Assembly (NCBI RefSeq): GCF_000473365.1
Contig: NZ_KI421517.1
Span: 2,257,504 to 2,321,503 of the forward strand
Length of the DNA stretch: 64,000 nt
Source: Adhaeribacter aquaticus DSM 16391
Lineage (GTDB): Bacteria > Bacteroidota > Bacteroidia > Cytophagales > Hymenobacteraceae
Direction: 5' to 3'
Shown here: piece after piece, positions 1 to 64,000 of the stretch
How positions within the stretch are numbered: the stretch's first letter is position 1
How the letters are laid out: every line of letters starts with the position of its first letter
The notes under the pieces: generated by a model
Told to the model about the DNA's origin: nothing
The model's database searches: none
What the model saw: the letters and a program-made list of their open reading frames with translations, nothing else
Translations under genes and position numbers: made by a program

Positions 1-570
1 GAGTTGCCGCCAGGAATACATTGGTTTAAAGGGCAGAATGGTTCTGGTAAAACTTCCTTATTTAAGGTATTAGCAGGCCTACTACCTTACCAGGGGCAGA
101 TCTTTTTTGAGAATTTACCTTTAAATAATAATGCGGTACTCCAGCGCGAATTGATTAATTACAGTGAAGCTGAACCTTTATACCCGGAATTCCTGAAAGG
201 AGAGGAATTAGTAAATTTATTTGCTCAGGCCAAAGAAGCTCCCTTGGGTCAGGCAGAAAGAATAAGTAAACTATTAGGGACAGACACCTTTTTAAGTAAA
301 CGAATGAGCACCTACTCTTCGGGTATGCTGAAAAAGTTATCCCTGCATTTAGCTTTTATGGGCGACCCAAAGTTAATTTTACTGGATGAGCCATTAATTA
401 CCTTGGATGAGCTTACCATCCAAAATTTGTATGCCCTAATTTCAGAATATGCAAAACAAGGGGTTAGCTTTCTGCTTTCGTCACACCAGGACATAAAAAC
501 ACAAATTTTACCCATTAATCATACCTGGCTCGTACAAAACCAAACCGTAATTAAGGAAGAGTTGGTTTAA
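1..570 (+). CDS. ABC transporter ATP-binding protein (5' end cut by window)
   Basis: ATPase subunit of an ABC transporter. The reading frame is open from the first base and Walker A (GQNGSGKT) lies only about ten codons in, so the true start is before the window; the TTG at position 4 is not a credible start. The signature YSSGM is near codon 105, Walker B LILLDEP near 125 and the switch histidine SSHQ near 160, so the core is intact. It ends in TAATG, sharing one base with the next gene, a membrane protein, so the two form a translationally coupled ATPase-permease pair. The short single-domain layout resembles CcmA or exporter ATPases. Substrate unknown. Confidence 0.9.
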   Translation, partial: ELPPGIHWFKGQNGSGKTSLFKVLAGLLPYQGQIFFENLPLNNNAVLQRELINYSEAEPLYPEFLKGEELVNLFAQAKEAPLGQAERISKLLGTDTFLSKRMSTYSSGMLKKLSLHLAFMGDPKLILLDEPLITLDELTIQNLYALISEYAKQGVSFLLSSHQDIKTQILPINHTWLVQNQTVIKEELV

Positions 571-1679
571 TGAAAGACTTACAGGCTATTTTGGAAAGAG
601 TAATTGTGAAACAGTATTACAGACGTAATATTGGCTTTTTCTTTTTGGTGTTTTTCTTAGCCTTTGGAATTCAAAATCCTTCTACTTTACTCATAAGCCC
701 GCATTTTCTGGTCAAGGCTATCCACTCAGCTGCTTTTATAGGCGGCACCCTCCTGTGCTGTTTCCTTTTCTACTTAAAATGCTGGAATTTTATTTATAAA
801 ACGCTGCTGGCACCCGAAAATGAATTTTTATTTGCCGCCTCTTTGCTTTCTAAACTTTCCTTGCTTTACAACTTAGGTAATATCCATATACTTTTATTTA
901 TTCCGGCCTTAGGATACACCATTCTCTTAATGGGCTACGCTTTCTGGCTAAATGCCTCCGGAACCTTTGTTATTTTATTGACTTTTAACCTATTCCTGCT
1001 AACCAATACGGTTGTTAGTTTTTATTTAATACTACGAAAAACGCCTCCGGAAACCATCCTTAGAATATTAAACCTTGATTTACTTTTTAAACTTAAACAT
1101 ATAAGCCTTTGGCCTCTCAGGCATCTAATTCAAAAAGAAAAAGTTCTGTTACTATTAACTAAACTATTCTCCCTTGCTATTTTATTTGCCTTTATACAAG
1201 TATACCCTGATCCTAGTTTTGATTTAAGAGCTATCCGAGTTGGTTTCTTATTTGCAGTAGTAGCCCATATTCCCATTATTCTTCGTCTGCAACAATTTCA
1301 GGAAACTCAATTAAATTTACTACGGCAACTTCCTTATCCTACATACAACAGGTTGCTGCAACAGCTGATCCAGTACCTACTGCTGCTTTTACCGGAAGTT
1401 TTGTTTCTTTTCAGGAGTAACATGTCTATTTATTATTTGCTACCCTTATTAACACTAGTTGTTTTTGGAATAAGCCTGCTGCTTGTTTTCCTGGTTCTGA
1501 TGTATCAACCTAACTACTCGCTGAACCAGTTTATAAAACAATCTTTCTTTCTTTTCCTTGGACTACTTCTTCTTTTACTTGCCTCCACTCCAATAGGAAT
1601 ATTGGCTTTTGTCCACCTTTGGGTATCTTATTTATTATTTAAGAGATGGTTTTACCAATATGAGACTCTTCCTATTTGA
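570..1679 (+). CDS. Multi-spanning membrane protein, likely ABC permease partner
   Basis: A 369-residue, very hydrophobic protein with roughly ten predicted membrane segments and no recognisable catalytic motif. The ATG overlaps the stop of the preceding ATPase gene by one base (TAATG), so it is almost certainly the membrane subunit of the same exporter. I do not recognise a specific family. Leu and Phe dominate, and basic residues sit between segments (for example the stretch around residues 163-185), consistent with cytoplasmic loops. The role is inferred from context; substrate unknown. Confidence 0.75.
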   Translation: MKDLQAILERVIVKQYYRRNIGFFFLVFFLAFGIQNPSTLLISPHFLVKAIHSAAFIGGTLLCCFLFYLKCWNFIYKTLLAPENEFLFAASLLSKLSLLYNLGNIHILLFIPALGYTILLMGYAFWLNASGTFVILLTFNLFLLTNTVVSFYLILRKTPPETILRILNLDLLFKLKHISLWPLRHLIQKEKVLLLLTKLFSLAILFAFIQVYPDPSFDLRAIRVGFLFAVVAHIPIILRLQQFQETQLNLLRQLPYPTYNRLLQQLIQYLLLLLPEVLFLFRSNMSIYYLLPLLTLVVFGISLLLVFLVLMYQPNYSLNQFIKQSFFLFLGLLLLLLASTPIGILAFVHLWVSYLLFKRWFYQYETLPI

Positions 1680-2058
1680 AATAATAACAGATTAAACCTT
1701 ATTCTATCCCATCCAAATTTTCTCCTGATAAAATGTTCGGGAAATAGATCTTAAGAAGAAACCCTGTTCTGACCTGATGGTTATTGTACCAGATTAGCTC
1801 ACCTGATGGCGAAATCTGGAGAAACAAAAGCTATTAAAGCTGATATTTTGCCCTAACCAAGCTTACAAGTGCACAAAAAAGTAAATTCTTAATTTTTTAT
1901 TTTAAGGATTGGCGGTTTTCAGGCTACAAACTATTAAGGTTGGCAGTAATGACATCTGGTGTAGAAAAAAATATCAGGAAACAGCTAAAATTAACTATTT
2001 GGGCAACACAGAATTAGAAAAAATCATAAACAAAGACGCAAAATTTTTCTTCAGAAGT
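1680..2058. other. Intergenic region, no gene seen
   Basis: About 380 bases between the ABC permease and the tRNA promoter. An open frame runs through the second half into the tRNA, but it has no recognisable protein features and overlaps an RNA gene, so it is not called. No strong hairpin or repeat is evident. Confidence 0.5.
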
Positions 2059-2088
2059 TTTGTATATAAAAATCTCGCCGTATATTTG
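2059..2088 (+). promoter_or_regulatory. Promoter of tRNA-Gln
   Basis: TTTG at 2059-2062, an 18-base spacer, then TATATTTG at 2081-2088, an exact match to the Bacteroidota -7 consensus TAnnTTTG. Transcription would start near 2095, about 23 bases before the mature tRNA. Confidence 0.6.
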
Positions 2089-2117
2089 TGCCACCAAACG
2101 ATAACAGTGCGGGAAAT

Positions 2118-2190
2118 TGTCCGATGGTGTAACTGGCAACACGTCTGATTTTGGTTCAGAAGAGTCCAGGTTCGAAACCTGGTCGGACAA
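2118..2190 (+). tRNA. tRNA-Gln (anticodon TTG)
   Basis: A cloverleaf can be drawn by hand. The acceptor stem TGTCCGA (2118-2124) pairs perfectly with TCGGACA (2183-2189), followed by discriminator A at 2190. The anticodon stem TCTGA/TCAGA encloses the loop TTTTGGT, giving anticodon TTG (reads CAA, glutamine). The T-arm contains GGTTCGAAACC. No CCA is encoded. An inverted repeat about 12 bases downstream may terminate the transcript. Confidence 0.95.
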
Positions 2191-2201
2191 CAAAAAAAAA
2201 G

Positions 2202-2256
2202 ATTAACAATGTGCAAATTCTAAGGTAAGTCCAGAACTAGCGCATTGTTAATTTTG
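2202..2256 (+). terminator. Probable tRNA terminator overlapping the prs -7 element
   Basis: ATTAACAATGTGC (2202-2214) is complementary, with one G-T pair, to GCGCATTGTTAAT (2240-2252), and TTTTG follows. The right arm overlaps TAATTTTG at 2249-2256, a perfect -7 element that would start the prs transcript near 2263. The same bases may therefore end one transcript and start the next. Confidence 0.45.
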
Positions 2257-2348
2257 TTATAAGCCTTTTGAAAAGCGGGAAGTGAAGTTTATCTTTATAG
2301 GCTTTTATCCGGAACAACCACTCTCTACTTTCAGAAATCAACTTAAAA

Positions 2349-3275
2349 ATGCCTCAGGTTAAAATATTTTCCGGCACTACTTCTAGGTATTTAGCCGAAC
2401 AAATTGCAGCAGCATACGGCACCAGACTGGGCGATGTAACTTTACAACGTTTTAGCGACGGAGAAATCCACGCCAGCTTTAATGAATCTGTTCGTGGATG
2501 TGAGGTTTTCCTAATCCAATCTACTTTTCCTCCTACCGATAATTTAATGGAATTAATGCTGATGGTGGATGCTGCCAAACGGGCATCTGCACACAAAGTC
2601 TGCATTGTAGTTCCTTATTACGGATATGCGCGTCAGGACCGGAAAGACAAACCACGGGTACCAATTGGGGCTAAGGTTATTGCCAATATGATGCAAAGTG
2701 TAGGAGCCGATCGTTTAATGACCTGTGATTTACATGCTGGCCAGATTCAAGGGTTCTTCGATATACCGGTAGACCATCTTGATGGTTCCGCTATTTTTGT
2801 TCCTTATATAAAAAGCTTAAACCTGGATCGGTTACTTTTTGCTTCTCCGGATGTGGGAGGCGTGGTACGTACCCGTGCTTTTGCGTCTAAATTTGGGGCA
2901 GAAATGGTTGTTTGCGATAAGCACCGCGCCCGCGCCAATGAAATTGCTTCAATGCAGGTAATTGGTAACGTAGAAGGTTATGACATAGTAATGGTAGATG
3001 ATATTGTAGATACTGCCGGAACTATTTGTAAAGCCGCCGCCTTATTGAAAGAACGCGGAGCACGGACGGTTAGGGCTGTTATTACGCATCCCATTTTATC
3101 CGGACCTGCTTACGAACGCATAAACGACTCGGTATTAGAAGAACTGATTGTATCGGATACGATTCCTTTAAGAGAAAACTCCCCTAAAATCAAGGTGCTG
3201 TCGTTTTCGCAATTATTTGCCCGGGCAATCAGCAATGTGGTAACCCACGATTCTATTAGCTCGCTGTTTTTATAA
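2349..3275 (+). CDS. prs: Ribose-phosphate pyrophosphokinase
   Basis: Transfers pyrophosphate from ATP to ribose 5-phosphate to make PRPP for purine, pyrimidine, histidine and tryptophan synthesis; cytoplasmic. The 308 residues match the family length. Visible motifs are FSDGEIHASF near the N-terminus, the ATP-binding YYGYARQDRK near residue 90, and the PRPP-binding loop VDDIVDTAGT near residue 217. The start is the ATG at 2349, preceded by an A-rich stretch. It lies just downstream of tRNA-Gln and upstream of rplY; the prs-rplY order is common in bacteria. Confidence 0.97.
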   Translation: MPQVKIFSGTTSRYLAEQIAAAYGTRLGDVTLQRFSDGEIHASFNESVRGCEVFLIQSTFPPTDNLMELMLMVDAAKRASAHKVCIVVPYYGYARQDRKDKPRVPIGAKVIANMMQSVGADRLMTCDLHAGQIQGFFDIPVDHLDGSAIFVPYIKSLNLDRLLFASPDVGGVVRTRAFASKFGAEMVVCDKHRARANEIASMQVIGNVEGYDIVMVDDIVDTAGTICKAAALLKERGARTVRAVITHPILSGPAYERINDSVLEELIVSDTIPLRENSPKIKVLSFSQLFARAISNVVTHDSISSLFL

Positions 3276-3400
3276 GAAATAAAGTTGCTGGCTAAAATTA
3301 ACAAGTAGCAACTCTAAATAAAATAACTCTATGGACTGCCGACCATGGATTGTAAACAAAGATAATCGGCATTAATAATTAACTATTTAAAATTTATTTT

Positions 3401-3970
3401 ATGAAAAGTGTAGAGATTATAGGGTTTAAAAGAGCAAATCTCGGTAAGACCGAAGCTAAAAGACTTCGTGAAGAATCTATGGTACCATGTGTATTGTACG
3501 GTGGTACAGAGCAAGTACATTTTCACGCGCCAATGATTTTATTCCGCGATTTATTATATACGCCAGAAGTTGCTACTGTAAAATTAAACGTTGAAGGCAC
3601 TGAATACAATGCAATTGTTCAGGCAGCTCAATTCCACCCGGTAAACGAAGTATTACTGCACGTTGACTTCTTAGAATTACGCGAAGACAAAGAAGTTAAA
3701 TTTGAAGTTCCGGTTCGTTTCGTAGGTGTATCTCCAGGAGTATTAGCTGGTGGTAAATTAGTAACAAAACTGCGTAAACTTAAAGTTAAAGCTTTACCTG
3801 CTAACTTACCAGATTTTATTGATGTAGATATTTCTGATTTAGAATTAGGTCGTTCAGTAAAAGTAAACAGAATTCAGCCTGCTAATTATGTTATCTTAAC
3901 TAACCCGGCTTCACCGGTGGCTACTGTAGCTATCCCACGTGCGTTGAAACAACAACAAAACGAAAGATAA
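3401..3970 (+). CDS. rplY: 50S ribosomal protein L25 (CTC family, long form)
   Basis: Binds 5S rRNA in the large ribosomal subunit. The 189 residues include the N-terminal L25 fold plus the C-terminal TL5/CTC-type beta domain, so this is the long form rather than the short E. coli type. The start MKSVEIIGFKRANLGKTEAK is typical of Bacteroidota L25. A 17-bp terminator follows directly. Codon use is rich in AAA, TTA and GTA, as expected for a highly expressed gene here. The next essential gene, pth, lies one gene downstream; rplY-pth linkage is widespread. Confidence 0.96.
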   Translation: MKSVEIIGFKRANLGKTEAKRLREESMVPCVLYGGTEQVHFHAPMILFRDLLYTPEVATVKLNVEGTEYNAIVQAAQFHPVNEVLLHVDFLELREDKEVKFEVPVRFVGVSPGVLAGGKLVTKLRKLKVKALPANLPDFIDVDISDLELGRSVKVNRIQPANYVILTNPASPVATVAIPRALKQQQNER

Positions 3971-3990
3971 TTTTCACAAATTGTCTCTTA

Positions 3991-4030
3991 AAGAAAGTCC
4001 TGTTTGCCAAAAGCAAACAGGACTTTCTTA
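3991..4030 (+). terminator. Intrinsic terminator after rplY
   Basis: A perfect 17-bp stem, AAGAAAGTCCTGTTTGC (3991-4007) against 4013-4029, with the 5-base loop CAAAA. The flanks are A- and T-rich. Confidence 0.9.
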
Positions 4031-4135
4031 TTTAAGCTATACGTAATAAATTTTTAGATATTCATCTTTAAATCTATTGTAAAAAGGGTATATTTATAGC
4101 TATTCTTTTCCTAAAACCTTCAGCCTCATAAGATA

Positions 4136-5038
4136 ATGAAACTAAAAGGAATATTCTTAAGTGTAGCGACTCTTCTGTTACTCCTGTTAAAGTTTAATGG
4201 TGCTGTAGGTCAATCAGCAGCCGACTCTACATCACTTTATAAAGTAGAAACTACGGATGGGAATGAATATATAGGTACCATAACGTTAGAAGCAGCTGAT
4301 TATATTCAGCTTAAAACAGCCCGGCTTGGTAGCTTAATGCTATCTAAAAGCGACATTCGCAGCCTGACCCCTATAAACCAAGATAGAATCAGGAACGGGC
4401 AATTCTGGTTCGATAATCCGCAAGCTACCCGCTACTTATTTTCTCCCAACGGATATGGGTTAAAAAAAGGCGAGGGCTATTACCAGAACGTTTTGGTTAT
4501 ACTAAACCAGGTTAGTTATGGTATAACGGATAAAGTATCTATTGGACTTGGCACGCTGCCACTTTTCTTATTTGGTTCTTCTTATACTCCTGTCTGGTTA
4601 TTACCTAAAGTTTCTTTACCCATTACTAAGGATAAGTTTAATTTAGGAGCCGGCGCATTAATTGGCACCGGTCTTGGAGAATCCAACGGCGGTTATGGGA
4701 TTGTATATGGCATTAGTACATTTGGCTCCAAAGACCAGAATCTAAGCTTAGGCCTGGGCTATGGCTATGCTGATGGCGGTTGGGGAAAAGCTCCAACTAT
4801 AACCATAAGTGGTTTAATAAGAACGGGGGTTCGCGGATATTTTCTCACGGAAAATTATATTATTAGTACAGGCGATGGTTCCATGGGTTTATTATCTGTT
4901 GGTGGCCGGAGAATAATCAAAAAAGTAGGCTTGGATTATGGATTGATTGCTCCAATAAGTTCTGACATTGATACCTTCCTTGCTATTCCATTTCTGGGAC
5001 TAACTGTTCCGTTTGGGAAAGGCAAAACCAGGTATTAA
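4136..5038 (+). CDS. Exported hypothetical protein, possible outer-membrane beta-barrel
   Basis: A 300-residue protein with a clear signal peptide (basic start, hydrophobic run, likely cleavage after AVGQ near residue 26). The segment at about residues 35-80 looks like a small beta domain (an EYIGTI motif), followed by about 200 residues of alternating Gly/aromatic strands ending in a polar Tyr. That composition suggests an outer-membrane barrel or periplasmic beta protein. I do not recognise a family. It is a single gene between rplY and pth, with no partner visible. Confidence 0.7.
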   Translation: MKLKGIFLSVATLLLLLLKFNGAVGQSAADSTSLYKVETTDGNEYIGTITLEAADYIQLKTARLGSLMLSKSDIRSLTPINQDRIRNGQFWFDNPQATRYLFSPNGYGLKKGEGYYQNVLVILNQVSYGITDKVSIGLGTLPLFLFGSSYTPVWLLPKVSLPITKDKFNLGAGALIGTGLGESNGGYGIVYGISTFGSKDQNLSLGLGYGYADGGWGKAPTITISGLIRTGVRGYFLTENYIISTGDGSMGLLSVGGRRIIKKVGLDYGLIAPISSDIDTFLAIPFLGLTVPFGKGKTRY

Positions 5039-5082
5039 GAAATAATATTACTATCAAATTACATTCCTCTTCTAAATACCCG

Positions 5083-5090
5083 TAATTTTG
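5083..5090 (+). promoter_or_regulatory. -7 promoter element of pth
   Basis: TAATTTTG fits TAnnTTTG exactly. Transcription would start near 5097, only about 10 bases before the upstream start codons of pth. This supports translation of the N-terminal extension, or a nearly leaderless mRNA. Confidence 0.5.
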
Positions 5091-5105
5091 CCCTGTAAAA
5101 ATTAA

Positions 5106-5756
5106 TTGGTGGCGGCTTTTCAAAAACTTTTAAATTTATTTGGTTTGGGAACAACGCCTAAACCCACTGCCGCTATTGTAAACTTACCTTCAGAAATGAA
5201 ATACTTACTTGTTGGCTTAGGTAATATAGGGCCGGAATATGCTGATACCCGCCATAATATTGGTTTTATGGTGTTAAATTACTTAGCTAAAAAGCATGAA
5301 GCTCAGTTTGACGTGGGCCGTCATGCCTTTGTAACAGAAATAAAATATAAAGGGAAAAGCTTTACACTGGTAAAGCCTACTACTTACATGAACTTAAGCG
5401 GTAAGGCGGTAGCACACTACCTTAGTTCGCTTAAAATACCAGTAGCCAATATGCTGGTTATTACCGATGATTTAGCAATTCCATTCGGAAAGCTTCGGAT
5501 GCGGGCAAAAGGATCAGCAGGTGGTCATAATGGGTTAAAACACATTGAGGAAACGTTAGGCAACAACGAATACGCCAGGCTTCGGTTTGGAGTAGGTTCA
5601 AACTATCCGAAAGGACGGCAGGTAGATTATGTTTTAAGCCCTTTTTCTAATGAGGAGCAAGAACAATTACCTGCCTTGATTGAAACAGCCGCAGAAATGT
5701 GTTTATCGGTTGGTACTATTGGCCTGGAACGTACCATGAATTTTTATAATAAATAG
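5106..5756 (+). CDS. pth: Peptidyl-tRNA hydrolase
   Basis: Releases peptides from prematurely dissociated peptidyl-tRNA. Family motifs are intact: LVGLGNIGPEYADTRHNIGF, with Asn40 and catalytic His50 in the long form, and later the ITDDLAIPFGK and GSAGGHNGLK segments. The start is uncertain. The conserved domain begins at the ATG at 5196, but the frame stays open to TTG 5106 and GTG 5109, giving about 30 extra residues. A -7 promoter element just upstream of 5106 favours the longer form, because initiation at 5196 would leave an unusually open leader. The shorter form would be 186 residues, close to the usual length. Confidence 0.93.
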   Translation: MVAAFQKLLNLFGLGTTPKPTAAIVNLPSEMKYLLVGLGNIGPEYADTRHNIGFMVLNYLAKKHEAQFDVGRHAFVTEIKYKGKSFTLVKPTTYMNLSGKAVAHYLSSLKIPVANMLVITDDLAIPFGKLRMRAKGSAGGHNGLKHIEETLGNNEYARLRFGVGSNYPKGRQVDYVLSPFSNEEQEQLPALIETAAEMCLSVGTIGLERTMNFYNK

Positions 5757-5927
5757 ATGCTAAAGCTCAGCTAAACTTTAGCAGGCTCATTTCAGCATTA
5801 AAAAGAAAATAAACTAAAGATTATTGCCCTTTTATTTAGCATAGGCAATTTTAAAAAGCTAAAATTCAATTATTTATACATAATTAATGCCTGTAATTAA
5901 TTACAGGCATTAAGTGCTTTATTTTGG

Positions 5928-7904
5928 TTATTTTAATTCCAATTTGGCAAGTTCTTCCCGTAAGGCTGCCGCAATACTTTTAGCTTCTTGATTAAAAGCT
6001 TGAATAAGTATATTCACATCAGCCTTGCTATATTCGGGCTCATCTAATATCCTTTTCCCGATATTTATATACTCCAGCAAATTAGTAGCATCTAATAGAT
6101 CAATATCAACTCTCATTTTATGGCCGAGAAAAATGAAGTCCGCTTTTCTTTTATCATTCAGAGTAGCAGCAAACTTATTTTTATACTCTTCCAGATTATC
6201 AATAATTATTTCCGCCAGCTTTCTCGCCTCCCGGTTACTTAAATCCTTCATCTCCTGCAACCTGTTCAAACTAAATGCAGGCTGTTTATTTATAACTGTA
6301 GCGGGGTCAAAAATTGTCAACTTAAGTTTTTCTTTATCCCGTAAAGCACGGCGCTTTTTAGAAGTGTAAAAAGCAATTTTGCTGTGCAACTCTTCTGGTT
6401 TAAAAGGCTTGCCCACAAAGTCGGTAAGACCAGATGATTCCATTTTTTCTACCAGGTCGTATTTGGCAGAAGCCGATAAAGCTATAATAGGTAATTGCTG
6501 GTACTTTATTTCAGGTAAATTACGAATCCAATGAGTGGTATCGTAACCATCCATGCCCGGCATTTGCAAATCCATCAGCACCAAATCAAAATCATGCTGA
6601 TTTATTTTTTCTATAGCTTTTAGGCCCGATTCTGCTACTTCATATTCTATTCCCCAATCTTTAAAATATTGCTCTACCACAAATACATTAATGGGATTAT
6701 CTTCAACTAAAAGTAGTTTAACGCCGGCAATGGATTCATCTGCCTGAATAACAATTTCATCAGAAACGGTTTTATTACCGGTAGCTTTTTTCAGCTTTAA
6801 TATAAAGTTAAATTCTGAACCTTTGCCGGATTCACTTTTTACTTTAATCTTGCTGCCATACAAGCTTACTATTTTCTGGCTGATGGAAAGCCCTAAACCA
6901 GTGCCACCATATTTGGCATGTGTATCAGAAGTCCCCTGGGTAAATTCTTCAAATATAAGTTCCTGCCGTTCTTCCGGAATACCTATGCCGGTATCGGTTA
7001 CTTTAAAAAGAACAGCAACTGCATCTTGTTTAGTACTCTTAACTTGTGCCGCAATTGTAACAGAACCCTTTTCGGTAAATTTAATGGCGTTACCCAACAG
7101 GTTGGTTATTACCTGCCCTATTTTAACGGAATCTCCTAGTAAAAAATCAGGTATACCCTCATCTATTTGTAATTGAAGAGCTAAGCCTTTTTCTTCAGCT
7201 TTTAAGTTATAACTGTAAAGAATACCGGATAATAAATCACGCAGATTAAACTCTTTTTCTTCCAGCGTAACCCGATTTGCTTCTATCTTACTTAAATCCA
7301 GAATATCATTAATGAGGTTTAACAGATTATCTGAAGACTGTTTAAGAATATTTAAATACTCCAGCTGACTTGAGGTTGGATGCGTTTTTAATAACAAATC
7401 GCTAATGCCAATAATAGCATTTAAAGGCGTCCGGATTTCGTGACTAATAGTAGAAATAAATTCTGCTTTAATCTGGGTAGCCTCTTCGGCTTTACGTTTA
7501 GCATGCAGAAGTTCCTGTTCGTATTTTTTACGGTCAGTTATATTAAAAACTGTAGTCCGATACAGAATTGGTTTACCGGCTTCGTCTTTTAATTGGGTGG
7601 TACTTACCAGGACCGGTAAAGGTATCCGCTCCTTAGAAAGCAGATCAAAGTTTATTTCATTAGCAAAACCCTGCATTTTAAGCAGGGGTGCGTAATGTGT
7701 CTCATAGAAAATCTTCCCACCTATGGGTAATAGTTCCTGAAATTTTTTAACGTTAAGTACTTCCGCCCGCTCAAACCCCAACCAGTTTAGCAAAGTATGG
7801 TTAATTTTTACAATAGTACCGTTTGGCAAAAGCGATAAGTAACCACACGGTGCGTGCTCGTATAGGTCCTCGGCGCTTTCCTCTATTACTTCTGTATAAT
7901 CCAA
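5928..7904 (-). CDS. PAS-domain hybrid sensor histidine kinase with receiver and Hpt-like tail
   Basis: A cytoplasmic 658-residue hybrid kinase without membrane segments. In order: PAS domain (about 8-125), HisKA with phosphoacceptor His155 (SHEIRTPLN), HATPase (about 255-372, N box and the GTGLGLS box), receiver with phospho-Asp445 (LVLMDLQMPGMDG), and a helical C-terminus with an Hpt-like FLGHKM (His595). The start is a TTG at 7904, immediately after the TAG of the upstream hydrolase and in the same frame. GAGGAGG lies 8 bases before it, an unusually good Shine-Dalgarno for Bacteroidota. No ATG occurs before the middle of the PAS domain. The pair mirrors RsbQ with its PAS partner RsbP, so the PAS domain probably binds the hydrolase or its product. 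Confidence 0.9.
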   Translation of the reverse strand: MDYTEVIEESAEDLYEHAPCGYLSLLPNGTIVKINHTLLNWLGFERAEVLNVKKFQELLPIGGKIFYETHYAPLLKMQGFANEINFDLLSKERIPLPVLVSTTQLKDEAGKPILYRTTVFNITDRKKYEQELLHAKRKAEEATQIKAEFISTISHEIRTPLNAIIGISDLLLKTHPTSSQLEYLNILKQSSDNLLNLINDILDLSKIEANRVTLEEKEFNLRDLLSGILYSYNLKAEEKGLALQLQIDEGIPDFLLGDSVKIGQVITNLLGNAIKFTEKGSVTIAAQVKSTKQDAVAVLFKVTDTGIGIPEERQELIFEEFTQGTSDTHAKYGGTGLGLSISQKIVSLYGSKIKVKSESGKGSEFNFILKLKKATGNKTVSDEIVIQADESIAGVKLLLVEDNPINVFVVEQYFKDWGIEYEVAESGLKAIEKINQHDFDLVLMDLQMPGMDGYDTTHWIRNLPEIKYQQLPIIALSASAKYDLVEKMESSGLTDFVGKPFKPEELHSKIAFYTSKKRRALRDKEKLKLTIFDPATVINKQPAFSLNRLQEMKDLSNREARKLAEIIIDNLEEYKNKFAATLNDKRKADFIFLGHKMRVDIDLLDATNLLEYINIGKRILDEPEYSKADVNILIQAFNQEAKSIAAALREELAKLELK

Positions 7905-8735
7905 CTAGCTAACCTCCTCAACTTTACTCATGAACAATGTTTGGTTCTGCAGAAATTTCTTTATAGCCTGAATGGTTTCTTCTGGGGCACTTAAGTTGGG
8001 GCAGTGGCCGGTAGCTTCTAAAACCATCATTTCGCTATCCGGCAAATGCTGATGCATATACTCTCCTACCGACATGGGTGCAATAACATCTTCGGAGCAT
8101 TGCAGGATCAAAGACTTGGTTTTTAATTTAGATAAATCGGCTCGGTTGTCAGAGAGAAAAGTAACCCGGGCAAAGTCTTTGGCTATTTCCGGGTTGGTAC
8201 GGCAAAAACTATTAGTTAACTCTTCCCCTAATTCAGGACGGTTTGGATTGCCCATAATAACAGGAGCCATGGCACTTGACCACCCTAAATAATTACTATC
8301 CAGTGATTCCAGTAAACCATCAATATCTTCTGAAGAAAACCCTCCTTCATAATTTCCGTCATTAATATAACGAGGCGAAGGGCCAACTAATACTAATTTA
8401 TCGAATAGGGTAGGCTCTTTAATGGCTGCTAAAACGCCAATCATGGAACTTACCGAGTGGCCCACAAAAATAACATTGGTAAGATCTAACTCCTGGCAAA
8501 TTTCCAGCACATCTTCAGCATAACCTTTCAGGGAATTATACCTGGTTTGGTTATAGGCGGTAATGTCAGATTTGCCAAAACCTACGTGATCAAATAAAAT
8601 TATCTGGTAATCATTTTCGAAGGCAGGCGTAATCAGACGCCACATATTTTGATCGCAACCGTAGCCATGCGCAAAAAGCATGGGCTGCTTTCCTTTACCA
8701 CTAATTGTTACATTATTACGTTTAAGTACATCCAT
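7905..8735 (-). CDS. RsbQ-like alpha/beta hydrolase
   Basis: A 276-residue alpha/beta hydrolase that closely resembles the RsbQ sigma-B regulator of Bacillus. Seen are the oxyanion loop region AHGYGCDQNMW, the nucleophile elbow VGHSVS (Ser94), acid Asp215 (QCSEDVIAP) and His243 (ATGHCPN); the whole chain follows the RsbQ pattern including the lid. RsbQ activates the PAS-domain phosphatase RsbP in the energy-stress pathway. Here the PAS partner is a hybrid histidine kinase encoded directly downstream in the same frame. The C-terminus ends EEVS-TAG, and its last codons form the GAGGAGG ribosome-binding site of the kinase. The substrate cannot be told from sequence. Confidence 0.92.
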   Translation of the reverse strand: MDVLKRNNVTISGKGKQPMLFAHGYGCDQNMWRLITPAFENDYQIILFDHVGFGKSDITAYNQTRYNSLKGYAEDVLEICQELDLTNVIFVGHSVSSMIGVLAAIKEPTLFDKLVLVGPSPRYINDGNYEGGFSSEDIDGLLESLDSNYLGWSSAMAPVIMGNPNRPELGEELTNSFCRTNPEIAKDFARVTFLSDNRADLSKLKTKSLILQCSEDVIAPMSVGEYMHQHLPDSEMMVLEATGHCPNLSAPEETIQAIKKFLQNQTLFMSKVEEVS

Positions 8736-9494
8736 GGCATTAGTTTTAAAAGAAAAATAAGAACTTGATATAATCCCAAGTTGGCCATTTTATATAAATA
8801 AGGCAAACAGGAGAACAAAATTAGGTTTAAATACTGAATTAGTACAGAGGTTTAACCTAGTTTATATTATTTCTATTATTGTTTACCCACCAGCTGTAAT
8901 TCTAAAATTATGAGGAATTAGCTGTAGTATCTGTCCATTATCCAAAAAACTTAGCCCACCCCCAAAGCCAACTTTTTTATTAAAGCTTACTTACCGACGG
9001 CTTTGGATTATATCATCAGGTTCAGGAAAACGAATTTTAATCTGGCAGCAAATTTCCTTTGCTTATGCAAAAATTCAGAAACCTTGTTTTTTAGTTATGA
9101 AAGAAAATTATTCTTTATCAATCTGGTTTAGCTGCTCTATACCTCCTGCTGAAGGACATATATACCGCCAGGTTGGAAGCATCCACAACTTGGGCAAAAA
9201 GAATGGTCAGACTTATAGAAGACACTCTCAATAGCAAAAATAAAACAACACCAGCTTAAACAAGCTCCTTATGTTTTACTAATCAACTACAGCCTTTAAC
9301 ATTCTAAGTAATTACTAAGTTCAAACTGATACTTACAGGCATCCTTTACTAATCCTTCTGGACTTATTTCAACAATCTGCATCCGATATTCAGGCAAAAT
9401 AAAAATTGATACTACAGGCAACTAGTGGTTTACTTTATTTACCTAGCTCATGCAACTAAAACTTCATTAGCAGGGTCATTATAAAAAAAACATC
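8736..9494. other. Long intergenic region with one possible gene remnant
   Basis: About 760 bases without a convincing gene. On the plus strand an open frame from 9101 to 9259 (52 codons, directly after a TGA) has protein-like composition, with aliphatic then basic amphipathic residues. It has no start codon and no family I recognise, so it may be the tail of a decayed gene. The rest is AT-rich, without clear hairpins. Confidence 0.35.
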
Positions 9495-9833
9495 ATGAAA
9501 AATTTATTGTTCTTGTTTTGCCTTGTTGGAGCTTTATTATCTTGTAAAAAAGAAACCTCGGAGATTTTTGCAAAGGAAGTTACCTTACGGGTAAACAGTT
9601 ATAGACAAAACTGCCAGGGAGAAGGAGTATTAAACTGCTACTTAGTACAGGATGGAAAAAAAATAGGAACTCAGAATTGGGACCTTTTTTACAATGAAAT
9701 TGAAGGGTTTGATTATGAAGAAGGGTTTATATATGATTTGAAAGTAAGAAAAGAAAATGTCCCTAACCCGCCCGCTGATGGCTCTAGTTTTAAATACAAG
9801 CTTATTAAAATTCTGAATAAACAAAAGGTTTGA
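9495..9833 (+). CDS. DUF4377 lipoprotein
   Basis: A 112-residue lipoprotein with signal and lipobox LLSC (Cys17) directly followed by KKE. The body matches the DUF4377 pattern: CYLVQ, then W, then the acidic turn IEGFDYEEGF, then NPPADGSS near the C-terminus. The family is found alone or attached to META-type domains in heat-shock and stress lipoproteins; its molecular role is not established. It stands alone between two intergenic stretches and would sit at the cell envelope. Confidence 0.8.
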   Translation: MKNLLFLFCLVGALLSCKKETSEIFAKEVTLRVNSYRQNCQGEGVLNCYLVQDGKKIGTQNWDLFYNEIEGFDYEEGFIYDLKVRKENVPNPPADGSSFKYKLIKILNKQKV

Positions 9834-9912
9834 AATTAGAAGCAACAGCGGCCCAACAACCAAAGCTAAATAAATTATATTAGTAACTTTACTACTAACT
9901 AAATTATTAATA

Positions 9913-10281
9913 ATGCCTACTTCCATGCCCGCTACCCTAAGGCCTTTCTACCAATTGGAGCTCGAAGCCTATAGAAAACAGTACGCAACCGGAAACCTAT
10001 ACCAGGCCTGGAACCATCTGGAGAGAGCTCATGTAATTGGCCAGGCGTATCCGGTTGAACACAGCCAGGTGCATGGGCTGATGTTAATATTTGGATTTAA
10101 AACCAAAAATATAAAGGAAACACTTGGGCAAATTCCGAGGCTGCTTTTGGGTGGTATAAAATCTTTTGCCGGGAAAATACCAGTTGGTAATACTGGTGGT
10201 TCCAATATTCCTCCCTTAAAACCCTTGCCCATTCAGGATGATATTAAAGAAATTTTTAGAAAAGCCGGTGTTAATAGGTAA
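9913..10281 (+). CDS. DUF3703 family protein
   Basis: A 122-residue soluble protein with the family features: an N-terminal helix ending in a Tyr/Ala-rich repeat-like segment (YQAWNHLERAHVIGQ), a conserved His-rich turn (EHSQVHGLML), and a Gly-rich stretch (GNTGGSN) before a helical tail. The helix-turn-helix pattern looks like a TPR-type repeat. Members are often found beside metal or transport genes. Function unknown. The ATG at 9913 is the first in frame. Confidence 0.75.
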   Translation: MPTSMPATLRPFYQLELEAYRKQYATGNLYQAWNHLERAHVIGQAYPVEHSQVHGLMLIFGFKTKNIKETLGQIPRLLLGGIKSFAGKIPVGNTGGSNIPPLKPLPIQDDIKEIFRKAGVNR

Positions 10282-10468
10282 TATTTAAAGTTTTCCTATC
10301 CAACTTATTTATTAGATAGCCCGATTGGCTTAAACAAGCATTACTATAAACGATGGTTGATTGCTAAATAAATACATTTACCAGGTGGCAATTAATTTAC
10401 GATCTCTTCATCTACTTTGCCTCACTTGTATCACATTCAAGTTAATTTTCCCATCTGTCATATTCTTA

Positions 10469-10476
10469 TACCTTTG
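10469..10476 (+). promoter_or_regulatory. -7 promoter element of the MFS gene
   Basis: TACCTTTG, an exact TAnnTTTG match. The inferred start near 10483 lies 12 bases before the ATG at 10495 and rules out the longer open frame that begins at 10417. Confidence 0.5.
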
Positions 10477-10494
10477 CAGCCCAAGCAACCGTTA

Positions 10495-11736
10495 ATGACT
10501 CGCCTTTTTGAATTATACCGCAACGCATTTGGGGGTTTATCAAAGCCTACCTGGATGCTGGCCGCCATGATGCTGATAAACCGCAGTGGTGCCATGGTAA
10601 TACCTTTTTTAAGCGTATATTTAACCGAGGCCTTACACTTAAATTTAAAGCAAGCTGGTATAGTTCTTAGTTTATTTGGTTTGGGTGCTATGGGCGGAGC
10701 CTTTTTAGGCGGTTGGCTTACAGACCGGGTAGGGCATTTTAAGGTGCAACTCTGGAGTTTGATAATAAGCGGTTTCTTGTTTTTTGTATTAGCTCAGGTA
10801 ACGGATTATACCCTTTTTGCAGCCGGCATCTTATTAGTGAGTACGGTAAGCGAGTGCCTGCGACCAGCAAACTCTTCATCAGTGGCTTATTATGCCAAAC
10901 CAGAAAACCTAACCCGCGCTTATTCTTTAAACCGAATGGCCATGAACCTGGGATTTTCTATTGGTCCGGCTTTAGCAGGTTTACTTGCCACTATTTCTTA
11001 TCAATGGCTTTTCATGGCTGACGGCATTACTTGTCTGGCCGCCGGACTTTTCTTTTATTTTTACTTCCGGCACCAACAAGGTTACCGGCCAGAGAAAAAT
11101 CAACCGCATGCGGTTCTTGTAAAAGCCCCATCTCCGTACCAGGATTCAAAGTTTTTTTTATTTGCTTTACTATGCGGCATTTATGCATTAGTGTTTTTTC
11201 AGTTACTTTCTACATTACCGCTCTATTACCGGCAGGTATATAAACTTTCTGAAGCCAACATTGGTCTTCTGCTGGCATTGAACGGAATGATTGTTTTCTT
11301 GTCGGAAATGATTGTGGTGTATGTGGCTGGTAATCGTTTTAAACTATGGCAATTAATAGCTTCCGGAGTTTTTTTGATAGGAGTTTCTTTTATGATCCTG
11401 AACCTGATAGAAGCAACAGGAATTTTAATTTTATCCATGGCTATATTGAGCTTTTCAGAAATTCTAGCCATGCCTTTTATGGCAACTATTCCGGTTCAAC
11501 GATCAACTGATCAAAACCGGGGAGCATATATTGGCTTATACAACCTAGCCTACTCTTCTGCCTTTATTCTGGGCCCTTTTTTAGGTACCAATATTATTGC
11601 TTTTTGGGGTTTTACCACGCTTTGGTGGGGAAGCGGCATCCTTTCTTTACTAACTACCGGCGCTATTTATTGGCTCGTAAAAAACATGCAACAGGAAAAA
11701 ACAAGGACTGAATCAGCATCCCGACAGGTCATTTAA
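10495..11736 (+). CDS. MFS transporter (drug-efflux type)
   Basis: A twelve-segment major facilitator, 413 residues from the ATG at 10495; the frame extends to 10417 but the promoter element lies inside that extension. The loop 2-3 motif GGWLTDRVGHFKVQ is present, and RMAMNLGFSIGPALAGLL matches the segment-5 motif (motif C-like) of antiporters of the DHA1 drug-efflux group (MdtG-like). Substrate unknown. It ends about 100 bases before the cobalamin riboswitch promoter and is probably transcribed on its own. Confidence 0.85.
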   Translation: MTRLFELYRNAFGGLSKPTWMLAAMMLINRSGAMVIPFLSVYLTEALHLNLKQAGIVLSLFGLGAMGGAFLGGWLTDRVGHFKVQLWSLIISGFLFFVLAQVTDYTLFAAGILLVSTVSECLRPANSSSVAYYAKPENLTRAYSLNRMAMNLGFSIGPALAGLLATISYQWLFMADGITCLAAGLFFYFYFRHQQGYRPEKNQPHAVLVKAPSPYQDSKFFLFALLCGIYALVFFQLLSTLPLYYRQVYKLSEANIGLLLALNGMIVFLSEMIVVYVAGNRFKLWQLIASGVFLIGVSFMILNLIEATGILILSMAILSFSEILAMPFMATIPVQRSTDQNRGAYIGLYNLAYSSAFILGPFLGTNIIAFWGFTTLWWGSGILSLLTTGAIYWLVKNMQQEKTRTESASRQVI

Positions 11737-11814
11737 TAATGGCTCCTTTCATAATTATTTTCTTATAATTCAACTCCACTTTATTACCACCCGATCTGTA
11801 AGGAAACCTAAGGA

Positions 11815-11845
11815 TTTGTTTACTAAAACAACTTTCTTACCTTTG
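11815..11845 (+). promoter_or_regulatory. Promoter of the cobalamin riboswitch-btuB transcript
   Basis: TTTG (11815-11818), a 19-base spacer, then TACCTTTG (11838-11845), a full match to the Bacteroidota promoter. Transcription would start near 11852, at the 5' base of the riboswitch. Confidence 0.65.
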
Positions 11846-11848
11846 CGG

Positions 11849-12036
11849 CAAGATTGGTGGTTTGCTTTGCCTCCGCAGAGTAAATCTTAAAAGGGAATCA
11901 GGTTAAAGCCTGAGCTGTTCCCGCAACTGTATTCTTCCTTGTAAAGTTGGTTTATCCTAAACGCCACTGTTCTGTAACAAACGGAATGGGAAGGCCAAAC
12001 CAACCGAAGAAAGCCAGGAGACCTGCCATCTTATTA
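11849..12036 (+). promoter_or_regulatory. Cobalamin (B12) riboswitch
   Basis: The conserved core of the AdoCbl-class aptamer is readable: AAAAGGGAA at about 11889, GGTTAAAGCC at 11901, the B12 box region GAGCTGTTCCCGCAACTGT at 11912-11930, and GCCAGGAGACCTGCC at 12013-12027. The 5' AAGATTGG and 3' CCATCTT ends pair as P1. It lies between a perfect promoter and the TonB-dependent receptor gene, so high cobalamin should repress the receptor and the lipoprotein behind it. Confidence 0.95.
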
Positions 12037-12130
12037 TATTATTTAAAGCTTTCGGGTAAAAAGCAGCAAATATTCTCGTGCGATTTAGTATTCTCACCAG
12101 ACTACCAGGCTCCCTTTTATCCATTCGTTT

Positions 12131-12150
12131 TGCCTAATAAGGCATTTTTT
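12131..12150 (+). terminator. Possible expression platform of the riboswitch
   Basis: TGCCT-AATA-AGGCA (12131-12144) is a 5-bp hairpin followed by six T residues, ending 8 bases before the receptor ATG. It could terminate transcription or mask initiation when B12 is bound. The stem is short, so this is tentative. Confidence 0.4.
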
Positions 12151-12157
12151 AGTTAAA

Positions 12158-14068
12158 ATGGGTCGGAGAAAATTTTTTATCTTTTTATTTTTATGGTTTA
12201 CCAGTTACATAGCCTGGAGCCAATCCGATTCTTTGGCCGGGAAACAACTCCGTACCGTAGAAATTGTGGGACACCCGGTAGCACGCTACGCCGCCGGCAG
12301 TCGCTTACAAGAAATAGATAGCCTTTTTCTAAAAGTTTATAATGCTTCCAACTTAGGAGAAGTCCTGCAGTATCAAACTCCCATTTACTTAAAAAGCTAC
12401 GGAAACAATATGCTGGCCACCGCTGCCTTCCGGGGTACTTCGGCTAGCCAGACTGCTGTACTTTGGCATGGCTTTAATATAAACCAACCTACCTTAGGCC
12501 AAACAGATTTTTCAACTATTCCAGCAACTGCATTTTCCCAAGTAACCGTACAACACGGTTCGGCAGGGGCAAATTATGGGACGGGAGCAATTGGTGGGGC
12601 TATATTGCTCTCCTCTCCTATAATCTGGAATAAAGGTTTGAAATTAAGAGCTCAGCAGGATGTAGGTTCTTTTGGCCACACCTTCACCAACATTGGCGGC
12701 GGTTACAGCAATCAAAAAATCAGCATTCAAACCAGTTTATTTCAGCAACAGGCCCGTAACGATTTTGAGTTTGTAAACTTTACCAAAGCTTCTAAACCAA
12801 CCGAAAAACAGGCCAATGCTGCCACCGAGCAAAAAGGCTTTACCCAGGATATTCACCTGAAATTGAATAAAACTAATACTTTCTCTATTAGAAGCTGGTT
12901 TACCGGCAACAATAATCAAAGCCAACCCAACATGGTGCAGGCAAATAGTAATGCTCGCCGGCGCGACGAAAACCTTCGGCTTATGGCTGAGTGGAACCAT
13001 GCTGCTTTGTTGGGTATAAGTACGTTCCGAATAGCTTATTTCCGTGACTTTATGCACTACCAGGATGACAACACCAACTCCTTGACTGCCATAAATCAGT
13101 ACCAGGCACAAGCCGAACACATCGTAAATATAAAGCACAACCTTTCGTTAAAATTCGGGAGCGAATTCCAACATTTTTCCGGAGAGGTTTCGGGATATGG
13201 CAAGCCTGTTTCAGAAAATAGGGGGGCCGCATTTGGATGGCTCCGGTATAACCCGAAGCCCAGATTACAGCTTAGCTTAAATGTACGACAAGCCTTGGTA
13301 CAAGGCTTTAACCCTCCACTTACGCCTACCGCAGGTTTTAATTATTACCTGCTAAGCAACCCTGCTTCTGCTTTAATATTTAAAGGTAATATAAGCCGGG
13401 GTTACCGGGTACCCACTTTAAATGATCGGTTTTGGCCTACCGGTAACAAGAACCTGAAACCGGAAAACAGTTGGAATTATGAAAGCGGTTTTCAGCATAC
13501 CCTAAAGACTAACCAATTACAAGTAACGTCTGAAGTTACCCTATTTCATTTAGTAGTAGATAATTATATTCAATGGATTGCCGGACCTATGGGTACTGCC
13601 TGGTCGCCGGTTAACCTTAAAAAAGTAGAAACAAATGGAGTAGAGTTTTCAACGGAAGCCTCCTATAAATTACCAGTTGCGCGGCTGACCTTAGGTACTA
13701 CCTATGGATACACCAGCGCCCAACTACAAAAAAGCTACTTTGATACCGGCGAGCCGTTACAGAAACAATTAATTTATGTGCCCAAGCATACTGCTAAAGT
13801 ATATGCCTCTCTTTTACATCGAAATTGGGTTGCTTCTTCAAACCTGATTTTTAACAGCAACCGCTTTACTACTCCCGCAAATACGCGGTGGTTACCTGCA
13901 TTTACCTTATTGAATATGGCTGTTGGTAAAACCTGGCAGGTTTCTAAATACCAACTACAAGTAGTTGGCAAAGTAAATAATGTGGCCAACCAAGCTTACC
14001 AAACTTATGAATACTATGCAATGCCTGGGCGGAATTACAGCCTGAGTGTGCGCTTTACCTTTAATTAA
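12158..14068 (+). CDS. btuB: TonB-dependent receptor, BtuB-like cobalamin importer
   Basis: A 636-residue outer-membrane TonB-dependent receptor. It has a signal peptide (cleavage near WSQS), then a plug domain from about 30 to 150 with the RGTSASQTAVLWHG and GAGAIGGAILL segments typical of the plug, then a 22-strand type barrel ending in aromatic Phe-Thr-Phe-Asn. The size, smaller than SusC-type receptors, and the cobalamin riboswitch upstream both point to vitamin B12 uptake. It overlaps nothing; a BtuG-like lipoprotein gene starts 16 bases later and probably shares the mRNA. Confidence 0.88.
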   Translation: MGRRKFFIFLFLWFTSYIAWSQSDSLAGKQLRTVEIVGHPVARYAAGSRLQEIDSLFLKVYNASNLGEVLQYQTPIYLKSYGNNMLATAAFRGTSASQTAVLWHGFNINQPTLGQTDFSTIPATAFSQVTVQHGSAGANYGTGAIGGAILLSSPIIWNKGLKLRAQQDVGSFGHTFTNIGGGYSNQKISIQTSLFQQQARNDFEFVNFTKASKPTEKQANAATEQKGFTQDIHLKLNKTNTFSIRSWFTGNNNQSQPNMVQANSNARRRDENLRLMAEWNHAALLGISTFRIAYFRDFMHYQDDNTNSLTAINQYQAQAEHIVNIKHNLSLKFGSEFQHFSGEVSGYGKPVSENRGAAFGWLRYNPKPRLQLSLNVRQALVQGFNPPLTPTAGFNYYLLSNPASALIFKGNISRGYRVPTLNDRFWPTGNKNLKPENSWNYESGFQHTLKTNQLQVTSEVTLFHLVVDNYIQWIAGPMGTAWSPVNLKKVETNGVEFSTEASYKLPVARLTLGTTYGYTSAQLQKSYFDTGEPLQKQLIYVPKHTAKVYASLLHRNWVASSNLIFNSNRFTTPANTRWLPAFTLLNMAVGKTWQVSKYQLQVVGKVNNVANQAYQTYEYYAMPGRNYSLSVRFTFN

Positions 14069-14084
14069 ATACAATAAATTCAAC

Positions 14085-15161
14085 ATGAAAAAACAGTCTT
14101 TTCTTACCCGAATCCTTTTAGGAGGTTTCTTATTAGCCAATACTTTCCTTTTCACCAGTTGCGAAAAAAATACCGAAGGCCCTAAGGGCTCCTATGAAAA
14201 AGGGGTATTTGTAGTGAACGAAGGGGCATTTGGTAAAGGTAATGGTGCCATTAGCTTTTATAATCCTTCTTCCAAAGCTACAGAAACGGACATTTTTTAT
14301 TCTGTAAATAATCGTCCGCTCGGCGATGTGGTACAGTCTATGACCATTTTCAATGAGAAAGCTTATGTGGTTGTTAATAACAGCAATAAAATTGAAATAA
14401 CCGATGCTAACACTTTTAAATCAGTTGGCAGCATAGAAGGTTTAAAATTGCCTCGTTATTTTACGGTAGCTAATAATAAAGGCTATGTAACCGAATGGGT
14501 AGCTTTTTCGGGCAACGGTCGGGTAAGTGTAATAAACTTAGCAAACAATACGGTTACTAAAACCATAGAAGTTGGTGCTTTACCGGAGCGTTTAGTAGTA
14601 GTAAATAATAAATTATATGTTACCAATTCTAACAGTAATACCGTTTCGGTTATTAATACCGCTACTGATGTCGTTGAAACAACCATTACCGTAGGTGATT
14701 CTCCTAATAGCCTGGCCGTTGACGCCAATAATAAAATATGGGTGCTGGCAGGCGGTAAAACCGCTTATAACAGTGATTGGTCAGTTGATGTAGCCGCCAG
14801 CACCGCCGGCAGTTTATCACGGATTAATACCAGCACAAACGCAGTAGAAGCCACCTTGCCTTTTGCAACTAAAACAGGCTCACCTAATAGTTTAACCAGT
14901 AACAAAGAGAAAAACAAATTCTATTATAAAGCTGCCGGTAAAGTATATCAGTTAGATATTACAGCTACCTCTTTGCCTACCACTGCCTTTATTAATCGTA
15001 ACTTTTATGGTTTAGGGGTTGATCCCAATACTAATATTATTTATGGTGCACTTGCGGGTTCTTTTACGGCCGACAGTAAAGCTATCCGTTACAATACCAA
15101 CGGTACAGCTATTGATTCGTTTGCTACCGCCATTGGTCCGAACGGCTTTATATTTAAATAA
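14085..15161 (+). CDS. btuG: Surface beta-propeller lipoprotein, BtuG-like
   Basis: A 358-residue lipoprotein (signal, then lipobox FTSC at about residue 26) made of YncE/DUF5074-type propeller blades, for example VVVNNKLYVTNSNSNTVSVI repeated in related form. In Bacteroides, BtuG is a seven-bladed surface lipoprotein that binds cobalamin very tightly and hands it to BtuB. Position directly behind a riboswitch-controlled receptor supports the same role here. The start is the ATG at 14085; the open frame reaches back to 14046 inside btuB, but the signal peptide begins at MKKQSF. A strong terminator follows. Confidence 0.82.
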   Translation: MKKQSFLTRILLGGFLLANTFLFTSCEKNTEGPKGSYEKGVFVVNEGAFGKGNGAISFYNPSSKATETDIFYSVNNRPLGDVVQSMTIFNEKAYVVVNNSNKIEITDANTFKSVGSIEGLKLPRYFTVANNKGYVTEWVAFSGNGRVSVINLANNTVTKTIEVGALPERLVVVNNKLYVTNSNSNTVSVINTATDVVETTITVGDSPNSLAVDANNKIWVLAGGKTAYNSDWSVDVAASTAGSLSRINTSTNAVEATLPFATKTGSPNSLTSNKEKNKFYYKAAGKVYQLDITATSLPTTAFINRNFYGLGVDPNTNIIYGALAGSFTADSKAIRYNTNGTAIDSFATAIGPNGFIFK

Positions 15162-15172
15162 TTCTTTATACT

Positions 15173-15217
15173 AAAAAAGGCCGGGCCTGCTAATTAACTA
15201 GCGGCCCGGCCTTTTTT
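15173..15217. terminator. Terminator after btuG
   Basis: A perfect 15-bp stem AAAAAAGGCCGGGCC (15173-15187) with its complement at 15203-15217. The loop can itself pair as GCTA/TAGC. A and T tails on both sides allow bidirectional use with the convergent small lipoprotein gene. Confidence 0.92.
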
Positions 15218-15240
15218 ATGTTTTGTTTTCTTATCTATAT

Positions 15241-15519
15241 TTATTTTTTATCCGCCATGCCATCATTATCCCGATCATGGACGCCCTTATCGCCATCAGT
15301 TCGTTCATAGGCATTATCCATATCCACCGTATCAGTGCTTATTTGCGCTGAGCTTTTCCCATTAACATTATGTTCCGTTGGATCTTTGTCTTTCGCATCG
15401 CTTTCTTCAACACTAACCTCCCCTTCACTGGTACCTGTACTGCAGGCTCCCATACTTACTGATACACCTATCAGGAAAGCTAAGCCAATGGTTTTTATTT
15501 TTTCAGATAGTATTTTCAT
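15241..15519 (-). CDS. Small lipoprotein with acidic C-terminus
   Basis: A 92-residue protein from the ATG at 15519 (MKILSEKIKT); a longer open frame to 15597 lacks a sensible signal. It has a hydrophobic segment then lipobox SMGAC, followed by a strongly acidic, Ser/Thr/Asp-rich mature part ending in a DxDxDG-like loop (DRDNDGMADKK) that resembles a calcium-binding or thrombospondin type-3 repeat. Such a loop suggests surface or periplasmic calcium binding, but the rest is low-complexity. Function unknown. Convergent with btuG. Confidence 0.7.
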   Translation of the reverse strand: MKILSEKIKTIGLAFLIGVSVSMGACSTGTSEGEVSVEESDAKDKDPTEHNVNGKSSAQISTDTVDMDNAYERTDGDKGVHDRDNDGMADKK

Positions 15520-15724
15520 AGTCTTATTTATTGTTGTTTTCAGTTCATGCTGATTAAAGCAGCAACTATACTTTAGCCTTACCGGTAGTTTACGCACACC
15601 CCAATAGTTTAGTTAATTTGTACCGTCAGGAAATACGCAAGTAAGGCGTTTCACAAAAAATGCTTTGTTCCTATCTATATATTTTTTAATACTTTCGTTT
15701 AATTAAAAGTACTACTCAACAATT

Positions 15725-15976
15725 ATGACCATGGGTAAACGAAGAATTGCACCCAAAACCTATTTTAATAAAAAAGAGCTGCAGCGAAACCTAATAGTCC
15801 TTTTTATGCTCAGCTTTTTTATTTCAACTGCCCTTATCGTTTATTTATTTGGCATGACGGAAGGTTTTTTTAGCCGGTTATTCTGGTGTATGTTAGTTAT
15901 TTTTATATTATCGGCTACTACTGTTTTAGGTATAATTCCGTTGGTAAATAAAATAACCCAGAAATGGCCTAGATAA
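15725..15976 (+). CDS. Small two-segment membrane protein
   Basis: An 83-residue protein with a basic N-terminal third (rich in Lys and Arg up to residue 25) and two hydrophobic segments (about 26-47 and 53-75). Family not recognised. An imperfect -7 element, TACTTTCG at 15690-15697, lies upstream. It precedes the metal regulator gene by about 30 bases and could be co-transcribed with it. Confidence 0.55.
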   Translation: MTMGKRRIAPKTYFNKKELQRNLIVLFMLSFFISTALIVYLFGMTEGFFSRLFWCMLVIFILSATTVLGIIPLVNKITQKWPR

Positions 15977-16009
15977 CGATTCGTAACTTATTATTTCCTT
16001 TTTTTGCTG

Positions 16010-16591
16010 ATGGCTTTAACAACACAAGTACTTCATATAAAAAACATGGTTTGCCCCAGGTGTATCAGCACCGTAACCCGTGTTTTGCAAAAGGCAGGAT
16101 TAGAAGTAAATCAGGTTACCTTAGGAGAGGCTACTGTTGCCTTACCGAAAGATTATGCCAATTTCAACCAAGTAAATTCTGATTTATTGCAAGAAGGGTT
16201 TGAACTAATAGCCGACCCGGAAAAGCAGGTATCTGAAAAAATAAAAACAATTTTAATCGACTATTTAGAACATTATCAAACTAATTACGAGCCTGTTACT
16301 ACTTCCAGCTTTCTTTCCGAGAAAACAGGAATACCTTACCCGCAGCTAAGTAAAATTTTCTCACGCCAGGAAAACATTACTATAGAGAAATATTTTATTA
16401 AACTTAAAATAGAGAAAGTAAAAGAACTGCTTAGCTACGGGCAATTAACGTTAAGCGAAATAGCCTTTAACCTAAAGTACAGCAGTGTTCAGCACCTTTC
16501 CAACCAGTTTAAAAAAGTAACAGGTATTTCTGTCAGCGAATACAAACATGCGGCAACCCCTTCGCGCAATTCGTTGGATGCCCTTATTTAA
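16010..16591 (+). CDS. HMA-AraC fusion regulator (metal-responsive)
   Basis: A 193-residue regulator. The N-terminal 70 residues resemble a heavy-metal-associated domain with HIKNMVCPRC, putting a CxxC pair at Cys15 and Cys18. The C-terminal part (about 80-185) is an AraC-type double helix-turn-helix, with LTLSEIAFNLKYSS and HLSNQFKKVTG as the second helix pair. This fusion is common in Bacteroidota beside copper, cobalt or zinc genes and probably senses thiophilic metal directly. The start is ATG 16010 rather than the TTG at 16004. A metal-binding exported protein and a CDF exporter follow on the same strand. Confidence 0.87.
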   Translation: MALTTQVLHIKNMVCPRCISTVTRVLQKAGLEVNQVTLGEATVALPKDYANFNQVNSDLLQEGFELIADPEKQVSEKIKTILIDYLEHYQTNYEPVTTSSFLSEKTGIPYPQLSKIFSRQENITIEKYFIKLKIEKVKELLSYGQLTLSEIAFNLKYSSVQHLSNQFKKVTGISVSEYKHAATPSRNSLDALI

Positions 16592-16749
16592 CAATTATTT
16601 TTAATTCTTTCATGGCTATAAAAGTTATGAAACCTGACAACTTATAAAGCTGGCTTAGAATTTGTATCTATTTTAGATAAATTTCGGAATCGACTTATTC
16701 GTGGCAAGGATATTTCCGTAAAAGAATAAGATATATAAAAACTAAGGAA

Positions 16750-17277
16750 ATGAATATCAAGGGGCTGAGTTGGGTTGTTGGAGTAACTTTTTTATTTTTA
16801 CTGGCTGGCACTACTATGGCGCAGAAAGGACAAACGCATGCAAGTGCTCCCGTTCATTCGCATAAAGCGCATCATGGTGGCACAGTAAAATCTGTAGGCG
16901 ATTATCATATAGAACTGGTAGAAGATAGAGGCAAGTATGTTGTTTACCTGCTGGATATGCACGAGCATAGTATTCCTTTACGCGGTGTTTCGGGCATGGC
17001 TATTTTACGGGATAATGATCGTACCCTAGGTTCACAGAATTTAATACCGGTTGCTAATACTCATTTTGAATTACCAGTACAAGGGTTAACCCCCACAGCC
17101 ATAATTATTAACTTAAACATTAAAGGGCAAAGCTTAATAGCTAAATTTGATAAAAATCAGGCTACGGCTTTAAATTATTTTTGCCCGCAGAAATGTGCAG
17201 GCAGTGAAAGTAGCCTTCCGGGCACTTGTCCTAAATGTGGTACAGCCTTAATTGATAGAAGATTAGTAGCTAAATAA
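16750..17277 (+). CDS. Exported heavy-metal-binding domain protein
   Basis: A 175-residue periplasmic protein: a signal peptide ending near TTMAQ, a His-rich stretch (HSHKAHHGG) at about residues 37-45, a beta domain, and a C-terminal heavy-metal-binding domain with YFCPQKCAG, PGTCPKCG and four Cys. This domain type accompanies copper and CusB-like efflux proteins and probably buffers or presents metal in the periplasm. It lies between the metal regulator and the CDF exporter, with a 47-base gap to the latter, and probably shares their transcript. Confidence 0.82.
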   Translation: MNIKGLSWVVGVTFLFLLAGTTMAQKGQTHASAPVHSHKAHHGGTVKSVGDYHIELVEDRGKYVVYLLDMHEHSIPLRGVSGMAILRDNDRTLGSQNLIPVANTHFELPVQGLTPTAIIINLNIKGQSLIAKFDKNQATALNYFCPQKCAGSESSLPGTCPKCGTALIDRRLVAK

Positions 17278-17324
17278 ATTTCAGTACTTTACCCCCGCTA
17301 ACTTGGTAATAGCTATTTGTTTTT

Positions 17325-18227
17325 ATGGTGCATTCACCTAATCATTGCCATCATCATGCTCCTCCGGCACATATAACCAGAGCTTTTATTATAGGAATTT
17401 TCTTAAATCTACTATATGTTATAACCGAAGCCGGAGCTGGTTGGTACTATAATTCGTTAGCGTTGCTATCGGATGCAGGCCATAATTTAAGTGATGTATT
17501 TAGCCTGGCTCTGGCACTTACAGCCATCAAGCTATCTCAAAAAAAACCAAACAACCAATACACCTTTGGTTACAGCAAATCAACAACCTTAGCCTCTCTA
17601 TTTAATGCTATTATATTATTAATAGCTATGGGCGCAATTGGTTGGGAAGCTATTTCTCGTTTTGGCGAAGCTCAAGCCTTAAATGGAAAATCTATAGCAA
17701 TTGTTTCTGGTGTAGGGATTTTGATTAATACGTTTACTGCTCTTCTTTTCCTAAAAGAAAAGAACCATGACATCAACATAAAAGGTGCCTATTTACACAT
17801 GGCGGCTGATGCGTTGGTTTCCTTAGGAGTAGTAATAGCTGGTATCGTTATTTTTTATACAGGTTGGCTGTGGGTTGACTCCATAACAAGTATCCTGATA
17901 ATTCTGGTAATTGTGGCCAGTACTTGGAATTTATTTAAAGAATCGTTGCGTCTAAGTTTGGATGGCGTACCCAAATCGGTAAATGTGAAGGAAGTAAGGC
18001 AATATTTAGAGAATTTACATGGTGTAGCCGAAGTACATGATTTGCATATCTGGGCAATGAGTACAACCGATACTTCTTTAACAGCACATGTGGTCGTGAA
18101 AGACAAGCAGCAAAAAAACTTACTTCCCGGCATCCACGATGACTTATTCCATAAATTCAAAATTGCCCATGCTACTATTCAGATAGAGGAATTTGGTAAT
18201 AAGGAACAATGCCTTCATACCCATTAA
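17325..18227 (+). CDS. czcD: Cation diffusion facilitator, CzcD/ZitB-like
   Basis: A 300-residue inner-membrane metal/proton antiporter. It has a His-rich cytoplasmic N-terminus (HCHHH), six membrane segments, and the two metal-site motifs HNLSD in segment 2 and HMAAD in segment 5 (both HxxxD, typical of zinc or cobalt exporters). The C-terminal cytoplasmic domain begins near residue 205 and contains the HDLHIW segment. It is the last gene of a three-gene metal module starting with the HMA-AraC regulator. Zinc, cobalt or cadmium export is most likely; the exact metal is not visible. Confidence 0.9.
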   Translation: MVHSPNHCHHHAPPAHITRAFIIGIFLNLLYVITEAGAGWYYNSLALLSDAGHNLSDVFSLALALTAIKLSQKKPNNQYTFGYSKSTTLASLFNAIILLIAMGAIGWEAISRFGEAQALNGKSIAIVSGVGILINTFTALLFLKEKNHDINIKGAYLHMAADALVSLGVVIAGIVIFYTGWLWVDSITSILIILVIVASTWNLFKESLRLSLDGVPKSVNVKEVRQYLENLHGVAEVHDLHIWAMSTTDTSLTAHVVVKDKQQKNLLPGIHDDLFHKFKIAHATIQIEEFGNKEQCLHTH

Positions 18228-18372
18228 AATAAAAAACGTTATGAGCCGCAAAGTATCATGAGAATTACAAAATTTAGAATTTTGAGTCTTTTAAGTATGA
18301 CAAAAATAAATTTTTACCTTTTTTCGTTATATGATAAGTGCCTATTTAAATTTTATCTAAATTAATCTAAAC

Positions 18373-18398
18373 CAAAAGATGTGGGTTTACATCTTTTG
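18373..18398. terminator. Hairpin between czcD and nuoA
   Basis: CAAAAGATGT (18373-18382) and ACATCTTTTG (18389-18398) form a perfect 10-bp stem with loop GGGTTT, followed by TTTATA. It probably ends the metal transcript. Its last four bases double as the -33 TTTG of the nuo promoter. Confidence 0.6.
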
Positions 18399-18425
18399 TT
18401 TATACTCAAATAATATCTAATTTCG
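18395..18425 (+). promoter_or_regulatory. nuo operon promoter
   Basis: TTTG (18395-18398), a 19-base spacer, then TAATTTCG (18418-18425), one mismatch to TAnnTTTG. The inferred start near 18432 is about 20 bases before the nuoA ATG. Confidence 0.55.
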
Positions 18426-18453
18426 CCCCAAATATTAAAATTTAGCAGACAAA

Positions 18454-18834
18454 ATGGAAACAACAGAAGGACTGCAATTACCATCCGATTATTTACCTAT
18501 ATTAATACAATTTGCCGCCGCTTTAGGCTTTGTACTTTTTGCCATTATAGTTACGCACTTAATTGGCCCCAAACGCCATTCTAAAGTAAAAGATGCTGCC
18601 TGGGAATGTGGAGTAGAATCTGTAGGAAATGCCCGTACGCCGGTATCTTACAAATACTTCATGACGGCTATTCTTTTTGTACTTTTTGATGTTGAGGTAA
18701 TTTTCTTATACCCTTGGGCTGTAAATTTCCGGGGCTTGGGCATGGACGGTTTTATTCAAATGATCGTATTCATGGCCATGCTGATGTTAGGCTTTTACTA
18801 CGTGATTAAAAAGGGTATCCTGAACTGGGAATAG
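18454..18834 (+). CDS. nuoA: NADH-quinone oxidoreductase subunit A
   Basis: A 126-residue membrane subunit of complex I with three membrane segments and the conserved stretch YECG-like AAWECGVES between segments 1 and 2. This loop contacts the quinone channel. It is the first gene of a full nuoA-nuoN set. Confidence 0.96.
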   Translation: METTEGLQLPSDYLPILIQFAAALGFVLFAIIVTHLIGPKRHSKVKDAAWECGVESVGNARTPVSYKYFMTAILFVLFDVEVIFLYPWAVNFRGLGMDGFIQMIVFMAMLMLGFYYVIKKGILNWE

Positions 18835-18929
18835 TCTGGATTATTATAAATCCAGGAAAACTTTTATGCTGATAATTGTGTTTAGGATTTAGGATATTTC
18901 CTATTTTAAACGCTAAAACAGAAACAGAC

Positions 18930-19472
18930 ATGAGTGATATAAAAATGGTAGATGCGCCGGAAGGCGTAGAAGGAGCTGGTTTCTTTGCTACTTCTTTGGA
19001 AAAAGTAGTTGGTATTGCCCGTAGTAATTCTCTTTGGCCATTGCCTTTTGCTACTTCCTGCTGCGGTATTGAATTTATGGCGACCATGGGTTCGCATTAC
19101 GATATTGCACGCTTTGGTTCCGAGCGCCCTAGCTTTTCGCCCCGTCAGGCCGATTTGTTAATGGTAATGGGAACGATTGCAAAGAAAATGGCTCCTATTG
19201 TAAAACAAGTTTATGAACAAATGGCTGAGCCACGTTGGGTGTTAGCCATGGGGGCTTGTGCTTGTTCTGGTGGTATTTTCGATACCTATAGTGTTTTACA
19301 AGGCATTGACCGCATTATCCCGGTTGACGTGTATATTCCAGGTTGCCCTCCTCGTCCGGAGCAGGTACTAGATGGTTTAATGCAGGTACAGGAATTAGCC
19401 AAAAACGAATCGTTACGTCGCCGGAACTCACCGGAGTATCAGGAACTATTAGCTTCTTACAATATTAAATAA
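18930..19472 (+). CDS. nuoB: NADH-quinone oxidoreductase subunit B
   Basis: A 180-residue peripheral subunit carrying the terminal [4Fe-4S] cluster N2. Ligands are visible in [16 protein letters not shown] and GCPPRPE. The start is the ATG at 18930; an upstream open frame reaching 18876 lacks family similarity. It ends 3 bases before nuoC. Confidence 0.97.
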
Positions 19473-19475
19473 CTA

Positions 19476-19988
19476 ATGGCCGAGCAAGGGTTAACCAACG
19501 AACAAGTTTTAGAAAATATTACCGCGAAGTTTGGCGAGGCCATTTTTGATGCGCACGAGCCGTATGGTCTTTTAACCATTACGACTACCCGCGACCAAAT
19601 TATTCCGCTTTTAACGCATTTATACAACGATGCGACCTTAAAAATGAATTTTCTCACTTCTTTGTGCGGCATTCATTATCCGGAAAATAAAGATCAGGAA
19701 CTGGGCGTGATTTACCATGTGCACAGCCTGGTGCATAATGTACGCTTACGCATTAAAATATTCTTCCCGATTGAAGACCCGGTGGTACCAACCGCCACGA
19801 ATCTTTACGCCACTGCCAACTGGATGGAACGTGAAACTTTCGATTTTTATGGTGTTCAATTCGAAGGTCACCCAAATCTTATCCGTATTTTAAATGTGGA
19901 AGATATGACCTACCACCCAATGCGGAAAGAATATCCATTGGAAGATGGCACCCGTGAAGACAAAGTAGACGTGTTCTTTGGACGATAG
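19476..19988 (+). CDS. nuoC: NADH-quinone oxidoreductase subunit C
   Basis: A 170-residue peripheral arm subunit (30 kDa type). The family signature ERETFDFYGVQFEGHPNLIR lies near residue 118. It is separate from nuoD, unlike the fused nuoCD of E. coli. A 150-base AT-rich gap follows, containing a low-complexity run of AACTAA-like repeats before nuoD. Confidence 0.95.
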   Translation: MAEQGLTNEQVLENITAKFGEAIFDAHEPYGLLTITTTRDQIIPLLTHLYNDATLKMNFLTSLCGIHYPENKDQELGVIYHVHSLVHNVRLRIKIFFPIEDPVVPTATNLYATANWMERETFDFYGVQFEGHPNLIRILNVEDMTYHPMRKEYPLEDGTREDKVDVFFGR

Positions 19989-20138
19989 TAATTAGAGGCT
20001 AGCTATTAGTGATTGATAAAAAAACAAGAATAGCTGAACAAATAAAGAACCAATAGTTGAATGTTGAAGGTGTTAGCTTAAATATTTCAAAATATCTAAA
20101 CTAACAACTAAACACTAAAAACTACCAACTATAAACAA

Positions 20139-21395
20139 ATGGCAGAATTTACAACAGAGGAAACAGTGAAAACAAATCAGGGATTAGATAGGATTCCGGA
20201 TTCACTGCCTGCTCAATATAACGAAAACGAACGTGAACTTACCACGCTGAACCTGGGGCCTACGCACCCGGCTACGCACGGTATTTTCCAGAATATATTA
20301 CAGATGGACGGTGAGAAGATTGTTTCGGGTGTTCCGACAATCGGCTATATTCACCGGGCTTTCGAAAAAATTGCAGAACGTCGTCCGTTCTACCAGATTA
20401 CCCCGCTTACCGACCGCATGAACTACTGCTCCTCCCCTATTAACAACATGGGCTGGTGGATGACAGTAGAAAAGTTATTAGGTGTAAAAACACCGAAGCG
20501 GGCCGATTACATCCGGGTAATTGTAATGGAACTGGCGCGTATTGCCGACCACTTAATTTGTAATTCTATTCTGGGTGTGGATTCTGGTGCTTTTACCGGT
20601 TTCTTATACGTATTTCAGGAGCGGGAAAAAATTTACGAGATTTACGAAGAAATCAGTGGTGCCCGTTTAACAACTAATATGGGTCGCATTGGTGGCATAG
20701 AGCGCGATTTATCGCCGGTTGCTATTCATAAGCTACGCGAGTGGATTGCCGGATTCCCGAAAGTAATGAAAGAGTTCGAATCGATGTTTACCCGCAACCG
20801 CATATTTGTGGACCGGATAAAAGGGGTTGGCCCGATGACCGCAGAACGTGCTTTAAACTACGGTTTTACCGGACCAAATTTGCGGGCAGCTGGCGTAGAT
20901 TACGATGTGCGCGTAATGAATCCATATTCTTCTTACCAAGATTTTGATTTTGAAGTTCCGGTAGGTACAACCGGCGATACCTACGATCGGTTTATGGTTC
21001 GTAACGAAGAAATCTGGCAAAGCTTCCGCATTATTCAGCAAGCATTAGAAAACTTACCCGAAGGACCATTCCACGCCGATGCGCCGGAATACTTTTTACC
21101 GCCTAAGCAGGCCGTGTATAAAAACATGGAAGCTTTAATCTATCACTTTAAAATTATTATGGGTGAGATTGAAGCACCGGTGGGTGAAGTTTATCATTCG
21201 GTAGAAGGTGGAAACGGAGAGTTAGGATTTTATTTAGTGAGTGATGGTGGCCGTACGCCCTACCGCTTACACTTCCGTCGCCCTTGCTTTATATATTACC
21301 AGGCTTACCCTGAAATGGTAGTAGGCTCGCAATTATCAGATGCTATCTTAATTTTAAGTAGCATGAACGTAATTGCTGGAGAATTAGACGCTTAA
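20139..21395 (+). CDS. nuoD: NADH-quinone oxidoreductase subunit D
   Basis: A 418-residue 49-kDa-type subunit forming the quinone site with NuoB. Conserved GPTHPATHG (about residue 38) and the GxxxRAxG-like segment GPNLRAAGVDYDVR are present. Length is in the usual range. A weak 7-bp hairpin with arms at 21408-21414 and 21432-21438 sits in the gap before nuoE. Confidence 0.97.
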   Translation: MAEFTTEETVKTNQGLDRIPDSLPAQYNENERELTTLNLGPTHPATHGIFQNILQMDGEKIVSGVPTIGYIHRAFEKIAERRPFYQITPLTDRMNYCSSPINNMGWWMTVEKLLGVKTPKRADYIRVIVMELARIADHLICNSILGVDSGAFTGFLYVFQEREKIYEIYEEISGARLTTNMGRIGGIERDLSPVAIHKLREWIAGFPKVMKEFESMFTRNRIFVDRIKGVGPMTAERALNYGFTGPNLRAAGVDYDVRVMNPYSSYQDFDFEVPVGTTGDTYDRFMVRNEEIWQSFRIIQQALENLPEGPFHADAPEYFLPPKQAVYKNMEALIYHFKIIMGEIEAPVGEVYHSVEGGNGELGFYLVSDGGRTPYRLHFRRPCFIYYQAYPEMVVGSQLSDAILILSSMNVIAGELDA

Positions 21396-21456
21396 AACTA
21401 ATAGATTCAGCCAAGGGCTCTTAAATAGCATTTGGCTGGAATTCCTTATAGAATAA

Positions 21457-21966
21457 ATGGAAGGAACACAAACACAAAACGAAGTACAATTTTCTGAAAA
21501 GGCCATGGCCGAAATCAGAAGATATATTTCACATTATCCGGAAGACCGGAAAAAGTCAGCTATTCTTCCTATCCTGCACATTGCCCAGGCCGAATTTGGC
21601 GGATGGGTAAGCCCGCAGGTACAGGATAAAGTAGCTGAGATTTTAGATATCCAGCCAATTGAGGTATACGAAGTTTCGTCTTTTTATACCATGTTCAACT
21701 TGAAACCGGTTGGCAAACACGTGCTGGAAGTATGCCGCACCGGCCCTTGCATGTTGCGCGGAGCTGACCATTTAATTGAGCACTTAGAAAACCGTTTGGG
21801 TTGCCACGTAGGCGAGAACAGTGCCGACGGCATGTTTACCTTAAAAACAGTAGAGTGCCTAGCTGCCTGCGGAATGGGCCCAATGTTGCAAATCCGGGAG
21901 AAGTATTACGAGAACCTGGACCCGCAGAAAATGGACCAACTGCTGGACGATTTAAGAAAAGAATAG
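21457..21966 (+). CDS. nuoE: NADH-quinone oxidoreductase subunit E
   Basis: A 169-residue 24-kDa-type subunit with a thioredoxin-like fold that binds the [2Fe-2S] cluster N1a. The ligands are Cys in CRTGPCMLRGA and in ECLAACGMGP. Works with NuoF in the NADH module. Confidence 0.96.
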   Translation: MEGTQTQNEVQFSEKAMAEIRRYISHYPEDRKKSAILPILHIAQAEFGGWVSPQVQDKVAEILDIQPIEVYEVSSFYTMFNLKPVGKHVLEVCRTGPCMLRGADHLIEHLENRLGCHVGENSADGMFTLKTVECLAACGMGPMLQIREKYYENLDPQKMDQLLDDLRKE

Positions 21967-22054
21967 ATTTAGTTTCTGCTACCTGAACAAGGCAGCGGAT
22001 TATATAAAAAGAATATTGTAGAAAGATATTCGACTAGCGAAAGGCTAAACAACA

Positions 22055-23401
22055 ATGGGACTAAAAATATTAACTGAACATATAAACGTACCAGGCATTA
22101 ATACACTGGAAACCTACCGCAAAATGGGTGGTTACCGGAGTGTAGAGAAAGCCCTGAAAACCATGACGCCCGACGAAGTGGTGGAGGAAGTGAAGAAGTC
22201 TGGTTTGCGTGGTCGGGGTGGTGCCGGTTTCCCAACTGGTATGAAGTGGAGCTTTTTGGCAAAGCCGGAAGGCAAACCACGTTACCTGGTATGCAACGCC
22301 GACGAATCAGAACCTGGCACTTTCAAAGACCGGGTGTTGATGGAGAAAATTCCGCACGCTTTGATTGAAGGTATGATTACCTCCAGCTATGCTTTAGGTG
22401 CGCGTACTTCCTATATCTATATCCGTGGCGAATTAATGTTCGTGCTGCGCATATTAGAAAAAGCAATTGCCGAGTGTTATGCTGCCGGTTTATTAGGCGA
22501 AAACATTCTGGGTTCTGGTTACTCTTTAGATTTACACGTGCACCCGGGTGGTGGCGCTTATATCTGCGGTGAAGAAACGGCTTTATTGGAATCACTGGAA
22601 GGTAAACGCGGCAACCCGCGTAACAAGCCTCCTTTCCCGGCGGTTTGGGGTCTTTACGGCTGCCCTACTGTGGTGAATAACGTAGAGTCAATTGCTTCTG
22701 TGCCCTGGATAGTAAATAATACCGGTGAAGAATATGCAAAGATTGGGGTTGGTAGAAGTACCGGTACTAAATTAATTTCGGCTTCTGGTCATATCAACAA
22801 CCCGGGCGTTTACGAAATTGAATTAGGCTTACCGGTAGAAGAATTCTTGTTCTCCGACGAGTATTGCGGTGGTATCTGGAAAGGCCGGAAATTTAAAGCT
22901 ATTGTAGCTGGTGGTTCTTCGGTGCCGATTTTACCAGGTGAATTGTTTTTGAAAACAGCCGAAGGTACACCACGGGTCATGACTTATGAATCACTTTCTG
23001 AAGGTGGATTTGTGAGCGGTACCATGTTAGGTTCGGGTGGTTTTATTGTGATGGATGATACCACTTGTATTGTGCGTAACACTTGGAACTTTTCCCGGTT
23101 CTATCACCACGAATCGTGCGGACAGTGCAGCCCTTGCCGTGAAGGAACCGGCTGGATGGAGAAAATTCTTCACCGCATTGAGCACGGCCATGGCCATATG
23201 CACGATATAGATTTATTAGTAAATGTGTCGAAACAAATTGAAGGAAATACCATCTGCCCGTTGGGTGATGCAGCAGCCTGGCCGGTAGCTAGTGCCGTAC
23301 GTCATTTCCGTCATGAGTTTGAATGGCACGTGAAACATCCGGAAAAAGCTACGGCGCCGGGTGCCGTTTACAGCGGAGCTGAAGATTTAGCTTTTGCTTA
23401 A
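22055..23401 (+). CDS. nuoF: NADH-quinone oxidoreductase subunit F
   Basis: A 448-residue NADH- and FMN-binding subunit. The flavin/NADH loop GRGGAGFPTGMKW lies near residue 52, and the [4Fe-4S] N3 ligands are in SCGQCSPCREG with the later Cys in NTICPLGD. Presence of E, F and a G-like subunit means a true NADH-oxidising complex I rather than the 11-subunit form. Confidence 0.97.
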   Translation: MGLKILTEHINVPGINTLETYRKMGGYRSVEKALKTMTPDEVVEEVKKSGLRGRGGAGFPTGMKWSFLAKPEGKPRYLVCNADESEPGTFKDRVLMEKIPHALIEGMITSSYALGARTSYIYIRGELMFVLRILEKAIAECYAAGLLGENILGSGYSLDLHVHPGGGAYICGEETALLESLEGKRGNPRNKPPFPAVWGLYGCPTVVNNVESIASVPWIVNNTGEEYAKIGVGRSTGTKLISASGHINNPGVYEIELGLPVEEFLFSDEYCGGIWKGRKFKAIVAGGSSVPILPGELFLKTAEGTPRVMTYESLSEGGFVSGTMLGSGGFIVMDDTTCIVRNTWNFSRFYHHESCGQCSPCREGTGWMEKILHRIEHGHGHMHDIDLLVNVSKQIEGNTICPLGDAAAWPVASAVRHFRHEFEWHVKHPEKATAPGAVYSGAEDLAFA

Positions 23402-23460
23402 TTAAATTAGTTTGACTTAAGTAGTCTCAAGAGACGAAAATAAATAAAGGAATATTTAGA

Positions 23461-24453
23461 ATGGCTAAAATAACTTTTGACGGTATTGAGGTGGAAGTTC
23501 CGGATGGAACGTCCATTCTGAATGCTGCCCGCAAAATTGGTGGCAATGTAGTGCCGCCGGCCATGTGTTACTATACGCCCTTAAAAGGCAGCGGTGGTAA
23601 ATGCCGCGCTTGTCTGGTGAAAGTAACTGCTGGTTCTGCAAAAGATCCTCGTCCGATGCCTAAACTGGTTGCATCTTGCGTGACGCCGGTTCAGGATGGA
23701 ATGGTGGTAGAAAACACCTTATCGCCTCAGGTAATGGAAGCCCGCAAAGGCGTAGTGGAAATGTTATTGATCAACCACCCGCTGGATTGCCCGGTTTGCG
23801 ACCAGGCTGGTGAGTGCGATTTACAAAACTTCTCCTACGCCCATGGTACTTCCGGTACACGGTTCGAAGAAGAGCGCCGTACGTTCGAGCGGAAAGACAT
23901 TGGTCCGTTAATTCAGCTGCACATGAACCGTTGTATTTTGTGCTACCGCTGCGTTTATACCGCCGACCAGATTACGGATAAGCGAGTGCACGGGGTACTA
24001 GGCCGGGGCGATGCTGCTGAAATTGGCACGTACATCGAGAATGCCATTGATAATGACTTCTCTGGTAATGTAATTGATGTTTGCCCGGTAGGAGCTTTAA
24101 CCGATAAAACATTCCGGTTCAAAAACCGCGTGTGGTTTACCAAACCGGTAGATGCACACCGCGATTGTCCGAAATGTGCCGGTAAAGTAGTATTGTGGAT
24201 GCGTGGTTCGGATGTATTACGCGTTACAGGTCGCAAAAACGAATACGGCGAACTAGTAGATTTTATCTGCAACGAATGTCGGTTTGAGAAAAAAGAAGTA
24301 GCTGATTGGACGATTGATGGCCCACGTCATATACCGCGTGCCTCCGTTATTTCTGCAAATCATTACGAATTACCGGTTATTAATCCGCAAGTGATTGCTG
24401 ATTTACCCGAAAGTACGACCAAAGAATTACAAATTATTCCGAGACCTTTCTAA
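23461..24453 (+). CDS. nuoG: NADH-quinone oxidoreductase subunit G, short form
   Basis: A 330-residue subunit holding the Fe-S chain that connects NuoF to NuoI. [2Fe-2S] ligands are in MCYYTPLKGSGGKCRACL, the His-Cys3 cluster lies before CPVCDQAGECDLQN, and two more CxxC groups appear in NRCILCYRC and DVCPVGAL. A later Cys set (DCPKCAG, CNEC) is also visible. The protein stops where the molybdopterin-oxidoreductase-like domain of the roughly 900-residue E. coli NuoG would begin. This short form recurs in Bacteroidota and is not a truncation artefact. nuoH starts 6 bases later. Confidence 0.93.
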   Translation: MAKITFDGIEVEVPDGTSILNAARKIGGNVVPPAMCYYTPLKGSGGKCRACLVKVTAGSAKDPRPMPKLVASCVTPVQDGMVVENTLSPQVMEARKGVVEMLLINHPLDCPVCDQAGECDLQNFSYAHGTSGTRFEEERRTFERKDIGPLIQLHMNRCILCYRCVYTADQITDKRVHGVLGRGDAAEIGTYIENAIDNDFSGNVIDVCPVGALTDKTFRFKNRVWFTKPVDAHRDCPKCAGKVVLWMRGSDVLRVTGRKNEYGELVDFICNECRFEKKEVADWTIDGPRHIPRASVISANHYELPVINPQVIADLPESTTKELQIIPRPF

Positions 24454-24459
24454 AGAAGC

Positions 24460-25545
24460 ATGGAGATCCCAGCATTAGCCATACAGGCCTTAATTATACT
24501 TGCCATTTTTGGTATTACGCTTTTAATTGCCACCTACTGCACCTGGGCCGAGCGCCGTATTGCCGGTTTCCTGCAAGATCGTCCGGGCCCAAACCGGGTA
24601 GGTCCATGGGGTTTAGGTCAGCCATTAGCCGACGCCGTAAAGTTGTTTTTTAAAGAAGAATTCATCCCGGCTACTGCTAATAAATGGTTATTTATTGCTG
24701 GTCCGTCCCTGGCTATGTTAACAGCCTTAATGAGCAGCGCGGTAGTACCTTTTGGTAACACTATTTTATCCGATGAATTTGGTGCTATCCGCATCCAGGG
24801 CATTGAGGTAAACATTGGTATGTTATACATTTTCGGGGTGGTTTCCTTAGGTGTGTATGGTATCATGATTGGTGGCTGGGCTTCCAATAATAAGTTTTCG
24901 TTGTTAGGAGCTATCCGGGCGGCTTCCCAGAACATCAGCTACGAAATAGCATTAGGTCTTTCGCTTATTGCGGTACTGATGATGACCGGAACCTTATCGT
25001 TACGCGAAATTGCCTTACAACAAGCGGAACCTTTATTTGGCATTTCCGGCATGAACTGGAATATTTTTTATCAGCCTTTAGGTTTCATCATCTTTTTAAC
25101 CTGTGCTTTTGCGGAAACCAACCGAACACCTTTTGACTTACCTGAATCGGAAGCGGAATTAGTGGGTGGTTACCATACAGAGTATGGCTCGATGAAATTA
25201 GGTTTGTATTTATTTGCGGAATATGTAAATATAATTGTAGTATCTGCGGTAATGAGTACGCTGTATTTCGGCGGTTTTAATTTCCCGTTCCAGAATGAAA
25301 TTGGTGCTTTACTTTCGAGTGATCCCAAAGTAGCGCATAATATCATTACGGTTATGGGTATTGGCGTATTCTTCCTGAAGATCTTTGCATTTATCTTTTT
25401 CTTTATGTGGGTTCGCTGGACGTTACCTCGTTTCCGCTATGACCAATTATTGAATTTGGGTTGGAAAGGACTGATTCCCCTTTCCATTATAAATATTATT
25501 TTAACGGGTACTGCTATTTTATTATCTGAACATTTCGGATGGTAA
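24460..25545 (+). CDS. nuoH: NADH-quinone oxidoreductase subunit H
   Basis: A 361-residue membrane subunit linking the peripheral and membrane arms. The ERRIAGFLQDRPGPNRVGPW segment and the acidic loop AETNRTPFDLPESEAELVGG are diagnostic. Eight to nine membrane segments. Confidence 0.97.
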   Translation: MEIPALAIQALIILAIFGITLLIATYCTWAERRIAGFLQDRPGPNRVGPWGLGQPLADAVKLFFKEEFIPATANKWLFIAGPSLAMLTALMSSAVVPFGNTILSDEFGAIRIQGIEVNIGMLYIFGVVSLGVYGIMIGGWASNNKFSLLGAIRAASQNISYEIALGLSLIAVLMMTGTLSLREIALQQAEPLFGISGMNWNIFYQPLGFIIFLTCAFAETNRTPFDLPESEAELVGGYHTEYGSMKLGLYLFAEYVNIIVVSAVMSTLYFGGFNFPFQNEIGALLSSDPKVAHNIITVMGIGVFFLKIFAFIFFFMWVRWTLPRFRYDQLLNLGWKGLIPLSIINIILTGTAILLSEHFGW

Positions 25546-25587
25546 GCGGCACCTGGTGTTTTAAAAAATTTAACTATAAAGGAGAAA

Positions 25588-26118
25588 ATGGAATCCTTAT
25601 CAAATAGAAAAAAAGTATTGGAGCAAAAGCCGATGACGGTAACCGAGAAGATGTATCTTCCGGCTATCTTCAATGGGCTATCCATTACCATGCGTCACTT
25701 TTTCAAGAAAAAGCCGACCATCCTGTATCCGGAACAAAAACGCGAGTTTGGTCGTGAGTTTCGGGGATTACACGTGTTACGGCGCGATGAACAGGGTCGT
25801 GAGCGTTGTACGGCTTGTGGTTTATGCGCAGTAGCCTGCCCGGCCGAAGCTATTACAATGGTAGCCGGCGAACGCAAAAAAGGCGAAGAGCATCTGTACC
25901 GGGAAGAAAAATATGCCGTGACTTACGAAATAAATATGTTGCGTTGTATTTTCTGCGGCTTATGCGAAGAAGCTTGTCCGAAAGAAGCAGTTTTCCTGCA
26001 AAATGATAAAACGGCACCGCCTCGTTTCGAGCGCGATGAGTTTATCTACGGCAAAGATCGCCTAGTAGAACCATTGGAAAGAGCTGATTCAAAAGAAAAC
26101 ATCAAATACAGATATTAG
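25588..26118 (+). CDS. nuoI: NADH-quinone oxidoreductase subunit I
   Basis: A 176-residue ferredoxin-like subunit with two [4Fe-4S] motifs, CTACGLCAVACP and CIFCGLCEEACP (clusters N6a and N6b), and an amphipathic N-terminal helix that docks to the membrane. AAGGAG stands before the ATG. An 18-bp imperfect hairpin follows in the gap to nuoJ. Confidence 0.97.
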   Translation: MESLSNRKKVLEQKPMTVTEKMYLPAIFNGLSITMRHFFKKKPTILYPEQKREFGREFRGLHVLRRDEQGRERCTACGLCAVACPAEAITMVAGERKKGEEHLYREEKYAVTYEINMLRCIFCGLCEEACPKEAVFLQNDKTAPPRFERDEFIYGKDRLVEPLERADSKENIKYRY

Positions 26119-26124
26119 TCCACA

Positions 26125-26177
26125 GTTGATAGGCAACATTCCCCAGAAAATCTAAATGTGGAATGTTGTCCATCAAC
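26125..26177. repeat. Hairpin between nuoI and nuoJ
   Basis: GTTGATAGGCAACATTCC (26125-26142) and GGAATGTTGTCCATCAAC (26160-26177) pair over 18 positions with two mismatches and a 17-base loop. It has no T run, so mRNA processing or stability is likelier than termination. Confidence 0.6.
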
Positions 26178-26193
26178 TAATTAACTAACGAAA

Positions 26194-26712
26194 ATGACTG
26201 GTAACCTTTTTTACTTCCTGACTTTTTTAACCTTGTTCGCTGCACTAGGTGTGGTTTTCTCTAAGAACCCAGTGTACAGCGTGCTTTGTCTTATCCTTAC
26301 TTTCTTTACCTTATCGGGGCATTATATTTTATTGAACGCCCAATTTGTAGCAGCAGTTAATATTATTGTATATGCCGGTGCTATTATGGTTTTATTCCTG
26401 TTCGTAATTATGTTCCTGAACCTGAATCAGGAAACAGAAGAAACACAGCACAAATCAACGTTGATGAAAGTAGCCGGGGTAATTTCAGGAGGTTTGTTAT
26501 TAGTTATTATGATTGCTGTTTTAAAAGACGCTGAATTGGGTGCCGTAGATACAGCAAACTTCAATTCTCAGATTGGCCTGGTAGAAAACCTGGGGCAGTT
26601 ATTGTTTACCAAATATTTATTACCGTTTGAGTTAGTGTCGGTTCTTTTCTTATCCGCGATGGTGGGTGCGGTTATGTTGGGTAAGAAGGAAACGCAGCAA
26701 CGGCATTTCTAG
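26194..26712 (+). CDS. nuoJ: NADH-quinone oxidoreductase subunit J
   Basis: A 172-residue membrane subunit with five membrane segments. The conserved third segment with the pi-bulge region reads VNIIVYAGAIMVLFLFVIMF. It is bracketed by stable hairpins on both sides, unlike the other nuo genes. Confidence 0.95.
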   Translation: MTGNLFYFLTFLTLFAALGVVFSKNPVYSVLCLILTFFTLSGHYILLNAQFVAAVNIIVYAGAIMVLFLFVIMFLNLNQETEETQHKSTLMKVAGVISGGLLLVIMIAVLKDAELGAVDTANFNSQIGLVENLGQLLFTKYLLPFELVSVLFLSAMVGAVMLGKKETQQRHF

Positions 26713-26723
26713 AATTTGTATTG

Positions 26724-26748
26724 AATGGCGACAGAACGTGTCGCCATT
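26724..26748. repeat. Hairpin between nuoJ and nuoK
   Basis: A perfect 10-bp stem AATGGCGACA / TGTCGCCATT with loop GAACG, starting 12 bases after the nuoJ stop. The T run after it is poor. The nuoJ-nuoK gap (146 bases) is one of the longest in the operon. Confidence 0.65.
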
Positions 26749-26858
26749 TGTATTTGCATTAAGCCACATTATTTGGGTAAATAGCAAAATGGCGGTAAAT
26801 TGCGCCGCTTTTGCGCAAGCTAAATTCAATAATAAACAGCTACTATAGCTAAAATAAA

Positions 26859-27188
26859 ATGAACGAAATTCCTGAGGTAATCAGAACCATTCCTTTACAG
26901 TACTATCTGTTTTTTAGCAGCACCTTATTTGTAATTGGTATTATTGGCGTACTCACCCGCCGCAATGCCATTGTTATTTTCATGTGCATCGAATTAATGC
27001 TGAATGCAGTTAATTTATTATTAACCGCATTTTCGGCATACCGCTCCGATGCCAACGGACAAGTCTTTGTATTTTTTATTATGGCCGTAGCAGCCGCTGA
27101 AGTGTGTGTGGGCTTAGCTATAATTGTAATGATTTACCGCAACCTGCGCTCTACGGATATTAATATCCTGAGCAACCTGAAGTGGTAA
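26859..27188 (+). CDS. nuoK: NADH-quinone oxidoreductase subunit K
   Basis: A 109-residue subunit with three membrane segments. The conserved glutamates of the proton path are in [12 protein letters not shown] and [11 protein letters not shown]. Start at ATG 26859. Confidence 0.96.
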
Positions 27189-27280
27189 TAATTAATTTTA
27201 AACATCAGGACTTTCATCAATTAAAATATACAGTTGTATCGCTAAGAACGAACAACTAAAACTGACAACTAAACTAAAGG

Positions 27281-29230
27281 ATGCAAACAAACTTACTTCC
27301 GGTCATCAACTCAGATATGGCCTTGTTCTGCTTACTTATTCCGCTTTTACCTTTAATCGGATTCATAATTAATGGCCTTGGCAACCGCAAATTACCAAAA
27401 GGCTTAGCTGGCTTAATTGGCTGCGGCACCGTGTTAGCCTCTTTTGCGCTGGCACTTTACCTGTTCACCAATTTTAATGGCCAGCCTTACGTAGTTAATT
27501 TATTTGACTGGATAAGTGTAGGTAACCTGCGTATTCCGTTCTCCTTCCAGATAGATCAACTTTCCTTAATTATGCTGTTGCTGGTTACCGGAGTAGGTTC
27601 TGTTATCCATATTTACTCCGCTGGCTACATGAGCCACGATATCAACTTCGGTAAATTCTTTGCCTTCCTGAATTTGTTTATCTTCTCGATGTTGCTGCTG
27701 GTGATGGGCTCTAACTACGTAATGATGTTCGTCGGCTGGGAAGGCGTAGGTTTGTGCTCTTACTTACTGATTGGTTTCTGGAACAAAGTTACCCCTTATA
27801 ACAACGCCGCTAAAAAGGCCTTCATCATTAACCGTATCGGTGACTTAGGCTTTTTATTAGGTATCTTCTTGTTGTTCATGACTTTCGGCAGCGTTACCTA
27901 TGCCGATATTTTCCAGCAGGCAGCGCAATTACACGAAGTAAACCAACCGGTAATAATCGCTATTACCTTGTTATTGTTTGTGGGTGCCATGGGTAAAAGT
28001 GCCCAGTTGCCGCTATACACCTGGCTACCTGACGCGATGGCTGGTCCTACCCCAGTTTCAGCCTTGATCCACGCCGCAACCATGGTTACCGCTGGTATAT
28101 ATATGGTTATCCGCTCCAACGTATTATATACCTTAGCCCCTACTTCATTAGAATTTATTGCCATTATTGGTTTAGCTACGGCCGTTTTTGCCGCTACTAT
28201 TGGCCTAGCCCAAAACGATATCAAGAAAGTTCTGGCTTACTCTACCGTGAGCCAGTTAGGCTATATGTTCCTGGCTTTGGGAGTAATGGCTTATACCTCA
28301 TCCATGTTCCACGTATTAACGCACGCATTCTTTAAAGCTTTATTGTTCTTAGGTGCTGGTAGTGTTATCCATGCTATGAGTGGTGAGCAGGACATCCGGT
28401 TTATGGGTGGATTACGCAAGAAATTACCAATTACCTTCTTAACCTTCTTAATAGGAACATTAGCCATTTCGGGTATTCCGCCATTTGCTGGTTTCTTCTC
28501 CAAAGACGAGTTATTAGCCCAAGTATACGAACACAGTAAAATCATGTGGGCCTTTGGTTTATTAACCTCCTTCATGACAGCTTTCTACATGTTCCGCCTG
28601 TTGTTCCTGACTTTCTTTGGCACCTTCCGGGGCACCGAAGAACAACGTCATCACTTACACGAATCGCCGGTTAGCATGACTTTACCACTAATTATCCTGG
28701 CAATTTTATCTACTATTGGTGGATTCATGGGCTTACCGGCAGTATTCAGCGAAAACCATATCTTATCTAACTTTTTAGAGCCGGTTTTAGGTTTCTCACG
28801 CTTAGCCTTACCAAGTGCTTTCGAAAAAGCGCACTTAGACCACAACACGGAATACATGTTAATGGCAGTTTCGGTAGCCGTAGCCGTGGTAGCCATTGTT
28901 ATTGCCTATGTCATGTACGTGAGCAAAAATACTGTTCCGGCTAATGACAAAACGGAAACTGGTGGCTTCCACAAATTGGTTTACAACAAATATTACATCG
29001 ATGAGCTTTACAACGCCCTTATTGTGAACCCGATAATGTGGCTTTCAACTGGTTTACACCACTTTGTAGAGAAAGGCATTATCGATCCAATTGTAAACGG
29101 TTTTGGCAAAGTTACCCTGGCGGGTGGCCGCAACCTGCGCTATTTACAAACTGGCGCCATTGGCTTCTATATTTTTGCGATGGTTATTAGCATCGCCCTG
29201 ATTCTAATCCTGAACTTCTTTATCAGATAA
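27281..29230 (+). CDS. nuoL: NADH-quinone oxidoreductase subunit L
   Basis: A 649-residue antiporter-like proton-pumping subunit with the lateral helix at the C-terminus. Conserved VGWEGVGLCSYLLIGFW and LPDAMAGPTPVSALIHAATM segments carry the key Glu and Lys/His residues. Length is typical. Confidence 0.97.
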   Translation: MQTNLLPVINSDMALFCLLIPLLPLIGFIINGLGNRKLPKGLAGLIGCGTVLASFALALYLFTNFNGQPYVVNLFDWISVGNLRIPFSFQIDQLSLIMLLLVTGVGSVIHIYSAGYMSHDINFGKFFAFLNLFIFSMLLLVMGSNYVMMFVGWEGVGLCSYLLIGFWNKVTPYNNAAKKAFIINRIGDLGFLLGIFLLFMTFGSVTYADIFQQAAQLHEVNQPVIIAITLLLFVGAMGKSAQLPLYTWLPDAMAGPTPVSALIHAATMVTAGIYMVIRSNVLYTLAPTSLEFIAIIGLATAVFAATIGLAQNDIKKVLAYSTVSQLGYMFLALGVMAYTSSMFHVLTHAFFKALLFLGAGSVIHAMSGEQDIRFMGGLRKKLPITFLTFLIGTLAISGIPPFAGFFSKDELLAQVYEHSKIMWAFGLLTSFMTAFYMFRLLFLTFFGTFRGTEEQRHHLHESPVSMTLPLIILAILSTIGGFMGLPAVFSENHILSNFLEPVLGFSRLALPSAFEKAHLDHNTEYMLMAVSVAVAVVAIVIAYVMYVSKNTVPANDKTETGGFHKLVYNKYYIDELYNALIVNPIMWLSTGLHHFVEKGIIDPIVNGFGKVTLAGGRNLRYLQTGAIGFYIFAMVISIALILILNFFIR

Positions 29231-29244
29231 GTTATAACTGAGAT

Positions 29245-30699
29245 ATGTCTAACCTTACCCTTTATTTACTCCTTTGGCCCGCATTAGCTGGTTTACTGAT
29301 TCTCTTTATAAAAGGTCAGAATGCCAAACGAGCAGCCCTCGGAGCCGCAATTATTGAGTTTGTTCTGGCTTTGTACGCGATGGTGCAATACGAGCCCAAT
29401 GCTTACCGGCAGTTTACCTTTGACCATACCTGGATAGAAAACTTTGGTATTAATTTTTCAATTGGGATGGACGGCATCAGTCTGGTGCTGGTTTTCTTAA
29501 CGGCCTTCCTGATACCTTTAATTATTCTTTCGTCGTTCCCGCATTCTTATAAAAACCCAAACGTATTTTACGCTTTAATCCTGTTCATGCAAACCGGTTT
29601 GATTGGTGTATTTACTTCCTTTGATGCGTTTCTATTCTACTTCTTCTGGGAAGTTGCCTTAATTCCGATTTACTTTATTGCTGGTGTTTGGGGCGGCGAA
29701 CGTCGTATTGCAATTACATTCAAGTTTTTCTTGTACACCATTATTGGTTCGTTGTTTATGCTGGTGGGCTTTGTATATCTTTATTTCCAAACCCCGGGCA
29801 CGCATACTTCCGATATTAATGCCTTTTACCAGTTAAGCTTAAACACGACCGACCAAAGCTGGATTTTCTGGTTTTTGTTTATTGCCTTCGCCATTAAAAT
29901 GCCGGTGTTCCCTTTCCATACCTGGCAACCCGATACATATACCGAATCGCCAACCCAGGCTACCATGTTACTTTCCGGTATCATGCTGAAGATGGGTATC
30001 TATGGTGTTATTAGGTGGTTATTGCCGGTAGTACCGCAAGGTGTTAGCCAATGGGATGAGTTAGTTATAGTTTTGGCGATAATAGGTATTGTTTACGGTG
30101 CTATTATTGCTATCCGCCAGAACGACATGAAACGTTTAGTAGCTTTCTCTTCTATTTCGCACGTGGGTTTAATTGCTGCTGGTATTTTTGCTTTAAATGA
30201 ACACGGTATGCAAGGTGGTATTATCCAGATGTTGAGCCACGGTATTAACGTAGTTGGTTTATTCTTCATCATCGATATCATTCAACGCCGCACTAACACC
30301 CGCGAAATATCAGGTTTAGGTGGTATTACCCAAACCACGCCAGCTTTATCTATCTTCTTTTTAATTTTGTTATTAGGTACTGTAGCGCTGCCATTAACAA
30401 ATGGTTTCGTAGGCGAATTCTTACTACTATCGGGCGTGTACCAATACAACAACTGGATGGGTGCAGTGGCCGGTTTAACCATTATTTTGGGTGCGGTTTA
30501 CATGTTGCGGATGTTCCAGGGCGTGATGTTCGGTGAGCAAAACGCTGTAACAGCTACTTTCGCAGATTTAACCGGCACTGAAAAAGCAGTCTTGATTCCG
30601 TTGGTAATAATGGTTTTCTGGATTGGGTTACACCCAAATACTTTCTTAAGCTTAACCGAACCTTCTGTTGGTCACATATTAGGCATTATTAACAGATAA
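29245..30699 (+). CDS. nuoM: NADH-quinone oxidoreductase subunit M
   Basis: A 484-residue antiporter-like subunit. FFWEVALIPIYFI carries the conserved Glu and KMPVFPFHTWQPDTYTESP the second signature. Starts 14 bases after nuoL. Confidence 0.97.
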   Translation: MSNLTLYLLLWPALAGLLILFIKGQNAKRAALGAAIIEFVLALYAMVQYEPNAYRQFTFDHTWIENFGINFSIGMDGISLVLVFLTAFLIPLIILSSFPHSYKNPNVFYALILFMQTGLIGVFTSFDAFLFYFFWEVALIPIYFIAGVWGGERRIAITFKFFLYTIIGSLFMLVGFVYLYFQTPGTHTSDINAFYQLSLNTTDQSWIFWFLFIAFAIKMPVFPFHTWQPDTYTESPTQATMLLSGIMLKMGIYGVIRWLLPVVPQGVSQWDELVIVLAIIGIVYGAIIAIRQNDMKRLVAFSSISHVGLIAAGIFALNEHGMQGGIIQMLSHGINVVGLFFIIDIIQRRTNTREISGLGGITQTTPALSIFFLILLLGTVALPLTNGFVGEFLLLSGVYQYNNWMGAVAGLTIILGAVYMLRMFQGVMFGEQNAVTATFADLTGTEKAVLIPLVIMVFWIGLHPNTFLSLTEPSVGHILGIINR

Positions 30700-30756
30700 T
30701 TCGAATACTTGATGTTCGTGAACCGATAAAAGATAATTCGAAAATCAGATAAAGAA

Positions 30757-32139
30757 ATGAATTCAATAATACTCTTAACCTCTTTTGGAATTCTGAACCT
30801 GTTTGTTGGGTTCCGTAAATCCAATAAACTGATACTGCCACTGGTATTCTTATTTTTGCTGATAGTACTGGCCGTTAATTTCTACGACTGGGGCAACACC
30901 ACTACCTACTTCGAGCGGATGCTAACCATCGATAATTATGCCGTGGCTTTTACCGGTGTAGTGGTTTTAACCACCATTCTGCTTATTCCGTTTGCCAAAC
31001 GCTACGTGGATGAAAAGAACGAAAGCTTAGCTGAGTTTTTCTCCATCTTATTATTCTCCCTGGTTGGCGCCATTATGATGGTAGCTTATGAAAATCTGAT
31101 TATGCTTTTTGTAGGGATCGAGATTTTATCAATCAGTATGTATGTGCTGGCAGGAAGCGATAAAAAGAATTTACGCTCGAACGAAGCTGGTCTGAAATAC
31201 TTCCTGATGGGTTCTTTTGCCACGGGTATTTTACTTTTCGGTATAGTGTTAATATATGGTGCTACCGGCGCTTTCCAAATAACTGAAATTAGCGCAGCGG
31301 CAACAGCTGGTTCCGGCGATGCTCTAACTTCTCCGCTGTTAGCCATGGGTCTATTGTTTACCTTAATTGGTATTTCCTTTAAGGTATCAGCAGCTCCTTT
31401 TCACTTCTGGACACCAGATGTGTACGAAGGAACGCCCACCCTTTTCACAGCTTTCATGAGTACTGTTGTTAAAACCGCAGGCTTTGCTGGTTTTTACAAA
31501 TTAATGTCGGTATCATTTGCTGGTGCTTACGACATCTGGTTCCCTACCTTAGTAGCCATGACCGTAATTACCTTAGGTATCGGTAACATTGGTGCCGCTG
31601 CGCAAAACAGTTTTAAGCGTATGATGGCTTACTCCAGTATTTCACACGCTGGGTATTTAATGATTGCATTACTTGCTTTCAACGACCGTTCCGAAAACGC
31701 TATTTTCTTTTATTCTTTAGCTTATTCAGTAGCTACCATTGCTGCTTTCGGCATCCTGAAACTAGTTTCTGATCAACGCGACGATATTTCTTATAATGCC
31801 TTCAATGGCCTGGGTCGGACCAACCCTTTACTGGCAGCCGTTATGACCATTGCAATGTGTTCGTTAGCAGGTATTCCTTTAACTGGTGGTTTCTTTGGCA
31901 AATTATTTATTTTTAGTGCCGCCTTAGAACAAAACTTACTTTGGCTGATTATAGTAGCTATTCTTATGTCAATGGTTGGTATTTACTATTATTTCCGGGT
32001 AGTGATTGCCATGTACATGCGCGAACCAAGTGGCGAAAGAGTAGTTGTAGGCAGCAGTGCTTCTTTCGCTTTGATATTTATGGCTATATTAACCATTGTT
32101 ATGGGTGTTTTACCCGGATTAATGAGCAACTTATTATAA
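30757..32139 (+). CDS. nuoN: NADH-quinone oxidoreductase subunit N
   Basis: A 460-residue antiporter-like subunit, last of the operon. Conserved FVGIEILSISMYVLAG and KVSAAPFHFWTPDVYEGTPT segments are present. A strong terminator lies 15 bases after the stop. Confidence 0.97.
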   Translation: MNSIILLTSFGILNLFVGFRKSNKLILPLVFLFLLIVLAVNFYDWGNTTTYFERMLTIDNYAVAFTGVVVLTTILLIPFAKRYVDEKNESLAEFFSILLFSLVGAIMMVAYENLIMLFVGIEILSISMYVLAGSDKKNLRSNEAGLKYFLMGSFATGILLFGIVLIYGATGAFQITEISAAATAGSGDALTSPLLAMGLLFTLIGISFKVSAAPFHFWTPDVYEGTPTLFTAFMSTVVKTAGFAGFYKLMSVSFAGAYDIWFPTLVAMTVITLGIGNIGAAAQNSFKRMMAYSSISHAGYLMIALLAFNDRSENAIFFYSLAYSVATIAAFGILKLVSDQRDDISYNAFNGLGRTNPLLAAVMTIAMCSLAGIPLTGGFFGKLFIFSAALEQNLLWLIIVAILMSMVGIYYYFRVVIAMYMREPSGERVVVGSSASFALIFMAILTIVMGVLPGLMSNLL

Positions 32140-32154
32140 GACTCCCATTAGACT

Positions 32155-32195
32155 AAATAAAAAAGGACAGGTACTTTGCCTGTCCTTTTTTATTT
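32155..32195 (+). terminator. Terminator of the nuo operon
   Basis: GGACAGG (32165-32171) and CCTGTCC (32179-32185) with a 7-base loop, extended by AAATAAAAAA pairing with TTTTTTATTT to about 17 bp and ending in a T run. Confidence 0.93.
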
Positions 32196-32365
32196 TCCCA
32201 GTTTTGATTTCAACTTAAAATTAAAGCTTTTTGATTTCAGGTGTGTTATAGTAACAAATGATACGCAACCAATGCATTATTACTATATTAAAAACCCTTT
32301 ACAACAGGATAGTATTCTACAAACTTTAATTTTATACGTTTCCACTTATAACATACAACCTTTTT

Positions 32366-33118
32366 ATGCGATTAAAAGATAAAGTAGCCATTGTAACCGG
32401 AGGCGGCCGCGATATAGGCCGGGAAGTTTCTTACAAACTAGCACGTGAAGGTGCCAAAGTTGTAATTAACTATTGTTACGGCAAAGAGGTAGCAGAAGAA
32501 ACCTTGGAGCAAATTAAAAGCCAGGGTGGTGAAGCTATTTTGGTCCAAGCAGATATGACTAAATCAGAAGATGTTACCCAACTAGTGGCTAAAACCAAGG
32601 AAGCTTATGGAGAAGAAATTCATATTCTGATTAATGTGGCTGGCGGTATAGTGGGCCGTAAGCCTTTTCTGGAAATGGATGAGGAATTCTGGGATCAGGT
32701 AATTAATTTGAATTTAAAATCTGTTTTCCTGGCTTGTAAAAATGTTATTCCCTTTATGCCGAGTGGCGGTGCTATTTTGAATTTCTCCTCGCAGGCTGCC
32801 CGGGATGGTGGCGGAGCGGGTGCTGTTGCCTATGCTTCCTCTAAAGGTGCTATCTCTACTTTCACCCGTGGCTTAGCGAAAGAATTAGGCCCTAAAAACA
32901 TTCGGGTAAATGCCGTTACACCGGGTTTGATTGATACTACCTTTCACGATAAATTTACCAAACCAGAAGTAAGAACAAATGTGGCAAATGCAACTCCTTT
33001 AAAAAGAGAAGGCACTGCATCGGAAGTAGCCGATTTAGTTGCCTTTTTAGTTAGCGAGGAAGCAAGTTTTATTACAGGAGCTAATTACGATATTGATGGG
33101 GGCTTATTGTTCTCCTAA
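32366..33118 (+). CDS. SDR family oxidoreductase
   Basis: A 250-residue classical short-chain dehydrogenase, FabG-like. The cofactor loop VTGGGRDIGREV uses Arg-Asp in place of the usual Gly-Ile positions after the glycines. Catalytic Ser lies in LNFSSQAA and Tyr/Lys in YASSKGA. The C-terminus ends GANYDIDGGLLFS, typical of the tetrameric group. No neighbour indicates the substrate; it stands alone between nuo and moaA. Confidence 0.88.
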   Translation: MRLKDKVAIVTGGGRDIGREVSYKLAREGAKVVINYCYGKEVAEETLEQIKSQGGEAILVQADMTKSEDVTQLVAKTKEAYGEEIHILINVAGGIVGRKPFLEMDEEFWDQVINLNLKSVFLACKNVIPFMPSGGAILNFSSQAARDGGGAGAVAYASSKGAISTFTRGLAKELGPKNIRVNAVTPGLIDTTFHDKFTKPEVRTNVANATPLKREGTASEVADLVAFLVSEEASFITGANYDIDGGLLFS

Positions 33119-33149
33119 AATACAAACAAAACTTAAACGCTATTAGTTA

Positions 33150-33276
33150 AGGTTCAGGTTATTCAGGAATTGAAGCTTTAAAATTTTATAAAAGGCTGGT
33201 TTCTAAAGAGACGTCTTTACTGGCTACTTATCTTAAAGTAAACACTAAGTATTCACCTGAATAACAACCTGAACCT
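33150..33276. repeat. Long inverted repeat between SDR gene and moaA
   Basis: AGGTTCAGGTTATTCAGG (33150-33167) is complementary to 33256-33276 except for a 3-base bulge (GTT). The loop is about 88 bases. The genes on both sides converge here, so it may act as a bidirectional end signal or be a small dispersed element. Confidence 0.6.
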
Positions 33277-33307
33277 AATAAAGAATAACTTAAAATAATC
33301 AGAAGTT

Positions 33308-34312
33308 CTAGCCACCAATAGTAGACATGGAGGCAAAAGAAGGCATTAGTAATTGGCTTTGTTCTTCTGCTTCGTAACCATTTTTGGCGCGATTGCCAAA
33401 GGCCTGTAATAAAGAAAGAGCTAAAGATTCATCTGTTTCGCCATTTCTTAACAGGTCCCGGATATTTAAAACATCAGAACCATACAAGCAGGTTTTTAAC
33501 CCTCCCTGAGCCGTTACCCGGATGCGGTTACAGGTACCACAGAAGGTACGGGTATAAGCGGCAATAATACCAATATTACCGGCATGGCCCGGAACCACAA
33601 AATGCCTAGCAGTGGCGTGAGGGGCATCGGCTACCTTCTGGATATCCGGAAAAGCGGACTGCAATTCATCCAGAATTTTAAGAAAATCCCAGTTAAGGAC
33701 AGGATGGTTGTTACCACCACCATTAAAAGGCATTTCTTCAATAAACCGAACAGAGACCGGGTAATCTTTGGCTAATTGGGCCAGCGGAATAATATCTTCG
33801 GTATTCTGACCTTCCATAACCACCGCATTTATTTTTACCCCAATGCCGTGGGCCAGCAACGCATGAAAAGTATCCATTACCTTATCTAGTTCATCGCGGC
33901 GGGTAATCCGAAAAAAGCGCTCCCGGTCCAACGTATCTAAACTCAGGTTAATAGACTTAATACCCAATTCTTTTAATTCCGATATATGGGGAGCAGTCAA
34001 AACACCATTGGTGGTTATGTTAATTTCATTAATTCCCTCAATGGCATGCACCCGGTGCAGGAAGCCCATTAAATCTTTTCGCAGAAAAGGTTCGCCACCG
34101 GTAATACGCACTTTGCTGATCCCCATCTGGGCCAGCACCCGGAGCATACGCTCCATTTCTTCGTAAGTCAGGAGCTGTTTTTTAGGCAGGTAATCAATGC
34201 CTTCTTCCGGCATGCAATAAAAGCAACGCAGGTTACACCTATCAGTAACTGCCAAACGTACATAATCTAATGTACGGCCGTGGTTATCTACTATTTTGTT
34301 AGGTATATCCAT
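33308..34312 (-). CDS. moaA: GTP 3',8-cyclase (molybdenum cofactor)
   Basis: A 334-residue radical SAM enzyme converting GTP to 3',8-cyclo-GTP, the first step of Moco synthesis with MoaC. N-terminal cluster CNLRCFYC (CxxxCxxC), the SAM-binding ITGGEPFLRKD, and the C-terminal second cluster FCGTCNR plus LKTCLYG are all intact, as is the terminal Gly-Gly required for activity. Divergent from moaD. Confidence 0.97.
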   Translation of the reverse strand: MDIPNKIVDNHGRTLDYVRLAVTDRCNLRCFYCMPEEGIDYLPKKQLLTYEEMERMLRVLAQMGISKVRITGGEPFLRKDLMGFLHRVHAIEGINEINITTNGVLTAPHISELKELGIKSINLSLDTLDRERFFRITRRDELDKVMDTFHALLAHGIGVKINAVVMEGQNTEDIIPLAQLAKDYPVSVRFIEEMPFNGGGNNHPVLNWDFLKILDELQSAFPDIQKVADAPHATARHFVVPGHAGNIGIIAAYTRTFCGTCNRIRVTAQGGLKTCLYGSDVLNIRDLLRNGETDESLALSLLQAFGNRAKNGYEAEEQSQLLMPSFASMSTIGG

Positions 34313-34327
34313 GCTAATTTAACTTTG
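34295..34327 (+). promoter_or_regulatory. Promoter of moaD-moaE
   Basis: TTTG (34295-34298), a 21-base spacer, then TAACTTTG (34320-34327), an exact -7 element. It lies at and just upstream of the moaA start, so the moaD transcript begins about 85 bases before its ATG. Confidence 0.5.
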
Positions 34328-34409
34328 CCGCCGAAACTAAAGTTCAGGCTTCTGCTGTTATTGTTACACAATTTACAATAAAAATTGATATCTTGTATTT
34401 AAATTATAA

Positions 34410-34417
34410 CAAAAGTA
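34410..34417 (-). promoter_or_regulatory. -7 element of moaA
   Basis: The minus strand reads TACTTTTG, an exact TAnnTTTG match, two bases before the moaD ATG. No TTTG is found at the proper distance upstream. The two transcripts would overlap by about 70 bases at their 5' ends. Confidence 0.4.
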
Positions 34418-34418
34418 T

Positions 34419-34661
34419 ATGCAGGTTAAAATAGCTTTGTTTGGCATTACAAAAGAAATAATTGGCTCCTCTAAGTTAAAATATGAGTTAGGCGAAAACG
34501 CTGACGTTAATAATTTACTGGAACGGTTAAAAGCAGATTATCCAGCTTTACAAAACTTAAATTCTTTACTCATAGCCATTAATGATGAATATGCACAGGC
34601 AGAACAGGTATTGTCGGAGCAGGATGAAATAGCTTTGATTCCACCGGTTTGTGGCGGGTAA
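34419..34661 (+). CDS. moaD: Molybdopterin synthase sulfur carrier subunit
   Basis: An 80-residue ubiquitin-like protein ending in PPVCGG; the terminal Gly-Gly is adenylated by MoeB and becomes a thiocarboxylate that donates sulfur to precursor Z. Followed by moaE after 71 bases. Confidence 0.93.
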   Translation: MQVKIALFGITKEIIGSSKLKYELGENADVNNLLERLKADYPALQNLNSLLIAINDEYAQAEQVLSEQDEIALIPPVCGG

Positions 34662-34732
34662 TAATCGGAACCTCCTTACTTTATCTGAGCACTTAAAAAA
34701 TCAGATCCTAAATTTTAAATTAAAGCTATAAA

Positions 34733-35143
34733 ATGGTTACCATTACCGAAGCGCCTATCAATACCCAGGAAGTGATTGCAGCCGTACAAGCCGATGGAGC
34801 TGGTGCCATTAATGTATTTATAGGTACTGTTCGGAACCAAACCCAGGCGAAGCCCGTGGTACAACTGGATTTTGAAGCCTACGACTCCATGGCCGTTAAA
34901 AAAATGCAGGAAATTGCCGATCAGGCAAAAGCCAAATGGCCAATTCAGAAAGTAGCAGTAGTACACCGCAAAGGGCCGCTGCAAATCGGTGACGCGGCGG
35001 TAGTAATTGCGGTTTCAACGCCACATCGTAAAGCTTCTTTCGAGGCCTGCGAATTTATTATTGACACCCTGAAACAAGTCGTTCCAATCTGGAAAAAAGA
35101 AATATTTGAAGACGGAGCTGTTTGGGTAGCTGCCCATCCCTAA
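34733..35143 (+). CDS. moaE: Molybdopterin synthase catalytic subunit
   Basis: A 136-residue large subunit of MPT synthase. FIGTVRNQTQ near residue 30, HRKGPLQIGDAAVVIAV and the C-terminal VPIWKKEIFEDGAVWV with the catalytic Lys are visible. Forms a heterotetramer with MoaD. Confidence 0.95.
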   Translation: MVTITEAPINTQEVIAAVQADGAGAINVFIGTVRNQTQAKPVVQLDFEAYDSMAVKKMQEIADQAKAKWPIQKVAVVHRKGPLQIGDAAVVIAVSTPHRKASFEACEFIIDTLKQVVPIWKKEIFEDGAVWVAAHP

Positions 35144-35419
35144 AAAGATATTTTAACTTTTTATTTCTCTATTTAGCTGTTCTCCTTTTCTCTACCTTAC
35201 CCATTCCTTTTAGCATTTCCTCCTCAAGAGAATAGGGGGTTTCCACCTTTAGTCCATTCCGCCGGCTAATGTACTCCCTCTTTCTAAACCCCCATTTAGT
35301 ACCCATTTTGAACTTACCAGTTCTAATGGCCGTACTTTCTAATAACAGATTGATAGAAACACAACTTTTAATAATCTTCCAGAAGAGATAACCAGGAAGA
35401 TTTAAACTCTAGTTTGCTT

Positions 35420-35725
35420 ATGGCATCTACCTTTAGATCTTCTAAAAAGTGCCCCAACTGCGGCCAGTGGTCTGATTGGGACCAGCAACTTACCGATACG
35501 TGTGAGCATTGTGGTACCCTTTTAAGCAATGAACAACTGGAAAGAGCAGCTGCCCGGGAAGCCGACAAAAAGGATCGGAAAACGCTGGATTTAGATATTA
35601 TTGAAATTCATCCAACCGACTCTGTTATTGTTGTGTTTTATAAACGCATAATCCAGGCACTACAATATTCTTTTATTGCTATAGTAACATTTATTGTTTG
35701 GCTTTTAGCTTTTATTGCTGGCTGA
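35420..35725 (+). CDS. Zinc-ribbon protein with one membrane segment
   Basis: A 101-residue protein from the ATG at 35420. The N-terminal zinc ribbon (CPNCGQ near residue 12, CEHCG near 30) is followed by a charged linker (about 45-60) and a C-terminal membrane segment (about 78-100). Family not recognised with certainty; small ribbon-plus-TM proteins like this are frequent in Cytophagales. Its TGA overlaps the ATG of the next gene (TGATG, 1 base shared), so the pair is translationally coupled. Confidence 0.7.
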   Translation: MASTFRSSKKCPNCGQWSDWDQQLTDTCEHCGTLLSNEQLERAAAREADKKDRKTLDLDIIEIHPTDSVIVVFYKRIIQALQYSFIAIVTFIVWLLAFIAG

Positions 35726-36099
35726 TGAAATTACTACTGAACCCATTTTTTATAGTAGCTATTAGCCTGTACGTGGTTAACAAGTTCTTGCTCCCCCTGC
35801 TAAACTTAAACCAGTACCAGGTGCCCTACCTGAACGATATGCTTTGCCTGCCCGTTGTTTTAACCTTAGCTTTATGGTTGCAGCAAAATTTATTCCCGCG
35901 GTCTTGCCGTCGCCGGCTCAACGGAGCCCAGGTTATATTTACTGTTATTTATTTTGCTGTTATTTTCGAAGGGCTTTTACCAGCTTTATCCGATAAATAT
36001 ACCCGCGACTACCTGGATGTATTGGCCTATGCGGTGGGTGGTATGGTTTATTATTTCCTGCTTAATCCTAAACCAGCCAGACCAACAGTTACTGAATAA
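35725..36099 (+). CDS. Small membrane protein
   Basis: A 124-residue protein with three or four hydrophobic segments and a short basic loop (SCRRRLNG). The start at 35725 overlaps the preceding stop, more likely than the upstream ATG at 35698 inside that gene. Family not recognised; VanZ-like or EpsG-like topology is possible but unsupported. Confidence 0.6.
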   Translation: MKLLLNPFFIVAISLYVVNKFLLPLLNLNQYQVPYLNDMLCLPVVLTLALWLQQNLFPRSCRRRLNGAQVIFTVIYFAVIFEGLLPALSDKYTRDYLDVLAYAVGGMVYYFLLNPKPARPTVTE

Positions 36100-36228
36100 A
36101 ATTACAACCTTAACCTATTCTATCTTTATGCTTCAACCTGCCGGATATACAGGTAAAAAGCATTTCATTCTAAAATCGATTATTCAGGAAGACAGGCCTA
36201 GGTTACCTGAACCATGCATTGTCCCTAA

Positions 36229-36282
36229 CATAAGCTCTTCATTTCGTGGCCACAGCATAAGCTGTTATTTCCGTGGCCAAAG
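36229..36282. repeat. Two 27-base tandem repeats
   Basis: CATAAGCTCTTCATTTCGTG (first 20 bases of the unit at 36229-36255) recurs at 36256-36282 with a few substitutions; both contain GTGGCCA. It lies 10 bases past the mobA stop. Only two units are present, so no CRISPR. Confidence 0.7.
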
Positions 36283-36292
36283 CAAAATATTA

Positions 36293-37471
36293 TTACATAT
36301 TTTTGAGTTCTTTTATGGCCTGCTCATAAGCTTCCGGATCATTCACATTGCGTAATTCGTCGGTGTCGGGGATGGATAATAGTTGAATATCTGAATTTAT
36401 TAAAGCCTTGCGTGGACAGGAATAGCCCAAACTTAAAAACTGCAATAAAGTGGCATAACTGCGGGGTTCCCAAATAGTAAGCAATGGTTCCGGAAACTTA
36501 CCATCCGAATCATAAAAGGCAGTTGCCATTTTAGAAGGATCACGATGCTGCACCAAATAGGCTAACGTTTCCGAACTTAGTAAAGGAAGATCACAGGCTA
36601 CTGCCAACCAGGCGGCATTAGGGTTGCTTTGCAGCGCAGTTAAAATGCCCCCCTTTGGTCCGAGGTCTAAAAATTTATCTTCTAAGTATGGCAGTTTACC
36701 TTCCAGTTCTTCTTTCTGGGTTGCATTACAAGATACAAAAGCTTTCTCGCAAATAGCACTTAGCAAACCATGTACATGGGTCCGCTGGTCTTGCCCATGG
36801 TAATTTAGTAAACCTTTGTCTTGATGCATGCGGGTACTTTTGCCACCGGCCAACACTAAACCATTCAAAGGCGGTATATTCTTTTTATAATAGCTTTCTA
36901 CAAAGGCAGTAATATTCCCGGAATCCGAAAGGCTTAACACCGGAATACTTTCCATATTTGGAAAATGAGCTTTTAAATAAGCTGGTACTTCGGTTACGCC
37001 TTCCTGTAATAAAATTAACTGCACATTCGTCAGCTTATCCAGCTTTTTCTCCAGCGGCTTAGCCGGATCAATCACAATTATCTGGGCGTTGGCCAGAAAA
37101 TGATTGCAATTTACCAGTACCAGATCCGCTTTCTGGAACAAGGCTTTCTGTTCAAACTCGTTAAACCCGGAACGGTAATCGTACCGCTGAAAAGTAATTT
37201 TATCGGTATATTCTATGGCTGCACCGTGAGCTAAAGCGGTATTTACATCAGCCCCATTCTGGGCTTCGGCATCCGCACTTTTGTGGTCGGCGTCTACATA
37301 GGCAATTTTTAAACGCTGACTTAACTGCTCAGTAATAGCATAAGCCAACTTTTTAATGGTGCCGCAGGGCGTACCCAAGATTGCCAATTCGGTCCGGCCA
37401 AAGTAGCCCAGGTTGGGGCGCTCTATTTTGGCGTGCTTTTGATGCGCTTTTTTATTTTCGTTCGAAGTCAT
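36293..37471 (-). CDS. mobA: Molybdenum cofactor guanylyltransferase with degenerate MobB-like N-terminal domain
   Basis: 392 residues in two parts. The C-terminal MobA domain begins near 203 with LAGGKSTRMHQDKG and includes VACDLPLL (metal-binding Asp); it attaches GMP to Mo-MPT to make the MGD form needed by the nitrate reductase. The N-terminal 195 residues look MobB-like, but the expected P-loop reads ILGTPCGTIKK, without the GxGKT core, so nucleotide binding is doubtful. Overlaps the start of moaC by about 20 bases in a two-gene minus-strand unit. Confidence 0.85.
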   Translation of the reverse strand: MTSNENKKAHQKHAKIERPNLGYFGRTELAILGTPCGTIKKLAYAITEQLSQRLKIAYVDADHKSADAEAQNGADVNTALAHGAAIEYTDKITFQRYDYRSGFNEFEQKALFQKADLVLVNCNHFLANAQIIVIDPAKPLEKKLDKLTNVQLILLQEGVTEVPAYLKAHFPNMESIPVLSLSDSGNITAFVESYYKKNIPPLNGLVLAGGKSTRMHQDKGLLNYHGQDQRTHVHGLLSAICEKAFVSCNATQKEELEGKLPYLEDKFLDLGPKGGILTALQSNPNAAWLAVACDLPLLSSETLAYLVQHRDPSKMATAFYDSDGKFPEPLLTIWEPRSYATLLQFLSLGYSCPRKALINSDIQLLSIPDTDELRNVNDPEAYEQAIKELKNM

Positions 37472-37937
37472 TTTTGCCGCCGGTTTTAGACATTAATTTA
37501 GTTTCTTTAATAACAATGTCGTGCGAAAAAGCTTTGCACATGTCGTAAATAGTTAAAGCCGCTACGGTAGCCCCAGTTAACGCTTCCATTTCCACCCCGG
37601 TTTTCCCGGTAATCACGGCCGTACAATCAATTACCACTTCCTGCGCCTGGTTTACTTCAATCTTAAACTTACAACTTTCCAGGCCCAGCGGGTGGCACAA
37701 CGGAATTAAATCGGAAGTTTTTTTAGCGCCCATGGTGCCGGCAATAATAGCTGTCTGAAACACGGGTCCTTTTTTGGTATGGATATCGCCGTTGGTTAGG
37801 TGCTGCAAGATCTCTTCGCCCAGTACCACAATGCTCCTGGCCCAGGCCGTACGCTTGGTTTCCGACTTGGCACTTACATCTACCATGGCCGGATTGCCAG
37901 CCGCATCTAAATGGGAAAAGCTTTTCTCCTGTTCCAT
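37452..37937 (-). CDS. moaC: Cyclic pyranopterin monophosphate synthase
   Basis: A 161-residue enzyme that rearranges 3',8-cyclo-GTP to cPMP (precursor Z). The conserved SDLIPLCHPL and GKTGVEMEALTG, plus the C-terminal KETKLMSKTGGK with catalytic Lys residues, are intact. Its 3' end overlaps mobA by 20 bases. Divergent from the DUF7009 gene. Confidence 0.96.
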   Translation of the reverse strand: MEQEKSFSHLDAAGNPAMVDVSAKSETKRTAWARSIVVLGEEILQHLTNGDIHTKKGPVFQTAIIAGTMGAKKTSDLIPLCHPLGLESCKFKIEVNQAQEVVIDCTAVITGKTGVEMEALTGATVAALTIYDMCKAFSHDIVIKETKLMSKTGGKNDFERK

Positions 37938-38017
37938 CTGTTGTTTCGCTATTTTGGATTAAATTTACGAATACAACCGCAGAACTTCTGCACTTTCACG
38001 AATATTCCCTTTAGCAC

Positions 38018-38344
38018 ATGAAACTACGAGTGCAAAGCAACAGCCTCCGCTTACGCCTTTCCGAAACCGAAGTAACCCAATTTAAACAAACCGGCCAAAT
38101 AGAAGAACGCATCCAGTTTGGCCCTTCAGAAGATCAAGTATTACGCTATGTATTGGCTTTCTCAGCCAACACGCCAGTTGTAACCGCCACTTTTGAACAG
38201 GCCCAGGTAACAGTGCTGGTACCCGAAAGTATTGCCGCCCAATGGGTAAATTCCGAGCAAAACGGATTTGAAGGCTTTATTGATAATGGTACTGAAAGGG
38301 GTTTAAAAATATTGGTGGAGAAGGATTTGGATTGTTTTCATTAA
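38018..38344 (+). CDS. DUF7009-like protein
   Basis: A 108-residue soluble protein beginning MKLRVQSNSLRLRLSETEV and ending with a short acidic then Cys-His tail. The layout, a beta-rich N-terminus with the pattern LRLSxxEV then FGP and a C-terminal ExDLDCxH, agrees with what I recall of the DUF7009 family, often linked to Moco genes in Bacteroidota. Function unknown. Divergent from moaC. Confidence 0.7.
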   Translation: MKLRVQSNSLRLRLSETEVTQFKQTGQIEERIQFGPSEDQVLRYVLAFSANTPVVTATFEQAQVTVLVPESIAAQWVNSEQNGFEGFIDNGTERGLKILVEKDLDCFH

Positions 38345-38445
38345 TGATATATTCAATATAAGTCCTTAACTTCAGAACATTACGTTAACTTGACCAGTTC
38401 CACTTATTTAAGCTGTTTTAACATCCCTTAGAAAATTACTTAAGT

Positions 38446-39309
38446 ATGATATTTAACATATACTATATTAACTTCCCAAAAGTCTATGAAATAAAAATGA
38501 TGTTGGGAAATATTATTTTATTAAATAAGGAATTAGAAAGTAATAAAAACACAGAAGGAGCAGCTGAATTAGGAGCAAAGTTCGACATAGGAAATAAGTT
38601 TTTTAAATTATTCAATGTTGAGGGAGAAGGAAAAGGGAGGGTAGCTGGAAGCTCTGCCCAAAAAGTGCTTGAAACGTTCGAAGTAAAAACAACAAAATCT
38701 GTTATATTAAACGATGTTATTGAAAACTCCATAACAATTGAAACCTTTGAAAATGTAAAGGAAGGCGAATTAATAAGAATAGATAATGTATCACTTTCCT
38801 TAGAGAATGAACCCGAATTAAGATTAGTCAAATTATTCACAAATAACGCCTTTAAAGGACTTACGGTGCCTGGAGCTAATGAATTTGATATGAATAATCT
38901 TTTCAACTCAATGTTTAAAGATTATGCCTATAAGCTCAAAGGAAAAGTTTTAAGTATCGAAGAGAATATACTCATCAAAATTCCCCTCACTTTTGAAAGT
39001 GAATTTGAAAGTTCTTACAGCGTTGATGATTTATTTATTGGAAAAGTTTCCTTAGTGGGATTGTATAAAGGGAAAATTAAACTTGGGGATCTTAAAAATT
39101 CTCTTGAGTTCTTTCAAGAAATAGGAAATGGGCAACAGCTAATGAATCAAAATGAAGATGATGAGATTCAAGATAGTCAATACGAAAATACTATTGCATC
39201 AAATACCTTCAATCCATTTGTAAGTAGTTTAAAAGATAATAAGGAATATCATTTTATAGATATTTTATCAATCATTCAGATAATAAATACACCGAAAAAG
39301 AATGATTAG
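38446..39309 (+). CDS. DUF6414-like protein, first gene of AT-rich cassette
   Basis: 287 residues, notably AT-rich in codons (AAA, AAT, TTA, ATA) compared with the surrounding moa and moe genes. The N-terminal stretch IYYINFPKVYEIKMM fits the opening of DUF6414 proteins (a tyrosine-rich start then K-V-x-E-I), and a beta-rich middle (about 90-220) with GELIRIDNVSL follows; the acidic linker near 235-255 leads to a short C-terminal helix. The assignment is tentative. It overlaps the ATPase gene downstream by 8 bases, so the two are coupled and act together. Confidence 0.6.
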   Translation: MIFNIYYINFPKVYEIKMMLGNIILLNKELESNKNTEGAAELGAKFDIGNKFFKLFNVEGEGKGRVAGSSAQKVLETFEVKTTKSVILNDVIENSITIETFENVKEGELIRIDNVSLSLENEPELRLVKLFTNNAFKGLTVPGANEFDMNNLFNSMFKDYAYKLKGKVLSIEENILIKIPLTFESEFESSYSVDDLFIGKVSLVGLYKGKIKLGDLKNSLEFFQEIGNGQQLMNQNEDDEIQDSQYENTIASNTFNPFVSSLKDNKEYHFIDILSIIQIINTPKKND

Positions 39310-40480
39310 TAAAAGTGAACTTCTACTTTATAACCCATCACAATTCAGGGAACTTAAAGCTTTCTATGCATCACAAGATAAAGAGATTTTAAGTATTACA
39401 AAGTTTATTTTAAATGAAGCCTTAATTGAAGAGGTTTATGGATTTGAAACAGTTATAGATATTACATCTCTAACAAATATTAACAACCAATATCATAGTG
39501 AAAGATTGATTAATTTATTTGATAATCAATTCGTTTTCATTGCAGACGAGAACTACAAATCCTTTTTTGAAGAACAATTAAGATTTTGCTTTTCTAACTT
39601 TAAAATTTTTGAGGAATATTCACAACAAAAAGAAGAACTTCAAAAAACTGATAAAAAATCAATAGGAAAAAAACATAAAAGAATAATTGACCTTAAAACT
39701 GATCAATTAGAATCGTTCTTCTATTCTTTTAATGAATCACTATATGGACATGATAAATTCAAAGATGATTTCAAAGTTCAAGTTGATAATTTTAGAGTCT
39801 TTAATAAACTTGGAGAGCATAAAATATTATCACTCTTTTTAATGGGTGATTCCGGAATAGGAAAAACTGAAGTTGCTCGAGCTATACATAAAGCACTAGA
39901 GGGCCAGAACAAAATGGCTAAAATAAATTTTGGAAATTATAGCAGTGATAATTCTCTTAACTCACTAATTGGAAGCCCAAGAGGATACATTGGAAGTGAA
40001 GATGGTGAAATATTTATCCGAGTTGAAAAGTCTGACACGGGAGTAATCTTAATAGACGAATTTGAAAAATCAAATTCTACTTTATTTAATTATTTTCTTG
40101 ATGTACTAGAAAACGGAAAATTGACAAGCTCTTTAACTCATGAAATAGACCTTAATGGTTTTATCATAATATTTACTTCTAATATATCGAAAGAAGATTT
40201 TAAAAAAGTTATATCACCTGAGCTAAGATCAAGGTTTGATTACAAATGCTATTTTTCTATTCTCAAAAATCAAGATAAACTAAAATATGTTGAATTTAGA
40301 ATTAATAGTGTAGTTAAAAAGTATAATAAAAATGTAGCAAACGTTTTAGATGATGATTTTAAGCTCAAAGTATTTAGAAAAATTAATGTAGCTAAGTTCA
40401 AAAATATGAGGGATTTGAACAAAGCAATTAAACAAACCTTTGTTCAAAAGTTAAATGAAAGAATTATAAAATTACACTAA
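39302..40480 (+). CDS. Clp/HSP100-type AAA+ ATPase, second gene of AT-rich cassette
   Basis: 392 residues. The first 140 are of unknown fold with no match I can name. The rest is an AAA+ module of the ClpA/ClpB second-domain type: Walker A GDSGIGKTE (182-190), pore-like loop GYIGSEDG (about 228-235), Walker B VILIDEFEK (248-256), sensor Asn294, and Arg309/Arg311 in the finger region PELRSRFD. It is a complete single-ring ATPase, likely an unfoldase or remodelling enzyme. Both genes of the cassette are AT-rich and interrupt the Moco cluster, suggesting horizontal acquisition and perhaps a defence or toxin-like role. No protease partner is visible. Confidence 0.8.
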   Translation: MISKSELLLYNPSQFRELKAFYASQDKEILSITKFILNEALIEEVYGFETVIDITSLTNINNQYHSERLINLFDNQFVFIADENYKSFFEEQLRFCFSNFKIFEEYSQQKEELQKTDKKSIGKKHKRIIDLKTDQLESFFYSFNESLYGHDKFKDDFKVQVDNFRVFNKLGEHKILSLFLMGDSGIGKTEVARAIHKALEGQNKMAKINFGNYSSDNSLNSLIGSPRGYIGSEDGEIFIRVEKSDTGVILIDEFEKSNSTLFNYFLDVLENGKLTSSLTHEIDLNGFIIIFTSNISKEDFKKVISPELRSRFDYKCYFSILKNQDKLKYVEFRINSVVKKYNKNVANVLDDDFKLKVFRKINVAKFKNMRDLNKAIKQTFVQKLNERIIKLH

Positions 40481-40567
40481 ATTATGATGTAAATATATGC
40501 TCCTCTTGAAAGTCTTATCTACCCAATATACAAGACCAAAGTAATACTAGACAAGGTCCTTTAGAAC

Positions 40568-41779
40568 TCAACTCCTAAAATAAAGCAACGAAAAAACCTG
40601 CCCAGCCGAAAACACGGAAGCTTGTTGCGGCAATTCCAGAAACCCATCGGCTTCTAACAAGGCGGCTAAATCGCCGGAACCCCCATTTGGCAAAGGTTTG
40701 GCCTGCAGCATGCCGCTTAACCCCACCGAAACCTGAACCGGCAAAAAGTAAGTCAAATTGGGTTTGAAAATTACTTCTTCGGTTAGAATGGCTTTTTGCT
40801 TCAGGACCGGTTTAGCCCCTAAACATTCCCGTAACCAGGGCTGCACGAACTGGTAATAACATACAAACGTAGAAACCGGATTGCCGGGCAAGGCAAAAAC
40901 TACCGGCCCCACTTCTTTGCGGCCAAACCAAAACGGCTTACCCGGCTTTTGCGCTACCTGGTGAAATAATTTTTTCACGCCCAACGCAGTTAAGGCATCC
41001 GGCACAAAATCGGCCTTGCCTTTCGATACGCCCCCACTCAATAACAATACATCAAACTCGGCTAACAGCTTTCCCAACTCGTGCTCAATAAGCGCTTTAG
41101 CGTCAATTAAATGGAATAGCTGGGCCGGAATATTTTGCACCTGCAGAGCAGATTGCAACATATAAGCATTCGAACGGCGGATTTGGTGCGGCAGCGGGTT
41201 ATCGGTTATATCCACCAATTCGTCGCCGGTAGAAATAATAGCTACTTTAGGCGGAGCCGAAACTTTTAGCGTTAATTTACCTACGGTAGCGGCTATGGCA
41301 ATTTCGGCGGGCATTAAAAAAGTACCTTCTGTGATTAATAAATCCTGGGCGCTTCTATCCGATCCTTGCCGGTGTACATTTTGCAGCGCTGCTTTAGGGG
41401 CTTCCTGAATACGGGCATATTTTACCCCTCCGCGGTCAACTATTTTCAGGTCTTCGTACCGGATCACGGTATCGGTACCAAAGGGCAAACGGGCCCCGGT
41501 CATTACTTCCAGGCAGTTATCGGCGTGTTGCAGGGTTAAAGGCTCGGCACCCGCTAACTGAATTCCTTCAATCTGAAATAAATCTTCGCCCCGTTTATAG
41601 GTGTCGTATTGAATAGCGATGCCATCCATGGCCACCCGGTTAAAAGGCGGGAAATCACGATCAGCAAATATGGGTTCGCGTAATACTTTGCCGGTAGCTT
41701 CGGATAAAGCAACCTCGGCTACAGGCAAAGACAATACATTCTGCTGAATTAAGTTAGTGGCTTGTTCTACCGTAATCAT
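40568..41779 (-). CDS. moeA: Molybdopterin molybdotransferase
   Basis: A 403-residue enzyme inserting molybdenum into MPT-AMP. The DFPPFNRVAMDG and MTGARLP segments, ISTGDEL and the LPGNPVS loop are intact, and the four-domain layout is complete. No mogA/moaB gene is seen here; adenylation must come from elsewhere. It lies next to the nitrate reductase accessory gene on the same strand. Confidence 0.95.
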   Translation of the reverse strand: MITVEQATNLIQQNVLSLPVAEVALSEATGKVLREPIFADRDFPPFNRVAMDGIAIQYDTYKRGEDLFQIEGIQLAGAEPLTLQHADNCLEVMTGARLPFGTDTVIRYEDLKIVDRGGVKYARIQEAPKAALQNVHRQGSDRSAQDLLITEGTFLMPAEIAIAATVGKLTLKVSAPPKVAIISTGDELVDITDNPLPHQIRRSNAYMLQSALQVQNIPAQLFHLIDAKALIEHELGKLLAEFDVLLLSGGVSKGKADFVPDALTALGVKKLFHQVAQKPGKPFWFGRKEVGPVVFALPGNPVSTFVCYYQFVQPWLRECLGAKPVLKQKAILTEEVIFKPNLTYFLPVQVSVGLSGMLQAKPLPNGGSGDLAALLEADGFLELPQQASVFSAGQVFSLLYFRS

Positions 41780-41866
41780 AGATCCTGAAAAAACGCCCTA
41801 ACTTACAAAAATAAGCGGTTATTGCTACGCTAAAATTTGGTATCAGCTTCCCAATTTAGGCATTTT

Positions 41867-43330
41867 CTAGGCTACCGCCGTGGTTACTGCTTTAGCTACA
41901 GGTTTATATTCCTGTTTAGGAGCATCGCACAAAGAGCAGGTATACGTTTCCGGCAAATTAGCAAATGGCACACCCGGTTCAATTCCGGCCAGGGCATCGC
42001 CGTAAGTTTCGTCGTACACGGTTAAGCATTGGCTGCACTGGTAAATGGGCTTTACTGGTTTAGTTTCTACAGCGGGTTTGGCATACCTTACTTCGGGCTC
42101 GTAGTTCAGTTGTTCGTAATACAGGCAACTCAGCTCCATTAACAAAGGTGCTAAATCTTCCTTCATTACATCCTTTGCATAAGAAATATATTCGCGCTTG
42201 TTCGGGTTAAAATCTTTGCAATACATTACATTGTAGGTGTCCAGCAGGTCGTACTTATCGGCGTAACGCGATACCGGATTTTTTTCTATTACAATAGATG
42301 TAAATAATACCATGGGTACCGTTTTAACCGCAAAAGTTAATCCTTCGGTACTAATGTCGTTTTGATCGAAAGTTCTTACCAGGTACCGTTTCAACTGAAA
42401 AGCTTCTTCGTCGAGTACCGGTAAATGCCAGTTTAACTCCAGCGATGAATGGCGCATGTTTATACCGTGCTTGCCCAGCAGCTTTTCGTATTTTATTTTA
42501 TCTTTTTCCTGAATCCCTTTTATAATAAAAGATTTCCAGGGCGTAATGCTGATTTTACCAATATTGGTTTCCACGCATAAATTGCACAGCGCCTTCAGGA
42601 ATTTTATGGTATAGCAGTTGTTACGCCAGTATAAGCCTAACCAATATTTATCGCCTGCCATTTTATTCATGCCTTCATAAGAAGGGAAAGGCATTTTGGG
42701 CAACTCCAGTTCTTCGTCTACCGGCCGGTTATTGGCTTTTATTTTCGCACTGGTTTGTTCGTATAATTCCTGTACCGGCAAGTTGGGCTGGGCCAGGTAA
42801 ACTTCTTCCAAGGCTTTTACGGTGCGCACCACATCAAATGTATAAATGAGAACCGGCCAGCAAACCAATTCTTCGCCGTACTCCGGCAGGCTTAGGTACA
42901 GGTACCAGTAGTTATCCTGCTTAGAGGCCACAAAGTTTAAATTACCGGTAAATAATGGCACTAAAGTTTGGCGGGGATCAGCAATATTTATTTTAAGTTG
43001 GGTACGGTATTGCTCAAAATCATCTAATATATACAAATAGGTATCGGAATGGAGCCAGTTAGTGCTGGGCAGAATATCTGCGGCTACATAAGAGCTTACG
43101 ATGTTCTGAAAGCTGTTTCCTTCAAAATCATACTCCGTGCGAATGGCCTGAAACGTATGATCCAGAATGGTTTTACTTCTGATGTTTACCGGAAACAATA
43201 AGTCCTGCCGCGATCCAAAATGGATGAACTCGTTCCCAAAATCTTCGGCGGTTTCCAGAATACGCTTCATATCGCCGGGCGATACCACCCCTCCCCGCAA
43301 AAATACCCGTACTAAATCGTTCTTTTCCAT
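41867..43330 (-). CDS. Nitrite/sulfite-reductase-like protein with C-terminal rubredoxin
   Basis: 487 residues from the ATG at 43330 (MEKNDLVRVFLRGG); the longer frame to 43441 runs into a repeat and is rejected. Two regions resemble the ferredoxin-like half domains of NirA/CysI (FIHFGSRQDLLFPV near residue 45, and the equivalent near 265), separated by beta-rich segments. The siroheme/[4Fe-4S] cysteine pattern of true reductases is not evident. The C-terminus is a rubredoxin-like domain, with YQCSQC near residue 425 and YTCSLC near 465. This architecture occurs with assimilatory nitrate reductase in Bacteroidota; an electron-carrier or maturation role is inferred. Confidence 0.78.
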   Translation of the reverse strand: MEKNDLVRVFLRGGVVSPGDMKRILETAEDFGNEFIHFGSRQDLLFPVNIRSKTILDHTFQAIRTEYDFEGNSFQNIVSSYVAADILPSTNWLHSDTYLYILDDFEQYRTQLKINIADPRQTLVPLFTGNLNFVASKQDNYWYLYLSLPEYGEELVCWPVLIYTFDVVRTVKALEEVYLAQPNLPVQELYEQTSAKIKANNRPVDEELELPKMPFPSYEGMNKMAGDKYWLGLYWRNNCYTIKFLKALCNLCVETNIGKISITPWKSFIIKGIQEKDKIKYEKLLGKHGINMRHSSLELNWHLPVLDEEAFQLKRYLVRTFDQNDISTEGLTFAVKTVPMVLFTSIVIEKNPVSRYADKYDLLDTYNVMYCKDFNPNKREYISYAKDVMKEDLAPLLMELSCLYYEQLNYEPEVRYAKPAVETKPVKPIYQCSQCLTVYDETYGDALAGIEPGVPFANLPETYTCSLCDAPKQEYKPVAKAVTTAVA

Positions 43331-43379
43331 AACCGCTTTTTTGTAATTGGTAATAGCTTTTGTTTTTCTGTTTGCCGGT

Positions 43380-43506
43380 TTTCGCCTCGCCGGCTGGGCC
43401 TTCCTTTTTGTCTTGACACAAAAAGGAAGCAAAAAAGTCAAGACCCTTCAAACTCGCTGACCGCTCGAACAGTGAAGTGTCATTTCTTCCACCCGCCGCT
43501 GCTTTT
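43380..43506 (+). repeat. 127-bp inverted repeat, left copy
   Basis: Nearly identical to the reverse complement of 47404-47530, with about six mismatches. It contains its own hairpin: CTTCCTTTTTGT and ACAAAAAGGAAG around CTTGAC (about 43400-43429). Likely a small non-coding element of the REP/MITE type. Confidence 0.85.
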
Positions 43507-43538
43507 CTGTTTTTCTAATTATAGAATCAAAAAAGCAT

Positions 43539-43557
43539 CCCTCCTATTTTAGGAGGG
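43539..43557. repeat. CCCTCCT hairpin, left copy
   Basis: CCCTCCT-ATTTT-AGGAGGG, followed by a GGTGGTT motif, 18 bases from the nitrate reductase stop. A counterpart in the opposite orientation lies at 47363-47381. Confidence 0.7.
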
Positions 43558-43575
43558 GCTGGGGTGGTTAAATTC

Positions 43576-46500
43576 TTAGGCTGTAACGGCTTCTTTTTCT
43601 AGATTCTGCTCCAGGATGGCTTTCACTTCTGGTTTGCAGCTGCCACAGCCCATGCCGGCACCCGATTGCTGGCACAACTGCCGGAATTCGGTGCAGCCGC
43701 CTTTTATCATATTGGTTAAGTTGCCCTCGCCTACGTTGTTGCAGGAGCAAACTAGTTTGCCTAAAACCGGAGCAGCCGCTTTGCCCGAACGCAGCAACTC
43801 CATACGCTTGTCGGATAACTCCAGTTTGTTTTCAATAAGCGTTTTAAACTCCGCAAATTCGCTTTTATCGCCCATTAAAATAGCTCCTACCAGCCGGTCC
43901 TGGTGAATAATACACTTCTTGTAGTAGCGCTTGGCTTTGTCGGTAAAAATGACTTCTTCGTATTCCGAGTTGTTATCGGGCGCACTTACCATACCCAGCG
44001 AGCATAGGTTCAGGTCCGATAATTTCAGGATATTCATAAAGATAGAGCCGGTGTAATAACTGCTTTGGTCACCGGCTAAGAACCGGGCGGCTACATCGGC
44101 CTGGGCTTCAGCGGCCATGGTAATACCATTCACAATACCGTTAAATTCAGCTACTTCGCCCATGGCAAAAATATCCGGGTCGCTGGACTGTAAATATTCA
44201 TTCACCATAATGCCGCGACCGCAATTTAATTTTGCTTCCAGGGCAATTTCCATATTGGGGCGGGTCCCTACCGCATAAACCACCGCATTACAAGGCAGCG
44301 TTTTACCGCTTTTCAAATTAGCCACTAAACCTGGTGCATTCTTATTTGGAAAAATGGTTTGTACCTGATCGTTGAAATAAGCTTTCACTCCTAATTCTTC
44401 CACGTGTTCCCGCACTAAATCACCGGAAATCTGATCCAGCTGGCGTTCCATCAGGCGGGAGTTCAGCTGAATAATGGTGACGTTGATATCAATTTCGCGC
44501 AGCGAAGCAGCCAGTTCCAGGCCTAATAAACCACCACCAATTATAACCACATGTCCTTCGTAGTTCAGGAATTGCTTTAAACGGTCGGCATCGCCCCGGT
44601 TACGCATGGTAAATATACCCGGCAACTCCATCGGTACATCCCGCGGAATAAATGCCCGGCTCCCCGTGGCTATAATTAATTTGTCGTAGCTATGCGTTTG
44701 GTTGTTAGTATCGGTAACGGTTTTGTTCTCGCGGTTAATGGTCTTGATGCCGGTAGCTTTGTGTAGATAAACATCCAGCTTGGCTAACTCACCGGCTTTA
44801 AATTTCTCTAGTTGTTCCCAATTTAGATGCCCATTCAGGTATTCCGGTAACAAAACCCGGTTATAGAAAGGATATTCTTCCTGCGAAAACACATGAATTT
44901 CATCGCGGGTGTTTTTCTCGCGATACGTATTAATGAAACGGTAAGCCGCTGCACCTGCTCCAATAACTACAATTTTATCAAATGGCTTTTCATATTTCTG
45001 TACCTGTACGGCCGAAAATTTAAAATCCGGTTCTTTGGATTTTGGATCAACCAGCGTATTGGTCAGGTTGTTGGTCCGGCCAAAGTTGCGATTCAGAATT
45101 TTACCCCAGTGCATCGGCAGAAAAACAACCCCGGTTTTAATATCGGTGGTTAAAACAGCATTTACCGTTACCTTACCTCGTGCGCTGACAATCTCTACGG
45201 TATCGCCGTCATTGATGCCTCTAATAGCCGCATCAATCGGGTTAATTTCCAGGAATGGTTTACTCAGGTGTTGCTTTAACTTGTTTACCTTACCGGTTTT
45301 GGTCATGGTATGCCACTGGTCGCGGATGCGGCCGGTAGTTAAAACCAATGGAAACGCAGAGTTTAAAGGCTCTGATTGATTAGCATAGCTGGCAGGCGTA
45401 GAAATTTGCGCGCGCTGGTTAGGTGTATAGAACTTCTTATCTTCAAATAAACGCGGTGTTCCTTCGTGTCCGAAAGTGGGAACCGGCCATTGAATACTGC
45501 GTTTCTCCCTCAACTTTTCGTAGTTCAGGCCGCTCACATCAATATTGGTACCTTTGGTTAACTGGGCATGCTCTTCGTAAATTTCATCAACGCTGGTATA
45601 GTCAAAGCCCGGATATTGCATTTTCTGGGCAAACCGGCACAGGATATCCACATCCGGCAATGCTTCGCCGGGAGGCGTTAATACCGCATTTAAGTGACTA
45701 ATCCGACGCTCCGAGTTGGTCATGGTACCTTCTTTTTCTAACCAGCCGGCAGCCGGCAACACTAAGTCGGCGTACTGTAAGGTATCTGAGCGGTTAGAAA
45801 TGTCCTGCACTACCACAAATCGGGCTTTTTTCAAAGCTTCTTCTACCATACCGGCATCCGGTAAGCTTACCAGCGGATTAGTACAAATAATCCAAACTGC
45901 TTTTAATTTATCGTCCCGGAGCCCCTCAAACATTTGCGTAGCCGTTAAACCTACCTGGGCCGGCACACTTGGTACGCCCCAAAAATCGGCTACTTCCTGG
46001 CGGTGCACCGGGTTATTCAGGTCGCGGTGCGCTGATAGCAGGTTGGCCATACCTCCCACTTCGCGTCCACCCATTGCGTTGGGCTGCCCGGTGAGCGAGA
46101 AAGGTCCGGAACCTGGCTTGCCAATCTGACCAGTTATAAGCGATAAGTTTAATAAGGATAAGTTTTTATCAACGCCAATTACGCTTTGGTTTAAACCCAT
46201 GGCCCACATCGACATAAAGCCTTTGGCCTGACCAATGTAAATGGCTGCTTTTTTAATATCTTCTACTGATACATCACAAATAACGGCTGCTTCCTCCAAA
46301 GAAGTTTGGCTGACAAATTCCCGGAAAGCTTCAAAACCATCGGTATGTTTCGCGATAAAGGCCTCATCAATCAAATTCTTGTCAATCAGGTGTTTGGCAA
46401 TGGCGTGGTAAATAACAATATCGGTACCGGGGTTTATTTGTAAGTGCAAATCGGCAATGGCACAGGTCTGGGTGCGGCGCGGATCAATGACTATAATTTT

Positions 46501-47100
46501 GTAATCCGGATTTTCTTCTTTGTACTTTTCAATCCGGCGGAAAATAATGGGATGGCACCAGGCTGGGTTAGCGCCCGTAATCAAAAGACAGTCAGATAAT
46601 TCAATATCATCGTAACAAGCCGGCACCGCATCTTCGCCTAAAGCCATTTTATAACCTACTACCGCCGAGCTCATGCACAAACGGGAGTTGGTATCGATGT
46701 TATTGGTGCCTATAAAGCCTTTTGCTAATTTATTGGCAACGTAATATTCTTCGGTTAAACACTGTCCGGAAATATAAAATCCAACAGAATCAGGACCATA
46801 CTTAGCTATTAATGATTTAAAAACGGCGGCGGCGCGGTCTAATGCCGTATCCCAGCTTACGCGTTGCCGGGGCTGGTTTTTACCCCACCGCATCTCAGGG
46901 TATAATAATCTGTCGGAATAATCAGAAGCAACGTAATGCAGGTTTAACCCTTTAGAGCAAAGCATGCCTTTGTTGGTAGGATGCTCCGGATCGCCTTCTA
47001 CCCGGATTTTACCTTTTGCATCCTGCTGCACTACTATACCGCAACCAACACCGCAGTAAGAACAGGTGGTTTTAAAGCTTTTATCTCTACTCTTTTTCAT
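43576..47100 (-). CDS. narB: Assimilatory nitrate reductase fused to flavin reductase and BFD-type domain
   Basis: 1174 residues, reducing nitrate to nitrite in the cytoplasm. In order: the molybdopterin [4Fe-4S] domain (TTCSYCGVGCG, Cys12/15/19 and a later Cys in GMLCSKG), the molybdopterin catalytic domain to about 480, the dinucleotide-binding domain (about 590-690), a NirB-like FAD/NAD(P) oxidoreductase (KIVVIGAGAAAYRF near 715, to about 1010), and a C-terminal BFD-like [2Fe-2S] domain (LVCSCNN and GCGSCKPEV). NarB and NasA proteins usually lack the flavin module, so this single chain may accept NAD(P)H directly. It is bracketed by inverted repeats on both sides. Confidence 0.93.
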   Translation of the reverse strand: MKKSRDKSFKTTCSYCGVGCGIVVQQDAKGKIRVEGDPEHPTNKGMLCSKGLNLHYVASDYSDRLLYPEMRWGKNQPRQRVSWDTALDRAAAVFKSLIAKYGPDSVGFYISGQCLTEEYYVANKLAKGFIGTNNIDTNSRLCMSSAVVGYKMALGEDAVPACYDDIELSDCLLITGANPAWCHPIIFRRIEKYKEENPDYKIIVIDPRRTQTCAIADLHLQINPGTDIVIYHAIAKHLIDKNLIDEAFIAKHTDGFEAFREFVSQTSLEEAAVICDVSVEDIKKAAIYIGQAKGFMSMWAMGLNQSVIGVDKNLSLLNLSLITGQIGKPGSGPFSLTGQPNAMGGREVGGMANLLSAHRDLNNPVHRQEVADFWGVPSVPAQVGLTATQMFEGLRDDKLKAVWIICTNPLVSLPDAGMVEEALKKARFVVVQDISNRSDTLQYADLVLPAAGWLEKEGTMTNSERRISHLNAVLTPPGEALPDVDILCRFAQKMQYPGFDYTSVDEIYEEHAQLTKGTNIDVSGLNYEKLREKRSIQWPVPTFGHEGTPRLFEDKKFYTPNQRAQISTPASYANQSEPLNSAFPLVLTTGRIRDQWHTMTKTGKVNKLKQHLSKPFLEINPIDAAIRGINDGDTVEIVSARGKVTVNAVLTTDIKTGVVFLPMHWGKILNRNFGRTNNLTNTLVDPKSKEPDFKFSAVQVQKYEKPFDKIVVIGAGAAAYRFINTYREKNTRDEIHVFSQEEYPFYNRVLLPEYLNGHLNWEQLEKFKAGELAKLDVYLHKATGIKTINRENKTVTDTNNQTHSYDKLIIATGSRAFIPRDVPMELPGIFTMRNRGDADRLKQFLNYEGHVVIIGGGLLGLELAASLREIDINVTIIQLNSRLMERQLDQISGDLVREHVEELGVKAYFNDQVQTIFPNKNAPGLVANLKSGKTLPCNAVVYAVGTRPNMEIALEAKLNCGRGIMVNEYLQSSDPDIFAMGEVAEFNGIVNGITMAAEAQADVAARFLAGDQSSYYTGSIFMNILKLSDLNLCSLGMVSAPDNNSEYEEVIFTDKAKRYYKKCIIHQDRLVGAILMGDKSEFAEFKTLIENKLELSDKRMELLRSGKAAAPVLGKLVCSCNNVGEGNLTNMIKGGCTEFRQLCQQSGAGMGCGSCKPEVKAILEQNLEKEAVTA

Positions 47101-47202
47101 TTCCTTCTGTAATCTGTTTCTGGTTTTACCCAGGAGTAATCTGTGATTGTTTTAGCCTTTCAGCTTAAGCTTTCCATGCTTAAACTTTTCTGCTCTATTT
47201 TA

Positions 47203-47283
47203 GTCATCCTGAGCCTGGCGAAGGATCTCAATCATATCGTCTTATTAGCTATCTAATAGATTCCTCGACAAGCTCGGAATGAC
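47203..47283. repeat. REP-like stem-loop
   Basis: GTCATCCTGAGCCTGGCGAA at the left end and its imperfect complement ending GGAATGAC at the right end form a 26-bp arm with about seven mismatches. The GTCATTCCGAGC-type end is typical of dispersed REP elements in Bacteroidota and other genomes. Confidence 0.7.
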
Positions 47284-47362
47284 CGTATTTTTTGCCATTC
47301 AGGAGGAACCTTGTTTACTTATCTCAAGAATGTGGGTCCAATAACTTTTCTACCACCTCTAT

Positions 47363-47381
47363 CCCTCCTAATCAAGGAGGG
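47363..47381. repeat. CCCTCCT hairpin, right copy
   Basis: CCCTCCT-AATCA-AGGAGGG, preceded on the plus strand by ACCACC, the complement of the GGTGGT that follows the left copy. It is thus an inverted counterpart of 43539-43557. Confidence 0.7.
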
Positions 47382-47403
47382 TATGCATAAACATTGCAAA
47401 CTA

Positions 47404-47530
47404 AAAAGCAGTGGCGGGTGGAAAAATTGACACTTCACTGTTCGAGTGGTCAGCGAGTTTGAAGGGTCTTGACTTTTTTGCTTCCTTTTTGTGTCAAGAC
47501 AAAAAGTAAGGCCCAGCCGGCGAGGCGAAA
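47404..47530 (-). repeat. 127-bp inverted repeat, right copy
   Basis: Reverse complement of 43380-43506 with about six mismatches. Together with the CCCTCCT hairpins, it makes the whole flank of narB a composite inverted repeat. Confidence 0.85.
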
Positions 47531-47571
47531 GTAAACGAGTTAGAATCGCCTAGCCCATTAGCCGCAAACTC

Positions 47572-48954
47572 CTATTTAACTGACACTAAAACTGGTTGCA
47601 ATTCTCCTTCTGCTACAGCGATATTCCCTAAAGAAGCATCCATTTCAGATTGCGCCTCCGCTTCATGGGCTTTGCTAAATTTCACCAGAAAGGAAGTAAA
47701 GGAAACCGCTATTACCACGCAACCAATAATGAATAAGGCATCGCTATAAGTAAGTGTTTCTTCTTTTAACAAGAAACCCGCTAATACGGCGCCTACGTTA
47801 CCACCTGCTCCCACAATACCCGAAACCGTACCGATAGCTTTTTTATTGATGAACGGCACGACCGAGTAAGTTGCCCCTTCTGACATTTTTACAAACAAGC
47901 TAAAGAACAACATGGAGGCAATAGCAATTGGCAACACAGTCATTTGAGAGAATAAGATCAGCGCAATACCTTCCATAAATAAGGCAAAAGCTAAAAATAA
48001 CACCCGTCCTTTTAAGCCGTACCGGATACCGGCCTTATCACCGAAGTAACCACCAAGCGTACGGGCGAAAATATTCATCATACCAAACAATCCAGCAATT
48101 AAACCAGCTGTTTCCAGGTTCAGCTTAAACTTATCGAAGTAGTAAATAGCAGCAATGTTATCGATGGTGATTTCAATACCGAAGCAAGCCCCGTAGATTA
48201 GGAATAACATCCATACCCGTATATCTTTTAAGGCTTTCCAGAAAGCACCTTTTGCTTCGGCTGCTTTCATCCGGAATTCGGGGTCATTTTTTTTCAGGTC
48301 AGTAACGTTACCTTCCGGCGTATCGGTGGTTACGAAATAATACGCTAAACCCATCAGGAATAACATCACGCCCGGTACCACCATAGCTAAGCGCCAGGCA
48401 GATGTTTCTACAAATCCCAAGCCGACAAATCCGGCAAATATCATTGGCATAATGATCTGAGTGGCCCCACCACCCATGTTGCCCCACCCGGCTGTAGTGG
48501 CATTGGCAGTTCCGACTACATTTGGTGCGAACATCATGGAGGTGTGAAATTGGGTAATCACAAAAGAAGCGCCGATGATACCAATGGCTAACCGGAACAA
48601 CATAAAGGTTTCGTAACTATTGCTCAGCCCCACCAGCATTACCGGCAACGAACCAATGAGCAAGATAAACGTGTAGGTAATGCGGGGGCCGAACTTATCG
48701 CAGAGCCAACCTATCAGCAGGCGGGCAAAAATGGTAATGGAAACTGAGCAGATAACAATATTACCTATCTGAGCTTTAGTAAGAGCAAACTCTTCGCGGA
48801 TAATTGGCATTAAGGGGGCAATACCAAACCAACCGAAAAAACAAAGGAAAAAAGCGAACCAGGTGGTATGAAATGTTCGCATATGAGGTTTGCCAAAGCT
48901 AAAAATTTTGATTTTAGTGGCTTTCCCAATTTTGGTATCTTTTATTACTTGCAT
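47572..48954 (-). CDS. narK: Nitrate/nitrite transporter, NarK/NasA type
   Basis: A 460-residue major facilitator of the nitrate-nitrite porter family. It has the N-terminal WFAFFLCFFGWFGIAPLMP segment and the loop 2-3 GWLCDKFGPR. Glycine-rich nitrate signatures are visible around AGWGNMGGGATQIIMP and GIVGAGGNVGAVLAGF. Located between narB and nirD in one minus-strand unit. Confidence 0.92.
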   Translation of the reverse strand: MQVIKDTKIGKATKIKIFSFGKPHMRTFHTTWFAFFLCFFGWFGIAPLMPIIREEFALTKAQIGNIVICSVSITIFARLLIGWLCDKFGPRITYTFILLIGSLPVMLVGLSNSYETFMLFRLAIGIIGASFVITQFHTSMMFAPNVVGTANATTAGWGNMGGGATQIIMPMIFAGFVGLGFVETSAWRLAMVVPGVMLFLMGLAYYFVTTDTPEGNVTDLKKNDPEFRMKAAEAKGAFWKALKDIRVWMLFLIYGACFGIEITIDNIAAIYYFDKFKLNLETAGLIAGLFGMMNIFARTLGGYFGDKAGIRYGLKGRVLFLAFALFMEGIALILFSQMTVLPIAIASMLFFSLFVKMSEGATYSVVPFINKKAIGTVSGIVGAGGNVGAVLAGFLLKEETLTYSDALFIIGCVVIAVSFTSFLVKFSKAHEAEAQSEMDASLGNIAVAEGELQPVLVSVK

Positions 48955-49030
48955 GGCCGAAATATTAAGCTGTAAAAAGAAGATTTTGGAATGAATTATT
49001 AATTATGCAGCTGTATCTGAATCAACAGGG

Positions 49031-49402
49031 TTATTCTTTAATACCGATGTAAACAAAACCATTTTCTACTTTTACCGGGTAGGTCTGAATCTCGTAGCAC
49101 TCGCCATTCAGGTTTTCGCCGGTAATAAGTGAAAAAGTCTTTTTATGGTAAGGACAGGCTACTTTGGGTTCGCCACACTGGTCGCCTACCATGCCGCGGG
49201 CTAATATCATTTGCTGCTTATGCGGGCACATGTTTTGGCAGGCATACCACTCATTGCGGCGGGCAAAATAAAATACTGCAATTTGCTGATCCTGGTATTT
49301 CACGCAGGCACCGCCATTTTCAGGAAAAGCACTTACTTCAGCGGCTTTAAACCATGTTGTTACCTCTGATAAGCTGGCGTCGGAATTTTGTGCTTGTATC
49401 AT
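49031..49402 (-). CDS. nirD: Nitrite reductase small subunit
   Basis: A 123-residue Rieske-type [2Fe-2S] protein that pairs with NirB. Ligands are Cys-His in NMCPHKQQ and Cys/His in ACPYHKKTF. Between narK and nirB. Confidence 0.9.
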   Translation of the reverse strand: MIQAQNSDASLSEVTTWFKAAEVSAFPENGGACVKYQDQQIAVFYFARRNEWYACQNMCPHKQQMILARGMVGDQCGEPKVACPYHKKTFSLITGENLNGECYEIQTYPVKVENGFVYIGIKE

Positions 49403-49493
49403 GACTTTAGTGTTGATTTTTTTAAACTTAGGAAAGGGTTAGCCTGGGGCAGCTGTTTTAGCTGCCCAGAATTCCATTTATCTTGTATTATTC

Positions 49494-52007
49494 TTATTTA
49501 ACTACTGGTACAACCTGGCCCCGCTCCTGGCGGAATTTGATGGTTGGATCTGGCTCCGGCGTGTTAATAAAGTGCTGGAAGCGTTTGCGTAATTCTGGGT
49601 TATTTACAACTTCTTTCCACTCGCAGGCATAGGTCTCAATCATAAAAGCCATTTCGCGCTCCAGGTCTTCGCAGATACCTAAAGAATCTTCTATAATAAC
49701 CTGACGCAGGTAGTCGATACCGCCCTCCATTTTATTTAACCAGGTGGAGGTTCGGTTTAGCGGCTCCGCAGTTTTGATGTAGAACATCAGGAACCGATCC
49801 AGGTATCTTAAGCAGGTCTCTGTATCCAGGTCCGTGGCGAACAATATGGCATGTTGTGGTTTAGCTCCCCCGTTGCCGCACACAAATAAGTTCCAGCCTT
49901 TTTCGGTAGCAATAATACCAAAGTCTTTCGATTGAGCTTCGGCACATTCGCGCACGCAGCCTGATACACCACCTTTTAATTTATGGGGAGAACGGATGCC
50001 CCGGTAGCGTTCTTCTACCTGAATAGCAAAGCCCACTGAATCGTGTAAGCCGTAGCGGCACCAGGTGGAACCCACGCAACTCTTAACGGTACGCAAGCTT
50101 TTGCCATAGGCGTGCCCACTTTCGAAACCGGCATTTACCAGTTCTTCCCAGATATCCGGTAACTGATCTATCCGGGCACCAAACATATCAATACGCTGAC
50201 CACCCGTAATCTTGGTATATAAGCTATACTTAGCGGCTACCTGACCGATTACAATTAATTTCTCAGGGGTAATTTCACCACCCGGAATACGTGGCACAAC
50301 CGAATAAGTACCACCTTTCTGGATGTTGGCTAAATAGCGGTCGTTCGTATCCTGAATAGTAGCTTGTTTAAGGATAAGCTCGTTCCAGGTGCTGGCCAGT
50401 ATAGAAGCTACAGCTGGTTTACAAACTTCGCAGCCATCGCCTTTGCCGTACTGATCTAATAACTCATCGTAAGTACGGATGTTATTAATTTTTACAATAT
50501 CTAAAATCTCCTGGCGGGAGTAAGAAAAGTGCTCGCACAGTACTTTTTTAACGTCTTTGCCTTGTTCTTTTAAAGTAGCTGTTAATAAATCGCCTAACAT
50601 GGGCACACAGCCACCGCAGGAAGTACCGGCTTTGGTGCATTTTTTAATGCCGGCAACATCGGACAATTCATCGCTTACAATGCTGGAGCAAATAGTGCCT
50701 TTGGTTACGTTTTCACAGGAACAGATAGTCGCATCTTCCGGTAAACTCATTACGCCAGCACCAGCTGGTTCGGCACTGCCGCCCCGGGCACCTAGAATCA
50801 GGTCTTCAGGGTTTGGCGGTAATATGATTTTGTTTTTAGCCGTTTGCAGCAACATGTTGTAACTGGAAGCATCGCCTACCAAAATACCACCTAATAAGTA
50901 TTTACCATCTTCCGAAACGTTAATGCGCTTGTAAATACCTTTTACTTTATCTTCGAATACAATTGGATGACCTTTGGTTTCGGTGCAGAACGGATCGCCA
51001 AAGCTGGCTACGTCTACCCCAATCAGTTTCAGCTTAGTAGACATATCGAAACCGGTAAAGGATTTTTCGCCGCCTATTAAGTTCGTTACCACTACTTCGG
51101 CCATTTCGTAGCCCGGCGCAATTAAGCCGTAAATCATGCCTTCGTGCAAAGCAGATTCCCCAACAGCAAAAATATCAGGATCAGATGTCTGCAATTGATT
51201 GTTTACTTCAATACCGCCTCTAGGTCCAACGGCTAAACCAGCTTTACGGGCTACTTCGTCGCGTGGCTTAATACCAGCCGAAACAATAATCATATCCACC
51301 TCCAGCTCTGAACCATCGGCAAAGGTCATTTTGTTAACGGCTTCTTCTCCCAGAATAGCAGTTGTACTTTTTTTCAGGTGAATGCTAATACCCAGGTTCT
51401 CCAGCTTTTTCTTTAAGGTTTCGGATCCAGCCTCATCTAATTGCCGCGGCATTAACCGGGGAGCAAATTCGATTACGTGGGTTTCTAAGCCCATATCCAC
51501 GGCAGCTTTGGCAGCTTCCAGGCCTAAAAGACCACCTCCTATAACCGCTGCTGTTTTAGCTTTTGGTGCATAGGCCAGCATAGCTTCCAGGTCTTCAATA
51601 GTCCGGTAAACAAATACACCTGTTTTTTCTACGCCATTAATAGGCGGCACAAATGCTCCTGAACCGGTTGCTAATACTAATTTATCGTAGGCAAAAATCT
51701 CACCTTTATGGGTAGTTATGGTTTTAGCCACCGGATCCACATCCGTAACCAATTCGCCTAAATGTAGCGTTATGTTATTTTGCTCATACCAGGAAATGGG
51801 TGCCATGGTCAATTCCTCGGCCGTAGTTCCGGAAAAGTAAGCACTTAAATGAACCCGGTCGTAGGCTGGTCGCGGCTCTTCTCCAAAAACAGTAATAGCA
51901 AAAGCGCCAGACTGATTTTTAGAAACTAATTTTTCGCAGAATTTATATCCTACCATTCCGTTGCCAACAACAATAATTCTTTGCGGAGGTGTAACTAAGC
52001 TGCTCAT
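49494..52007 (-). CDS. nirB: Nitrite reductase (NADH) large subunit
   Basis: 837 residues from the ATG at 52007; the frame extends to a TTG at 52025, but MSSLVTPPQRIIVVGNGMVG is the family start. N-terminal FAD/NAD domains (about 10-320) are followed by a BFD-like [2Fe-2S] domain (TICSCENV, SCGGCVP, CEVCKP, about 425-545). The nitrite/sulfite reductase half domain and siroheme/[4Fe-4S] site follow, with CVGSTWC and GCVREC. Reduces nitrite to ammonia with NirD. Confidence 0.97.
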   Translation of the reverse strand: MSSLVTPPQRIIVVGNGMVGYKFCEKLVSKNQSGAFAITVFGEEPRPAYDRVHLSAYFSGTTAEELTMAPISWYEQNNITLHLGELVTDVDPVAKTITTHKGEIFAYDKLVLATGSGAFVPPINGVEKTGVFVYRTIEDLEAMLAYAPKAKTAAVIGGGLLGLEAAKAAVDMGLETHVIEFAPRLMPRQLDEAGSETLKKKLENLGISIHLKKSTTAILGEEAVNKMTFADGSELEVDMIIVSAGIKPRDEVARKAGLAVGPRGGIEVNNQLQTSDPDIFAVGESALHEGMIYGLIAPGYEMAEVVVTNLIGGEKSFTGFDMSTKLKLIGVDVASFGDPFCTETKGHPIVFEDKVKGIYKRINVSEDGKYLLGGILVGDASSYNMLLQTAKNKIILPPNPEDLILGARGGSAEPAGAGVMSLPEDATICSCENVTKGTICSSIVSDELSDVAGIKKCTKAGTSCGGCVPMLGDLLTATLKEQGKDVKKVLCEHFSYSRQEILDIVKINNIRTYDELLDQYGKGDGCEVCKPAVASILASTWNELILKQATIQDTNDRYLANIQKGGTYSVVPRIPGGEITPEKLIVIGQVAAKYSLYTKITGGQRIDMFGARIDQLPDIWEELVNAGFESGHAYGKSLRTVKSCVGSTWCRYGLHDSVGFAIQVEERYRGIRSPHKLKGGVSGCVRECAEAQSKDFGIIATEKGWNLFVCGNGGAKPQHAILFATDLDTETCLRYLDRFLMFYIKTAEPLNRTSTWLNKMEGGIDYLRQVIIEDSLGICEDLEREMAFMIETYACEWKEVVNNPELRKRFQHFINTPEPDPTIKFRQERGQVVPVVK

Positions 52008-52174
52008 AACTTTAGGCTTTAGCAATTTTGAATATTTTACCTGAAACTTTATTTACTCAAAACAAGGGGTCCTTTCTAATTTTACCACATTTTATAAAAA
52101 CACCCTAAAATTGGAGGGGCTTTACTTCAAAACGAATACAAAATATTAAGTCAGGCCTTATTTTTTATGTCTAC

Positions 52175-52255
52175 TTGAGTAAAATTACTCTTTTATACGT
52201 TTTAAGCCTAAATTTTAAACCACTTTTTCATAAAATTTATATTTTCAATAAAAAG
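52175..52255 (-). promoter_or_regulatory. Conserved nitrate regulatory block upstream of nirB, with palindrome
   Basis: Matches the block at 57519-57599 without gaps in three cores with identical spacing: TTGAGTAAnATTACT, CCTAAATTTTAAA and ATAAAATTTAT. The palindrome AGTA-AAAT-TACT (52178-52189) lies about 175 bases before the nirB start. Probable regulator operator. Confidence 0.65.
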
Positions 52256-52297
52256 CCTTTCATTTTTTGAGCCTCCATGAAAATTTTTTATAAAAAA

Positions 52298-52345
52298 AGC
52301 CTGTAAGGTGAAAAATATTAAAACCAATATTTTCACCCTACAGGC
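52298..52345 (-). terminator. Terminator of the nrt operon
   Basis: GCCTGTAAGGTGAAAAATAT (from 52299) pairs with 52326-52345 over about 20 bases with one mismatch and one bulge. On the minus strand the hairpin is followed by a run of seven T residues, consistent with ending the transcript from nrtC. Confidence 0.8.
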
Positions 52346-52632
52346 CAATAACCCTACAATCCCTTTGCCTTGACCAAAATATGCTAACAGGTAAAGAGAA
52401 AAAACAAACTATTACTACCCAAGTGGATACACCATAGGTAACTCTTCTACTATTTACTAGATCCTAAAGCTTTTATTTCAACAGAAAGGACTTTACTAAA
52501 ATAAATCTCTCTAAATCACCACCTTTCTAAATACTATACTTTTTCAGCTCCTTTAAATAAAGAAAACAAGAACCAGAAATTAAATTCACCACCTAACTAC
52601 TCAAAAATCACGCTGAAGCACTGGAATAATTA

Positions 52633-52691
52633 AGTAGAATTACTCAGGTTTAAACTTTTATTTTAAACTTAAAATAAATACTAATAAGTAT
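52633..52691. promoter_or_regulatory. Two further palindromes before nrtC end
   Basis: AGTA-GAAT-TACT at 52633-52644 matches the operator pattern AGTA-N4-TACT, and ATACT-AATA-AGTAT at 52678-52691 is the inside-out variant. They lie between the nrt stop and the terminator, so their target gene is unclear. Confidence 0.4.
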
Positions 52692-52743
52692 CTAAAAGTA
52701 AACGTCCATTACACCATCCACACTGGGAACAAGAGTAAAAGCA

Positions 52744-53565
52744 TTAGGCTACCTCTACTTTGGGCCCCTTATAAAACTCTTTTTCATCAATAGAAACTTT
52801 ATCCATCAGTAAACTGAGCAGCCTTTCCCGGATAATCTTATATTCGGGCATACCCACAATATCTTTTTTATTCCGGGGCCGCGGCAGGTGCACCTCCTCT
52901 ATTTCCCGGATAGTTGCTGCCGGACCATCCGACATAACCACAATTTTATCCGAAAGAAAAATTGCCTCTTCAATATCATGCGTTACCATCATAATTGTTT
53001 TGCTGCGGTTTTCCAGGTTCCAGAGCTTTAACAATTCAATATGCATAGAGCCTTTGGTAAGTGCATCCAGGGCCCCAAAGGGCTCATCCAGCAATAACAT
53101 ATCGGGGTTTATGGCAAAAGCCCGCGCTATGGCTACCCGCTGCTTCATACCGCCGGAAATTTGCTTAGGCAACTTCTCACGGTGCGTAGCCAGCCCTACC
53201 ATCTGAATATATTTTTCAGTGATTTCTTTCTTCTCTTCTTTGGTTTTATTCTTTAGTGCTGCATCTACCGCCTCAAAAATATTTTGATATACCGTTAACC
53301 AAGGCAATAATGAATAATTCTGAAACACTATTCCACGGTCGGGGCCCGGCCCTTTTACCGGAACACCATTTACCGTAACCGTTCCTTTAGACGGCGCAAG
53401 CATTCCTCCAACCGCATTCATAATGGTAGATTTCCCACAGCCCGAATGACCGATAATCGAAACAATCTCTCCTTTTTCAATCTGCAGATTTACATTCTTT
53501 ACTGCCGTAAACCTACCCTTTGGCGTAGAGAAAGAAATTTCCAAATTATTTATATCTAAATACAT
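52744..53565 (-). CDS. nrtC: Nitrate ABC transporter ATP-binding protein
   Basis: A 273-residue ATPase from the ATG at 53565 (MYLDINNLEISF); the frame extends upstream but the domain begins here. Walker A GHSGCGKST, signature QISGGMKQR and Walker B LLLDEPFGALD are intact. It is close to the NrtD/SsuB/TauB group. Last gene of a porin-nrtA-nrtB-nrtC unit on the minus strand. Confidence 0.9.
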   Translation of the reverse strand: MYLDINNLEISFSTPKGRFTAVKNVNLQIEKGEIVSIIGHSGCGKSTIMNAVGGMLAPSKGTVTVNGVPVKGPGPDRGIVFQNYSLLPWLTVYQNIFEAVDAALKNKTKEEKKEITEKYIQMVGLATHREKLPKQISGGMKQRVAIARAFAINPDMLLLDEPFGALDALTKGSMHIELLKLWNLENRSKTIMMVTHDIEEAIFLSDKIVVMSDGPAATIREIEEVHLPRPRNKKDIVGMPEYKIIRERLLSLLMDKVSIDEKEFYKGPKVEVA

Positions 53566-53653
53566 ATTATTCTGAATTAAACTGTAATTACTATAAAACA
53601 CTTTTAACCTCCACAGGACCTGTATTTACCTCAGGGCCAAGCTTATAACTTGG

Positions 53654-54514
53654 TTAATTATTATAAGAAAACTTCTTTTCTAACAAGGAGAATAACTTAT
53701 CTAATAACAGCCCAACCATACCAATAATCAGAATAGCAGAAATTACTTTTTCCAGACTCAAAGCATTCCAGCTATCCCATACAAAAAAGCCAATACCCTG
53801 GCCGCCCGAAAGCATTTCGCCGGCTACAATTACTAACCAGGCCACACTTATACTTAAGCGCAAACCCGTAATAATGTGCGGCAAACTGTATGGAATTAGA
53901 ATTTTTGTTATGTATTTCCAAGTTGAAAAACCAAAAGCTTTGGCTACATTTTTATGATCGGCAGGAATAGTACCTACTCCAAAAGCTGTGTTTATAAGCG
54001 TAGACCAGAGAGAAGTAATAAAAATTATGAATATGGTAGCCGTACCAGCTGACTGAAAAATAGTTAAACCAATAGGAAACCAGGCCAACGGTGATACCGG
54101 TTTCAGAATTTGTACTATCGGATAGAATAATTTATTGCAGAAAGTATTTGCGCCCATTAAAATTCCGATTGGAATAGCTACCAACGAACCTAACCCAAAG
54201 CCTATAAACACCTTCCCTAAAGAACTAAAGAGCTGCAAAGCAATACCTTTATCGTTCGGGCCGTAATCGTAGAAAGGATCGCGAAACATTTCCCAAAGCA
54301 CCGATAGGGTAGCAAAAGGACCCGGCAAGGCACCGGCCGTAAGTTTACTGATAACATACCAAACCCCTAACAAAATAGTGAAACCACCCAGGGTAAAAGC
54401 TGCCGACTTAGCTGAACCTGCTATTTTATTAAGAATAGGCTTAACCAGGAATTTGTTTTCAAGATCAGCAGAAGACTCTAATGGTAATACTGGAGAACTA
54501 GTTTGCATACTCAT
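53654..54514 (-). CDS. nrtB: Nitrate ABC transporter permease
   Basis: A 286-residue permease with about six membrane segments and the BPD-type motif near the cytoplasmic loop (AKAFGFSTWKYITKILIP). Residues up to 30 are hydrophilic. A GC-rich intercistronic hairpin precedes it. Confidence 0.9.
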   Translation of the reverse strand: MSMQTSSPVLPLESSADLENKFLVKPILNKIAGSAKSAAFTLGGFTILLGVWYVISKLTAGALPGPFATLSVLWEMFRDPFYDYGPNDKGIALQLFSSLGKVFIGFGLGSLVAIPIGILMGANTFCNKLFYPIVQILKPVSPLAWFPIGLTIFQSAGTATIFIIFITSLWSTLINTAFGVGTIPADHKNVAKAFGFSTWKYITKILIPYSLPHIITGLRLSISVAWLVIVAGEMLSGGQGIGFFVWDSWNALSLEKVISAILIIGMVGLLLDKLFSLLEKKFSYNN

Positions 54515-54534
54515 ATCTTTAATTTTTATTTTGT

Positions 54535-54564
54535 TCCTGACACAAGCTCAAGCCTGTGTCAGGA
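54535..54564. repeat. Hairpin between nrtA and nrtB
   Basis: TCCTGACACA (54535-54544) and TGTGTCAGGA (54555-54564) form a perfect 10-bp stem around AGCTCAAGCC. No T run follows on the minus strand, so it more likely stabilises or processes the nrtA transcript. Confidence 0.65.
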
Positions 54565-54596
54565 TTATTTAGTTTTACAACAACTTCAACTACTAC

Positions 54597-55862
54597 TTAT
54601 TTTTGAGCCATAGGCCCCGCCGGATTATTCGGATCAAAAGTGACTTTATCTAAATCAATGGTAAATGGCTTCATATCATCTTCCGGAACAGCAACTCCCA
54701 TTTCTTTAGCTACTTCTGCATATAAGTCCTGTATTATTAACTTATCAGCAATGGTTTTATAATCTGGCACTTCTTTTAAGTACCCAAAGCGCACGTACTG
54801 ATTCATGTACCAAATACCATGAGCCTTACGCGGATAGTTTACAGCACCTTTATTATGAAACACCATATAATCATTTTTATAAGTATGCTTACCCAGGTTA
54901 GCTCCAAGGTCATAATCTCCCATTAGGCGAGTTTCAATTTCCTTTGCCGGCGCATTTACGTAAGAGGCTCTACCAATAATTTCAGCAGCCTCGGTTCGGT
55001 TTTTTAGGTCATCTAACCAGATAGACGCCTCCATAATTGCTTTCATTACTTTTTTAAGATCTTCGCGGCGGCTTTCGCTGAATTGCTTGTTAACCACCAG
55101 CGCTTTTTCCGGATGGTTTTTCCAGATATCCTGGGTTGCTAAATGCGTAAAACCAATGCCTTGCTTAACTGCTACCTGGTTCCAGGGTTCGCCAACGCAA
55201 AAGCCATCCATGTTACCTACCTTCATGTTAGCTACCATTTGTGGCGGCGGAATAGTAATAATTTTCACTTTGTTCTGATCTACTTTAGCCGCCGCTAACC
55301 AATACCGCAACCAGATATCATGGGTACCACCCGGGTAAGTCATGGCAAAGGTTAATTCTTTTTTAGCCTGCATCTGATTTACCGCAGCAGCTATTCCATC
55401 CAGTTTCTGAAAACCAACTTTGCTGGCAAAATCATTAGACAATGTAATAGCCTGTCCGTTATTGTTCAGAATCATGGCAATTTTCATTTCAGAACCTGCC
55501 TTACCACTCACACCAGTGTAAACCGAGAATGGCATTCCGAATAAACAATGCGCCCCATCCAATTCACCGGTTAATATTTTATCGCGCACATTAGCCCAGG
55601 AAGCTTCTTTGGAAATCTGTACATCTACTCCGTACTTTTTAAACAAGCCTTTTTCGTGCGCAATTACCAGAGGCGCACAATCGGTTAGCGGAATAATACC
55701 TAAGGTTATTTTTTTACCAGTAACCGGCGCTTCAGCGGTTTCCGGGGCTGAAGCATTTTCAGCAGCGGCACTTTTAGAACCGCAGGACGAAAGCGTAGCG
55801 GAGCTCACGACTGCTAACAGCAGCGCGAACCAAAAAGAAAGGATTGCATTAATTGGTTTCAT
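54597..55862 (-). CDS. nrtA: Nitrate-binding lipoprotein of the ABC transporter
   Basis: 421 residues with signal and lipobox LSSCGSK near residue 27, then the NrtA/CmpA fold (IIPLTDCAPLVIAHEKGLF near residue 57; GAHCLFGMPFS; GEPWNQVA). Acts outside the inner membrane to deliver nitrate or nitrite to NrtBC. The porin gene is 100 bases upstream and the permease 80 downstream. Confidence 0.93.
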   Translation of the reverse strand: MKPINAILSFWFALLLAVVSSATLSSCGSKSAAAENASAPETAEAPVTGKKITLGIIPLTDCAPLVIAHEKGLFKKYGVDVQISKEASWANVRDKILTGELDGAHCLFGMPFSVYTGVSGKAGSEMKIAMILNNNGQAITLSNDFASKVGFQKLDGIAAAVNQMQAKKELTFAMTYPGGTHDIWLRYWLAAAKVDQNKVKIITIPPPQMVANMKVGNMDGFCVGEPWNQVAVKQGIGFTHLATQDIWKNHPEKALVVNKQFSESRREDLKKVMKAIMEASIWLDDLKNRTEAAEIIGRASYVNAPAKEIETRLMGDYDLGANLGKHTYKNDYMVFHNKGAVNYPRKAHGIWYMNQYVRFGYLKEVPDYKTIADKLIIQDLYAEVAKEMGVAVPEDDMKPFTIDLDKVTFDPNNPAGPMAQK

Positions 55863-55963
55863 TTTTTATAACAATTTGGATTTTACTTTCTGAAAATTTT
55901 AGACGTGTTGCACCAGGCATTATCTTTTACAGACATGCTAAAGCAAGAATTTCAGGGGATAAA

Positions 55964-57328
55964 TTATTTAGAAAGGAAGTTGGGTTTGATATTAATCATT
56001 AAATAAGCCCAGTTTGCCTGCAGATCAGGATTAGACACATTTTTCACTCCTACCGAAGCCAGGGAAGAAGTAGCAAACATAGTAGCATAGCCAGCTTCAA
56101 TATTTACCACCTTTGTTAGGTTAGCACTCAAAACCAAATCCAACTCGGTTCCAAAATTACGATCCAGGGTGGTGCCCTCGCTGTTTACTATATTATTAGA
56201 AGCTCTAAACTGATGCGCATCTAATGATAAAACAACATTGTCTTTTAGCTTGTACCGGGACTTTAAGTAGTAATTAACCAATCCACTTCTGCCAAAACCG
56301 TCAGCTACATAAAAGTAATCCATCAACCCCCAGAATTTATGGGGCGTACCATACAATGGATCAAACCGGCGATTTACCCCATCGGTATTTACCGGGTTGT
56401 TTCCGGAAGTGTAATCTATACCAGGACCAACACTTAATAATGGAGTAACAGCATACATAGCTGCGGCTGATACCAAATGAGCTGCTAACTTGGCACCATC
56501 TTTATCTTTTCCGCGCTGGATATAAGCACTACCCGTAAAGTTTAATTTCTTTAACGGCGACACTGTTAGATAAGTCCCCGTAGTAACCCTGCTCCAAACA
56601 CCCGGATCTGACACCCGAGCTCCACTTACCAGGCGGTATTTATTAAAATCATCTTTTAAAGCTAAAAAGGAAACATTACCGGTTTTTAATTTACGACCAG
56701 CATACAAAAACTGCATAGTTTTATACAATGCCCCAATACCGTTGGTACCAGCTATATAACCGGTTGGCACACCATTATATACCGTCCCGATTTTACGTTC
56801 CTGGTTTTGGTTATAAGCTATTCCCAAATGACCTATCCAACCATTATTTTCCAGCTTTAATAAAGCCAGGTCATGCCGGCGTCCTTGCTGCAACCAATCC
56901 AGATTACCCAGCAATCTCGAATCATCATACACCAATTCCTGCCGACCAACTTTTAAGGAAAAATTATCAACCGTAGAACTCGTATCTAAAAGAGCCACTT
57001 CACCCCAGGCTTCATGCACCATTAAACCATCATTTGCATCCAGTGTTATTCTATTAATACTAGAAGCATCCTGTCCCCAAACCCGCACATCCTGAATAGC
57101 AGTAAACAATTTAAAACGATACCCGCCATAGCCAAAGCCTAAACGGGTGCGTTGAGAGGTAAAAAAAGCAGATTCTGCTCCTTTTGGAGACAATGTACCC
57201 TGCCCGTCGCGAAGCTCAGACCGGGTACGAAGCTGACCGGAAACAGAAAATTGCGCATGTGCTGTACCACAGAACAGAAATCCGAGCACTAGCCCGCCAA
57301 TAAGTTGGCTGCGTAACTTTTTTTTCAT
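55964..57328 (-). CDS. Outer-membrane porin, alginate-export type
   Basis: 454 residues with a signal peptide (cleavage near AHAQ) and a beta-barrel rich in aromatic strands, for example SGQLRTRSELRDG near the start and LQQGRRHDLALLKL. The layout matches the alginate_exp family of Bacteroidota. As the first gene of the nrt unit, a nitrate or anion channel is inferred. Transcription probably starts near the conserved regulatory block at 57519-57599. Confidence 0.8.
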   Translation of the reverse strand: MKKKLRSQLIGGLVLGFLFCGTAHAQFSVSGQLRTRSELRDGQGTLSPKGAESAFFTSQRTRLGFGYGGYRFKLFTAIQDVRVWGQDASSINRITLDANDGLMVHEAWGEVALLDTSSTVDNFSLKVGRQELVYDDSRLLGNLDWLQQGRRHDLALLKLENNGWIGHLGIAYNQNQERKIGTVYNGVPTGYIAGTNGIGALYKTMQFLYAGRKLKTGNVSFLALKDDFNKYRLVSGARVSDPGVWSRVTTGTYLTVSPLKKLNFTGSAYIQRGKDKDGAKLAAHLVSAAAMYAVTPLLSVGPGIDYTSGNNPVNTDGVNRRFDPLYGTPHKFWGLMDYFYVADGFGRSGLVNYYLKSRYKLKDNVVLSLDAHQFRASNNIVNSEGTTLDRNFGTELDLVLSANLTKVVNIEAGYATMFATSSLASVGVKNVSNPDLQANWAYLMINIKPNFLSK

Positions 57329-57518
57329 AAATTTGAAATGGTTTAGGTTAGAAATAATTTGAACTGAACACTTTTTTCCTGCCCTGAAGGATTGGCCGAT
57401 CTTTCAGGGCATTTTTATTTTAAAGAGTCTAAAATCAACAAGCCCCCTCCCATTAGAATACTTAAATTTTGTAAATACTCTTAATCTTGAGCAGGTAGGT
57501 ATATTTTTAAACCTTATC

Positions 57519-57599
57519 TTGAGTAATATTACTTATTTTTATATTTATCACCTAAATTTTAAAGTAAATTTTTATAAAATTTATGTTTTTAACCAAAAT
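57519..57599 (-). promoter_or_regulatory. Conserved nitrate regulatory block upstream of the porin-nrt operon
   Basis: Ungapped counterpart of 52175-52255 with the palindrome AGTA-ATAT-TACT at 57522-57533, about 200 bases before the porin start. Same three cores and spacing. Confidence 0.65.
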
Positions 57600-57819
57600 A
57601 CTCATATTTTTGAAGGTAGTATTAAAAATTAATCAAATTTTTAATATATTTATTAAATACTTCTTAATTACAATTTCACCAGGATTTACGCCTATTACTA
57701 TTAAAATCAATACCTTAGGAAAAAGCCTTAAAAATTCACCTTTACATAAAGTTTAACTTAAGGGCAGGAGCAAGAAGAAAAACGCAATAAAAGAGCCTAA
57801 TCCTTTCATTTTAAAAATT

Positions 57820-57833
57820 TACTCAATTAAGTA
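57820..57833 (+). promoter_or_regulatory. Palindrome upstream of the sensor kinase
   Basis: TACTCAA-TTAAGTA, inverted half sites with one mismatch, about 150 bases before the sensor kinase ATG. Possible autoregulatory site. Confidence 0.4.
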
Positions 57834-57984
57834 TATATGCTTATTTAAATCGGGAACACCTTTAATTAACTCAACTAAGCTTTACCATATAATAAACACC
57901 AAGGCAAAAGGAATTTCAAGTATTTATCTATAGAGTAAAACAAAATCTGGTAATTCTCACCCTACTACTTCAATTCAATTAACT

Positions 57985-59442
57985 ATGTCCCAGGTTGCCA
58001 ATCCACATATTGCTAAAAAAATTACCTGGCTTTATTTACTAGCCCTTACCGCTGTTGCTTTATTAACTATAGGTGGGCAATTACTGGTACAGCGTTCCTT
58101 AAGAAGACAACAGAATGACTCCCGGGTAGTAAACATTGCCGGCCGGCAACGGATGCTCAGCCAAAAAATATCTAAAACAGTACTTCTGCTGCAAAATCAC
58201 CCTGATAGCACCCAAGCCTCTATATATGTAGCCGATTTAACAGAAGCACTGGATTTATGGAAGAAAAATCATGACGGGTTAAAGGACGGTTATTTAGCCT
58301 ATGTACAAACCCCAGTACATAATAGCGCCGCTATAAGCAACATGCTGACTCAAATAGATCCACTCTTTCAGGCTATTTACACGAATGCCCGATTTATAAG
58401 CAGTTCTTACAAAGCAGAAAAGCTAAAAGCCTTACCAGCTTTTTCAAAAGAAAGCCAATTTATTTTAAGCAATGAAAGACTCTTTTTGAAAGGCATGGAC
58501 CAAATTGTATCGCAATATGATATAGAGGCTACCAATCGGGTGAATTACTCCCAGAACATAGAATATATCTTATTGTTTTGCACCTTAGGCATCTTACTAT
58601 TAGAAGGACTTTTTATTTTCCGACCAGCCGTAAATCAAATCCAATACACGATTGGCTTATTAATAAACTCGGAAAGGAGAACGCAAAAAATAAACGAGGA
58701 ACTGGTTCAGGCCAATAAGTCTTTAGAGGAAACCCGGGAAGCCTTACTGGAAGCCACGAACCAAAAGTATTTGCAACAAATGAATGAGCAGAAATTAAGA
58801 GCTGCTTATTTAATTGAGGGGCAGGAAGAGGAAAGAAAACGCGTAGCGCGCGAAATACACGATGGGCTGGGCCAAATGCTAACCGCACTAAAATTTGGTA
58901 TTGAAAGAATTGGCGACAACCTGAATGATTCAGAAACAGCCCGTAACAACATGGCAGGCCTTCAAGATTTAATTTCCCAAACAATTTCGGAAGCCCGCAC
59001 AATTTCCTTTAACCTCATGCCAGCGGTCTTAAGTGATTTCGGGATTTCTTCTGCCTTAAAACTACTAACCGCCCAGGTAGCAGCTAATGCCAATGTAAAT
59101 GTCACTTTTAACACCAACTGGAACGGTAAACGCTTACTTAAAAACACCGAAATCGGGTTGTACCGGGTAAGCCAGGAGGCTTTGCATAATGCAGTTAAAT
59201 ATGCGGGCGCCAAGGACATTACGGTGGAATTATGGAGCAAGAAAAAATACCTGCACTTAACCATAGCCGACAATGGCAAAGGGTTTAAACAGGAAAGGCT
59301 AGCCGCCCAACCCAAGAAAACAGGATTAGCCCACGGCATCAGCAATATGAAAGAAAGAGTTTCTATGATAAACGGCGAAATAGAAATAAACTCCAAAGCC
59401 GGAAAAGGTACCCAGATAAATGTAAAAGCACCACTCCTATAA
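57985..59442 (+). CDS. NarX/PilJ-like sensor histidine kinase
   Basis: 485 residues. A membrane segment (about 13-33), a periplasmic domain (about 35-190) with the NarX/PilJ signature NIAGRQRMLSQKISK, a second segment (about 193-213), a coiled linker, and the HisKA_3 kinase with His292 (EIHDGLGQ) and an HATPase whose N box is near residue 395 (QEALHNAVKYAG). The P-box-like NIAGRQRM supports nitrate or nitrite sensing. It is paired with the response regulator 8 bases downstream and divergent from the porin-nrt operon. Confidence 0.9.
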   Translation: MSQVANPHIAKKITWLYLLALTAVALLTIGGQLLVQRSLRRQQNDSRVVNIAGRQRMLSQKISKTVLLLQNHPDSTQASIYVADLTEALDLWKKNHDGLKDGYLAYVQTPVHNSAAISNMLTQIDPLFQAIYTNARFISSSYKAEKLKALPAFSKESQFILSNERLFLKGMDQIVSQYDIEATNRVNYSQNIEYILLFCTLGILLLEGLFIFRPAVNQIQYTIGLLINSERRTQKINEELVQANKSLEETREALLEATNQKYLQQMNEQKLRAAYLIEGQEEERKRVAREIHDGLGQMLTALKFGIERIGDNLNDSETARNNMAGLQDLISQTISEARTISFNLMPAVLSDFGISSALKLLTAQVAANANVNVTFNTNWNGKRLLKNTEIGLYRVSQEALHNAVKYAGAKDITVELWSKKKYLHLTIADNGKGFKQERLAAQPKKTGLAHGISNMKERVSMINGEIEINSKAGKGTQINVKAPLL

Positions 59443-59449
59443 TTATAAT

Positions 59450-60100
59450 ATGAACAAAATTAAAGTATTACTTGCCGACGATCATTTTATAGTACGCAAT
59501 GGTATCAGGTCTTTACTGGAAGGCCTGACAGATGTAGAAATTGTGGGAGAAGCGCAAAATGGCGCTGAAGCCATTGCCATGGTACAAGAACTCTCTCCGG
59601 ATGTACTTATGATAGACATTGCCATGCCTGTTATGAACGGCCTGGAAGCGACTGCCCAGATAAGCAAACAATACAAGCAAACAAAGGCTTTAATGCTATC
59701 TATGCACAACAACGAAGACTATATATTAAAATCAGTAGAAGCCGGGGCTTATGGCTACTTATTAAAAGACAGCACCCGCGACGAAATGTTGCGCGCTTTA
59801 CGAACGGTAGCCAATGGCGAAAAATACTTCAGCCCTTCCGTTTCAAATATTATCATCACTTCCTATCTGCATAAAGTAAACAAACCCGACAAACCAATTA
59901 TTAAAAAAGCTAAGCTTTCCAGGCAGGAAAAAGCTATTCTTAATTTTGTTATAGATGGGTTAAACAGCCGGGAAATTGCAGAAAAGCTTGAATTAAGCGT
60001 ACGAACCATAGATAATCACCGCGCCAACATGATGAAGCGCTTAAGGGTTAAAAATGCCGTAGAACTGGTAAAGAAAGCCTTAGATGAAAAACTATTATAA
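59450..60100 (+). CDS. NarL-family response regulator
   Basis: 216 residues: a receiver with phospho-Asp56 (MIDIAMPVMNG) and a C-terminal LuxR-type helix-turn-helix (about 150-210, LSVRTIDNHRANMMKRL). Starts 8 bases after the kinase gene. Likely binds the AGTA-N4-TACT sites of the nitrate operons. Confidence 0.92.
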   Translation: MNKIKVLLADDHFIVRNGIRSLLEGLTDVEIVGEAQNGAEAIAMVQELSPDVLMIDIAMPVMNGLEATAQISKQYKQTKALMLSMHNNEDYILKSVEAGAYGYLLKDSTRDEMLRALRTVANGEKYFSPSVSNIIITSYLHKVNKPDKPIIKKAKLSRQEKAILNFVIDGLNSREIAEKLELSVRTIDNHRANMMKRLRVKNAVELVKKALDEKLL

Positions 60101-60120
60101 TAAACTTTCAGCTAATACAT

Positions 60121-60166
60121 ATAAAAAGAGAAGCCTGATGTGGTAGCATCAGGCTTCTCTTTTTAT
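60121..60166. terminator. Bidirectional terminator after the regulator gene
   Basis: A perfect 20-bp stem, ATAAAAAGAGAAGCCTGATG (60121-60140) with 60147-60166 and loop TGGTAG; A and T runs on both sides serve the regulator gene and the convergent small gene. Confidence 0.93.
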
Positions 60167-60180
60167 ATGTATTACTTTAA

Positions 60181-60381
60181 TTAGTTAACAGATGCCATCC
60201 AGCTGGCTTTCTTCGGCTCTACTGGTGCAGTTAAATTAATGTACAAAAATTTATTATTGTGTGAATAACCTTCGTTCCAACTTTCCTTGTAAGGCATAGT
60301 AACCATGTCCGCTTCTTCAAATAAGAATTTCTTTGCTTTCTCAGTTTTTACTCCGGTTTTTTCTACACTATTAACGTACAT
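60181..60381 (-). CDS. Small soluble protein of unknown function
   Basis: A 66-residue protein, mildly basic at the start and neutral later, with no signal or membrane segment. I do not recognise a family. It is supported by its own -7 element (TATCTTTG on the minus strand, 60494-60501) and by the terminator at its end, with a leader of about 105 bases. Convergent with the response regulator; no link to nitrate is proven. Confidence 0.6.
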   Translation of the reverse strand: MYVNSVEKTGVKTEKAKKFLFEEADMVTMPYKESWNEGYSHNNKFLYINLTAPVEPKKASWMASVN

Positions 60382-60493
60382 ATAAATTTAGTTTTGGTTT
60401 ATTATTTATAAGAACTAGAATAACTTTTATACTGTAAAAACCGAAAATTTGTTGTAGCTGTTGTAGCCTTACTCTCAGTCATATAGCTTACAA

Positions 60494-60501
60494 CAAAGAT
60501 A
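60494..60501 (-). promoter_or_regulatory. -7 element of the small gene
   Basis: The minus strand reads TATCTTTG, an exact TAnnTTTG match. The inferred start near 60487 gives a leader of about 105 bases containing two GTTGTAGC-like units. Confidence 0.45.
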
Positions 60502-60698
60502 GAGGAATAATTCACTTCATTGAATAATTTTTGATGTTTTTCCCTATATTTTATAAAAATTACAGATAAACACGTACTTTATTAAAAGATATAAGTAAAA
60601 ATACTTAAATCATATTAAATACGTATTTTTCCCAAAATATAAGTTACCCATAACACTTATGAGGTAATTCCAGCTAATACCAGCCCCACTAAAAAGAA

Positions 60699-60753
60699 AA
60701 TTCCGAAGGTATTTAATTAACCTTTATTTAGTTAATTAAACTCCTTCGGAATT
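60699..60753 (-). terminator. Terminator after the epimerase gene
   Basis: A 22-bp stem with two mismatches, AATTCCGAAGGTATTTAATT (from 60699) against 60732-60753, with an 11-base loop. On the minus strand it is followed by TTTTCTTTTT. Confidence 0.85.
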
Positions 60754-60793
60754 AAGCAAGCCATACAATTTTGGCTTAAAAAACCTTTAAATT

Positions 60794-61735
60794 TTATTTG
60801 TAATACCCGGATGGTACAAAAGAGAAATGACGACTAAAGTTCTTTAGCTCCTCCTCCAGTGTTGTGGGTACATACGTACTTATTTCATTTAACTTACTTT
60901 GTGGATTAACAAATAAAGTTCTTGACTTCCGGTCCTGCAGAATATACAGCATTTCCAAGTCCGGATAAATACCTTTCAACGCATCAGCTACTTCCAGTAC
61001 ACTTAAGTTTTTATCCACTAAATTAAACGTACCCGATTCCAGATTATCATGTTTAATGATATTGGCTAAATCCTGGCTTACTTTATCTATATGTACAAAA
61101 GCCCGCTGCTGCTTACCGTTTCCTTGCACCGTTATCCGGTTGTTGTAGTGGGCATCAAACATAAATTTGTTAATTACAGCATCGAACCGTAGGCTGCGGC
61201 TATACCCATACACATTGCCACACCGGATATTATATACTTTCATCCGATCAGTTAAACGCAACATCATTTTTTCGCCGTTAAACTTCGAAATACCATAATA
61301 GGTACGCGGCTGCGGCTCCGTATTTTCCTCTATTTGTTCCTCATTCGCTCCATAAACAGAAGTAGAGCTTACATAAACTAATTTTTGCACACTGCTTCCC
61401 TCCAAAGCATAGCTTAATTCAGCCGTGCCCCAATGGTTTACCTGCTCAAATAAATGCGGATCGTCGTTGGAAAAAGTAGTTAAAACTTTTGCTGCCAGGT
61501 GGTATACTACATCTACCTTAGCCACTACTTTACGGAGTTTATAAGAATCTAAAATATCGCCCATCACAAACCGTACGCGGTTATCAGCTAATTTGCGATG
61601 CCCAATAAATAAGTTAAAATTTTTCCGGATCAGGTTATCGTAAATAATGACCTCTTCTACTTCCGGGTTTTCAAGAAGCTGTTGAATAAGTTCGGTGCCG
61701 ATATAACCGGCACCGCCTGTTACTAATATTTTCAT
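60794..61735 (-). CDS. NAD-dependent epimerase/dehydratase
   Basis: A 313-residue extended SDR. The NAD loop VTGGAGYIG is at the start, with the catalytic Ser-Ser-Thr (VYVSSTSVYG) and Tyr-Lys (YYGISKFNGE) typical of UDP-sugar epimerases. Substrate unknown. It lies 3 bases after cysH in the same unit, so may be co-transcribed with sulfur genes without a direct metabolic link. Confidence 0.87.
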   Translation of the reverse strand: MKILVTGGAGYIGTELIQQLLENPEVEEVIIYDNLIRKNFNLFIGHRKLADNRVRFVMGDILDSYKLRKVVAKVDVVYHLAAKVLTTFSNDDPHLFEQVNHWGTAELSYALEGSSVQKLVYVSSTSVYGANEEQIEENTEPQPRTYYGISKFNGEKMMLRLTDRMKVYNIRCGNVYGYSRSLRFDAVINKFMFDAHYNNRITVQGNGKQQRAFVHIDKVSQDLANIIKHDNLESGTFNLVDKNLSVLEVADALKGIYPDLEMLYILQDRKSRTLFVNPQSKLNEISTYVPTTLEEELKNFSRHFSFVPSGYYK

Positions 61736-61738
61736 TTT

Positions 61739-62416
61739 TTATTTTTGGATGAGTTGGGTGTGTAACCCACATTCGGTTTTGTTCATGCCGGCCCAGCGGC
61801 CACTGCGATCGTCCAGAAGAGCGTTCACATCTATTTTACGGGTACAAGGTTCGCAGCCAATACTTAAATAACCTTCGCTTTCCAGCGGATGTTTAGGCAA
61901 TTTAAATTCCCGAATGTAATCGTACACCATTTTACTGGTCCAGTTTAACATGGGGTGAAACCGGATTACGCCGTTAGGTGCTTTTTCTTCCCGCTTCATA
62001 GCAGCCCGCACTTTACTCTGGTCGCCCCGCACCCCGCTTATCCAAACATCGTTACTTGCCAAAATAGGCTCTAACGGTTGTATTTTATTTAGGTAGCAGC
62101 AGTAGTCCGGATCGGAGGTAAACAACAAGCGCCCGGCGGCATCTTTTTGCTGATTACGCGGCACTGCTGAGTACAAATCGGTAATATTCAGGCCTAGTAA
62201 ATCCTGCACCTGCTTCCGGAAACTTAAGGTTTCCGGGAAATGGTAACCAGTATTTAAAAAATAAACCGGCACATCGGGGGCTACCCGGCTTATAATATGC
62301 AACAAAGGCATACTATTGGTTTGCAGCGAAGACGAAGCAAATACTTTAAGACCACGGTCTTTGTAGCCGTCTAAGTCCTTTTTTATCTCCTCTACCAAAC
62401 TATCAAACTGACTCAT
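61739..62416 (-). CDS. cysH: Adenylyl/phosphoadenylyl-sulfate reductase
   Basis: 225 residues, reducing APS or PAPS to sulfite in sulfate assimilation. The [4Fe-4S] ligand pairs Cys106-Cys107 (DYCCYL) and Cys188-Cys191 (IGCEPC) indicate an iron-sulfur APS reductase rather than the PAPS type of E. coli; catalytic Cys216 (ECGLH) is present. AAGGAG stands before the ATG. Its own -7 element is visible, but it may also be reached from the upstream attenuator. Confidence 0.94.
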   Translation of the reverse strand: MSQFDSLVEEIKKDLDGYKDRGLKVFASSSLQTNSMPLLHIISRVAPDVPVYFLNTGYHFPETLSFRKQVQDLLGLNITDLYSAVPRNQQKDAAGRLLFTSDPDYCCYLNKIQPLEPILASNDVWISGVRGDQSKVRAAMKREEKAPNGVIRFHPMLNWTSKMVYDYIREFKLPKHPLESEGYLSIGCEPCTRKIDVNALLDDRSGRWAGMNKTECGLHTQLIQK

Positions 62417-62474
62417 AATTCTTCTCCTTTAAGATTCCCTTCAACGGAATTGGATGTTCAATAAATTTATTATA

Positions 62475-62482
62475 CAAAATTA
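62475..62482 (-). promoter_or_regulatory. -7 element of cysH
   Basis: The minus strand reads TAATTTTG, an exact TAnnTTTG match in the gap between moeB and cysH. The start near 62468 gives a leader of about 52 bases, within which ATTCC and GGAAT can pair. Confidence 0.5.
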
Positions 62483-62562
62483 TCTTGTTCCGGGAAACTG
62501 GATAGGTTTAACTCCTTTTCAATTTCCTTACAAGCTGGCATACACCAAACTGCCAATATTTC

Positions 62563-63702
62563 TTAGTATTTAGGCACAGTTGGATCTATCTGATCAGACC
62601 AGGCCAGGATACCACCTTTCAAGTTGTACAGGTTATTATAACCATATTTCTGCTCTAAGAAAGTAACGGCATTACCACTACGGGCACCACTTCTACAATG
62701 AATAACTACCTGCTTATCTTTAGAAATTTTATCTTTCTGAACATCAACCTGGCCTAATGGAATTAGCTCGCCACCTAAGTTGGCAATTTCAAATTCGTGC
62801 GGTTCCCGCACATCTATTAACTGAAAATCGGCGCCACTGTCGCGTAATTCTTTTAGCTGTTCAACGGTTATTTCTTTCATATTCTTTTCATCGTTTACTT
62901 TTTCATCTACTAAACAAGAAGCATCTGCCTCTACTTTTAATTCGGTTATGGCTGCAACTTTGGGATTTTTCCGGTACCGGATTATCCTGCTTTCCGCTGT
63001 TAATGCATCGTATAGCAATAATCTTCCGGCTAACGTTTCACCCACTCCGGTTACCAGCTTAATAACTTCATTGGCCTGCATGGAGCCCACAATACCCGGC
63101 AAAACACCAATTACGCCACTTTCAGCACAATTTGGTGATGCTCCCGGCACCGGATATAAGTCGCGGTAATGCGGACTGCGGTCTCCTTCTTTGGCTATGG
63201 CATTAAAAACACTTACCTGCCCTTCAAACCGGTAAATGCTGCCATAAACCAAAGGCTTTCCAGCCAGTACACAGGCATCATTCAGCAGGTAACGGGTCAG
63301 AAAATTATCGGTCGCATCTACAATTATATCATAGGGCGCTATTACTTCCAGCACGTTTTCCTTTGTTACTGCCTCATTCAACACTACAATTCGGGTAAAA
63401 GGGTTTAAAGCTAAAAGCCGCTGCTCTGCTAAAAACGCTTTAGATTTACCCACATCCGCCGTGGTAAACAAGATTTGCCGCTGTAAATTACTTTCCGATA
63501 CCGTATCGCCGTCTGCAATACCTAAGGTACCTATTCCGGCAGCCGCCAGATACAACAATACCGGACTACCTAAACCACCTGCTCCAACTACCAGTACTTT
63601 AGCTGCTTTTAGCTTTTGCTGGCCTCCCATTCCAATTTCCGGAATGACCAGGTGTCGCTGGTAACGGTTTATTTCTGCCCGGTCTAAATTCTCCAAAGCC
63701 AT
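62563..63702 (-). CDS. moeB: MoeB/ThiF-type adenylyltransferase with rhodanese domain
   Basis: 379 residues. The N-terminal E1-like part activates a sulfur-carrier C-terminus: nucleotide loop VGAGGLGSPVLLYLAAAGIG near residue 37 and NCAESGVIGV near 190. The C-terminal rhodanese (about 285-375) has the active Cys loop IHCRSGARSG. The zinc CxxC pair of classical MoeB (as in RNPGCPVCG) is absent; the equivalent segment reads KNPKVAAI. It supplies activated sulfur to MoaD and perhaps to other carriers, such as ThiS or a cysteine-pathway carrier. First gene after the Cys leader. Confidence 0.9.
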   Translation of the reverse strand: MALENLDRAEINRYQRHLVIPEIGMGGQQKLKAAKVLVVGAGGLGSPVLLYLAAAGIGTLGIADGDTVSESNLQRQILFTTADVGKSKAFLAEQRLLALNPFTRIVVLNEAVTKENVLEVIAPYDIIVDATDNFLTRYLLNDACVLAGKPLVYGSIYRFEGQVSVFNAIAKEGDRSPHYRDLYPVPGASPNCAESGVIGVLPGIVGSMQANEVIKLVTGVGETLAGRLLLYDALTAESRIIRYRKNPKVAAITELKVEADASCLVDEKVNDEKNMKEITVEQLKELRDSGADFQLIDVREPHEFEIANLGGELIPLGQVDVQKDKISKDKQVVIHCRSGARSGNAVTFLEQKYGYNNLYNLKGGILAWSDQIDPTVPKY

Positions 63703-63735
63703 TTCCTACTATTCCGGTTGGTTAAGTGTTTAATT

Positions 63736-63784
63736 AAAAAAATAAAAAGCCTTTCCGAAAAACGAAAAGGCTTTTTATTTTTTT
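63736..63784 (-). terminator. Attenuator terminator before moeB
   Basis: On the minus strand the arms 63784-63763 and 63757-63736 form a 22-bp stem (one G-U pair) with loop UUUUU, ending in a T-rich run. It lies between the Cys leader stop (63810) and moeB start (63702). Confidence 0.85.
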
Positions 63785-63809
63785 ATATCAATGCAAAATG
63801 ATACCAAAA

Positions 63810-63905
63810 TTAGCTAATAGCAAACCTTTCCGCGCTAAACGCACCCATACAACAGCAACAAGTTGCTTTATAGAAGGTCCGAGCGTTTTTAGGTTGTTCT
63901 TGCAT
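63810..63905 (-). CDS. Cys-rich leader peptide (31 residues)
   Basis: A short ORF starting at ATG 63905 and ending TAA at 63810. Residues 16-19 are four consecutive cysteines encoded TGT TGC TGT TGT. It has its own promoter (TAAATTTG on the minus strand, 63929-63936, about 24 bases before the ATG) and is followed by a terminator. No family applies. The position before moeB-cysH, plus the pairing described in the attenuator entries, suggests a translated regulatory leader that senses charged tRNA-Cys. Confidence 0.75.
   Translation of the reverse strand: MQEQPKNARTFYKATCCCCMGAFSAERFAIS
63819..63833 (-). promoter_or_regulatory. Antiterminator arm of the Cys attenuator
   Basis: The leader RNA segment GCGGAAAGGUUUGCU copies the terminator 3' arm (CGGAAAGGCUUU). 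Bases 63832-63822 can pair for 11 bp (two G-U) with the terminator 5' arm 63763-63773. The segment begins 15 bases after the last Cys codon. Confidence 0.65.
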
Positions 63906-63928
63906 ATTAATTTTCTTTCTGAACGGCA

Positions 63929-63936
63929 CAAATTTA
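63929..63936 (-). promoter_or_regulatory. -7 element of the leader transcript
   Basis: The minus strand reads TAAATTTG, an exact TAnnTTTG match; start near 63921, about 16 bases before the leader ATG. Confidence 0.55.
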
Positions 63937-64000
63937 TATACTATTCATAAGATATAAAAACAATAACGGCAATTATTTAAAAGCGTTGCCTTAACGGACT

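Follow-up and report, generated by a model that had tools for sequence, protein, structure and literature searches.

Architecture of the Pair and the Described RsbQ-PAS Module

Nadezhdin, Brody, and Price (2011; PMC3183031) described the hydrolase RsbQ and an N-terminal PAS domain of the RsbP type as together forming a bipartite sensing module. In the text of that paper, the RsbQ gene lies immediately upstream of its partner on the same strand, the RsbP-class PAS domain is the most N-terminal one, a helical linker joins it to the output domain, and the outputs comprise phosphatases, kinases or hybrid kinases, and diguanylate cyclases; three of the histidine kinases listed there have a receiver. 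The same text reports a contact between RsbQ and the PAS domain in Bacillus subtilis, names no ligand, and calls the cue mysterious. Judged by titles and the openings of abstracts, no other paper with the RsbQ-PAS module as its subject was found.

The window analyzed here is a stretch of 64,000 nucleotides from Adhaeribacter aquaticus DSM 16391, a member of the Bacteroidota. It contains a two-gene operon that we regard, with high confidence, as a bipartite sensing module of the RsbQ-PAS kind whose output is a phosphorelay. The anatomy of the pair and of its 3′ flank is as follows.

7905–8735, minus strand: RsbQ-family alpha/beta hydrolase, 276 aa, ATG start, TAG stop at 7905–7907, triad Ser94-Asp216-His244
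7912–7919, minus strand: Shine-Dalgarno-like site GAGGAGGT within the 3′-terminal part of rsbQ, with GAGGAGG at 7913–7919, eight bases before the TTG
7902–7907, minus strand: junction TAG/TTG, where the rsbQ stop abuts the kinase start
5928–7904, minus strand: hybrid histidine kinase of 658 aa that begins with TTG at 7902–7904
7509–7904, minus strand: RsbP-class PAS domain and start of the helical linker, residues 1–132, with N35, P73, E83, P97, R125, and E129
6789–7469, minus strand: HisKA and HATPase_c, residues 146–372, phospho-acceptor His155 (Pfam, residue position)
6375–6713, minus strand: receiver domain, residues 398–510, Asp445 (Pfam, residue position)
5931–6350, minus strand: C-terminal region, residues 519–658, predicted Hpt fold with candidate phospho-acceptor His595 (predicted structure)
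5884–5913, no strand assigned: inverted repeat of 13 pairs with a loop of 4 after the kinase gene, terminator-like on both strands in a consensus scan

The order of the genes, the N-terminal position of the PAS domain, the helical linker, and the hybrid kinase all match the module as PMC3183031 presents it. There are also differences: the word Bacteroidetes is absent from the main text of that paper, and the hybrid kinase of the window adds a domain with a predicted Hpt fold.

The hydrolase has both full-length similarity to RsbQ and an intact triad. Its residues 3–263 align with Bacillus RsbQ (1wom) at E 3.1e-99, which bears out the first-pass annotation of a strongly RsbQ-like protein. That annotation was also right about Ser94 and the integrity of the triad, but its Asp215 and His243 are off by one and should read Asp216 and His244. 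The matches that follow 1wom are two other bacterial hydrolases and then the plant receptors KAI2/D14, which are homologous hydrolases (E 1e-49 to 9e-62). The partners and ligands of these receptors differ from those of RsbQ. The RsbQP pair of B. subtilis resembles the window in having a hydrolase with the same triad (by alignment) and a PAS partner, but its output is a PPM phosphatase in the sigma-B pathway (PMC3183031). The genome of A. aquaticus (5.17 Mb, 4 contigs) has a single clear RsbQ, further matches being at E 9.4e-7 or weaker.

A Pfam scan of the kinase identified PAS_9, HisKA, HATPase_c, and Response_reg, and the defining elements of a hybrid kinase (HisKA histidine, HATPase domain, and receiver aspartate) are present. 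A PDB search with the PAS domain alone gave nothing useful. The C-terminal 140 residues matched no Pfam model at E 0.01. An AlphaFold model of this region, built on an alignment of 15 relatives, is a helical bundle (pLDDT 83.8, pTM 0.77) whose closest PDB folds are Hpt domains (3myf, E 0.014; HptB 7c1i, TM 0.78 by target length), with no PDB structure match under E 0.001. The modeled fold supports the assignment of the C terminus as an Hpt domain. The order PAS-HisKA-HATPase-receiver-Hpt read initially from the sequence is retained, four domains by Pfam and a candidate Hpt, with the candidate His595, by predicted fold. In a different reading, the Hpt at the C terminus is dead, the receiver is a brake, and the output is a separate step from HisKA to a regulator. 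The lack of a Pfam Hpt match and the loss of the candidate histidine in 5 of the 15 aligned hybrids (four myxobacterial ones and Pontibacter litorisediminis) are in its favor, but we consider it rather unlikely, as the histidine is retained in the other ten (the window and nine more hybrids) and the predicted fold is that of an Hpt.

The inverted repeat lies between the convergent genes for the kinase and a peptidyl-tRNA hydrolase and is possibly a bidirectional terminator, the region having 10 terminator-like sites versus 3.1 ± 1.9 in shuffles. On the 5′ side of the pair, a DUF4377 gene lies on the plus strand (9495–9833), with an antisense frame of 94 aa at 9642–9926. In a comparison with six neighborhoods (L224–L227, L229, and L036), no window gene between 1 and 16000 had a meaningful match except the pair itself; in L226 the match was just another kinase, 35% identical, some 4 kb away.

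Junction of the Two Genes

The two frames are separate, adjacent, and in phase, with one TAG between them. This codon had been given a special meaning, as all that stands between the pair and a 935-residue fusion of RsbQ and kinase, and the question had been raised whether relatives carry a fused version. For such a fusion to be ancestral or functional, the TAG would have to stem from an error in sequencing or from a recent nonsense mutation, or else be read through. The shared phase of the two frames, with nothing but the TAG between them, fits this, and 17 other relatives are likewise in phase. However, the RsbQ frame continues into its partner in none of 197 distinct RsbQ genes, the length of which, from match start to stop, is 258–287 aa (258–276 aa in the PAS-linked set). 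The phase of the junction varies among the 126 loci with a PAS partner: it is +2 in 67, +1 in 41, and 0 in 18, the in-phase junctions thus making up under one third. The TTG and its strong Shine-Dalgarno-like site, placed exactly after the stop, also count against a fusion, as does the commonness of TAG, which ends 8 of 39 open reading frames surveyed in the window and is hence ordinary there. At the 126 PAS loci the rsbQ stop is TGA in 67, TAG in 34, and TAA in 25. Because junction phases vary and no frame runs on, in-phase adjacency simply results from how tightly the genes are packed and is no scar. A fusion, whether hidden by an error in the TAG or achieved by reading through it, is rejected on the basis of the 197 relatives, and we give an ancestral or functional fusion almost no credence. 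Judging from these relatives, the single TAG is an ordinary gene boundary and not a broken fusion; the special meaning attached to it does not survive the comparison, and the relatives keep the genes separate.

The closest relative among the matches listed, Pontibacter chinhatensis LP51 (L036), has an RsbQ 77% identical to that of the window and a kinase of the same architecture, 53% identical to the window's over residues 2–621. Its genes are also adjacent, in phase, and separate, but its junction reads TAA-aac-ATG and lacks a Shine-Dalgarno-like site.

Before residue 26 of the kinase, the TTG is the only ATG, GTG, or TTG codon in frame (codon 7 is ATA), and the conserved part of the PAS domain starts at about residue 14. 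The combination of a TTG start and a GAGGAGG eight bases upstream had been noted as unusual, and this was confirmed: the kinase is alone in having a 7-base match to the anti-Shine-Dalgarno sequence among 39 open reading frames, chosen from the 46 of at least 150 aa in the window, and 31 of the 39 have no match of 4 bases or more. Of the 68 PAS partners from Bacteroidota that were compared, only the kinase of the window has a match of 6 or more; starts were picked mechanically in this comparison, so the counts of TTG in it are unreliable.

Partners of RsbQ in Other Genomes

Of 390 genomes belonging to the order, at least 114 have an RsbQ at E ≤ 1e-40; of 395 genomes drawn from the phylum, 22 have one at E ≤ 1e-60. 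The set of 197 distinct genes derives from 213 tblastn matches, each of which includes a stop codon; 16 of them were collapsed as the same gene. These genes are best matches and not a random sample: one source was the best 80 of at least 576 confirmed matches, and the other consisted of 30 loci from the order search, among the matches listed, with 100 fetched regions, some of them longer copies of those loci. The Ser-Asp-His triad is invariant in all 197. Directly downstream of these best matches there is an RsbP-class PAS protein in 126 cases, a small SpoIIAA-like protein in 25, and neither in 46; a six-frame search of the available flanks (E ≤ 1e-6) detected no RsbP-class PAS domain beside the last. 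Among the 159 RsbQ genes at least 55% identical to that of the window, the numbers are 124, 25, and 10. As 71 of the 197 genes have no such PAS domain alongside, RsbQ need not signal through one.

Domains were scanned in 90 of the 126 PAS partners, the rest being incomplete, near-copies, or dropped for size. HATPase_c is present in 71, HisKA in 68, a receiver in 23, and a SpoIIE phosphatase domain in 13, in agreement with the association of RsbQ with PAS kinases that had been anticipated for other genomes. Linkage of RsbQ to a PAS partner is observed in Bacteroidota, Pseudomonadota, Actinomycetota, Myxococcota, Chloroflexota, Acidobacteriota, and others. Distances between RsbQ proteins correlate with those between their PAS domains (Mantel r 0.78, with none of 500 shuffles as high), which partly reflects shared ancestry.

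The 126 linked PAS domains share a class signature. Four residues, N35, P73, R125, and E129, never vary; position 66 holds an aromatic residue or His in every domain, and 117 have His or Tyr at position 70; E83 is found in 124, P97 in 115, and C20 in 114. All six of N35, P73, E83, P97, R125, and E129 occur together in 113. The PAS domain of the window has the nine class positions C20, L23, L59, K64, F66, H70, P73, E83, and P97, equivalent, in the same order and by our own numbering, to C10, L13, L48, Q53, F55, Y59, P62, E72, and P86 of RsbP. Most of the nine show strong conservation in the set of 126, with L23 present in 65 only. The position of RsbP C56 is occupied by Tyr67 in the window, and Tyr is the residue most often found at that position (73 of 126). 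The linked PAS domains in the text of PMC3183031 have no DIT motif; the PAS domain of the window ends in NIT, and of the 126, 5 have NIT and 28 end in DIT. Hence, the statement that DIT is absent fails in the larger set, and lack of the motif is not a defining trait of the wider class.

These data bear on whether RsbQ might be mainly a metabolic esterase that lies beside the kinase by chance and makes no direct contact with it. RsbQ does belong to a large hydrolase superfamily, and 46 of the 197 relatives have neither partner; yet the linkage recurs across the phyla named above, and PMC3183031 describes the PAS signature as specific to the linked class and reports the contact in B. subtilis. 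We regard a chance neighbor as very unlikely and retain the sensing module.

Residue 148 of RsbQ (window 8292–8294) is Asn in all 126 PAS-linked proteins, and is Asp in 19 of the 25 linked to the SpoIIAA-like protein and in 32 of the 46 unpartnered ones. From this pattern, Asn148 is a possible contact residue. As a position separating linked from unlinked RsbQ it was set aside, since the only 3 independent pairs on supported branches prevent the test from reaching significance.

The small SpoIIAA-like protein (112–164 aa) takes the place of the PAS kinase in its 25 loci, all from the family of the window.

L041:5849–6286, L042:5865–6269, and 23 further loci: SpoIIAA-like genes, sub-threshold PF11964

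In all 25, the gene lies 13–104 nt downstream of RsbQ on the same strand. Thirteen loci come from named Hymenobacteraceae and 12 from the family or genus of the window, the membership of these 12 being established through loci common to both sets (L009 with L042, and L010 with L045). Pfam gave nothing beyond the sub-threshold PF11964, an NCBIfam scan gave nothing, and a PDB profile search gave chance-level matches, mostly to antibodies. In a tree of RsbQ made from 122 of the 197 genes, with a long-branch warning for L203, the 25 loci form one group whose own branch is weak (support 7), and they share a branch of support 90 in this quick tree with the RsbQ of the window and one Cytophagales sequence. 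By tree path, the nearest to the RsbQ of the window is the PAS-hybrid locus of P. chinhatensis, followed by the small-protein loci. At E ≤ 1e-30, SpoIIAA-like copies occur in 42 of 100 family genomes. Eighteen of the 42 were compared, by hand matching, with the order-wide RsbQ search: 16 have their best copy next to RsbQ, one of the other two (G315) has a copy and no RsbQ, and the last is the genome of the window, the copy of which lies elsewhere. This genome has ten copies, none adjoining its RsbQ; SpoIIAA-like proteins are thus an expanded family, and linkage alone is no proof. We tentatively propose, at somewhat less than even odds, that a single Hymenobacteraceae clade of RsbQ has two alternative partners, the PAS hybrid kinase or a SpoIIAA-like protein that possibly has a STAS fold. 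RsbV is a STAS protein of the Bacillus pathway. If the proposal is true, the RsbQ sensor can drive a partner devoid of PAS, a fourth kind of output that echoes RsbV. In two genus mates (loci L229:6648–8764, L158, and L159), a second SpoIIAA-like copy is followed by a second RsbQ and then by a PAS protein of 213 aa, in which HisKA matches below threshold and a HATPase domain is missing.

Proposed Signaling and Its Place in the Family

In the proposed mechanism, RsbQ would bind or hydrolyze a small molecule in its Ser-Asp-His pocket and contact the RsbP-class PAS domain at the N terminus of the kinase, and the helical linker would relay the resulting change to the HisKA/HATPase core. His155 would then pass phosphate to Asp445, from which it would reach His595 and, finally, a response regulator whose gene lies elsewhere. 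On this view, rsbQ ends naturally at the TAG, and translation of the kinase would begin with the TTG next to it, probably through coupled re-initiation that the GAGGAGG assists. We infer the contact-dependent signaling and the requirement for the triad by analogy with the work on B. subtilis reported in PMC3183031; the order of the phosphorelay, the translational coupling, and the location of the regulator elsewhere we only infer. A single-chain AlphaFold model of the read-through RsbQ-PAS sequence has pLDDT 91 and pTM 0.71 and comes with no inter-domain error or interface measure; with these values, the RsbQ-PAS interface it suggests was set aside.

Homology, the signature of the PAS domain, and the recurrence of the linkage in many genomes sustain the initial proposal that RsbQ and PAS are here wired to a phosphorelay and not to a phosphatase, and this wiring is already part of the module as PMC3183031 presents it. 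The ligand chemistry may be the same as that of RsbQ-RsbP.

In conclusion, the locus is a genuine and well-formed case of a sensing module already known, distinguished by its unusual start site and by an output that is slightly richer. It adds to the module described in 2011 an example from the Bacteroidota with what appears to be a full internal phosphorelay. The comparison of 126 PAS-linked with 71 unlinked RsbQ proteins suggests contact residues, and several near relatives of the RsbQ of the window adjoin a different small protein.
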